Positions 1 through 35,153 of a stretch of 35,153 nt of DNA are shown one piece after another. The notes under the pieces are model-generated. The model ran no database searches, was not told where the DNA came from, and was given only the letters and a program-made list of their open reading frames with translations. Origin of the DNA: Candidatus Zhuqueibacterota bacterium (lineage in GTDB: Bacteria > Zhuqueibacterota > QNDG01 > JABMRT01); assembly GCA_013202295.1 (NCBI GenBank), contig JABMRT010000172.1, positions 1 through 35,153 of the forward strand, written 5' to 3'. Both the position numbers and the translations under genes were made by a program. Positions within the stretch are counted from its first letter, which is position 1. Each line of letters begins with the position of its first letter.

Positions 1-161
1 AGGCTGAAAAGGCTAGTAGTGCTGCTGTGAAGAAATCTGCAAAAACTTCAGTTAAAAAACCAGCAGTCAAAAAGGCTGCGCCAAAGCAAGCTGGCACAAC
101 TATTGTGAAAGCTAAAGTGGCACCGAAGAAAAAAGCAGAATCGACCAAGGAAGAAGGATAA
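1..161 (+). CDS. rplU: Large ribosomal subunit protein L21, C-terminal tail (5' truncated by window)
   Basis: An open frame enters from the left edge and stops at TAA 159-161, three bases before the L27 start. The visible 52 residues are low complexity and very rich in Lys and Ala (repeated KK, KKP, KKA blocks). No globular L21 domain is visible because it lies outside the window. The call rests on position: rplU directly precedes rpmA in most bacteria, and L21 in several FCB-related phyla carries a basic Lys/Ala-rich C-terminal extension. The tail is probably disordered and may contact rRNA. Another Lys/Ala-rich protein upstream of rpmA cannot be excluded without the missing 5' part. Confidence 0.7.
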   Translation, partial: AEKASSAAVKKSAKTSVKKPAVKKAAPKQAGTTIVKAKVAPKKKAESTKEEG

Positions 162-164
162 ACC

Positions 165-413
165 ATGGCACATAAAAAAGGTGTAGGAAGTTCCAGGAAC
201 GGAAGAGACAGTAATGCTCAAAATTTGGGCGTGAAGCGATTTGGCGGTCAGCAAGTGACTGCAGGCAGTATTCTAATCCGTCAAAAAGGAACCAAATTTC
301 ATCCAGGTATGAATGTGGGTAAGGGTAAAGATGATACGTTATTCGCGAAGTCTGAGGGTCGAGTTGTGTTTGAAAAACTAAAGGGTCGTAAAGTGATTAG
401 CGTTTACGCTTAA
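165..413 (+). CDS. rpmA: Large ribosomal subunit protein L27
   Basis: An 82-residue protein of normal L27 length. It starts [16 protein letters not shown] and contains the family pattern [22 protein letters not shown] and a C-terminal [10 protein letters not shown]27 is a 50S protein whose N-terminal tail reaches the peptidyl-transferase centre. Here the N-terminus starts directly with the mature-type sequence, with no cleavable Firmicutes-type extension. The ATG lies three bases after the rplU stop and follows an AAGGA-like site (about 147-156), so the two genes are one transcription unit. A strong intrinsic terminator follows at 438-467. Confidence 0.97.
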
Positions 414-437
414 CCTATCCAACTTATGAAATTGAAA

Positions 438-467
438 AGGGCTGCCATATAGGTAGCCCTTTTTTTA
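438..467 (+). terminator. Rho-independent terminator of rplU-rpmA
   Basis: Nine-base stem AGGGCTGCC (438-446) pairs with GGTAGCCCT (452-460) with one G-T wobble and a 5-base loop, followed by a run of seven T. It lies between the convergent rpmA and the kinase gene. The minus strand has a shorter T-rich tail after the same hairpin, so it may also stop leftward transcription. Confidence 0.88.
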
Positions 468-499
468 TGAGATGTTCCCCGGTAATATCCAATAAAAAA

Positions 500-2524
500 T
501 TACTGGGGAATGGGGGTGTCTAAAGTTTGACGAATGAGGCGAAGAATTTGACCTGTCATAAAAGGTTTGTGAATATATCCATTGAAACCATCTGGATGCT
601 TTTCTTCCGGGAGTTGTTCCTGATTGTGCCCGCTTGTGAGCAATGCTTTTACTTGAGGATCCATTTTACGGATTTGCGAGAGTGTTTCCCAGCCATTCAT
701 CTTTGGCATGACCATATCAAGAATCAATAAATCCACATGGCCCGCAGTGTCAAACAGTTCAATAGCTTCATTTCCGGTCGACGCAACCAAAACATTGTAT
801 CCAAAGCGCTCAAGCATGCGTTTTCCCATGCGCAGGATAATTTCTTCATCATCCACAATCATCAATGTCTCATTGCCGGAGGGCATGTTTGTCTCTTCAA
901 TTACATCATTGATGTTTGAGTTGTGATTCAACGAAGCGGGGAAGTGCAGTTCAAAAGTTGTGCCCTTGCCTAGTTCACTATCAACATTAATCATTCCATT
1001 GTGTGCTTCAACGACTTCTGCGGCGATTGATAATCCCAGCCCATGACCTTCATTTGTGGGCTTTGTAGTGAAGAAGGGTTTGAAAATATTATCCAGTGTC
1101 TCTTCATCAATGCCGCTGCCAGTATCTTTGATTCGAATTCTGACGTATAAACCCGGTTTTAGATAAAATTCATGTTCCAGGTCACTTTCAGTCAGAATTA
1201 AATTGTCACTTTCAACAATCAGTAGACCACCATCTGACATGGCATCACGTGCGTTGATACAAATATTGAGAAGCGCCTGCTGTATACGTGTGGCATTGGC
1301 TTCAATAATAGCAGTATCCGAGCAAAGCTCGGTCTTGATTTGTATTGATTTATCGATGGTTCGGGAAAGAAGTTTCAAGACTTCACGGATTGTATCATTG
1401 ACGTTCAATCCTTTAATCTGCACTTTGTCTTTTCGCGAAAATGTTAACAATTGTGCCGCAAGATCTCCTGCCTTTTGAGAAGCCTTGAGTATGGTTTGTA
1501 TGTCATCATAATGCGGGTTGTTCTCGCGCATGCTGGTTAAAACCAGAGAAGCGCACCCCATGATTCCGCCAATCAGATTGTTGAAGTCATGTGCGATTCC
1601 GCTGGCCAAAGTGCCCAGGACGCCAATTTTCTGTGCCTGCATTAGCTGTTGTTCGAGTTCATACCTTTCAGAAATGTCCTGCAATATGCCCTGATAGCCG
1701 AGATGTTTTTTATGGCTGTATCCAATCGGAGAAAGGGTTAGAAGAGCTGTAATTGATTGGCCTTGTGTCGGTGTGATGTGCACTTCAAGATTTCGGTAAT
1801 ATCCATATTTATTGAGCAGGTTAACAACGTTCTCTTTACTGGGATCATTTTCAATGTAAGCACACAAATTGGTATTCAGAACATTTTCCTCATCCGCTTC
1901 ACCAATCAAATCAAGAAATGCCCGGTTGGTTTCAGTGAGGAGCCCCTCGGGTGTGCAGGCGAATATTGGAAAGTTGGCCTGCTCGAGGAAATTCTGATAT
2001 TTATGCAGTGTGAAGTGGGATTCCCATTCAAGGCGATTGTTCTTAAGCGCACCTGTGATTAAATTACCAAATAATTGCATGGGTGCAACATTCTCATCCG
2101 ATTTCAGATCAATTTCCAGATCATTGAAAACAATTAAACCATAAGGCTTATTTGAAGAGTTTAAAGGAAGGGCGATGTGCTTGCCTGGGAGATGTGATTT
2201 CTTTGTGGATCCGGCAATAAGCGTGAATGGCAAGTCCGTAAAGGCCCAGTTCTTAGGAAGAAAGTCATGTGTCCTGGACTCCAGCTCTTGATATTCATCC
2301 CGATTCCAATCATGGGCGTGTAAGACTTTGAAAGAGTCATTGTCTTTGTAAAGAAATAACAATGCTCTCCTGAATGGAAAGGCTTTGCCGAAGAAATCAA
2401 AAGCGGTTTTTAATTTGTCAGATAATTCAATCGGTTCCTGAAGAATATGGCTGATCTTCCTCAGACCTGAAAAAATATCCTGACAATTTATACTGGAAGC
2501 TGTGTTTGGTTCCGGTCTCTGCAT
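500..2524 (-). CDS. Hybrid sensor histidine kinase (GAF-like, PAS, HisKA, HATPase, REC)
   Basis: 674 residues with no N-terminal membrane segment, so probably cytoplasmic. Order: GAF-like region about 20-165; PAS domain about 175-290 ending in a PAC-like GYQGILQDISER; dimerisation/phosphoacceptor box ASGIAHDFNNLI with His312; ATPase domain with N-box NICINARDAM (420-429), G1 DTGSGID (467-473) and G2 GHGLGLSI (493-500); C-terminal receiver with acidic pair Asp558-Asp559, phosphoacceptor Asp603 (ILDMVMP) and Lys653 (IHKPF). All residues needed for autophosphorylation and phosphorelay are present. The HDFNN box is typical of the HisKA subfamily found in PAS-rich soluble kinases. The ATG is supported by AGGAG (complement of 2533-2537) eight bases upstream. 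No output regulator lies beside it, so its partner must be encoded elsewhere. Confidence 0.93.
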   Translation of the reverse strand: MQRPEPNTASSINCQDIFSGLRKISHILQEPIELSDKLKTAFDFFGKAFPFRRALLFLYKDNDSFKVLHAHDWNRDEYQELESRTHDFLPKNWAFTDLPFTLIAGSTKKSHLPGKHIALPLNSSNKPYGLIVFNDLEIDLKSDENVAPMQLFGNLITGALKNNRLEWESHFTLHKYQNFLEQANFPIFACTPEGLLTETNRAFLDLIGEADEENVLNTNLCAYIENDPSKENVVNLLNKYGYYRNLEVHITPTQGQSITALLTLSPIGYSHKKHLGYQGILQDISERYELEQQLMQAQKIGVLGTLASGIAHDFNNLIGGIMGCASLVLTSMRENNPHYDDIQTILKASQKAGDLAAQLLTFSRKDKVQIKGLNVNDTIREVLKLLSRTIDKSIQIKTELCSDTAIIEANATRIQQALLNICINARDAMSDGGLLIVESDNLILTESDLEHEFYLKPGLYVRIRIKDTGSGIDEETLDNIFKPFFTTKPTNEGHGLGLSIAAEVVEAHNGMINVDSELGKGTTFELHFPASLNHNSNINDVIEETNMPSGNETLMIVDDEEIILRMGKRMLERFGYNVLVASTGNEAIELFDTAGHVDLLILDMVMPKMNGWETLSQIRKMDPQVKALLTSGHNQEQLPEEKHPDGFNGYIHKPFMTGQILRLIRQTLDTPIPQ

Positions 2525-2925
2525 GCTACGTGCTCCTGCCCTCTAAACGCCGTTGTTGTCTCAGATGAACTGGCTTGATGATATTCTTTTTGCCGACTTA
2601 TGGACCACCTGAAGTTTCATTTTGCAAGAGGTGTTTCCTCTTTGAAAGAGTTCTATCAGACAGCCATTGCTACTAATACAATTGAAATACGTTCTCTTTT
2701 GAACCTGAATTTTACATTTCTGTAATCCTTATGTCGTTCATGCAAATAATATACCGTTTTTAAGGAATAGCAGAAAATAATCCCGACATATATATAGAAG
2801 AAGACTTGAATTTGTAATATTTCTGTTGTAATATGCTTTTACTCGGTTGGAGCGAAGGAACTTTCAAGAGTACAATAAGTAAAAATCCATATACAAGAAG
2901 ATTCATTTTATGGAAGGCTTGAGAG
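2525..2925. other. 401-bp divergent intergenic region
   Basis: AT-rich spacer between the minus-strand kinase and the plus-strand lipoprotein. It must carry promoters in both directions. I see one good plus-strand promoter candidate (2806-2834) and no convincing ORF, tRNA or repeat. No clear minus-strand -35/-10 pair could be picked for the kinase. Confidence 0.6.
2806..2834 (+). promoter_or_regulatory. Candidate sigma-70 promoter for the 2926 lipoprotein gene
   Basis: TTGAAT (2806-2811), a 17-bp spacer and TAATAT (2829-2834). This would give a 5' leader of about 85 nt before the ATG at 2926. Spacing is ideal and both hexamers are near consensus, but the region is AT-rich, so chance matches are possible. 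Confidence 0.4.
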
Positions 2926-3768
2926 ATGAAGAATAAAGTCCTGCTTGTTTTAACAGGTGCCATTTTTATCGCGCTGCTCACTTCAGGATGTTATACTGTC
3001 GTGATGATTCCATCATCATCAAACAATACGACATCTTATGATGAAGAATACAGTGATGCTGAATATGACGCATACTATGAAAACGACAGTAGTAGCCAGG
3101 TCGTCAATAAATACTACATCTCTGGCGGCTGCTATTATGGATTTGATCCGTTCTATGCATCGCCTTACTGGTATCACTACTCATATGATTGGCGCTTCTC
3201 AACCTATGATCCCTGGTATTGGAATTCGTGGCCGTATTACGGAGGGCAAAGCGCCTACTTTATGTACAATCCGGGATATTATTATCCTCCAGGATATTAT
3301 TCTGATCCCTATTATAGCTGGTATGGATACAATTCGCCTGAACCTTATGGGAGACGTCAGTTTGAGAGACGTGACCGTGTTCTCGCGGGAGACAGGTCCA
3401 ATTCACCGGTTTCTTCCTCCTCTGATAGAGTGGGTACATCTCGCAGCATTGGTTTGTCCAGCCGACCGGTCAGTCCCGGATCACGAGTTCGTGATGGGCA
3501 GAGCGCTTCATCCAGTAAACGCGGTATCGGAACACGCACACCCTCAGGCAATAGCACGCGAAGTCCCTCGCCCACACGTGTTCGATCTGGATCTTCCGGC
3601 AGTTCGAAAAGTCGACCGGCAGGGTCATCCACGCAAGGCAGAAAAACATCCAAACCTTCTTCATCGCGTGTGCGTAGCGGATCATCCAGTGGTTCTTCGA
3701 GTAGTGGCAGCTCTGGGTCCAGCAGTTCCGGTTCTAGCAATCGTAGTGGAGGTCGGCGTTCAAGGTGA
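2926..3768 (+). CDS. Tyr-rich / Ser-Arg-rich lipoprotein, unknown function
   Basis: 280 residues. The N-terminus is a lipoprotein signal: basic start, hydrophobic core and lipobox LTSGC with Cys22. Residues about 36-60 are acidic. Residues about 60-142 are exceptionally rich in Tyr, Trp, Gly and Pro (for example NPGYYYPPGYYSDPYYSWYG). From about 145 to the end the protein is basic and of low complexity, dominated by Ser, Arg and Gly, with the block RVRSGSS occurring twice (218-224 and 248-254) before a Ser/Gly run. I recognise no enzymatic domain. The composition suggests a surface lipoprotein with a disordered, possibly aggregating or polymer-binding tail. The next gene, an outer membrane protein, starts 14 bases after the stop, so the two are probably co-transcribed. 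Confidence 0.8.
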   Translation: MKNKVLLVLTGAIFIALLTSGCYTVVMIPSSSNNTTSYDEEYSDAEYDAYYENDSSSQVVNKYYISGGCYYGFDPFYASPYWYHYSYDWRFSTYDPWYWNSWPYYGGQSAYFMYNPGYYYPPGYYSDPYYSWYGYNSPEPYGRRQFERRDRVLAGDRSNSPVSSSSDRVGTSRSIGLSSRPVSPGSRVRDGQSASSSKRGIGTRTPSGNSTRSPSPTRVRSGSSGSSKSRPAGSSTQGRKTSKPSSSRVRSGSSSGSSSSGSSGSSSSGSSNRSGGRRSR

Positions 3769-3782
3769 TTATGGAGGTTTCA

Positions 3783-5078
3783 ATGACTAAAAAGTATTTT
3801 CTGAATATTGTGACTATTTTTCTTTTCCCAATTTATGTGACCGCGCAAAGTGTGCCGTTTGTGTGGGGGCATGCCTGGAGTACAGGAAACGCGGCTTCTG
3901 CTATGGGCGGGGCTTTCTCAGGTTTGGCCAACGATTATTCGGCCCTGTATTATAATCCGGCTGGTTTGGGACAGATTGAAAAGATTGAGATCGGAGGAAG
4001 TTTTTCCAATCTCTCCATTAATGAGGATGTTGTTTATCTTGCGCAGAGGGGAAGTGAAACATCCTCTTATATTAAGTTGGATGCATTTGGAATTGCCGTA
4101 CCCGTTCCCACGAGTCGAGGCAGTATGGTTTTCGGTCTCAGCTACAATCGGATCCGTCAATTTGATCAGTCCTTTCATGTGAGTCGATTCATGAATGAAT
4201 GGGCTCCGGATTACTCGGCCATGTGGGATCAATCCCGTATGGAAGAGGGAGGGCTGAGCAATACTTCATTGGGTGGATCCGTTGAAGTGGCTCCTGGATT
4301 GTATCTTGGCGGCGCTTTTCATTTCTGGGGAGGTGAAGACGATTATACCTGGCATTTTGAAGAACAGAATCCCTTTTTTGCCGGGATAGATGGTGATGTG
4401 GCCGATTCAACCTCTACAGAACGCGTTCTCACAAAATTCAGCGGGATTAATTTCTCCTTCAGTACACTGTATAAATTGAATGATTTTTTTCAGTTCGGAC
4501 TTCTGGTTCGCACCCCCATTACATTAAAAGCTGAAGAAGAGTGGGACTGGACCTATGGTTATGTATGGGACGACGGATATTCAGAATTCTATTCTGAAGG
4601 TTCCTATCTGTTTGATTATAAAATTCAATATCCCTGGACGATTCGCGGTGGATTCGCCGTAGCTCAGGGTCCAATTACTCTGGTGGCCGATGCAGAAATC
4701 AAAAATTACAGTCAAATGAAATATAAAAGTGAGCCTCCAGAGGGTGGATCGGTCGGTGAGGCCAATATCACATTGAAGCGGACTTATCGCGATGTGATTG
4801 ACTATTCCATTGGAGCACAAATTCGCATACCCAAAACACCGATTTCAATTCTTGGCGGTTATGCACGCAATCAGGCGCCCTATGAAAACGCAGCAGATGG
4901 AGAAGATCGTACTGTGTTGTCCGGGGGATTTCAGGCAGCTCTGAACGCAGAGATGAGCCTGACTGTTTCATATGTCCTAACCGATTGGGAGTCAGCTACC
5001 TGGGGTGAAGCGGGATATATCATCACGGAAACCATCGAGGCATCACGCCTGCTGATCTCTTTTCAGTATCAGATGTAA
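3783..5078 (+). CDS. Outer membrane protein, OmpP1/FadL/PorV-like family
   Basis: 431 residues from ATG 3783, which is preceded by GGAGG (3773-3777) at five-base spacing. An in-frame GTG at 3765 and ATG at 3771 lie upstream but lack this site. Residues 1-20 form a signal peptide (MTKKYFLNIVTIFLF...TAQ). The mature N-terminus has the diagnostic stretch with AMGGAF, GLANDYSALYYNPAGLG, shared by FadL/TodX, UPF0164 and PorV-type proteins. The rest alternates aromatic and polar residues as in beta strands and ends in an aromatic-containing strand (LLISFQYQM). Family members form outer membrane barrels for hydrophobic solute uptake or, for PorV, shuttle type IX secretion substrates. Nothing here decides between these roles. 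It is linked to the preceding lipoprotein gene. Confidence 0.85.
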   Translation: MTKKYFLNIVTIFLFPIYVTAQSVPFVWGHAWSTGNAASAMGGAFSGLANDYSALYYNPAGLGQIEKIEIGGSFSNLSINEDVVYLAQRGSETSSYIKLDAFGIAVPVPTSRGSMVFGLSYNRIRQFDQSFHVSRFMNEWAPDYSAMWDQSRMEEGGLSNTSLGGSVEVAPGLYLGGAFHFWGGEDDYTWHFEEQNPFFAGIDGDVADSTSTERVLTKFSGINFSFSTLYKLNDFFQFGLLVRTPITLKAEEEWDWTYGYVWDDGYSEFYSEGSYLFDYKIQYPWTIRGGFAVAQGPITLVADAEIKNYSQMKYKSEPPEGGSVGEANITLKRTYRDVIDYSIGAQIRIPKTPISILGGYARNQAPYENAADGEDRTVLSGGFQAALNAEMSLTVSYVLTDWESATWGEAGYIITETIEASRLLISFQYQM

Positions 5079-5104
5079 TTCCCAAAATAGAATTGATATA
5101 GAGG

Positions 5105-5134
5105 GACCTGTCCCAATTCGGATGCAGGTCTTTT
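5105..5134 (+). terminator. Probable intrinsic terminator after the FadL-like gene
   Basis: GACCTG (5105-5110) pairs with CAGGTC (5125-5130). TCC (5111-5113) can extend the stem by pairing with GGA (5120-5122) around a two-base bulge. TTTTCT follows at once. The stem is modest, so confidence is moderate. Confidence 0.5.
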
Positions 5135-5159
5135 CTAATTAAAATAGCCGTAAATTCGC

Positions 5160-5188
5160 TTGACATTCAATCCTTTTTCCTTTATTTT
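5160..5188 (+). promoter_or_regulatory. Candidate promoter for the 5236 gene
   Basis: Perfect TTGACA at 5160-5165, a 17-bp pyrimidine-rich spacer and a weak TATTTT at 5183-5188. The perfect -35 and its place just after a terminator support it. The -10 assignment is uncertain. Confidence 0.4.
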
Positions 5189-5235
5189 TTACTAAAGTAA
5201 ACCGTCACGCCTTCCGTATGTAAGGAGACTTTGCG

Positions 5236-5988
5236 ATGCGTTTATCCCGATATTTAATTGTTCCATTCCTGTTTTCCGTAATCGCTGTATGGGCTCAACC
5301 TGGAGCATTGGATTTGGGGCAGCTTATGGATGTTCCAGTTGCACGTACGCTGGCTCAAGGTGAATTTACGGCTGAATTACGTATTTATCCCAATGGCGGA
5401 TTACTTTCATCTATCTTAATCGGATTGACAGATCGATTTGGCCTCGGCGTCTCATATGGAGGCGAAAATATTATCGGCATCGGCAAGCCGAATATGAACC
5501 CTCGGCCGTGTGTGCATGTGCAATATCTTATATTTGACGAGCAGTTTTTGTCACCCTCTGTTGTGATAGGATTTCAATCTCAAGGTTACGGTGGATTTAA
5601 TAAAACATTTCAGCGTTTTGCTGTGAAATCAAAAGGATTTTACGCTGTAGCGAGTAAAAATACGGCTTTTCTTGGCGGGCTCGGATTGCATGTCGGGGCG
5701 AATTATAGTTTCGAATATGAAGACGGAGATGAGAATGTGAATGCATTTATCGGTTGCCATAAATGGATCAATCCTGAACTTGTGGTCATGTGTGAATATG
5801 ATGCAGCGATTAACGATAACAGTGACAATGCAATTGGGTCTGGTAAGGGATACCTCAATGCGGGCGTACGATGGTCATTTGTGCAGCGCTTCTTTATAGA
5901 ATTCTCATGGAAGAACATCCTTGAGAATCGTGACAATGTTCCTGGCAGCAGCCGGGAAGTCAAACTGATTTATCTGGCCCACCTATAA
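5236..5988 (+). CDS. Secreted beta-barrel-like protein of unknown function
   Basis: 250 residues starting with a clear signal peptide (MRLSRYLIVPFLFSVIAVWA, cleaved before QPGALD). The ATG follows AAGGAGA at 5222-5228. The mature part carries repeated short amphipathic segments such as LSSILIGLTDRFGLGVSYGG, SVVIGFQSQGYGG, LGLHVGANYSFEYE and VRWSFVQRFFIEFSWKN. These read as antiparallel outer membrane strands with turns. The stretch after the signal (DVPVARTLAQGEFTAELRIYPNGG) resembles hypothetical outer membrane proteins of the YjbH-like type, but I cannot assign a family firmly. It is flanked by an upstream terminator and by the argR promoter, so it is probably monocistronic. Confidence 0.75.
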   Translation: MRLSRYLIVPFLFSVIAVWAQPGALDLGQLMDVPVARTLAQGEFTAELRIYPNGGLLSSILIGLTDRFGLGVSYGGENIIGIGKPNMNPRPCVHVQYLIFDEQFLSPSVVIGFQSQGYGGFNKTFQRFAVKSKGFYAVASKNTAFLGGLGLHVGANYSFEYEDGDENVNAFIGCHKWINPELVVMCEYDAAINDNSDNAIGSGKGYLNAGVRWSFVQRFFIEFSWKNILENRDNVPGSSREVKLIYLAHL

Positions 5989-6058
5989 TGATACAAACGA
6001 TCCGGAGAATTCAAATACTTCATCATGTTTGAATGTGTCTTATTGATTCACATGAATA

Positions 6059-6087
6059 TTGCCTATTGCGGGTATTGTTTTTATAAA
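6059..6087 (+). promoter_or_regulatory. Candidate argR promoter with ArgR-like half sites upstream
   Basis: TTGCCT (6059-6064), a 17-bp spacer and TATAAA (6082-6087). Just upstream lie TGAAT (6030-6034), ATTCA (6046-6050) and TGAAT (6053-6057), which match ArgR half sites but not at canonical spacing. Autoregulation of argR is common in the family; here it is only suggested. Confidence 0.45.
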
Positions 6088-6164
6088 AAAGATTTCCTAT
6101 ATTCATTAAGTAATCTCGATTTATCCGTATTTCCAAGTTAATCCGGATTGAAGGGAGCCAAATC

Positions 6165-6626
6165 ATGGGTAAAAAAAATCGCCATTTTCATATTCTGAAA
6201 CTCATCGAATCCGTGAATGTGGAATCCCAACAGGCCATGCTTGACGAATTGAGCAGCCAGAATATTGAGATCAGCCAATCTACTTTATCAAAAGATCTTA
6301 AAGAGCTCGGTATAATCAAAATTCGAGGCAAGGAAGGGCGCTTCCGGTTTGTGCAAACCAAAGAGCGTGAACTATTTCATGTCGGATTAATGTTGAAAAA
6401 AGAACTCCTGGACTTTCTGACAGATAGTATTCTTGTTCAAAACTTCCTCGTTCTAAAAACCGTATCCGGCAATGCATCCGGGTTGGCAAAATGTCTTGAT
6501 GAAATCGGATGGAAAGAGATTGTGGGCTCGGTTGCTGGCGACGACACGATCCTGGTGATTACTCAGAATGAGCAGGATGCCAAATCGGTCATGTCCCGCC
6601 TGGATGAAATTATTTCATCGCGTTAA
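6165..6626 (+). CDS. argR: Arginine repressor
   Basis: 153 residues, the usual ArgR length. The N-terminal winged helix-turn-helix covers about 1-70, with recognition-helix pattern SQSTLSKDLKELG (37-49) followed by IIKIRGKEGRFRF. The C-terminal oligomerisation and arginine-binding domain has SGNASGLAKCLDE (101-113) and GSVAGDDTILVI (121-132). Asp126 and Asp127 correspond to the paired acidic residues that contact arginine in characterised hexamers. ArgR binds TGAAT-N4-ATTCA boxes when arginine is abundant and represses biosynthetic genes. Its gene lies 245 bp before argG, whose promoter contains a near-perfect ArgR box. A GGGAG site at about 6152 serves the ATG. Confidence 0.95.
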   Translation: MGKKNRHFHILKLIESVNVESQQAMLDELSSQNIEISQSTLSKDLKELGIIKIRGKEGRFRFVQTKERELFHVGLMLKKELLDFLTDSILVQNFLVLKTVSGNASGLAKCLDEIGWKEIVGSVAGDDTILVITQNEQDAKSVMSRLDEIISSR

Positions 6627-6683
6627 TTCAGCCATTAAAATGGTTCAAATAAATATTTCCCCTTCCTCCTCGCAATAGGAACT

Positions 6684-6710
6684 TGAATCAATAAATTATT
6701 GAATATATTC
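6684..6710. promoter_or_regulatory. Palindromic AT-rich element upstream of argG, possible auxiliary ArgR site
   Basis: TCAATAA (6688-6694) and TTATTGA (6696-6702) form a perfect 15-bp palindrome around one A. It overlaps GAATATATTC (6701-6710), itself a perfect 10-bp palindrome. TGAAT half sites lie at 6684-6688 and 6700-6704. None has the canonical four-base gap, so the site is a weaker ArgR candidate than 6773-6786. It has no T tract and is unlikely to be a terminator for argR. Confidence 0.35.
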
Positions 6711-6765
6711 CATTGGTTCTTCTGAGATCCTTCCTTGGAACGAAATTATTTCAGGCTAAAATTTC

Positions 6766-6794
6766 TTGACATTGAATATTTATTAATTTATATT
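6766..6794 (+). promoter_or_regulatory. argG promoter with embedded ArgR box
   Basis: Consensus TTGACA (6766-6771), exactly 17 bp, then TATATT (6789-6794). Within the spacer, 6773-6786 reads TGAATATTTATTAA. This matches the ArgR box TGAAT-WWWW-ATTCA at every defined position except one (A for C in the second half site). A repressor bound there would block RNA polymerase directly. With argR as the preceding gene, this is a strong case for arginine-responsive repression of argG. Confidence 0.75.
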
Positions 6795-6871
6795 TAGTGG
6801 TTCGAAGAACGAAACACTCACGACTCAAATTTATCTGATATTTTATTGATAATTGTAATGGAGATATAAAG

Positions 6872-8131
6872 ATGATTTCAAAGGTTCAGAAAGTTGTTCT
6901 GGCCTATTCCGGGGGGCTTGACACTTCAATCATTATTCCCTGGCTGAAGGAGAATTATGGTTGTGAAGTTATCTGCTATACAGGCAACGTCGGCCAGGAT
7001 AATGAGCTTGAAGGTTTGGAAGAGAAAGCAATCGCTTCAGGAGCGAGCAAAATTTATATTGAAGATTTGCGGGAAGAATTCATTGAAGATTATATTTTTC
7101 CGACTATAAAAGCCGGAGCGATCTATGAAGGACGTTATTTGTTGGGTTCGGCACTTTCTCGTCCCATAATTGCAAAACATATGGTTCAAATCGCGGAAAA
7201 AGAAAATGCAGACGCACTGTCCCATGGGTGCACTGGTAAAGGCAATGATCAGGTTCGATTTGAATTGACATTCAAGGCCATGAACCCAAAACTCCGTGTA
7301 ATTGCCCCCTGGCGTGAGTGGGATATCCGATCCAGAGAACAGGCAATTGCCTATGCAGAAAAATACAATATACCCCTGACTGTCTCCAAAGAAAAAATTT
7401 ATAGCAATGATGCTAACTTATGGCATAGATCAAGCGAAGGCGGTGTCCTTGAAGATCCATGGGCTGAACCACCGGATAATGTGTTTGAAGTTGTGATATT
7501 ACCCGAAAACGCACCCGACACCGCAGAATTTATTGAAATTGAGTTTGAAAAAGGGATTCCCATCGGATTGAACGGCAAGCGTCTTTCGCCCTTGGATTTT
7601 ATGCTGCAACTCAATACGACTGCATCCCGGCATGGAATCGGGGTAGTAGATATGGTAGAGAACCGGCTGGTTGGAATTAAATCACGCGGCGTTTATGAAA
7701 CACCCGGTGGAACTTTACTTTATCAGGCACACCGTGAAATAGAGAGTCTGGTACTGGATGCGGATACAATGCATTTTAAAGAATCAATTGCACCGCGTTA
7801 CGCTGAACTGGTTTATTATGGCAAGTGGTTTACGCCTCTGCGTCTGGCTCTGGATGGTTTTGTGGAGCAAACACAGAAGCATGTCACAGGGACTGCGCGC
7901 TTGAAACTCTATAAAGGCAATGCCATTGCAGTCGGTCGAAAATCACCCTTCTCGCTTTACCGTGAAGATTATGCAACTTTTGGTGAAGATGATGTGTATG
8001 ATCAAAAAGATGCTGAAGGATTCATCAACTGCTTTGGCCTTCCATTGAAAGTCAGGGCCATGCTCAAGCTCAATGGCACGGGTGCTTCAGATTATGAAAA
8101 ACCGGATTATTCCAAGTTTAAAAGAGATTGA
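6872..8131 (+). CDS. argG: Argininosuccinate synthase
   Basis: 419 residues, slightly longer than the roughly 400 of many homologues. It joins citrulline and aspartate with ATP to give argininosuccinate, the penultimate step of arginine synthesis, in the cytoplasm. The PP-loop ATP site AYSGGLDTS is at 11-19. Downstream family motifs include the [12 protein letters not shown] region, [15 protein letters not shown] (substrate and ATP contacts), and [15 protein letters not shown] with the following LEDPW. The ATG follows GGAGAT. It is transcribed from its own promoter with an ArgR box and ends in a G/C-rich terminator at 8158-8192. No other arginine gene (argH, argB, argF) lies in the window. 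Confidence 0.97.
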
Positions 8132-8157
8132 TACCATCTCACCACATGCAAAACAGG

Positions 8158-8192
8158 CCCCCGTAAAGGAACATTGCGGGGGTTTACTTTTT
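8158..8192 (+). terminator. Intrinsic terminator after argG
   Basis: CCCCCG (8158-8163) pairs perfectly with CGGGGG (8177-8182) over a 13-base loop, followed by TTTACTTTTT. It separates argG from the histidinol-phosphatase gene. Confidence 0.75.
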
Positions 8193-8221
8193 CAAAAACC
8201 AAATTGCGATAAAATAGCCCA

Positions 8222-9046
8222 ATGAATATAATACCTGATCCTCATGTACATACACAATTTTGCGGCCATGCCCAGGGCAGCGTGCGGGATATGGTTCAAT
8301 TCGCAGTGGAGAAGGGATTGCCGGGTCTGGGATTTGCCGAGCATTTTCCATATCCCCAGGGATATCATCACAAGATCAAGGATGCGGTTGTTCCGTCAGA
8401 TCAGTGGTCAATCTACATTGAAGAAGTTCTCCAAATTCAAAAAGAATTCTCGGATCGAATCGCCATCAAATTGGCCGTGGAAGTAGATTTTATACCCGAT
8501 TATATCACACAAACCAGAGAGAAACTTGCCACACAATTTTATGATTATATTTATGGATCCGTGCATCTTGTGGATGATGTTCTCATTGATTATTCCGAGT
8601 CATATCTCCAACATCACCTTGGCGATTTTGGCGGCGTAAAAGGATTATGGTCAAAATACTGGGATCGGATGGAACAAATGATCCAGTCCGATTTCTGTAA
8701 TGTTGTCACCCACCTGGATTTGCCCAAGAAATTCAAGATCTCCGAACACGCATCCACTGATCTTGAGCGGGTTCAATCCATTCTCACATTAATTAAAGAG
8801 CATGACCTGACGCTCGAGGTCAACACCGGCGGGATTGATCGATCTTCGGCAGGTGAGCCATATCCCTCTTTATCCATTCTGAAAATGGCTGCAGATATAG
8901 AGATTGATATTCTGATTGGCAGTGATGCACATCGCCCTGAGGAAATCGGCCGGCATTTTGAAACAGTGGCTGCACAGCTAAAATCCATAGGATTTAATTC
9001 GATTGTAGATTATACAAACCGGAAGAAATCACATATCCTGCTTTAA
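8222..9046 (+). CDS. Histidinol-phosphatase, PHP family (HisK/HisJ type)
   Basis: 274 residues. PHP-domain metal motifs are present: DPHVHTQFCGHA near the N-terminus (6-17), GFAEHFPYP (about 40), KLAVEVDFIP, an YDYIYGSVH segment, THLDLPKKF, LEVNTGG, and the final IGSDAHRPEEIGRHF. This pattern fits PHP histidinol-phosphatases, which remove phosphate from L-histidinol phosphate using a metal cluster. Other PHP phosphoesterases are possible because no his gene is nearby. The ATG at 8222 has no good Shine-Dalgarno sequence, only A/T-rich DNA. An in-frame start further downstream would remove the first metal ligands, so 8222 is kept. It probably depends on a promoter within the short gap after the argG terminator. 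Confidence 0.82.
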   Translation: MNIIPDPHVHTQFCGHAQGSVRDMVQFAVEKGLPGLGFAEHFPYPQGYHHKIKDAVVPSDQWSIYIEEVLQIQKEFSDRIAIKLAVEVDFIPDYITQTREKLATQFYDYIYGSVHLVDDVLIDYSESYLQHHLGDFGGVKGLWSKYWDRMEQMIQSDFCNVVTHLDLPKKFKISEHASTDLERVQSILTLIKEHDLTLEVNTGGIDRSSAGEPYPSLSILKMAADIEIDILIGSDAHRPEEIGRHFETVAAQLKSIGFNSIVDYTNRKKSHILL

Positions 9047-9156
9047 TCCAGAGATAAAATATGATCTTGTATATTTTCCGAATCTTAAATTTTCTTGGAT
9101 TCAATCCTGATTTTATGTATTATCCATTAACATCTTGGCTTTGAATGGATTGACTG

Positions 9157-9672
9157 ATGCTCAAAACGGAAAATTCACCTGAACACACATGGCTGGCGTA
9201 TTGTGGTAATTATTGCGGAGACTGCCTGCTTTTTCACGGCGAAGTTACAGATCTCGCCGGAGTTCTACTTCGCCGGCTCAAACTGATGGAGCATGATCAA
9301 TCTGCACACCATTCACCCCAACTTCCTCATAGCGAAATCTATCAACAATATTGTCACCGTCTTTATGAGGCGCTGTATTCCATTGATGAACTTCGATGCA
9401 CTCAGCTGTGTCGTGAAGGAGGTGGATCCGAATTCTGTAAAATACGAAAATGCTGCGTTCAACATGATTTAGATGGATGTTGGGATTGCGCTGAACTGAC
9501 CCAATGTTCCATTTTACAGGAGTTCGATGCAATAAGTCTTGAGGCGAAAATGCGTACTTTACTTGAGATTCGTGAAAATGGTGTAGAAGGTTTTTTAAAG
9601 GATTTAAAAAAACGACAAAAACTAGTACGAAAAACTCCCTGTCATATCAATCCACACTTAAAATCGAAATAG
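9157..9672 (+). CDS. Cys-rich DUF3795-like protein
   Basis: 171 residues. It has the spaced cysteine pattern of DUF3795: YCGNYCGDCLLF near residue 16-27, then CTQLCREGGG, FCKIRKCCVQ, GCWDCAEL and a final QCSIL. About a dozen cysteines in a protein without a signal peptide suggest a cytoplasmic metal-binding (Zn or Fe-S) protein. The central stretch from about 30 to 75 is His-rich (EHDQSAHHSPQLPHSE). The C-terminus is helical and basic. The biochemical role of DUF3795 is not established. ATG 9157 has weak upstream purines only. The gene stands alone, with 110 bp before it and about 250 bp of AT-rich DNA after it. Confidence 0.75.
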   Translation: MLKTENSPEHTWLAYCGNYCGDCLLFHGEVTDLAGVLLRRLKLMEHDQSAHHSPQLPHSEIYQQYCHRLYEALYSIDELRCTQLCREGGGSEFCKIRKCCVQHDLDGCWDCAELTQCSILQEFDAISLEAKMRTLLEIRENGVEGFLKDLKKRQKLVRKTPCHINPHLKSK

Positions 9673-9926
9673 CCTTTTCGGTTCATTCTCCCTTTTTAAT
9701 ATAAGCTTTACCTGTCCTATACTTTTCCTCATGGTACATTTTTTGTAAGTATTAAACTCATGATCCATCCTTTGTGTGGCTGAAGGATTGATTGAAAGAT
9801 ATAATCGTATAATTATTAAATCTTTGGATAGGTATCTCATATGTATGATTCAAAATCTATTTATATGCATTTTGTGCTCTTTTTTCTCTTAAATTGATTG
9901 TTGATCTTTAAGGGGCAATAATAGAA
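9673..9926. other. AT-rich intergenic region upstream of the rhomboid gene
   Basis: Very AT-rich, with no supported ORF or RNA. The only structure I note is the ATCTTTAAGGGGCAATA element at 9904-9920, which recurs almost exactly at 28540-28557. AAGGGG in it could serve as a ribosome site for the ATG at 9927, although the 11-base spacing is long. Confidence 0.5.
9904..9920 (+). repeat. Short recurrent leader element, copy 1
   Basis: ATCTTTAAGGGGCAATA. It matches ATCTTTTAAGGGGCAATA at 28540-28557 apart from one T. A shorter relative, TATAAGGCAATAA, lies at 29824-29836. At copy 2 the element begins within the -10 hexamer, so it may mark the transcription start region of these genes. Confidence 0.4.
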
Positions 9927-10078
9927 ATGTTTTTTTCATTCCAATTCGAACAGAAAAAGACACTAAAATCTTACCCAACTTTACAATTGGTCTGATCACG
10001 ATCAATCTGATTATCTGGGTTCTTACGAACGGTATCGTCAAAAACCAAATCCATGAGATAAACGCGATTCATGAGCGT
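9927..10078 (+). other. 5' part of the rhomboid gene, out of frame with its only ATG
   Basis: The reading frame of the rhomboid gene stays open upstream to a stop at 9902-9904 and encodes VFFIPIRTEKDTK, then a hydrophobic segment (FTIGLITINLIIWVLTN). This is the N-terminus and first membrane helix expected of a rhomboid. There is no in-frame ATG, GTG or TTG before 10079. The only plausible start, ATG 9927, is followed by a run of seven T and is in another frame. With eight T, or five, the ATG would read straight into the rhomboid (MFF(F)IPIRTEKD). The gene is therefore either frameshifted at this homopolymer (sequence error or slippage) or uses an unusual start. Confidence 0.7.
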
Positions 10079-11347
10079 TTGATTGAAATTGAAATTCCAT
10101 ACCTGATACCAAGAATTCAAGAGAATCCAAGCCTTCTCAGCGCAGCTTCTCCTGATGAAATTCATGATTACGTTTTAAAAGAGCAACTCATCCCCAAACA
10201 TCATGAGGTGTATGATGAATGGTTTATGTTGTTAAGTGAATATCAAGATATCAGTAAGAACACACTTTTTCATCGTTGGGGATTTATCCCAAGCCAGCTG
10301 AATCTATTAAAAATGTTCACGTCTCTTTTTATCCATGCCAACTTTATGCATGTATTTTTCAACATGCTTTTTCTCTGGCTGGTTGGGTGCAACATTGAAG
10401 AAGATTGGAAGTGGAAGAAATTCATTGGTTTTTACTTGCTTTCCGGAGTTGTCGCTTGTTTTTTTCATGCATCGTTTTTCCCGGGGAGCCTGACTCCACT
10501 TGTCGGTGCATCCGGTGCAATTGCCGGTCTGATGGGCGCGTTTATGATTCAGTATTTTAAAACAAAGATACGATTTGCCTATTTCATCTGGCTCCTTTTT
10601 AAACCGTGGATCGGGATGTTTTCCGTTTCAGCGGGTGTGGTACTGCCGTTTTGGTTCCTACTTGAATTCTTTAGTGCGCAGTGGAGTGCTGCTTCAGGAA
10701 CCGCTCACTGGGCCCATGTGGGTGGCTTTGTGTTTGGCGGGTTGGTAGGATTGGGATCAAAATATTTTGAAGCGCAGAAGGAAGAAACTCAATTGGAAAA
10801 AACAGGGGGTGTATCTGTTGTACCGGCAGAATCAGATCAGGAGTTCTCGCCAAGTCTCGCTGGTGTGGTTCCAGAATTGCTTCCCATTTCGGCTGAGTCG
10901 GTGCCGACTCTTCATGCCATACTACAAGAACAACCCGACCATCTCAAGGCAAGGCTGCAACTGGCACGCATCAGCTTGCATCTCGATTTTCAGGATGATG
11001 CAATGGTGGCCTACAATCGGGTTGTTGATCTGCTCTTCCAAAATCAAAAAGATGATATGATTTATACAGTATATCAGGAACTGCGGAATCACAATCTGCT
11101 TTCACATTTATCGTCATCAAATACGTATCAACTGGGTATGTTTTTAAAATCGCATCAATACTATAAAGGCGCCCTTTCTCTGCTTAGCTCTTATATCAAA
11201 CGCTACCCGCAGGGGCCAATGCGACCCAGAGCAATTTATGAATCGGCTGTTATCCTGAAAAGAAATATGCATAATGCCAAATTGGCTCAGAGTGCGATTG
11301 TCTTTCTGAAACATGAATATCCCAACTTCACCTCCCAACCCGGCTGA
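10079..11347 (+). CDS. Rhomboid family intramembrane serine protease with TPR-like tail
   Basis: The first conventional in-frame start is TTG 10079, but coding clearly extends upstream to about 9927 (see that entry). Numbered from 10079, rhomboid signatures are HVFFNM (91-96, oxyanion Asn95), GASGAIAGLMG with catalytic Ser145, and AHWAHVGGFVFG with catalytic His213. Several membrane helices lie between 75 and 225. Rhomboids cleave transmembrane substrates within the inner membrane. Residues about 230-422 form a soluble extension, with a Pro/Glu-rich linker followed by helical pairs (PDHLKARLQLARISLHLDF, AMVAYNRVVDLLF) resembling TPR repeats. The roughly 110-residue loop between the first helix (upstream) and the second is longer than usual. 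Probably monocistronic. Confidence 0.85.
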   Translation: MIEIEIPYLIPRIQENPSLLSAASPDEIHDYVLKEQLIPKHHEVYDEWFMLLSEYQDISKNTLFHRWGFIPSQLNLLKMFTSLFIHANFMHVFFNMLFLWLVGCNIEEDWKWKKFIGFYLLSGVVACFFHASFFPGSLTPLVGASGAIAGLMGAFMIQYFKTKIRFAYFIWLLFKPWIGMFSVSAGVVLPFWFLLEFFSAQWSAASGTAHWAHVGGFVFGGLVGLGSKYFEAQKEETQLEKTGGVSVVPAESDQEFSPSLAGVVPELLPISAESVPTLHAILQEQPDHLKARLQLARISLHLDFQDDAMVAYNRVVDLLFQNQKDDMIYTVYQELRNHNLLSHLSSSNTYQLGMFLKSHQYYKGALSLLSSYIKRYPQGPMRPRAIYESAVILKRNMHNAKLAQSAIVFLKHEYPNFTSQPG

Positions 11348-11500
11348 CATCCCATATTCTTGATGCAATAAGATTCTCCACCAAACTTGATATTTTTCCC
11401 ATTATGTGAAAATATTTATTGATCCATTCAAATCAACTTTTTACATTGATAAGACCTTTAGTAATCCATTTCTAGAATATCGGAAGGAGTTATTCACATA

Positions 11501-12061
11501 ATGCCGTTCACATTCACTCCGCTTGAAATTCCAGCTGTACTGCACATTGAAATAAAACAATTTGGCGATGCCAGAGGATTTTTCCAGGAAGTCTATAAAC
11601 GATCTGAATTTGAAGGTTACGGTATTAACAGTGATTTTGTTCAAGACAATCATTCCCACTCTGTACGGGGCGTCTTACGTGGTCTTCATTATCAGAAAGC
11701 GCCAGACGAGCAGGGGAAACTGGTTCGTGTGCTGCAGGGCCAGCTCTATGATGTGGCTGTGGATATCCGTCAAAATTCACCGACGTATGGTCAATGGGTT
11801 GCTGAAACACTATCTGGTGATAGACCCGAGATGCTTTATATCCCTCCGGGATTTGCGCATGGATTTTGTGTATTAAGTGAGACCGTCGATTTCATGTATA
11901 AGTGTACGGCCGAATACGCATTCAACTCAGAAGCCGGGATATTATGGAACGATCCGGCAATCAGGATTGACTGGCCGATAGACAATCCTCTTTTATCTGA
12001 GAAAGACACGACCTTGCCTTTATTAAAGGATTCGGAAGATATCGGTTTAACATATCCATAA
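11501..12061 (+). CDS. rfbC: dTDP-4-dehydrorhamnose 3,5-epimerase
   Basis: 186 residues, normal RmlC length. The enzyme epimerises C3 and C5 of dTDP-4-keto-6-deoxyglucose on the way to dTDP-L-rhamnose for cell-surface glycans. Cupin-fold signatures: GDARGFFQEVY (22-32), QDNHSHSVRGVLRGLHYQ (48-65) with catalytic-base candidate His63, GKLVRVLQGQLYDVAVDIR (72-90), YIPPGFAHGF (113-122), and Tyr133 in FMYKCT as catalytic acid candidate. The ATG follows GGAGT at about 11484. It is an orphan: rfbA, rfbB and rfbD are not in the window. A lipoprotein gene with its own strong Shine-Dalgarno sequence follows 44 bases later. Confidence 0.95.
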   Translation: MPFTFTPLEIPAVLHIEIKQFGDARGFFQEVYKRSEFEGYGINSDFVQDNHSHSVRGVLRGLHYQKAPDEQGKLVRVLQGQLYDVAVDIRQNSPTYGQWVAETLSGDRPEMLYIPPGFAHGFCVLSETVDFMYKCTAEYAFNSEAGILWNDPAIRIDWPIDNPLLSEKDTTLPLLKDSEDIGLTYP

Positions 12062-12105
12062 AAAAAAGAATGGATCCATTATCTCAATAAACCAGGAGGC
12101 TAATT

Positions 12106-13851
12106 ATGAAAACGAGACACCTTGTAATTGTACTGCTTATTCTAATACTGGGATTTGTTTTTTGCGGAAAAGACGCCACCGGGCCAGAACCGAGCGGTCC
12201 GGAGGGCAGTTCGGCGTTTACACTCTTGCTTCATAACATAGCGGGAGTCGCCCCCAATTTCGTTCAGGTGATGTTTCAGGTTCTTGATGGAGATGTGATG
12301 GGCAAGCCTGATCTGGTAGCGGATGATTTTACTGTACTTGAAGACGGGGATCAGGTGACATCGGTCCTTGTTCAAAACAGTACAACAATTGATTATCAGT
12401 TAAAGACATTTCTCGTGATTGATAATGCACAGGGAACAGATCTATCCACGATAAAAAACGCAGCTGGACGAATCATCAATGGCATGCTTTCAAATCAATC
12501 TATTGCCATTTTGGCCCTTGGGGATGAGGACCCGTTTTATTATGATTTCTCAGATAATATGATCATGCTTTCCGGAGCCCTTCTCACAATGGAATCCGGC
12601 GGAACCCGGCGGAATCTGTTTGGTTGTATGTATGATGCCTTTACAGAGTATCAGAATGTATATACCTCCACTGCTGTGGAACAGTATTCAATGGTGCTGA
12701 TCACTTCTGGAGCCGATAATCGTGGAGCAGAAACGCTACAGGACGCACAGAAGGCTCGCGGCAATTCGGCAGTGTGGACTATCGGAGTAGGCCCTGGTAT
12801 CAGTTTAAACGACCTCGAACAGCTGGGGAACGTGAATGCCATTCATGTCAACAGCTATTCAGAGCTTAGTGATGTGGTGGGTAATGTGCAAGAGCAGCTT
12901 GCTTCCTATTCTGATGGATTTTACTCAATCAAGTACAGCAGTGATTCCCGTGGTAGCGGTAACCATACGGTTGATATCTCACTTCTTGAAAACACGAACA
13001 CGGATGAAGACGCATCATTTACGGGGCCATTTAACAGTGCAAACTTTTATTCCGTTGAAAATGGACTTTATGTGAATCTGTCCGAACGGTTTCCATCCGG
13101 TTTTGACACGGTTTGGGTGATGACCGGGGATGACGTACCATTGAACGTGCTTACATCCGATCCCGCAGAAACGCCGGATTATACGTGGCAGTCGAATGAT
13201 CCCGGCATCGTATCCGTTGATGTGAATGCAGTGAATTCTTCAATTGCCACGATTACGGCTGTGGGTGCTAACGGGCAGAACACGACGCTTATAATCGATG
13301 ATATGGCCAATGGCGCGCAGAAAACGCTCACTGTGATGGTTGTGGATTATCTGGCTGGAAGTATCCTGCGAGAGTGGTGGGAAGAGATGCCCGGGGGGGG
13401 GACAGGTGTTAGTGAATTGATACAATATCCTGATTATCCTGATAATCCCACAGACTGGGAATACATTTCCACATTCGAGTGCCCAACCAGTATCGGTGAT
13501 AATTATGGTACGCGCGTTCGAGGATATCTTGTGCCTCCTGTATCTGGCGAGTATATATTCTGGGTCGCGAGCGATGATAACGGACAGCTTTGGCTCAGCC
13601 CTGACAAAAATCCAAACCATGCCGAGTTGATCGCCTCGGTTCCTGAATGGACGAATTCCCGAGAATGGGGTAAATATCCTGAACAGCAGTCAGATCCCAT
13701 TTCACTGGTTGGAGGTGAAATCTACTACATTGAGGCACTGGCCAAGGATGCCACTGGAGGCGATAATTTGGGTGTGGCCTGGCAGGGACCAGGGATTGAT
13801 CAAACGATTATTGATGGTACCTATCTCGGGCCAGTAATCAAGTATAAATAA
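12106..13851 (+). CDS. vWA-like and PA14-domain surface lipoprotein
   Basis: 581 residues with a strong AGGAGG site. The N-terminus is a lipoprotein-like signal ending GFVFC-GK with Cys20; Phe at -1 makes the lipobox imperfect. Residues about 100-265 look like a von Willebrand A fold (KTFLVIDNAQGTDLS, SMVLITSGADNRG, AVWTIGVGPG). The metal site is degenerate: DNAQG in place of DxSxS. Residues about 325-412 resemble a bacterial Ig-like (Big_2) domain with TWQSNDPGIVSVD and ATITAVGANG. Residues about 415-565 are a PA14 domain (REWWEE, VRGYLVPPVSGEYIFWVASDDNGQLWLS, YYIEALAKDATGGDNLGVAWQGP), a carbohydrate-binding beta barrel. Probably a surface adhesin or glycan-binding protein. A G9 run at 13393-13401 inside the PA14 codons could shift the frame. 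Confidence 0.85.
   Translation: MKTRHLVIVLLILILGFVFCGKDATGPEPSGPEGSSAFTLLLHNIAGVAPNFVQVMFQVLDGDVMGKPDLVADDFTVLEDGDQVTSVLVQNSTTIDYQLKTFLVIDNAQGTDLSTIKNAAGRIINGMLSNQSIAILALGDEDPFYYDFSDNMIMLSGALLTMESGGTRRNLFGCMYDAFTEYQNVYTSTAVEQYSMVLITSGADNRGAETLQDAQKARGNSAVWTIGVGPGISLNDLEQLGNVNAIHVNSYSELSDVVGNVQEQLASYSDGFYSIKYSSDSRGSGNHTVDISLLENTNTDEDASFTGPFNSANFYSVENGLYVNLSERFPSGFDTVWVMTGDDVPLNVLTSDPAETPDYTWQSNDPGIVSVDVNAVNSSIATITAVGANGQNTTLIIDDMANGAQKTLTVMVVDYLAGSILREWWEEMPGGGTGVSELIQYPDYPDNPTDWEYISTFECPTSIGDNYGTRVRGYLVPPVSGEYIFWVASDDNGQLWLSPDKNPNHAELIASVPEWTNSREWGKYPEQQSDPISLVGGEIYYIEALAKDATGGDNLGVAWQGPGIDQTIIDGTYLGPVIKYK
13393..13401 (+). repeat. Poly-G (G9) tract within the PA14 domain
   Basis: Nine consecutive G encode the Gly429-431 stretch of the lipoprotein (MPGGGTG). 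Mononucleotide G runs of this length in surface-protein genes are hotspots of slipped-strand mutation in other bacteria. Gain or loss of one G would truncate the last roughly 150 residues. Confidence 0.6.
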
Positions 13852-13877
13852 ATTAAAGATCAGATAATTCATTTTAT

Positions 13878-13910
13878 AAAGCCCGGGAAGTTCAGATCCC
13901 GGGCTTTTAT
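13878..13910 (+). terminator. Strong intrinsic terminator after the vWA/PA14 lipoprotein
   Basis: AAAGCCCGGGA (13878-13888) pairs perfectly with TCCCGGGCTTT (13897-13907) over an 8-base loop and is followed by TAT. The flanking A and T runs make it potentially bidirectional. Confidence 0.9.
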
Positions 13911-13983
13911 TTGATTTAATCCTTGAAACTCAATCTCATTCTTTGTATCATAATTGAACCTCGAATTTTTATAAGGATCCCTC

Positions 13984-14493
13984 ATGGAATTTTATAACGT
14001 TCTATTCGGGCGGCGCAGCATCCGTAAATATTCTGGTCAACTCGTTCCGGAGCAATCCATACAAAACATACTCAAAGCGGCAATGGCGGCTCCCTCGGCC
14101 GGAAACGAGCAGCCTTGGCAGTTTGTTGTGATCCGTGAACGTAAAGTTCTCGATGCCATTCCAAATGTGCATCCCTATGCAGACATGATGAAGGAAGCAC
14201 AGGCTGCAATCTTGGTTTGCGGCGATATATCTCTTGAAAGGCACGAAGGCTATTGGGTGCAAGACTGCGCTGCGGCCACCCAAAATCTTCTCCTTGCCGT
14301 GCAAGCGGAAGGGTTGGGCGGTGTCTGGTTGGGCGTTTATCCACGAGAACCCAGGATGGAAGGAATCAAGGAACTCGTCTGCTTACCGGCTCATGTGATC
14401 CCGTTTTCCCTGATCGCTTTGGGGTATCCGGTAGAAGAAAAGGGGCCCTCCAACCGATTCAAGCCTGAGCGCATTCACACGGATCGTTGGTGA
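13984..14493 (+). CDS. Nitroreductase family protein
   Basis: 169 residues, the compact single-domain class. Nitroreductase features: RRSIRKYSG (10-18, FMN phosphate contact), AAMAAPSAGNEQPWQFVVI (32-50), a central AQAAILVCGD, CAAATQNLLLAVQAEGLGGVWLGVYP (flavin and dimer region), and the C-terminal IALGYPVEEKG. Such enzymes bind FMN, use NAD(P)H and reduce nitro groups, quinones or related compounds; the substrate cannot be read from sequence. The ATG follows AAGGA (13972-13976). It begins a long co-directional series: rnhA follows after 33 bases, then the FetAB-like pair. Confidence 0.9.
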   Translation: MEFYNVLFGRRSIRKYSGQLVPEQSIQNILKAAMAAPSAGNEQPWQFVVIRERKVLDAIPNVHPYADMMKEAQAAILVCGDISLERHEGYWVQDCAAATQNLLLAVQAEGLGGVWLGVYPREPRMEGIKELVCLPAHVIPFSLIALGYPVEEKGPSNRFKPERIHTDRW

Positions 14494-14526
14494 TCAGAAA
14501 AATCATTTAAGATAGATTGCGAGTCA

Positions 14527-15267
14527 ATGGCAGCCAAAAAGAAATATTACGCGATTATCAGGGGAAAAGTCCCGGGAATATACACTGAATGGTTCGGTCC
14601 CCATGGTGCGGAAGTGCAGGTGAAAGGATTTATCGGGGCGGTGTATAAAAGTTTCCCGACAGAGCCGGAGGCAATTCAATGGTTGAAAGTGGGAGGAGCC
14701 AAAGGCAAAAGTACCAAAGGAAAAGCTGCGGTCGTTCCAGAAACCATATTGCCCGATCGATCCCCTTTTCCCGATCAGGTGGTCGTCTACACGGATGGCA
14801 GCAGTTTGGGGAATCCGGGGCCGGGTGGATGGGGGATGGTTCGTCTAAATGCGCATGATCGTGAAGAACGATCCGGCGGATACCAGCTCACAACCAACAA
14901 TCGCATGGAGTTACTGGCCTGTATAGAAGGTGTGAAGGATCTTCCGGATGATACTTCCGTTCTCTTATACAGTGACTCGCAGTACGTGGTCAACGGCGTG
15001 ACCAAAGGATGGGCGGTCAATTGGCGGTCCAGAGGCTGGATGCGTAATCGTACCGAGCGGGCCGAGAATGTCGATTTGTGGGATCAGCTTCTTGACGAGA
15101 TCGAACGGATGGATGTTCAATTTAAATGGGTGCGGGGGCATGATGGCAATCCGGGGAATGAACGATGTGACCAACTCGCCACCGAAGCGGCGGCCTGTCC
15201 GGATCTTCCGAAAGATCCGGGATATGGCAATGGAAAGAAATTGGATCAGCAAGCCATGTTTGACTGA
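14527..15267 (+). CDS. rnhA: Ribonuclease HI with N-terminal hybrid-binding (Cauli_VI) domain
   Basis: 246 residues. Residues 5-55 (KYYAIIRGKVPGIYTEWF...KSFPTEPEAIQWL) form the small RNA/DNA hybrid-binding domain known from eukaryotic RNase H1 and some bacteria. A basic Gly/Lys linker (58-68) follows. The RNase H fold spans about 84-225, with catalytic Asp90 (YTDGS), Glu128 (NRMELLA), Asp150 (YSDSQY), His205 (RGHDGN) and Asp215 (NERCDQLA). All are present, so the enzyme should cleave the RNA strand of hybrids. The GNPGPGGWG motif after Asp90 is typical. ATG 14527 lacks a strong ribosome site. A separate RNase HII is at 33119, so the genome carries both types. Confidence 0.95.
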   Translation: MAAKKKYYAIIRGKVPGIYTEWFGPHGAEVQVKGFIGAVYKSFPTEPEAIQWLKVGGAKGKSTKGKAAVVPETILPDRSPFPDQVVVYTDGSSLGNPGPGGWGMVRLNAHDREERSGGYQLTTNNRMELLACIEGVKDLPDDTSVLLYSDSQYVVNGVTKGWAVNWRSRGWMRNRTERAENVDLWDQLLDEIERMDVQFKWVRGHDGNPGNERCDQLATEAAACPDLPKDPGYGNGKKLDQQAMFD

Positions 15268-15328
15268 GTGCTATCATCCTTCGATGCCATACAGGATGAA
15301 GTGAAATTTAATTATCAAGGATTTGAAT

Positions 15329-15976
15329 TTGCTCAGAGTATCCGACCTGAAGGTTGTGAAATCCAACAAATCCATTTTAGATGGGATTTCATTTACATTG
15401 AATCCAGGGGACCGTATGATCCTCTCCGGCGAATCGGGCAGTGGAAAGAGTACCTTGATTCGAAGCCTGCTTCTTTTCGAATCCTTAATCGCGGGTGAAA
15501 TTCGATGGCAGGATGAGTTGGTTGTAAGCCGCAACGTGCAGGAATATAGAAAACATTTTGTATATGTCGGCCAGAGGCCCCCGGCATTTGACGGGTCGGT
15601 GAGCGACTACATCCAATTGCCTTATTCGTTCCGGTTCAACTGCAGTGAGATGCCTTCCGAGCAAAAAATCTATGACGCTTTATCGCGATTTGATCTCTCT
15701 GAGGATGTCCTAAACCAATCCTACAGTGCGCTTTCTGGCGGCGAACAGCAGCGTGTCACCTTGATTCAGGGGCTGCTTCTTGACCGTCCTGTGCTTCTTC
15801 TGGATGAAGTGACTTCGAGCCTCGATCCTGCTAATGTGAATCGGGTTGTGGATTCAATCCTGGAAGATACGAAACAGATTGTCATTTCGGTCTCCCATCA
15901 GGATCGATGGCAGAAAGCCGGTGTTCTCTCCTATGCAATTCGGGAAGGCAAGCTGATACCGAAGGGGAGCGAATGA
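15329..15976 (+). CDS. fetA: ABC transporter ATP-binding protein, FetA-like
   Basis: About 216 residues. I choose TTG 15329 because AAGGA (15317-15321) lies seven bases upstream; TTG 15323, in the same frame, is too close to that site. Numbered from 15323, the ATPase has Walker A GESGSGKST (36-44), Q-loop Gln84, signature LSGGEQQR (137-144) and Walker B VLLLDE with catalytic Glu162. It is followed with ATGA overlap by a UPF0014/FetB membrane protein. The E. coli FetAB (YbbL-YbbM) pair has this arrangement and has been linked to iron export and resistance to oxidative stress. The name therefore rests on the partner as much as on the ATPase. Confidence 0.82.
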   Translation: MLRVSDLKVVKSNKSILDGISFTLNPGDRMILSGESGSGKSTLIRSLLLFESLIAGEIRWQDELVVSRNVQEYRKHFVYVGQRPPAFDGSVSDYIQLPYSFRFNCSEMPSEQKIYDALSRFDLSEDVLNQSYSALSGGEQQRVTLIQGLLLDRPVLLLDEVTSSLDPANVNRVVDSILEDTKQIVISVSHQDRWQKAGVLSYAIREGKLIPKGSE

Positions 15977-16761
15977 ACAGTACATTTGACATTGCAATCC
16001 TACGGCTTGGCGTGTTCTTGCTACTTTTCATCATTCCGCTGATTATCTTCCGTCTGTTGAATCTGAAGCTGTCCTCCAAGCTTCTGGTTGCGGTGATCCG
16101 CATGGTGATCCAGCTTTCACTGGTGGCCGTGTATCTTGAAACGCTTTTCCGCTGGAACCATCCTCTGATCAATGGACTCTGGATTCTGGTGATGATTTTT
16201 GTGGCCAATTTGTCCATCCTGAATCAAGCGGGGCTTACATTTCGCGCATTCGCACCCATTTGCCTCACTTCCCTTCTTCTGACAGGATCTGTCATCTACA
16301 CCAGTTTTTTAATCCTGATTGAGCCTGAAGTGCTCCTCAATTCCCGATACACCATACCGCTCATGGGTATGACGTTCGGCAACCTGCTTCGCGGAAACAT
16401 CGTGGCACTGAACCGATTCCATTCTGATCTACGTCAACGTGAGAATGAGTACATCCAGTGGATCGCATTGGGTGCAACCCGTATTGAAGCACTCAAACCA
16501 TTTTTCCGTAATGCCGTACAAGCCGCTTTGGCTCCGCAGATTGGCACGATTTCCACACTGGGCCTGGTTTCTTTGCCCGGCATGATGACGGGTCAGATTC
16601 TTGGCGGTTCTTCACCGGCCGTGGCCATTAAATATCAGATCATGATTATGACCGCGATTTTCACAGCGGTCTCGCTTTCGACATTTCTTTCCATCCGGTT
16701 TTCAATTCACACGTCATTCGATGATTTTGATCGGATTAAACCCGGTTTGATGAAGGATTAA
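15973..16761 (+). CDS. fetB: FetB-like membrane permease (UPF0014 family)
   Basis: 262 residues from ATG 15973, which overlaps the fetA stop as ATGA and follows GGGGAG. An upstream in-frame ATG at 15907 lies inside fetA and is unlikely. About seven hydrophobic helices cover most of the protein, beginning LRLGVFLLLFIIPLIIFRLL. Family features include the conserved stretch MGMTFGNLLRGNIVALNRF, followed by the REXEYIQWIALGATRIEALKPFFRNAVQAAL region and LVSLPGMMTGQILGGSSPAVAIKYQIMIM. UPF0014 proteins pair with a single ABC ATPase. E. coli FetB takes part in iron homeostasis; the substrate here is inferred. Confidence 0.88.
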   Translation: MNSTFDIAILRLGVFLLLFIIPLIIFRLLNLKLSSKLLVAVIRMVIQLSLVAVYLETLFRWNHPLINGLWILVMIFVANLSILNQAGLTFRAFAPICLTSLLLTGSVIYTSFLILIEPEVLLNSRYTIPLMGMTFGNLLRGNIVALNRFHSDLRQRENEYIQWIALGATRIEALKPFFRNAVQAALAPQIGTISTLGLVSLPGMMTGQILGGSSPAVAIKYQIMIMTAIFTAVSLSTFLSIRFSIHTSFDDFDRIKPGLMKD

Positions 16762-16762
16762 C

Positions 16763-17188
16763 ATGATAAAAAATAGATATTTCAAGTTTGTCCCAATCGG
16801 GATTATGCTCATCTTCACCGGATTTCATTGCACCTATCCGGATATGGGCGCACCGCGGCCTCGAAACACACGGCCCAGCCGTGCGGTTCGCGTGTTTACG
16901 GGCAAAGCATCCTATTACGGTCCCAAGTTTCATGGCCGAAAAACTGCGAACGGAGAGACCTTTGATCAGCATGGATTGACCGCTGCGCATAAAACGTGGC
17001 CTTTCAATACGGTTTGCCGCGTCACCAATCGATCTAACAACAAGCAAGTGACAGTCCGCATCAACGATCGTGGGCCTTTCGTGGCCGGTCGGATGATTGA
17101 CTTGTCCTATGGCGCAGCCAAAGCAATTGACGGTGTCATTGAAGGCGTAATGGATGTTAAAATCGAGATCCTAAAATGGGGAGAATAA
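16763..17188 (+). CDS. rlpA: RlpA-like double-psi beta-barrel protein
   Basis: 141 residues. The N-terminus is hydrophobic (residues 7-22) and ends in TGFHC, a possible lipobox with Cys23. The DPBB domain covers about 43-140: GKASYYGPKFHGRKTANGE, FDQHGLTAAHKTWPFNT, VRINDRGPF, RMIDLSYGAAKAI. These match RlpA, a lipoprotein of the cell envelope that in Pseudomonas is a lytic transglycosylase acting on denuded peptidoglycan at septa. The C-terminal SPOR domain found in many RlpA proteins is absent, so septal targeting would need another route. It starts one base after the fetB stop, so translation is probably coupled. Confidence 0.88.
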   Translation: MIKNRYFKFVPIGIMLIFTGFHCTYPDMGAPRPRNTRPSRAVRVFTGKASYYGPKFHGRKTANGETFDQHGLTAAHKTWPFNTVCRVTNRSNNKQVTVRINDRGPFVAGRMIDLSYGAAKAIDGVIEGVMDVKIEILKWGE

Positions 17189-17214
17189 ATTCATATAATA
17201 GGGGACTTGGAATC

Positions 17215-18597
17215 ATGAAGACATTATTCGTTCTTTTCATGGTATGTTTAATGATGTGCAATGTATCTGCTGGACAGAAGTCCTTTAAGCCGAATTGGAA
17301 ATCGCTTGATGCGCGTTCCACACCGGAGTGGTTTTTAGATGCCAAATTCGGGATCTTCATCCACTGGGGCGTATATTCTGTGCCCGCGTTTGCACCCAAA
17401 GATGTCAGTGTCTATGCACGCTACGCCGAGTGGTACTGGAACCGACAGATGTCACCCGACATGGAAGGCCATGAGTCCTTCAAAACTTTTCATGATCGAG
17501 TTTATGGTCCTGATGTTCAATACCAAGACTTTGCCACACAGTTCAAGGCTGAGATGTTTGATCCCAATGCCTGGGCGGATCTGTTCAAACGGGCAGGTGC
17601 CAAATACGTGGTCCTAACCAGCAAACATCATGATGGATTCTGTCTCTGGCCGAGCCCGCATAGTTGGAACTGGAACGCAGTCGATGCGGGCCCGCATCGG
17701 GATTTGGTTGGCGACCTTTCCAATTCAGTCAAAGCAGCCGGAATTCAGATGGGATATTATTTTTCAATGTATGAGTGGTTTAATCCGCTCTATCATTCCA
17801 GCTTGTCTGAATACATCGAGACACATATGTGGCCCCAGCTTAAAGATCTGGTTACACGGTATGAACCTGCTGTGGTCTGGTCCGATGGCGAGTGGGATCA
17901 TCCCAGCGCAGCTTGGAAAAGCCCTGAATTTCTGGCCTGGCTTTATAATGAATCGTCTGTCCGAGATTTTGTTGCTGTAAATGATCGATGGGGCAAAGAG
18001 ACTCGCGGAATCCACGGCGGATATTATACGACTGAATATAGCCTGGTTCATGATAAAGAGGTCTCTGATGAGGGTATTCAGCATCCCTGGGAGGAATGCC
18101 GAGGGATTGGCCATTCGTTTGGTTACAATCGGGCAGAGACTCTTGAGGATTACTCCACAGCGAAAGATCTCATTCATCTGCTGGCGGATCTGGTCAGCAA
18201 GGGTGGGAATCTGTTGCTCGATATCGGTCCCACAGCGGATGGACGAATTCCTGTGATTATGGAAGAGAGGTTGTTGCAGATCGGTGCCTGGCTGGATCTG
18301 AATGGCGAGGCCATTTACGGTACACGGCGCTGGAGAGTCCAAAAAGAAAATGATAGTGTGGTTTATACATCCAAGGGATCGGATGTGTATGCGATATGCC
18401 TTGAATGGCCGGGATCGGTTCTAACGCTTCAACATCCAAAGCCTTCATCAGAATCTAAGATTTTACTGCTTGGTGTTCAAGATCCATTAGAATGGAAGAA
18501 AACTGAGACGGGTATTGAGATTCAAATTCCCGATGCATTGTTACGGGAGATGACTGTGAATCATGCGTGGGTCGTAAAATTATCTAATATTCAATAA
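17215..18597 (+). CDS. Secreted alpha-L-fucosidase, GH29
   Basis: 460 residues from ATG 17215, which begins a signal peptide (MKTLFVLFMVCLMMCNVSAG). An in-frame ATG at 17176 overlaps rlpA and would place 13 polar residues before the signal. GH29 features: PEWFLDAKFGIFIHWGVYSVPAF (38-60), FDPNAWADLFKRAGAKYVVLTSKHHDGF (115-142), MGYYFSMYEW (179-188), and VVWSDGEWD with Asp224 as nucleophile candidate. Then GNLLLDIGPTADGRIP, typical of the family's C-terminal catalytic region. GH29 enzymes release L-fucose from glycans by a retaining mechanism. This one is probably periplasmic or secreted. The following HAD and kinase-aldolase genes, 31 and 19 bases apart, may process the released sugar. Confidence 0.92.
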   Translation: MKTLFVLFMVCLMMCNVSAGQKSFKPNWKSLDARSTPEWFLDAKFGIFIHWGVYSVPAFAPKDVSVYARYAEWYWNRQMSPDMEGHESFKTFHDRVYGPDVQYQDFATQFKAEMFDPNAWADLFKRAGAKYVVLTSKHHDGFCLWPSPHSWNWNAVDAGPHRDLVGDLSNSVKAAGIQMGYYFSMYEWFNPLYHSSLSEYIETHMWPQLKDLVTRYEPAVVWSDGEWDHPSAAWKSPEFLAWLYNESSVRDFVAVNDRWGKETRGIHGGYYTTEYSLVHDKEVSDEGIQHPWEECRGIGHSFGYNRAETLEDYSTAKDLIHLLADLVSKGGNLLLDIGPTADGRIPVIMEERLLQIGAWLDLNGEAIYGTRRWRVQKENDSVVYTSKGSDVYAICLEWPGSVLTLQHPKPSSESKILLLGVQDPLEWKKTETGIEIQIPDALLREMTVNHAWVVKLSNIQ

Positions 18598-18628
18598 TTC
18601 ATGAAATTAAGAAAATTAAGGAAATTTA

Positions 18629-19384
18629 ATGATAGAAGCTGTTCTATTTGACATTGACAACACATTAATCTTGTTTGATGAAACGAAGTTTTTTGAGGCG
18701 TATATCTCGAAACTCACTCCGGTCTATGTAGACGTATTCAGTCCAGAAGAATTTTACAAGCGGCTGATCGGCGGATCACGAGCGATGCTTCGTAACAACG
18801 GACAGAAATCCAACGCCGATTATTATATGAATACTTTTTGTCATGGCATGGGAGAAAAACGCGAGGAGTTCTGGAACCGTTTTGAGCGGTTTTATGATAC
18901 GGAATTTGATGCGTTCTCCGATCTAGTCACTCCGATTGAAGGAGTGTCCGAAATATTTAATGAGATCCATGAAATAGGACTGAAGATAGTGATTGCCTCT
19001 CATCCATTATGGCCAGAGCGTGTTCAGCAGATTCGACTCAACTGGGCTGGTTTGGATGGTTTTCCATATGACTGGATCACGCACATTGAAAACACTAAAT
19101 ACTGTAAACCGCAGGTTGAGTATTATCAAGAAATATCCGATAGCATTCAAATTCCCCCTGAAAAATGTTTGATGGTGGGCAATGATCCAGTGAATGATAT
19201 GGTGGCCGGACTGGCTGGAATGAAAACCTATCTTGTCACGGATGCGAAAGAACAGGGATTTGAATCCTTTCCCATGTCGCAGGAAATTCGCGAACAGGTA
19301 CATCAACCGATCCCCAATCCTGATTTCACCGGATTGCTTTCCGATGTTCCGTATGTCGTTGCCAAGCTGTTATCCTCCTCATGA
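18629..19384 (+). CDS. HAD superfamily hydrolase
   Basis: 251 residues. HAD motifs: I, LFDIDNTL with nucleophile Asp8 and acid/base Asp10; II, IASHP with Ser123; III, Lys159 in CKP; IV, GNDPVNDM with Asp185 and Asp189. A helical cap covers roughly 17-100. The fold class matches small-molecule phosphatases such as phosphoglycolate-phosphatase-like enzymes; the substrate is unknown. A GGAAA-like site precedes ATG 18629. Its place between the fucosidase and the kinase-aldolase fusion suggests that it dephosphorylates a pathway intermediate, but this is inference. Confidence 0.88.
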   Translation: MIEAVLFDIDNTLILFDETKFFEAYISKLTPVYVDVFSPEEFYKRLIGGSRAMLRNNGQKSNADYYMNTFCHGMGEKREEFWNRFERFYDTEFDAFSDLVTPIEGVSEIFNEIHEIGLKIVIASHPLWPERVQQIRLNWAGLDGFPYDWITHIENTKYCKPQVEYYQEISDSIQIPPEKCLMVGNDPVNDMVAGLAGMKTYLVTDAKEQGFESFPMSQEIREQVHQPIPNPDFTGLLSDVPYVVAKLLSSS

Positions 19385-19403
19385 AACAAGTGATTGATCC
19401 TTC

Positions 19404-20963
19404 ATGCATAAATACAAGACACATGTTGAGACCAAGGAGCGCATCCAAGCCGGGCGGCCGGTTGAATCCCTGGTGGCAGAGCTTATCCAAACGGTGTATC
19501 GTGACCATTCCAAACCTGTAATCATCGCTGTGGGTGGGCCTGGAGGGACGGGGAAAACCACTTTCAGCGGAAAACTCGCGGATCACTTGGAAGACGCTGC
19601 TGTGCTTAATCTCGATCATTATAAAACTCCTCGGCAGGATCGTGTTGAGAGTAAGCTGTACGGCTCCCATCCCGACGCGAATCATATGGCCCTGATTCAC
19701 GAGCATCTGGCTAGTATCCGGTCTGGCAAGTTGTTCGAATCCCCTGTATATAATGATACAACGGGTATTGCTGATACACAGCAATCCTATCACCCGAAAC
19801 GGTTTAATGTACTCGATGGTGAAATTTCCGTCTATCGTGAGTTCCGTGATTTAATCGACTTCACGATTTTTATTGATTCGGACTGGAAAACACAGCTTAA
19901 CACCCGACTTTTCCGTGATATTCAGGACCGTGGATACTCCCGTGAAAAGGTGATCCAAATATTTTTACAAAGCAATTTGAAGGATTTTGAACAGTATGGG
20001 GCCGAGGCGAAGAACTGGGCGGATGTGCATCTCTATTGTGAATCGGATTACAGAATCACTGTGGAATCCGTCTCCAAGGAGTTGTATGAGCGATTCGAGA
20101 ACCTGTTCTCCACTGATCTGAAGACCGTGGATTTGTCGGGATTGATTGTTCCTATCCTCACACCGTTTGATGATCAGGGCGGGATCTACCGTGAAAAGTT
20201 TATCGAACACCTTGAGTTTCTGGCGCATCACGGCGTGCATCGCATCCTCGTATGCGGAACCACGGGTGAATTCTTTTCCCTAACTTCTGAAGAAAAACGG
20301 CTTTTACTTCGGCTGACCCGTTCTTACTTCCCTGGAGTCATTTTATATCTCGCAGGTGCCGAGAGCTTGGTTGGTACTTTAGAACAGATTCAATGGGCGG
20401 AAGAAGATGGCGCGGATGCGGTCCTTGTGCTGCCTCATTATTATTTATCCGGTCTGTCCGCTCAGAACCTCGCAGTCTATCTCACCAGGATTTCCGAAAA
20501 GACATCCCTTCCTCTAATCCTATATAATTTCCCAAAATATACCGGGAATTCACTCACGCCGGAAATTCTGTCACAAGTTACCCATTTTGGCGTGAAAGAT
20601 TCCTCCGCAAATCTTGACCTGTTATCACACACGCCCAATTATTTTATGGGTGGTGATTCGAAGATTCTGGAATCGCATCGTCTTGGCGGCAAGGGATTCT
20701 TCAGTGCCCGGGCCAATGTGTTTCCGGCTCTATTCATGGAGATGGAAAAGGCATTGCGTTTCGATCCTAAAGAAGCGAAGACCATCCAGCAGAAGATTAA
20801 AACGTTATCTGGAAAAATGGGGCGAGGTCATGAAATCCCCGAGCTCAAAGCGGTGATGCCATTGAGTGTGCCTGGCTATCCTGTTTCACCCAGGCTGCCA
20901 TTACTTGCTGTTTCTGATGCAGATAGGGAGAAGCTGCAAACGGCTGTTAAAGCACTGAAATAA
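19404..20963 (+). CDS. Fusion of uridine-kinase-like P-loop kinase and DHDPS/NAL-family aldolase
   Basis: 519 residues in one uninterrupted frame. Residues about 18-235 form a P-loop kinase of the uridine kinase/phosphoribulokinase type: Walker A GPGGTGKT (45-52), LNLDHYKTP with Asp71 in the usual acidic position, and the family-like PVYNDTTG, FIDSDWKTQLNTRLFRDI and YSREKVIQIF segments. Residues about 243-519 form a class I aldolase barrel of the DHDPS/NAL family: GLIVPILTPFD, GTTGEFFSLT (285-294), ILYNFPKYTG with Tyr374, and GVKDSS with Schiff-base Lys398. The Arg that follows YNxPS in true DapA is replaced by Tyr379, so lysine synthesis is unlikely; a 2-keto-acid or sugar-acid aldolase is more likely. 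The fusion is unusual. ATG 19404 has a weak ribosome site. Confidence 0.88.
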   Translation: MHKYKTHVETKERIQAGRPVESLVAELIQTVYRDHSKPVIIAVGGPGGTGKTTFSGKLADHLEDAAVLNLDHYKTPRQDRVESKLYGSHPDANHMALIHEHLASIRSGKLFESPVYNDTTGIADTQQSYHPKRFNVLDGEISVYREFRDLIDFTIFIDSDWKTQLNTRLFRDIQDRGYSREKVIQIFLQSNLKDFEQYGAEAKNWADVHLYCESDYRITVESVSKELYERFENLFSTDLKTVDLSGLIVPILTPFDDQGGIYREKFIEHLEFLAHHGVHRILVCGTTGEFFSLTSEEKRLLLRLTRSYFPGVILYLAGAESLVGTLEQIQWAEEDGADAVLVLPHYYLSGLSAQNLAVYLTRISEKTSLPLILYNFPKYTGNSLTPEILSQVTHFGVKDSSANLDLLSHTPNYFMGGDSKILESHRLGGKGFFSARANVFPALFMEMEKALRFDPKEAKTIQQKIKTLSGKMGRGHEIPELKAVMPLSVPGYPVSPRLPLLAVSDADREKLQTAVKALK

Positions 20964-21133
20964 AACGAGCTAAACCAACATATTTTAGGTGCTATGTTGA
21001 TTCGAGTGGATTGGTGAATGATCAAATTGAAATGTTTTTGTTTGAACCATTGGACATTCGAATCTGTATGTTATTTGGATATTAGGATTTGGCTATTTAT
21101 TCCAACTTAAGAAGATCAAAATAGGATTACTTT
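20964..21133. other. Intergenic gap, no feature seen
   Basis: 170 bp of AT-rich DNA after the fusion gene. I found no hairpin with a T tract and no -35/-10 pair at good spacing, although the downstream ATPase probably needs a promoter here. Confidence 0.4.
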
Positions 21134-21847
21134 ATGCATTTAGAATCCATACGACTTCATCCGGATCAGTATCCCACGCAGGATGCGTATCCATTCAATC
21201 TTCCACTTTTTCGCGACACAGGAGATGTACATTTCCGTACGCCCATTACATTCTTTATCGGTGAGAATGGAAGCGGCAAATCCACATTGCTTGAAGCAAT
21301 CAGCCGCAAGTGCCGGATTCATATTTGGGGGGAATCCAAATGCAGGAGGGCGCGATATAATCCCCATGAGAAAACCCTTCACCAATATCTTACCCTTCAA
21401 TGGAAAAACGGCAAGGTGCCCGGTTCATTCTTCGGATCCCAGATATTTAGTCAATTTGCTGAATTGCTGGAAACCTGGTCCATTGGCGATCCGGGGGTGC
21501 TGGATTATTTCGGAGGAGAGTCTCTGGTTACACAGTCACACGGGCAATCATTGATGTCCTTTTTCCAGAACCGTTTCGGAATCAAAGGATTGTATCTTCT
21601 CGATGAACCTGAAACCGCGTTGTCTCCCAAAACCCAATTGATCTTTTTAAAGATGCTCGGTGAGATCAGCAAAGAGGAGCACGCACAATTTGTCATAGCA
21701 ACCCATTCACCGATTCTTTTAGCCCTTCCGAATGCGGATATCTATTCCTTCAATGATTCCAGTCTGAAAAAAATCCAGTACGAAGAGACTGATTACTTCC
21801 GGGTATATAAAGAATTTATGTTAAATCGTGAGAAATTTTTATCCTGA
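21134..21847 (+). CDS. Predicted AAA/ABC-type ATPase (COG3910-like)
   Basis: 237 residues. Single ABC-ATPase-like domain of the RecF/SMC-related group: Walker A GENGSGKST (43-51), a short signature-like SHGQSL (135-140), Walker B YLLDEPE (154-160) and switch His in ATHSPILLALP. The sequence between Walker A and the signature is short, with no long coiled coil, so this is not an SMC or Rad50. COG3910-type stand-alone ATPases are widespread but uncharacterised; some relatives belong to OLD- or RloC-like defence proteins, but no nuclease or toxin partner is visible here. The last 9 bases overlap the convergent flippase-like gene. Confidence 0.85.
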   Translation: MHLESIRLHPDQYPTQDAYPFNLPLFRDTGDVHFRTPITFFIGENGSGKSTLLEAISRKCRIHIWGESKCRRARYNPHEKTLHQYLTLQWKNGKVPGSFFGSQIFSQFAELLETWSIGDPGVLDYFGGESLVTQSHGQSLMSFFQNRFGIKGLYLLDEPETALSPKTQLIFLKMLGEISKEEHAQFVIATHSPILLALPNADIYSFNDSSLKKIQYEETDYFRVYKEFMLNREKFLS

Positions 21848-22894
21848 AGCAGATGGGGATTTTATTGTCTTGGTGGATTCAGCTGCAGGGCTTATGGTGC
21901 GCATCAGGATGATGCCGCCAATGATAACTCCAAAATAAGTTGTGAAAAAACGCCAGAGGATGGAGAAGATGGAAACCAGGTGATTTGCGATAATCAATGA
22001 CATCAGTGTCGCGCAACTGGTTTCTGCGAGAAAGCTGGCACCCGGTGTAGGGCAGAAGTAAATCAAGAAGATAATGAGAATCTGAATGGAAACGACCTGC
22101 CAAAAATCAGGATGTTGATTCATCCCTTGCAATATGACATAAGCCATTAAGCATTTGTTAAAATAGAGAACCGCTGTCAGCCAAATATTATGGACCATCA
22201 GCATTTTATCAGTTTCCCAGTAATATTTGACATGTTCCTGATATGTATGAATGAAGGATTCAATTTTATCCGCGAATGCTTCTCTTTTTGACCAGAATTT
22301 TAGTCGCAGAACCATCCATTCGATTGCCCTCCCAATAATCATTGGACGAAACAGGAAGACCAGAAAGCCGACAAAAGCCACGTAAAAGATGGCACTGCTG
22401 AAGTTCAGCATGAATTGAAACTTGAAGTCCGTGTATGTTTGGGCCACCCAGCGGATGACCATAATCCCGGCCATTAAAAGAAACGATAAGGTGGCTATGA
22501 AATTCATCATGCTTACGGATGTGGCTCCAGCAACGGAAATGCCGTACCGATTTAGTATGTAGATTTGAGCTACGCCGCCACCTGTCTGAAAGGGTGTGGC
22601 AGCAGCGAGAAAGATATTGGCCAGATTGGCCTTGAACGCGGCCCAAAATGTGTTTCGATCCGAGAGATCAGATATTTTCCGAATGAAGATCCAGATACGG
22701 CCGGCTCCTGAAATAAGGTCAACTCCGATCAACAGGATTGCGATTAGAAAGAACCGTCCCTGAAAACTTTTTAATGCCTCGAGGGTCTCACGTGAACCGG
22801 TTAGATAAAAGATAACACTGAATCCGATTAACGTAAGAATCAGGAAAATTCGAAGGCCGTGATTGATGGTTTTTTTTGATAAACTGACAGTCAT
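21839..22894 (-). CDS. Flippase-like / lysylphosphatidylglycerol synthase TM-region protein (UPF0104)
   Basis: About 351 residues from ATG 22894. The frame stays open to a TTG at 22945 inside the radical SAM gene; neither start has a strong ribosome site and I prefer the ATG. The protein has about eight hydrophobic helices (first IFLILTLIGFSVIFYLTG). It carries family features NLANIFLAAATPFQTGGGVAQIYIL and, near the end, YFCPTPGASFLAETSC, which match TIGR00374/COG0392. Relatives form the membrane half of MprF or help translocate lipid-linked glycans. No synthase domain is fused. Last gene of the minus-strand ABC/radical SAM operon, so a lipid or lipid-linked substrate is plausible. Confidence 0.85.
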   Translation of the reverse strand: MTVSLSKKTINHGLRIFLILTLIGFSVIFYLTGSRETLEALKSFQGRFFLIAILLIGVDLISGAGRIWIFIRKISDLSDRNTFWAAFKANLANIFLAAATPFQTGGGVAQIYILNRYGISVAGATSVSMMNFIATLSFLLMAGIMVIRWVAQTYTDFKFQFMLNFSSAIFYVAFVGFLVFLFRPMIIGRAIEWMVLRLKFWSKREAFADKIESFIHTYQEHVKYYWETDKMLMVHNIWLTAVLYFNKCLMAYVILQGMNQHPDFWQVVSIQILIIFLIYFCPTPGASFLAETSCATLMSLIIANHLVSIFSILWRFFTTYFGVIIGGIILMRTISPAAESTKTIKSPSASG

Positions 22895-22920
22895 ATATTT
22901 TGGATTCGATTCATAAGGAT

Positions 22921-23898
22921 TTATAAACTGGCTCTGGTTGACCAAATGTCACGCACCAATTCCCATATCGGTTTTTCTGTGTTGGCGCGTAGACTGATAA
23001 AGCATTGATCACAGGTGTTGTGACGCACAAAAATTTGTTTAATCTCTTTATGTGTTTTATAAGCCAGATCCTTTTTCATGGCGCAGGGGCAGATCGATCC
23101 ATCTGGGTTGACCACAAATGAACGTTTGCCGACTTTACAGTTGCCTGTTTTTGCGCCGTTTTCAAAGAAGGCGTAGTATCGATTCAGTATCTCCTCGGAT
23201 GAAAAGATTAGAGAACCTTGACGTTTGGCCTCAATCAATTGATCCATAACGGCTCTGAATTTTTTTAAATCCTCAGCAGACCGGATAAGTAAATCTTCAT
23301 CCCCCGTCCGACCTGAAGTATACATGCTGAAATTCAGAGCGGCGCCCCAGCCTTCGACTATGCGGAGATTGTCCATTAAATAAGGATAATTTTTACGCGT
23401 CACGGCGGTGATCATGGTGACATCATTATTGCCTTTGGCCATGATTTTTGGAATAAGCTCATCCAAATGTTTGAACAAGCCTTTCACTTTTCGATTCTCA
23501 TCATGCCTCTCATCCGGGAAATCAATTGATATTGAGAACTTGTCAACACCGGCCGCTTTAAGTTCATCATACTTTTCTTCAGTGAGTAAACCTGCGTTGG
23601 TGACAAAAACAAGATAGGGCATATGACCGGGATTGTGAAATGCTTTAACGATGTCGAGATAATCTTTCCGCATCATGGGTTCACCACCTGAAATCTGAAC
23701 CACAATGGGTTTGGCTTCTTTATAGATCCGTAGATACTCCTCAATTGAGGCTCGCTTTTCATCCTTGATGTGTTCACCTTTATCGCAATGCAGACAATTC
23801 GCGTTGCAGTTGTGTGTAATTTCAATAGATATCGCCCAGGGGCGACTCATTAGATTGTTGGCTATCCAACCTGAAGCAGCTTCAAATTCCCTTGACAT
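22921..23898 (-). CDS. Radical SAM protein with SPASM-like C-terminal cysteines
   Basis: 325 residues. The [4Fe-4S] motif is CNANCLHC (Cys31, 35, 38), followed by the SAM-binding QISGGEP (68-74) and barrel segments LVFVTNAGLL and DKFSISIDFPDERHDENR. The C-terminal region holds further cysteines: Cys254, the pair SICPC (270, 272), and CDQC (296, 299). They are arranged like a SPASM or twitch auxiliary cluster, with the typical FVVNPDGSI. Such proteins modify peptides, or act in lipid, sugar or cofactor synthesis. No precursor peptide ORF is evident within the operon. Its neighbours are two ABC-2 permease genes upstream (46-base gap) and a flippase-like protein downstream (26-base gap). The substrate is unknown. 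Confidence 0.9.
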   Translation of the reverse strand: MSREFEAASGWIANNLMSRPWAISIEITHNCNANCLHCDKGEHIKDEKRASIEEYLRIYKEAKPIVVQISGGEPMMRKDYLDIVKAFHNPGHMPYLVFVTNAGLLTEEKYDELKAAGVDKFSISIDFPDERHDENRKVKGLFKHLDELIPKIMAKGNNDVTMITAVTRKNYPYLMDNLRIVEGWGAALNFSMYTSGRTGDEDLLIRSAEDLKKFRAVMDQLIEAKRQGSLIFSSEEILNRYYAFFENGAKTGNCKVGKRSFVVNPDGSICPCAMKKDLAYKTHKEIKQIFVRHNTCDQCFISLRANTEKPIWELVRDIWSTRASL

Positions 23899-23944
23899 AG
23901 TAATCCTCTAAAAGATTGGAGTTGAAATTGATTAAATTAAGTTC

Positions 23945-25102
23945 CTATACGAGTTGTTCCGTTTTTCGTAGCCGTTTGAAAATTAATGCAAAGAGTAAAG
24001 AAAACAGGATGGCGAATCCCGCTTGCCCTAAAATATAGGGGAGTACATCATTGAAGCCGTCTCCGAACGAGATCAATCGGTGAAATCCTTTCAGCGCAAG
24101 GCCTGACGGCAGGAAGAGTGCTGCTTTCTGCATCCAATCCGGAGTGACCTCAATGGGCCACCAGCACCCGCTGAATGCGGCCATACCTAATCCGCTGATG
24201 ATGCTGATGCCGAGTAGTTTTTCACCATTCCGGATCAGAAATCCTAAAATTAGTCCAAGTGCTCCGATTGATGTGGCGAATGTCAGGGTAATCAGAATGA
24301 GTGCAGGGATCGAATTGCCAAGATAGACTCCGAAGCCAAGCCGCCCAACCGCCAACAGGATGGTCATTTGAATGACGCCTACCATAATAGCACCCAGCAA
24401 TTTTCCGAAGTAAATTTGCGAGAAACTGATCGGAGCCAGTCGTGTTCGTCGAAGCAATCCCTTTGCCTTCTCTTCATAGAGCATACTTCCTGCATAGATA
24501 AAGAGGATAAGCAGGGTGAACTGCACAATCTGGGCGGGCACCTGTCCTTCAAATCCCGACGGGATGGTTTCATGAACTCCCGCATAACTTGATTCCAAAT
24601 TGATGAGGGGAGGACGGTCGTCCAACATCTGGAAGCCCTTCTCATCGATTTTACGATGTTTCACCTTCAATTCAGCAAGATCAGCAAGCATCCGATATGC
24701 TGATTTCCGGACGCCCATTTCAGCAGCCATTCCGGCCTCGATATTCGCGTCGGTTCGAGATTGATAGGTGAGCGTGTCTTTTTTTCCTTTGAGTAAACGG
24801 TTTGTAAAATTCTTCGGTATAGTTAATAATCGAAGCGGCAGTTCTTCAGGGGGCTGCTCCTCGAATCTGATGTCCAGGCTTTCAGACTCCATGGACCTGA
24901 TCAACCGCTCAGAAAGCATCCCGCTATCCTGATTTAAAACGGATAGTGACGCCTTGGCCTGAGTGTTATCATTTTGGTGTCGAAATGCGCTGCCGAATAC
25001 CACCATATAAAGACAGGGTACGATCAGCATCCAGATCACGGAGGTTTTATCCCGGGCGAGAAGCCGCAATGATTGGAGGGCGAGTGTCCAAATTGATTTC
25101 AT
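23945..25102 (-). CDS. ABC-2 type transporter permease (second subunit)
   Basis: 385 residues. One membrane helix near the N-terminus (TSVIWMLIVPCLYMVVFGSAF), a large extracytoplasmic region about 40-200 rich in charged residues, then five or so helices (VQFTLLILFIYAG, IMVGVIQMTILLAVG, ALILITLTFATSIGALGLILGFLI and others). This is the standard layout of ABC-2 exporters such as YbhS/YbhR or YhhJ. Its start overlaps the stop of the preceding permease by four bases (25099-25102, ATGA), so translation is coupled and the two probably form a heterodimer driven by the ATPase at 26343-27269. The radical SAM gene follows downstream. Confidence 0.9.
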   Translation of the reverse strand: MKSIWTLALQSLRLLARDKTSVIWMLIVPCLYMVVFGSAFRHQNDNTQAKASLSVLNQDSGMLSERLIRSMESESLDIRFEEQPPEELPLRLLTIPKNFTNRLLKGKKDTLTYQSRTDANIEAGMAAEMGVRKSAYRMLADLAELKVKHRKIDEKGFQMLDDRPPLINLESSYAGVHETIPSGFEGQVPAQIVQFTLLILFIYAGSMLYEEKAKGLLRRTRLAPISFSQIYFGKLLGAIMVGVIQMTILLAVGRLGFGVYLGNSIPALILITLTFATSIGALGLILGFLIRNGEKLLGISIISGLGMAAFSGCWWPIEVTPDWMQKAALFLPSGLALKGFHRLISFGDGFNDVLPYILGQAGFAILFSLLFALIFKRLRKTEQLV

Positions 25103-26346
25103 GCGCGCAGTTTCCTTTCAAAGAACAGAAACGAGAGGCCATTCAATAAAAGGCCAATCCCGCCGAGCACTGCCAAATTGATCCAAATGGAAGCAATCCC
25201 CAGGTTTTCAACAAAGAGTTTTTTAACAGCATCCTGCCCCCAATACACAGGAGAAGTGAATGAAATGGGTCTCATGAACTGGGGCAGTTGCTCCGCTTGT
25301 ATCATGGCCCCCCCGAATAATCCAAAAAATATAATGCATGCCGGAGCGATTGCCGAAGCTTGCGATCGATTCGCGGCCAGGCTGTAAATCATTCCAATAA
25401 TACCGGTAAGGCTTGTGAGTAAAACCAGGATGAGCAACAGAAAGGGAGGCACCAGGTAAAGTGGCAATCGAATCCCAAAAAGAATAATGGCGATGATCCA
25501 GACAAGCAGATAAGAAACAAGGCCCACTATATAGATAAAGGACAACTTAGAAATTACATATGTGAACGGCCGGATGGGACCAGAGAGCAATCGGTATGCG
25601 GTCTGATTGTCCTGTTCCACGAAAAAGTCGCGCGCCAGTGCTTCCATCATGAACAGGAGTGAAAAGATGGAAATGCCTGCAAGCAAATAAATATATAAAA
25701 CCGATGCGGACATGGGGTCTTTCTCTTCTTCGACATCTGCGGTTTCAATGGCAATGGCGGGTGGAAAAAGGATATCTTCAACCCGTTTGATCAGGTGATA
25801 CGTATTGATTGCCATGATAGCCATTTGCGCATCTGACATTTCGGTATCTGAATCGATGGATTTTCTGATCTGACGAATTTGTTTTGATGATAATCGAACA
25901 AAGCGGTCTGACATCTCGGCAAGAATGGTGATGGTTTCTTCTGCGATTTTCGGTGCGAATGATTCGCTTGGATTCTTCACCAATTCCAAATGAGTTTGTT
26001 CTTCATCCAGTAAGGCATCACCAAATCCCTTCGGGATGATCAGAAGCGCTGAGGCCTTGCCCTCATCCATCATTTGTCGGCCTGTGCCTGAATCCACCGC
26101 CGTGACCTGAAACATCTTTGCCATTTCGCCTCGTCCAAATGCACCGAGGATGAATTCTGAGACGAATGTATCGTCGTGATCCTCAGTTAATAAACTGATC
26201 TGGATGGCGGGTGCATCATCCGATTTGGGACCGAATATCATCCCTAACAACAACGCGAAAAGTATTGGCAGCAGAGTGAGTGTGATGAATCCCGTCGGAT
26301 TTTTTAACCGGAGGAGCAAATCCTTTTTTATGAGTTTCCAGATCAA
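25099..26346 (-). CDS. ABC-2 type transporter permease (first subunit)
   Basis: 415 residues with the same architecture as the next permease: helix 1 FITLTLLPILFALLLGMIFG, an extracytoplasmic domain about 40-225, then a cluster of helices from ASVLYIYLLAGISIFSLLFMM to the C-terminus. The domain contains a SALLIIPKGFGDALL segment equivalent to the LLTIPKNFTNRLL of its partner, so the two are paralogous. Overlaps the upstream ATPase gene by four bases (26343-26346). ABC-2 exporters move drugs, lipids, polysaccharides or peptides; the cargo is not identifiable from the permeases. Confidence 0.9.
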   Translation of the reverse strand: MIWKLIKKDLLLRLKNPTGFITLTLLPILFALLLGMIFGPKSDDAPAIQISLLTEDHDDTFVSEFILGAFGRGEMAKMFQVTAVDSGTGRQMMDEGKASALLIIPKGFGDALLDEEQTHLELVKNPSESFAPKIAEETITILAEMSDRFVRLSSKQIRQIRKSIDSDTEMSDAQMAIMAINTYHLIKRVEDILFPPAIAIETADVEEEKDPMSASVLYIYLLAGISIFSLLFMMEALARDFFVEQDNQTAYRLLSGPIRPFTYVISKLSFIYIVGLVSYLLVWIIAIILFGIRLPLYLVPPFLLLILVLLTSLTGIIGMIYSLAANRSQASAIAPACIIFFGLFGGAMIQAEQLPQFMRPISFTSPVYWGQDAVKKLFVENLGIASIWINLAVLGGIGLLLNGLSFLFFERKLRA

Positions 26347-27269
26347 TCTCTCAGCTCCCTTCCGGTCAGTTTGATGAAGACCGAATCCAGACTGGGCTCG
26401 TTGATGGAGAGATTGTCGATTTCAAATCCGGACTTGATCAGGGTTTCGAGAAACTCACCAGTTCCATATTCCACAGGAAGACTGTACACCACTTCATTCT
26501 CGGCAATTGAGATCAGTGCCAGCTCCTTTAATTTGTTGGGTAAGCTCTCCGCAATCAACTTATCAAAGGATCCCATTACGCGGAGTAGACGATTCTCGCC
26601 CACGATCTGTTTGATCTCATCCTGAGAGCCTATCGCGAGGATACGGCCATGGTCCATGATGGCCAGCCGGTTGCATAACATTTCGGCTTCATCCATATAA
26701 TGTGTTGTATACAGAATGGTTGTGCCCTCTTTGGCGATATCCTTCACCGTGTCGAGCATGTTATGCCGGGCTTGTGGATCGATTCCGACAGTGGGTTCAT
26801 CCAGCAGCAGCAACTTGGGTTGGTGGATCAATCCCACGGCCATGTTGAGCCGGCGTTTCATTCCGCCTGAATAGGTTTTTACACGATCCTTGGCCCTTTC
26901 GGTGAGTCCTGTAACTTCGAGTAGTTGCTCAATCCGACTTTTAAGCTCCTGCTTTTTCATCTGGTACAAGGATCCCCAGAAACGAAGATTTTCAATCGCA
27001 TTCAGATCCTCATAGAGTGCGACTTCTTGCGGAACCACACCAAGGTGTTTACGAACTGTATCACCAGCTTGGTGCATGTCTAGACCATCCAGCTCAATGT
27101 TGCCAGCATCCGGTTTGACGAGTGAACAGATCATGTTGATGGTGGTTGTCTTGCCTGCCCCATTCGGGCCAAGAAGCCCAAAGATTTCACCTTCATTCAC
27201 TTCGAAAGCGATGTGATCCACCGCCAATAATTGACCATAACTTTTTGTCAGATTGGTTATTTTAAGCAT
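26343..27269 (-). CDS. ABC transporter ATP-binding protein of the ABC-2 exporter
   Basis: 308 residues. Walker A GPNGAGKT (34-41), Q-loop Gln81 (VVPQE), signature YSGGMKRRL (133-141), Walker B LLLLDEPT (153-160), D-loop VGIDPQARH and switch His190. The C-terminal roughly 90 residues are the regulatory extension common in DrrA/YbhF-like ATPases. First gene of the minus-strand operon; GGAGAAGG (complement of 27271-27278) precedes the ATG. It couples by ATGA overlap to the two permease genes. The closest general comparison is multidrug or lipid exporters with one ATPase and two permeases, but the linked radical SAM and flippase-like genes are not part of standard drug pumps. Confidence 0.93.
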   Translation of the reverse strand: MLKITNLTKSYGQLLAVDHIAFEVNEGEIFGLLGPNGAGKTTTINMICSLVKPDAGNIELDGLDMHQAGDTVRKHLGVVPQEVALYEDLNAIENLRFWGSLYQMKKQELKSRIEQLLEVTGLTERAKDRVKTYSGGMKRRLNMAVGLIHQPKLLLLDEPTVGIDPQARHNMLDTVKDIAKEGTTILYTTHYMDEAEMLCNRLAIMDHGRILAIGSQDEIKQIVGENRLLRVMGSFDKLIAESLPNKLKELALISIAENEVVYSLPVEYGTGEFLETLIKSGFEIDNLSINEPSLDSVFIKLTGRELRD

Positions 27270-27300
27270 GCCTTCTCCAGAAGAAAATGTATTTGGTGAT

Positions 27301-27339
27301 TCGGAAATCTAATATCCGAAAAATATAGATTCTAATCAA
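27301..27339 (-). promoter_or_regulatory. Candidate promoter and operator of the ABC/radical SAM operon
   Basis: On the minus strand, TTGATT (complement of 27334-27339), a 17-bp spacer and GATATT (complement of 27311-27316). An inverted repeat TCGGA (27301-27305) / TCCGA (27315-27319) overlaps the -10. A second imperfect repeat, AATCTAATAT (27306-27315) / ATATAGATT (27323-27331), lies in the spacer. Such overlap is typical of a repressor site, but no regulator can be assigned. Confidence 0.4.
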
Positions 27340-27731
27340 GTTATAAACGGGTGTTATTATTAAAACGAAAACTAAGCTGTTTTGTTACAATGAGATTGAA
27401 TTCTATCATTTGGTGAATTTTTATGCCTACATTTATTGTTACTCACTGACACTGAGTTAGACACAAATAGTAGATGTGAATTATCTGAGTTCGGTATGGA
27501 TGTACTCTATGATTATTTAATGAAATTTTTAACTTCAGTCCAAAGCGTTTGGGGAAAATTTATTACATCCGGATCTTTTAACCTAGATGACCAGAGATGG
27601 ACTGCCCATCCACACTTTCTTTAAATGTGAACTCACCTTTCCGTCGGGCCACGTTGCTGGAAGACGGTTGGACACCAAGAGAAGCCGTTGGATTGATGTG
27701 TCGTCAGAGTCAGGTACGATATTGGATCCAA
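27340..27731. other. Gene-poor region between the ABC operon and the zinc-ribbon gene
   Basis: AT-rich, with no gene that I trust. An open frame from TTG 27436 to 27624 has no recognisable motif. A short frame at 27627-27764 has HTH-like character. The region could hold the decayed remains of a small regulatory gene. Confidence 0.45.
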
Positions 27732-27764
27732 TTAACTAAAGAAATTCTTTATCACTTGCCATAA
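27627..27764 (+). pseudogene. Possible remnant of an HTH (MerR-like) protein
   Basis: 45 codons from GTG 27627. The peptide contains EDGWTPREAVGLM followed by SQVRYWIQL, similar in pattern to MerR-type helix-turn-helix starts (TPREA..., then a VRYW wing entry). It stops soon afterwards and overlaps the end of the convergent zinc-ribbon gene by 33 bases. There is no good ribosome site. It could be a fragment of a regulator, a small ORF, or chance. Confidence 0.25.
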
Positions 27765-28250
27765 ATCTTGGAAGTAAGACAGAGCATCTGGATCTTTGAT
27801 ATATCCCGACCATAAATGCGTTGCCCATCCGATCTGACAGATGCCATATTCTGCGAGCACGACTTGCCCAATCGCTGCGTATCCGATCGCGATCTGTCCC
27901 GCAGCAAAAAAAGGAGCGAATGCAACCTGACCGAGAGCGATTAATCCCAACATAAATTGGCCGAATCCAAACAAAATACCTACACCAAATTGGGCAATGG
28001 TGATTACTCCCAAACCGTATTGACCAATGGCGATAACGCCTTTGGCTACACGTTTTCTGCCCAATTCATCTCTTCCGTAAGCGATATGAACCAATGGGTA
28101 ACCGAATATGGTCCTTTCAGATTTCCATTCTTTTCCGGTCGGTTTTCGTTTTCTCGACAGTGGTTCAGAGCAATTGGGGCAGAAGTTTGTTTCCGGATCA
28201 ACAGGGTGTTTGCATTTTGGGCAGGTTAAATTTTCCATGGTGCAATCCAT
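27732..28250 (-). CDS. Zinc-ribbon protein with regular Gln-containing hydrophobic repeats
   Basis: 172 residues, or 168 if ATG 28238 is used, which gives the more natural start MENLTCPKC; neither start has a clear ribosome site. A zinc ribbon CPKC...CPNC occupies 10-27. A basic linker follows, then about 70-142 is a hydrophobic Gly-rich repeat in which Gln recurs at 77, 87, 98, 108, 119, 129 and 139, spaced 10 or 11 residues apart, each in a context like xIGQxG or xAGQIA. The C-terminus is a short polar helix. The repeat could be membrane-embedded or a beta-solenoid. Similar zinc-ribbon plus Gly-rich repeat proteins exist in other phyla, without known function. It is monocistronic. Confidence 0.8.
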   Translation of the reverse strand: MDCTMENLTCPKCKHPVDPETNFCPNCSEPLSRKRKPTGKEWKSERTIFGYPLVHIAYGRDELGRKRVAKGVIAIGQYGLGVITIAQFGVGILFGFGQFMLGLIALGQVAFAPFFAAGQIAIGYAAIGQVVLAEYGICQIGWATHLWSGYIKDPDALSYFQDLWQVIKNFFS

Positions 28251-28515
28251 CTTTGTTAAAATTGAACTATAAAATTCGTCGATAATTAAACAGGCTCTCT
28301 GGTGAACTATTCAATCCTGTATGTATTGAGATCGATATTTGTCCGTTTCTTATGGAATTGAAAGCAATATCAATTGGAATGTGAATGCCTTAAGTTTCGA
28401 TTACAACATAGAAAAGCTTTTTTCGAATGTCAAGGTTATTTAGTATATGATATGATTCAAAATTCTCAGAATCTTTGGATTTTGTCAGGTATTCATATCC
28501 TTAATTAAAAAAGAC

Positions 28516-28544
28516 TTGATACTCGACGTCACGCGTCTTATCTT
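28516..28544 (+). promoter_or_regulatory. Candidate promoter of the PAC2 gene
   Basis: TTGATA (28516-28521), exactly 17 bp, TATCTT (28539-28544). Predicted start near 28551, about 27 nt before the ATG. Confidence 0.55.
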
Positions 28545-28557
28545 TTAAGGGGCAATA
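28540..28557 (+). repeat. Short recurrent leader element, copy 2
   Basis: ATCTTTTAAGGGGCAATA, the same as 9904-9920 except for one extra T. It starts inside the -10 hexamer of the PAC2 promoter and covers the predicted transcription start. Confidence 0.4.
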
Positions 28558-28577
28558 CACTAACACAGAGGCAATGC

Positions 28578-29528
28578 ATGGATGATCTTATCCGCCACGC
28601 GGAAACACCTGAATTTCATTCTCCCTGTCTGATCGCAGCCTGGCCCGGTATGGGAAGTGTTGCGCTGACGGCTGTCCATTATCTCAAGGAAAAACTCAAG
28701 GCTACTCTGTTTGCAGAACTGGCCCCAGGAGAATATTTTCAGCCGTCCGGAGCGATCGTGAGCCAGCAAGTCATTCAGGCACCAGAGAAGGCCACAAACA
28801 AATTCTATTACTATCAGTCGCCGGACCAACAGAGGGATATCCTTTTCTTTCTTGGAAGTCTTCAACCCGTGGGCCATAAAGAGCACGAATTTGCCAGGCT
28901 GGTGCTGCAATTTGCTCAAAGCTGCGGTGTACATCAGATTTTCACGGCCGCGGCAGCTCCTTCCGATATGGATTATCGTGACAAACCCCGTGTTTTTGCA
29001 GTGCCCAATAATGAGGATGCACTAAAGCGTCTTATGGAACTACATGTTCACTTTATGACAGATGGCAATATTGCCGGATTAAACGGTCTCTTGATCAGCG
29101 TAGCCCGTGAGATGGAGATGAGCGGGATGTGTTTGCTGGGGGAGATCCCATTCTTTACAGCGCAAATTGAATTTCCCAAGGCAGCGGGTTCCATTTTAGA
29201 AGTGCTCTGCAAACTCATCGGAGTTAAGGTTGATTTTGCTGATATGGAAATGTATGCCCTACAGAAGGAAAAAGAAATCGCACCGCTCGCTGCATTGCTT
29301 GTGAGGGAAGAAGACGAGGAGGAATCCAAAGAGGATAAGGATGTTCATGAACATGAAACCGAGGAAGCGATTCCCAAATCAGTTCGAGTGCGCGTGGAGA
29401 AGATGTTCAAACAGGCTGAATTCGATGGCACATATAAAAGTAAAATGCGCCTGAAGGAAGAACTTGACCAGTGGAACCTCTTTGATGAATATCTGGATCG
29501 ATTTCTTGATTTGTTTAAAAAGAGTTGA
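28578..29528 (+). CDS. PAC2 family protein with acidic insert
   Basis: 316 residues. The PAC2 fold (named after proteasome assembly chaperone 2) covers about 8-225, with the characteristic start LIAAWPGMGSVALTAVHYL and later FTAAAAPSDMDYR, AVPNNEDALKRL, GLNGLLISVAREMEMSGMCLLGEIPF. Residues about 243-268 are strongly acidic (EEDEEESKEDKDVHEHETEE), followed by a basic helical C-terminus. In archaea and eukaryotes related proteins assist 20S proteasome assembly. Bacterial members mostly lack a proteasome in context and their role is open. No proteasome gene lies here. AGAGG at about 28565 precedes the ATG. Confidence 0.85.
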   Translation: MDDLIRHAETPEFHSPCLIAAWPGMGSVALTAVHYLKEKLKATLFAELAPGEYFQPSGAIVSQQVIQAPEKATNKFYYYQSPDQQRDILFFLGSLQPVGHKEHEFARLVLQFAQSCGVHQIFTAAAAPSDMDYRDKPRVFAVPNNEDALKRLMELHVHFMTDGNIAGLNGLLISVAREMEMSGMCLLGEIPFFTAQIEFPKAAGSILEVLCKLIGVKVDFADMEMYALQKEKEIAPLAALLVREEDEEESKEDKDVHEHETEEAIPKSVRVRVEKMFKQAEFDGTYKSKMRLKEELDQWNLFDEYLDRFLDLFKKS

Positions 29529-29596
29529 TCCAAATCAATAGTTATAAAAGCTGGGAGTTTGAATAAGATCCGGCTGATTCATCCAAATACAGAATT

Positions 29597-29634
29597 AAAA
29601 AGACCTCAAAGGTTTTAAACCTTTGAGGTCTTTT
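29597..29634. terminator. Bidirectional terminator between the PAC2 gene and tRNA-Leu
   Basis: Near-perfect palindrome: 18-base arms 29597-29614 and 29617-29634 (AAAAGACCTCAAAGG... / ...CCTTTGAGGTCTTTT) with a two-base loop. A-run and T-run flanks allow it to act on both strands. It lies 69 bases after the PAC2 stop and 9 bases beyond the tRNA 3' end. Confidence 0.92.
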
Positions 29635-29642
29635 AATTTGTG

Positions 29643-29726
29643 TGCCGAGGGAGAGACTCGAACTCTCATGGACCGAAGCCCGGGGGATTTTGAGTCCCCT
29701 GCGTCTACCAATTTCACCACCCCGGC
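29643..29726 (-). tRNA. tRNA-Leu(CAA)
   Basis: Read on the minus strand. Acceptor GCCGGGG (29726-29720) pairs with CCTCGGC with one G-T. The D-arm TGGTGAAATTGGTAGAC is typical of leucine tRNAs. The anticodon stem GGGGA/TCCCC encloses loop CTCAAAA, giving anticodon CAA. There is a long class II variable arm (CGGGCTTCGGTCC region) and a T-arm GAGAG-TTCGAGT-CTCTC. CCA is not encoded. The gene stands alone, with its own promoter and a terminator. Confidence 0.96.
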
Positions 29727-29742
29727 GAGCACAGAGCACCAC

Positions 29743-29772
29743 ATAATATATGGTTTTTTTGTAAAATGTCAA
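29743..29772 (-). promoter_or_regulatory. Promoter of tRNA-Leu
   Basis: Minus strand: consensus TTGACA (complement of 29767-29772). The -10 is either TATATT (complement of 29745-29750, 16-bp spacer) or TATTAT (complement of 29743-29748, 18-bp spacer). The start would fall about 10 bases before the mature tRNA. Confidence 0.7.
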
Positions 29773-29855
29773 GTAGAAAGTCGCCCGGAAAGCCCTTGAC
29801 ATTCCCCCCTGAATTCTCGAAATTATAAGGCAATAAATCGCATTAAGATCAATCC

Positions 29856-29872
29856 GGGAGGGATCATTTTTG
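29856..29872 (+). promoter_or_regulatory. Strong ribosome site fixing a TTG start for the DUF4416 gene
   Basis: GGGAGGG at 29856-29862, seven bases before TTG 29870. No in-frame ATG occurs earlier, and the protein's conserved start (PAKPICAILWS) follows within ten residues. The site therefore decides for TTG. A TTGACA at 29796-29801 with TATAAG at 29824-29829 may be the promoter, but the 22-bp spacing is too long for certainty. Confidence 0.75.
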
Positions 29873-30397
29873 GGTACGCTTCACGACCCTATACCCGCAA
29901 AACCAATCTGTGCCATACTTTGGTCGCCAGAAGCATCCATGACTGATCTCCGTAAGGATCTGGAGTCGCTTCTAGGGACGGTCGAAAGCGAATCCGCTGT
30001 GTTTTTATTTGATTACACAGATTATTATCACAGGGAAATGGGAACGGATCTGCAAAAACAATATTTGAGTTTCAAGACCTTGATGCATCCAGAAGATTTG
30101 CCTGGACTAAAAATGAAGACCAATGTGCTTGAATCCCAATGGTCCGAACAGAATAAACGCCGAATCAATCTGGATCCCGGATATATCACTGCAGCAAAAC
30201 TCGTACTCGCATCCACCAAAGATTTCGCGCATCGGGTTTATCTTGGTGATCAGATTTACGGGGATGTACAACTCCGTTTCATGCGGGGCAAATTTCATTT
30301 TTCAGAATGGACCTATCCAGATTATCAAACCGAATTGGCCCAGAAATATTTTTCCACAGTTCGTGAACGATTTAATGAGCAGGATAAAACCATATGA
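29870..30397 (+). CDS. DUF4416 family protein
   Basis: 175 residues from a TTG start. DUF4416 hallmarks are FDYTDYYHREMG (47-58), INLDPGYITAAKLVLASTKD (99-118), HRVYLGDQIYGDVQLRF (121-137) and WTYPDY (147-152). The protein is soluble, without a signal peptide. The family has no known biochemical function. Its stop overlaps the purM start as ATGA (30394-30397), so translation is coupled. The close link to a purine biosynthesis gene is suggestive but not proof of a nucleotide-related role. Confidence 0.88.
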   Translation: MGTLHDPIPAKPICAILWSPEASMTDLRKDLESLLGTVESESAVFLFDYTDYYHREMGTDLQKQYLSFKTLMHPEDLPGLKMKTNVLESQWSEQNKRRINLDPGYITAAKLVLASTKDFAHRVYLGDQIYGDVQLRFMRGKFHFSEWTYPDYQTELAQKYFSTVRERFNEQDKTI

Positions 30398-31401
30398 GTA
30401 AAGGCATTGGATACAAAGACGCTGGCGTGGATATTAAAGCCGGGGAAGAAGCAGTTCAACGGATTAAATCACATGTGCGATCGACATTCACCCCTCAGGT
30501 TTTGACTGATATTGGCAAGTTTGGCGGGTTCTATCAGCTGGATCTGTCCAAATACACCCAACCGGTTCTGGTCTCCTCTGTCGATGGCGTGGGCACCAAG
30601 CTGAAAGTTGCATTCATGATGGAAAAGCACGATACCATTGGTGAGGATCTGGTCAATCATTGCATCAATGATATTCTTGTCGGCGGTGCGCGTCCGCTCT
30701 TTTTTCTGGATTATATCGGTACCGGAGTTCTCCAACCTGCTGTGGTGGAGCAAATCATACAAGGCATGGTGCGGGGCTGCAAGCAGGCAGGATGCGCGCT
30801 TGTGGGTGGGGAAATGGCTGAGATGCCGGGATTTTATCAGGCTGGAGAGTATGATGTGGCTGGATCCATCGTCGGCATGGTTGAGAAATCCAAAGTGATT
30901 CAAGGAAATGCAATCCAATTAGGCGATGTGCTCATCGGTTTGCCCTCTACCGGTCTGCATACGAATGGATACTCACTCGCACGGAAAGTACTGTTCGAAG
31001 TGGCGGGATTGTCTGTCCACGATCAGCCTGATGAATTGGATCAATCCGTGGGTGAGGCACTCCTACAAGTCCACCGCTGTTATTTGCCAGTGGTTGATCC
31101 TCTGCTGGATACGTTCCCGATTAAAGGAATGTCGCATGTTACGGGTGGTGGCATTGTGGGCAATACCAGCCGTATTCTCCCAAATGGCAGATCTCTGCAA
31201 ATTAACTGGAACGCCTGGGAAATCCCCCCGATTTTTCGTCTTATTCAAAAGCTGGGACAAGTTTCGGATGAAGAGATGCGAAAGAGTTTTAATCTGGGCA
31301 TCGGGTATATCTTTATTGTCCATAAATCAGATGTGGATTCCCTCGTTGAAAGATTAAGAGGGAATGGCGAATATCCAATTCAAATCGGTGAAGTTCAATA
31401 A
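30394..31401 (+). CDS. purM: Phosphoribosylformylglycinamidine cyclo-ligase (AIR synthetase)
   Basis: 335 residues, standard PurM length. It converts FGAM to AIR with ATP, step five of purine synthesis. Features: GIGYKDAGVDIKAGEEAV at the N-terminus, VLVSSVDGVGTKLKVA (ATP and Mg site), NDILVGGARPLFFLDYIGTG, GGEMAEMPGFY, GLPSTGLHTNGYSLAR and the MSHVTGGGIVGN loop in the C-terminal domain. No other pur gene is adjacent. It sits at the head of a lipid and housekeeping series: plsY follows after 22 bases. The start overlaps the DUF4416 stop. Confidence 0.97.
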   Translation: MSKGIGYKDAGVDIKAGEEAVQRIKSHVRSTFTPQVLTDIGKFGGFYQLDLSKYTQPVLVSSVDGVGTKLKVAFMMEKHDTIGEDLVNHCINDILVGGARPLFFLDYIGTGVLQPAVVEQIIQGMVRGCKQAGCALVGGEMAEMPGFYQAGEYDVAGSIVGMVEKSKVIQGNAIQLGDVLIGLPSTGLHTNGYSLARKVLFEVAGLSVHDQPDELDQSVGEALLQVHRCYLPVVDPLLDTFPIKGMSHVTGGGIVGNTSRILPNGRSLQINWNAWEIPPIFRLIQKLGQVSDEEMRKSFNLGIGYIFIVHKSDVDSLVERLRGNGEYPIQIGEVQ

Positions 31402-31423
31402 TCCATAAAACAGGAATAATATT

Positions 31424-32068
31424 ATGATTTCATTGTTGGTCATTCTCATATTAAGTTATCTGGCCGGTGCATTTCCGACCGCGATTCTGGCAGGTCGATT
31501 GATCCTCAAAGACGATATACGCAATCATGGCAGCGGTAACGCGGGTGCAACCAATGTGTTTCGTGTCATGGGATGGGAAGCAGCACTCGTTGTTGTCCTG
31601 ATCGATATTGGCAAAGGAGTTTTGGCCACACTTCTTATCTCCAGCCTTGTGATTGACACGCCGCTGCTCAGCCCGCCCATGATGAAAATGTGTGCAGGTT
31701 TCGCTGCCATCATCGGCCATATCTGGACCGTGTTCGCTGGATTTCGCGGGGGAAAGGGTGTCGGTACAGCATTTGGTGTGCTGGTTAGTCTGGCGCCGAT
31801 TCCCAGCCTGATCGCTCTGGCTGTTTGGCTAATCCTGGTATTCACCACGAAAATTGTCTCCGTGGGCTCCATATCAGCCGGTATATCTCTGCCTGTTTCA
31901 TTAATCCTCCAACGGCAGTTTTTCAAGCCGGAACTCCACATTGGACTGATCATCATGGGGCTTATCCTCGGATTGCTTATCGTAGTGACGCATAGACCGA
32001 ATATTCAACGCCTAATCAAAGGTGAAGAGAATAAATTCGGATCTTCTAAAAAGAAGGAGACTGCGTGA
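31424..32068 (+). CDS. plsY: Glycerol-3-phosphate acyltransferase
   Basis: 214 residues with about five membrane helices. PlsY transfers acyl from acyl-phosphate to glycerol-3-phosphate at the inner membrane, the first step of phospholipid synthesis. Family motifs: GSGNAGATNVFRVMG (36-50), GHIWTVFAGFRGGKGVGTAFG (98-118) and a C-terminal THRPNIQRLIKGEENK with His. An AGGAA site precedes the ATG. The stop overlaps the gpsA GTG start by four bases, coupling acyltransferase and substrate supply. Confidence 0.96.
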   Translation: MISLLVILILSYLAGAFPTAILAGRLILKDDIRNHGSGNAGATNVFRVMGWEAALVVVLIDIGKGVLATLLISSLVIDTPLLSPPMMKMCAGFAAIIGHIWTVFAGFRGGKGVGTAFGVLVSLAPIPSLIALAVWLILVFTTKIVSVGSISAGISLPVSLILQRQFFKPELHIGLIIMGLILGLLIVVTHRPNIQRLIKGEENKFGSSKKKETA

Positions 32069-33066
32069 GCACTCAAATTGGAGTTCTGGGAGCCGGCAGC
32101 TGGGGTATGGCTTTGGCCGGTTTGCTGCATCAGAACGGACATAATGTGACCCTTTGGGAGTATGATGCCGCAACTTGTCAGGATCTCTCGGAAAAACGCA
32201 CATCCCCATTCATGCCGGATCTAAAACTCTCTGCTGCAATCCAAGTGACACATGAACTCGCGCAAGCCGCTGAGAACAAAGATTTTATTCTCATCGTTCT
32301 GCCCTCACATACGATTCGTTCAGTGTGTCAGCAGCTCGCCTTAATGTCACTTGGCAATGCGATTCTTGTCAGTTGCAGCAAGGGGATCGAAAACCATTCC
32401 TTAAAGCGGGTTTCCGAGATTATGATGGAAAATTTGCCTGGAATATCCGAATCTCAGGTTGCGGTGCTTTCCGGACCCAGTCATGCCGAGGAGGTGGTGC
32501 GTCAGATTCCGACAGCCGTCACTACAGCCTCATTCCGAAGCCGCACTGCGAGACAGGTTCAGGAGATCATGGCGAATACCTATTTCCGTGTCTATACGAG
32601 CCAGGATCTGATCGGTGTGGAACTGGGTGGTGCGCTGAAGAATGTCATTGCCATTGCTGCGGGGATCATAGAGGGAGTGGGGTACGGCGACAATACGAAG
32701 GCAGCACTTCTGACGCGGGGTATTTTTGAAATGACCCGGCTTGGTACGGCCATGGACGCAAATGCAAATACCTTTGCCGGACTTTCGGGTATCGGCGATC
32801 TGATTGTCACCTGCACGAGTCCGCATAGCCGAAACCGATATGTGGGTGAGGAAATCGGGAAGGGCAGGAAATTGAAAGAAATTCTCGATGAAATGATCAT
32901 GGTGGCAGAGGGTGTGCGCACCACGCAATCCGCTGTGGATCTCTCTAAAGTGCATCATGTGAATATGCCGATTACCCAGGAGGTCTATCAGGTGCTATTC
33001 GAAGAAAAGCCCCCGAAAGAGGCCATCTTTGATTTAATGACGCGTGAACTGAAATCCGAAGATTGA
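32065..33066 (+). CDS. gpsA: Glycerol-3-phosphate dehydrogenase [NAD(P)+]
   Basis: 333 residues. GpsA reduces dihydroxyacetone phosphate to glycerol-3-phosphate, the substrate of PlsY encoded just upstream. The N-terminal Rossmann motif is GAGSWGMALA (7-16). Others are VLPSHTIRSV, CSKGIENHSLKRVSE, VLSGPSHAEEV, the catalytic GVELGGALKNVIAIAAGIIEG with active-site Lys, and AGLSGIGDLIVTCTSPHSRN. The start is GTG 32065, overlapping the plsY stop, with AAGGAGA at 32054-32060. Confidence 0.97.
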   Translation: MSTQIGVLGAGSWGMALAGLLHQNGHNVTLWEYDAATCQDLSEKRTSPFMPDLKLSAAIQVTHELAQAAENKDFILIVLPSHTIRSVCQQLALMSLGNAILVSCSKGIENHSLKRVSEIMMENLPGISESQVAVLSGPSHAEEVVRQIPTAVTTASFRSRTARQVQEIMANTYFRVYTSQDLIGVELGGALKNVIAIAAGIIEGVGYGDNTKAALLTRGIFEMTRLGTAMDANANTFAGLSGIGDLIVTCTSPHSRNRYVGEEIGKGRKLKEILDEMIMVAEGVRTTQSAVDLSKVHHVNMPITQEVYQVLFEEKPPKEAIFDLMTRELKSED

Positions 33067-33118
33067 TTTGGAAATACACGAATCTCTCTAATGCATTACT
33101 TTCAGGACCGTTTGTTTT

Positions 33119-33763
33119 ATGAATTCAACTTCCGTTCAAAATCAGGATGAAGCCCGACGAATCCAACGAATGCAGCGTTTCGAACACCGATTGTGGAGAA
33201 GCGGTATCCAATATATCGCGGGTGTAGATGAAGCGGGAAGAGGCCCTCTGGCCGGACCGGTTGTGGCTGCTGCTGTCATTTTCGCAAAGGATTCGTTCAT
33301 CCCTTATATTAACGATTCAAAGAAGTTAACCGCGATTCGGCGAGAACGGTTATTTGATCAAATCCAGGATGAAGCAGTTTGTATCTCTGTCGGGCTGGTG
33401 ACCTCCAAAGAAATTGACCAGATCAATATCCTGCGGGCCACCCATCGGGCCATGAAAAAAGCAGTTGAGTCGCTTGATTATCCACCAGAATTTGTTTTGA
33501 TCGACGGCACACTAGCTCCTCAATTTTCTCGTCCCAGTCGAGCGATTGTGGGCGGTGATCGAAAATCCTATTCCATAGCGGCAGCCTCTATCATCGCAAA
33601 AGTCACAAGAGACAGAATGATGGCTGATTATAACGCGACCTATCCCCGTTATGATTTCGCGAAAAATAAGGGGTACGGTACTCGTAAACATGTCGAGGCA
33701 TTGCGAGAGTACGGTCCCTGTCCGATTCATCGAACCAGCTTCCAGGTCTTGGGGTGGCAATGA
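33119..33763 (+). CDS. rnhB: Ribonuclease HII
   Basis: 214 residues. Type 2 RNase H that removes ribonucleotides embedded in DNA. Motifs: YIAGVDEAGRGPLAGPVV with Asp37 and Glu38, NDSKKL, ATHRAMKKAV, FVLIDGTLAP with Asp129, and KSYSIAAASIIAKVTRDRMM. The C-terminus has YDFAKNKGYGTRKHVEAL, then GPCPIHRTSF. Basic N-terminal extension of about 30 residues. The stop overlaps the yraN start as ATGA. Second RNase H of the window beside rnhA at 14527. Confidence 0.97.
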   Translation: MNSTSVQNQDEARRIQRMQRFEHRLWRSGIQYIAGVDEAGRGPLAGPVVAAAVIFAKDSFIPYINDSKKLTAIRRERLFDQIQDEAVCISVGLVTSKEIDQINILRATHRAMKKAVESLDYPPEFVLIDGTLAPQFSRPSRAIVGGDRKSYSIAAASIIAKVTRDRMMADYNATYPRYDFAKNKGYGTRKHVEALREYGPCPIHRTSFQVLGWQ

Positions 33764-34152
33764 CATCCGATCCAAAAGGATACCGAAAACAACTCGGCAA
33801 GCGAGGTGAAGAGATTGCCGCTGAATTTTTACAGTCTAAAGGGTACACAATTCGCGATCGTAACTTTCAAATCCGGGAGGGCGAACTCGATCTGATCGTC
33901 GAGGTGGATGACACACTTGTTTTCGTGGAAGTGAAAACCGTTCGATCCGAAGCGTTCGGACATCCAGCGGATAAGGTCGATTCGCGAAAACAGCATCGCA
34001 TGATTCTAGCAGCGGAGGCGTATCTCCAAAAATATGAGATAAATGATATGGATTGTCGGTTTGATGTGATTGCCATCCGGATCAAAACAGGCAATTCAAT
34101 TGTAGAACATATTGAAGATGCGTTTAATGCAGATGCCAATGATATGGAGTGA
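33760..34152 (+). CDS. yraN: UPF0102 / YraN family protein
   Basis: 130 residues from ATG 33760, which overlaps the rnhB stop. An in-frame GTG at 33754 is possible but the ATGA arrangement favours 33760. Family pattern: GKRGEEIAAEFLQSKGY, RDRNFQIREGELDLIVEVDDTLVFVEVKTV (endonuclease-like D/E-VK core) and KQHRMILAAEAYL. The fold is restriction-endonuclease-like. YraN is often beside rnhB, as here, and its function is not settled; a role in DNA repair or recombination is suspected. The stop region overlaps the ribosome site of the next gene. Confidence 0.92.
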   Translation: MTSDPKGYRKQLGKRGEEIAAEFLQSKGYTIRDRNFQIREGELDLIVEVDDTLVFVEVKTVRSEAFGHPADKVDSRKQHRMILAAEAYLQKYEINDMDCRFDVIAIRIKTGNSIVEHIEDAFNADANDME

Positions 34153-34154
34153 TT

Positions 34155-34535
34155 ATGAATGATCCATCCCTGAATGAAAGAAAGAAGCAGCTTAGAATCC
34201 AGGAGTGGAAGGGTATTACGACCGAGATTATGAAATGGGGTCTTATACTCTGGCTGCTTTTTCCTTTGAGCCGACTCACGGCCGGGCGATATATGTTGGT
34301 TCGTGTGCTGATCGGTATTTTACTTTTCATTATATTCGCAGGCAAAACATTTTATGATACTGTGATCATGAGTGCGATCCGTCAGCGTAGAACATCCCTC
34401 AAGGAGGATCTTGTCTCATTCCTGGGTATGATTCTCGGTGCGATGCTATTGGTCGGCCTGGTTCTCCTCATGTTTGCTATGCTAATCGCTACCTGGCAAG
34501 AACAGATTTCGCAGCCACAAGATCCCGTGTATTAA
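34155..34535 (+). CDS. Small membrane protein, unknown function
   Basis: 126 residues from ATG 34155, with GGAG at 34146-34149; a GTG at 34149 is in frame but lies within that site. The first 25 residues are polar and basic. Two or three hydrophobic helices follow: MKWGLILWLLFPLSRL, MLVRVLIGILLFIIFAGKTF, then after a basic loop VSFLGMILGAMLLVGLVLLMFAMLIATW. No family recognised. It follows yraN almost directly and precedes a DUF2156 gene by 36 bases, so it is part of the same run. Confidence 0.8.
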   Translation: MNDPSLNERKKQLRIQEWKGITTEIMKWGLILWLLFPLSRLTAGRYMLVRVLIGILLFIIFAGKTFYDTVIMSAIRQRRTSLKEDLVSFLGMILGAMLLVGLVLLMFAMLIATWQEQISQPQDPVY

Positions 34536-34571
34536 TCCCTTTACTTTGAAATCCTCCAGAAAGGAATTTAA

Positions 34572-35153
34572 TTGACTTCATCCCCTTCCATTCGGATCCC
34601 CAAATTTCCTGATTTTAAACATGTTGAGCTGGCAGATCGCGAGATTATCCACTCGGCATTTCAATCATATCAGCCTCAAACATCAGAACTTACCTTTACG
34701 AATCTCTTCATGTGGCGTCATTATTATCGTTTTCAGTGGTCCATGCATGGCGAACATCTTGTGATTTTTTCCAATCCCTTAGGATGGGGATATGGACTCA
34801 TGCCCCCAATTGGCCCCACACCCCGTAATCAGGTGATCGTGGATGTGATGCAATGGATGAAAGAGGAGAAGCCGGATTACATTTCCTGCATCGAACGCGC
34901 GGATGGAAAGCTGGCAAAAGAAATCCGGCAAGATGCCCGATTTTCTGTAGAAGAGGCTCCCAATCATTTTGACTATGTGTACCGTTCACAGGATTTAAGT
35001 GAACTGAAGGGACGACGATATCATAAAAAGAAGAATCATCTGAATCGGTTTCGCAAACATTATGAGTTCGAATACAAAAAGATCACAGATGAGTTGATTG
35101 AGGCATGTATCCATGTATTGAAAATATGGTGTGATTGGAAAGAGTGTGATAAA
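34572..35153 (+). CDS. DUF2156-like (phosphatidylglycerol lysyltransferase C-terminal type) protein, 3' truncated by window
   Basis: The frame starts at TTG 34572, six bases after AAGGA (34561-34565), and stays open to the right edge (194 codons). The visible sequence resembles the DUF2156 family of GNAT-fold aminoacyl transferases: SELTFTNLFMWRHYYRFQWS, GYGLMPPIG, AEDPNHFDYVYRSQDL-like text (actual EEAPNHFDYVYRSQDL) and LKGRRYHKKKNHLNRFRKHY, the last being the most diagnostic. Members transfer amino acids to lipids or are of unknown role. The catalytic C-terminal part is outside the window. No membrane domain is fused at the N-terminus. Confidence 0.8.
   Translation, partial: MTSSPSIRIPKFPDFKHVELADREIIHSAFQSYQPQTSELTFTNLFMWRHYYRFQWSMHGEHLVIFSNPLGWGYGLMPPIGPTPRNQVIVDVMQWMKEEKPDYISCIERADGKLAKEIRQDARFSVEEAPNHFDYVYRSQDLSELKGRRYHKKKNHLNRFRKHYEFEYKKITDELIEACIHVLKIWCDWKECDK

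Follow-up and report, generated by a model that had tools for sequence, protein, structure and literature searches.

A rare, conserved fusion of a PRK-like P-loop kinase and a class I pyruvate aldolase in several bacterial groups

In the window, that is, the whole 35,153-nucleotide stretch of DNA analysed here, a preliminary description had recognised a frame joining a P-loop kinase to a DHDPS/NAL-type aldolase, two families that normally occur as separate proteins. Fusion of two enzymes is often a sign that their reactions are linked. The questions raised by this locus are whether the joined gene is real, what each half does, and whether the two halves act in one pathway. Both halves come from well-studied families, but their joint architecture, which occurs in distant groups, is apparently undescribed.

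Integrity and occurrence of the fused gene

The gene was confirmed as a single intact frame of 519 codons, open from ATG to stop, and the Walker A motif, Tyr374, Tyr379 and Lys398 were all located where the preliminary description had placed them (Table 1). Pfam recognised both families far above their cut-offs, namely, PF00485 (PRK) at residues 40–209 (E 8e-19; 68.6 versus 22 bits) and PF00701 (DHDPS) at residues 244–517 (E 7e-39; 133.7 versus 22.1 bits), and the catalytic residues of both halves were intact. The whole 519-residue protein was modelled with AlphaFold2 on a 31-row alignment, giving a mean pLDDT of 90.6 and a pTM of 0.72; both domains were well defined, and confidence was lower near residues 1–20 and just N-terminal to the barrel. 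The gene start, MHKYKTHV, was conserved among the fusion homologues. By alignment and model, one chain is shown to carry two domains predicted to be well folded, with complete catalytic motifs, in a fusion conserved over several bacterial groups.

Table 1. Features of the fused gene and its upstream neighbours, with positions in the window.
Feature	Position	Strand	Evidence
Alpha-L-fucosidase, upstream on the same strand	17176..18597	+	PF01120
HAD-family hydrolase, separated by 19 bases from the fusion ATG, perhaps co-transcribed	18629..19384	+	PF00702
Fused gene, P-loop kinase and class I pyruvate aldolase	19404..20963	+	Open frame; full-length homologues in several phyla; AlphaFold2
N-terminal motif M-H-K-Y-K-T-H-V, conserved; predicted short strand	19404..19433	+	Alignment; DSSP of model
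Kinase domain, about residues 36–225, PRK/uridine-kinase family	19509..20078	+	PF00485; phmmer; Foldseek of kinase-only model
Walker A GPGGTGKT, residues 45–52	19536..19559	+	Sequence
Asp71, predicted catalytic base (CrPRK Asp57)	19614..19616	+	Invariance; alignment to 6kev; PMC9978339
Linker, residues 226–243, in frame	20079..20132	+	Alignment of fusions; pLDDT about 77–89
Aldolase domain, residues 244–517, (beta/alpha)8 barrel, DHDPS/NAL superfamily	20133..20954	+	PF00701; Foldseek
Proton-relay Tyr374 through Tyr379, the latter at the DapA Arg138 site	20523..20540	+	Alignment
Schiff-base Lys398 through Ser400, the latter at the HOGA Ser198/KDGA Thr157 site	20595..20603	+	Alignment; PMC3188589, PMC9486944

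It had been cautioned that a frame error near 20110–20130 might have joined two neighbouring genes. As full-length homologues with the same domain order and an in-frame linker were found in independent, unrelated assemblies from several phyla, the junction was judged to be intact, and an assembly or frame error, in favour of which nothing was found, was rejected.

In-frame fusions at other loci were 45–60% identical to the window protein, some of them being cut by contig ends, and their carriers belonged to Planctomycetota, Verrucomicrobia/Kiritimatiellae, Melioribacteraceae, Chitinivibrionales and the window's own family. A contig scan of 84,980 species returned at least 12 relatives, which is a lower bound because exact eight-residue patterns were required. 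The names of their MAGs pointed to Planctomycetota, Verrucomicrobia, Kiritimatiellae/Pontiella, Melioribacteraceae, Chitinivibrionales and Lentisphaeria. The whole-length fusion was present in eight of the 12 (L003–L009 and L011); L010 starts within the kinase, and L012 and L013 are cut within the barrel, in each case at a contig edge. The twelfth, L014, has a decayed barrel and is described below. A further fusion was carried by another member of the window's own family (G002; L015/L114; 60% identical), and three more (L111–L113) by the Kiritimatiellae-type class. The preliminary description had allowed that the architecture might turn out to be common. In samples of larger groups, the fusion was present in 2/294 genomes from the phylum of G147, 7/240 from the Kiritimatiellae-type class (the class of G154) and 1/245 from the class of G152; two of the 12 genomes in the window's class carried it. 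The fusion is therefore rare yet conserved across several distantly related bacterial groups. No paper on the fusion was found in the open-licence literature, a scope that could miss a subscription-journal description or an InterPro architecture note; the preliminary description likewise was aware of no described pathway using it. Two known families are here combined in a new way, and the architecture is apparently undescribed.

Active sites of the two halves

The C-terminal half was assigned to the class I Schiff-base pyruvate aldolases of the DHDPS/NAL type from PF00701, T286, T287, E289, Y374, K398 and the fold, which upheld its earlier description as a complete aldolase. The barrel matched DHDPS, YagE, Sulfolobus KDG aldolase and human HOGA in Foldseek (TMt mostly 0.82–0.87), with KDG aldolases among its nearest solved structures. 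In NCBIfam, the dapA and archaeal KD(P)G aldolase models were the joint best for the barrel with equal scores, neither half of the protein reached a curated cut-off, and none of the 40 gathered sequences of the aldolase subfamily exceeded a named enzyme's cut-off where checked. The relay tyrosine lies in YNFPKH in 32 of the 40 subfamily barrels, in YNFPRH in four, and in YNFPKY in the window protein. Lys-Asp-Ser, that is, Ser at Lys+2 (Ser400 in the window protein), was found in 39/40. The site of DapA Arg138 is His in 38/40 and Tyr379 in the window protein, and the subfamily has Phe376 where Sulfolobus KDGA has Tyr132.

These positions are informative in characterized enzymes. In HOGA, Ser198 at Lys+2 binds the substrate 4-hydroxyl, whereas DHDPS has Ala163 there and uses Arg138 to bind its second substrate (PMC3188589); in Sulfolobus KDGA, Thr157 at Lys+2 binds the substrate 4-OH and Tyr132 meets the 5-/6-hydroxyls (PMC9486944). 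Because Ser400 occupies Lys+2 and the arginine site is Tyr379 (His in the subfamily), the sequence argues for a 4-hydroxy-2-oxoacid aldolase rather than a lysine enzyme. Lysine synthesis had already been considered unlikely from Tyr379, and DapA was rejected on this residue (His in the family), on Ser400 and on TIGR00674 (121 versus 206 bits); moreover, most fusion genomes have a separate DHDPS-type gene of 27–31% identity. Two other candidates fell below their cut-offs, namely, an archaeal KD(P)G aldolase proper (NF040954, 121 versus 390 bits) and N-acetylneuraminate lyase (NF003164, 58.8 versus 281 bits; TIGR00683, 44.5 versus 382 bits).

The N-terminal half had been called uridine-kinase-like. 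Its place in the PRK/uridine-kinase P-loop family held, with PF00485, Walker A and invariant K51 and D71, but phosphoribulokinase was the nearer model (NF005655, 1.4e-32, versus 5.5e-24 for uridine kinase). Gly45, Gly47, Gly48, Gly50 and Lys51 were invariant across 23 kinases. The best PDB match by phmmer was phosphoribulokinase 6kev (1.2e-23), and a kinase-only model (pLDDT 92.9, pTM 0.90) matched cyanobacterial PRK, UCK2, Thermus UK and PanK (pantothenate kinase) in Foldseek. In the catalytic dyad of phosphoribulokinase, the base Asp57 works with His105 (PMC9978339). Counting 48 residues on the 6kev alignment, the dyad equivalents are Asp71, which is invariant, and Asp118, which is variable in the family. 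Aligned in this way, the kinase is PRK-like but without a defining catalytic residue. Phosphoribulokinase proper was rejected on Asp118 at the dyad His site and on NF005655 (113 versus 236 bits), and uridine kinase proper on NF004018 (84.8 versus 180 bits) and TIGR00235 (76 versus 220 bits). Arg77, Arg80, Arg168, Arg171 and Asp172 are kept in the kinase. More distant stand-alone kinases (L106, L108, L109, L116, L117 and L118), 34–40% identical, share the invariant D71/R77/R80/R168/R171/D172 set and point to a wider uncharacterised kinase family.

History and genomic context of the subfamily

In a barrel tree of 66 rows, the aldolase half formed its own subfamily on one side of a 100/99 branch, with YNFP[KR]H plus KDS as its hallmark; the other DHDPS-type proteins compared were at most 34% identical. 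Stand-alone aldolases of this subfamily were found in about 27 relatives, comprising about 26 genomes in the class of G154 (38–49% identity; that of G569 lies in two overlapping frames) and G007. A close stand-alone kinase was present in two genomes of the same class (L104 and L105; 43–45% identity), and the stand-alone aldolases and these kinases reside in different genomes. Fusions and stand-alone aldolases interleave in the barrel tree, with seven changes by parsimony, at least two of which are forced by strongly supported branches. The earliest-branching row is a fusion (L008), at a fork without strong support. As stand-alone aldolases nest among fusions, the fusion is probably old, with repeated loss of the kinase, and the aldolase would seem to function without it; on the barrel tree, repeated gain of the kinase may be the explanation instead. 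In the kinase tree, L104 and L105 fall into one group with the kinases of the fusions (82/94), separate from the more distant stand-alone kinases, and a single change suffices for the fusion label in 71% of bootstrap trees.

No convincing kinase remnants were found 5' of the stand-alone aldolases, the sole match (E 0.006) falling inside another gene. One kinase-less relative from the window's order (L115, a longer fetch of L016) begins MMSSQKMKTHVQVNLSGLIVPL, with the KTHV motif directly before the barrel, as expected if the kinase had been deleted in frame. The reverse case occurs in Lentisphaeria (L014:7989-9188), where the kinase is intact and the barrel is decayed and truncated, lacks GTTGE and ends before the Schiff-base Lys region; by its sequence, this would be a naturally occurring form in which only the kinase half persists and the aldolase has decayed.

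The occurrence of the halves in different genomes and the intact kinase of L014 would also suit two uncoupled activities, the kinase serving another reaction, with a nucleoside or a pentose as its substrate for instance, and oligomer assembly or regulation being the reason why the fusion is kept. However, the fusion is conserved at 45–60% identity over several phyla, and the kinase lacks the phosphoribulokinase catalytic His and lies far under the uridine-kinase cut-offs; uncoupled activities are considered unlikely.

The same history bears on the order of the reactions. Kinase and aldolase are successive steps in the semi-phosphorylative Entner–Doudoroff pathway. The kinase could act first on a 2-keto-3-deoxy sugar acid (e.g., KDG to KDPG), which its own barrel would cleave to pyruvate and glyceraldehyde 3-phosphate on one chain. 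The tie of the archaeal bifunctional KDG/KDPG aldolase model with dapA as the best match of the barrel supports this order, and the retained Arg and Asp residues of the kinase would suit an anionic substrate. Against it, the kinase was apparently lost repeatedly while the aldolase stayed, the stand-alone aldolases have no adjoining kinase remnant or kinase partner except in L115, Phe376 replaces the KDGA tyrosine, and a classical KDPG aldolase (PF01081) is present in 13/16 fusion genomes. A kinase-first order was thus given a low probability. Likewise, the PF01081 count did not support the fusion as a replacement for the classical KDPG aldolase. PF00920 dehydratases were present in 17/17 genomes checked, which is uninformative because the family includes IlvD.

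The two upstream neighbours in Table 1 were not conserved beside other fusions in the neighbour comparison. Neighbour clustering over 53 loci found no shared pathway partner, the only shared neighbours being lineage-level synteny inside Kiritimatiellae-type genomes. With no neighbour shared by the fusions as a whole, gene context does not single out a pathway. The fusion in L003 lies near rhamnose genes, but a fucose/rhamnose link drawn from this locus and the window was rejected because it was not repeated at other loci. The fusion in L007 stands amid sugar-nucleotide and glycosyltransferase-like genes, as judged by eye. The DHDPS family includes condensing enzymes, and with such neighbours the barrel might condense pyruvate and an aldehyde to a 3-deoxy-2-keto acid, the kinase preparing the aldehyde or modifying the product; the outcome would be a storage or cell-surface compound and not breakdown. 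However, with Ser at Lys+2 and no DapA Arg, the barrel resembles the members that cleave (PMC3188589), and the neighbour genes vary with no pattern; a synthetic direction is regarded as very doubtful.

Several other arrangements were recorded around the loci. In L006, the frame of an amino-acid permease that bears a PTS EIIA-2 domain at its C-terminus (PF00324 and PF00359; 6062-7987) ends immediately upstream of the conserved fusion start. In the window, a short (237 aa) SMC/RecF-like AAA ATPase (21134-21847) lies immediately downstream of the fusion. At 15323-16761, the frames of a FetA-like ABC ATPase and a FetB-like UPF0014 permease overlap by about 70 bases as called, and the true start of the FetB-like frame may be further downstream. 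Also encoded are an RNase HI whose N-terminus carries a Cauli_VI domain (PF01693; 14527-15267) and a separate RNase HII (33119-33763).

In L115 (6250-8219), the kinase-less aldolase overlaps a glycerate kinase gene (PF02595, 2.4e-132) by 4 bases. Across the Kiritimatiellae-type class, glycerate kinase was present in 118/240 genomes, including 16 of the 26 with a stand-alone aldolase and all seven with the fusion. This corresponds to 23/33 genomes with either form versus 95/207 without (Fisher p 0.014) and, for fusion genomes versus the rest, to a Fisher p of 0.006; both tests were made post hoc after L115 and ignore shared ancestry and MAG incompleteness, so the association with the subfamily is suggestive only. 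As 14/16 fusion genomes already have PF02595, the fused kinase is not simply a substitute for the genome's glycerate kinase, and the link is uninformative on the substrate of the fused kinase.

Proposed reaction and comparison with known enzymes

The fused protein probably works as a bifunctional enzyme in sugar-acid metabolism. In the preferred reading, to which we assign a probability of roughly 0.4, an unphosphorylated 2-keto-3-deoxy sugar acid is cleaved and the kinase acts on the released aldehyde or on an acid made from it. Lys398 would form a Schiff base with the 2-keto group of the 4-hydroxy-2-oxo acid, and the barrel would release pyruvate and an aldehyde. Less certainly, the kinase, with Asp71 as base, may use ATP to phosphorylate this aldehyde or the derived sugar acid, so that the phosphorylated fragment would enter central metabolism. 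The kinase would be accessory; after its loss the aldolase would be kept, with separate kinases such as glycerate kinase perhaps stepping in. Cleavage followed by phosphorylation is favoured on two grounds, namely, the persistence of aldolases that have no kinase and the pairing of one of these with a glycerate kinase gene. Of the two options in the preliminary description, phosphorylation of the released aldehyde fits separable halves better than an obligatory kinase-first order. Against this reading, the glycerate-kinase link consists of one operon-like pair and a co-occurrence uncorrected for shared ancestry, and the classical KDPG aldolase is also found in 13/16 fusion genomes. The substrate-specific residue set of a known enzyme was not matched in the fusion protein. 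It is proposed only tentatively that in this undescribed enzyme aldol cleavage of one specific sugar acid is coupled to phosphorylation of the fragment set free. Planctomycetota/Verrucomicrobia-type and Bacteroidota/Fibrobacterota-type bacteria would then possess a new branch of sugar-acid breakdown, from which the kinase half would have been discarded several times. Assays on the fusion could name the substrate of the whole orphan aldolase subfamily (40 sequences), and the apparent repeated loss of the kinase offers a built-in comparison on whether coupling matters.

Compared with known systems, the barrel shares its fold, GTTG, YN.P, the Lys motif and a hydroxyl residue at Lys+2 with the archaeal KD(P)G aldolases (Sulfolobus KDGA, PDB 1w37/2nuw); unlike the fusion, these have no kinase attached and carry Tyr132 where the fusion has Phe, and the fusion lies far under the NF040954 cut-off. 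Human 4-hydroxy-2-oxoglutarate aldolase (PDB 3s5n/3s5o) shares the fold, the Lys/Tyr relay and the Ser at Lys+2, but is 26–28% identical and has no kinase, and the fusion has Thr at its Asn78 site and Tyr/His at its Asn173 site. DapA shares the superfamily, Schiff-base Lys, Tyr and Thr-Thr, whereas the equivalents of its Arg138 and Ala163 are replaced in the fusion barrel. For the kinase half, uridine/uridine-cytidine kinases share the fold, the P-loop and an Arg-rich lid region. Phosphoribulokinase of the cyanobacterial/plant type is the closest in kinase sequence and shares the fold and the catalytic Asp, but the fusion kinase is without its C-terminal part and its dyad His.
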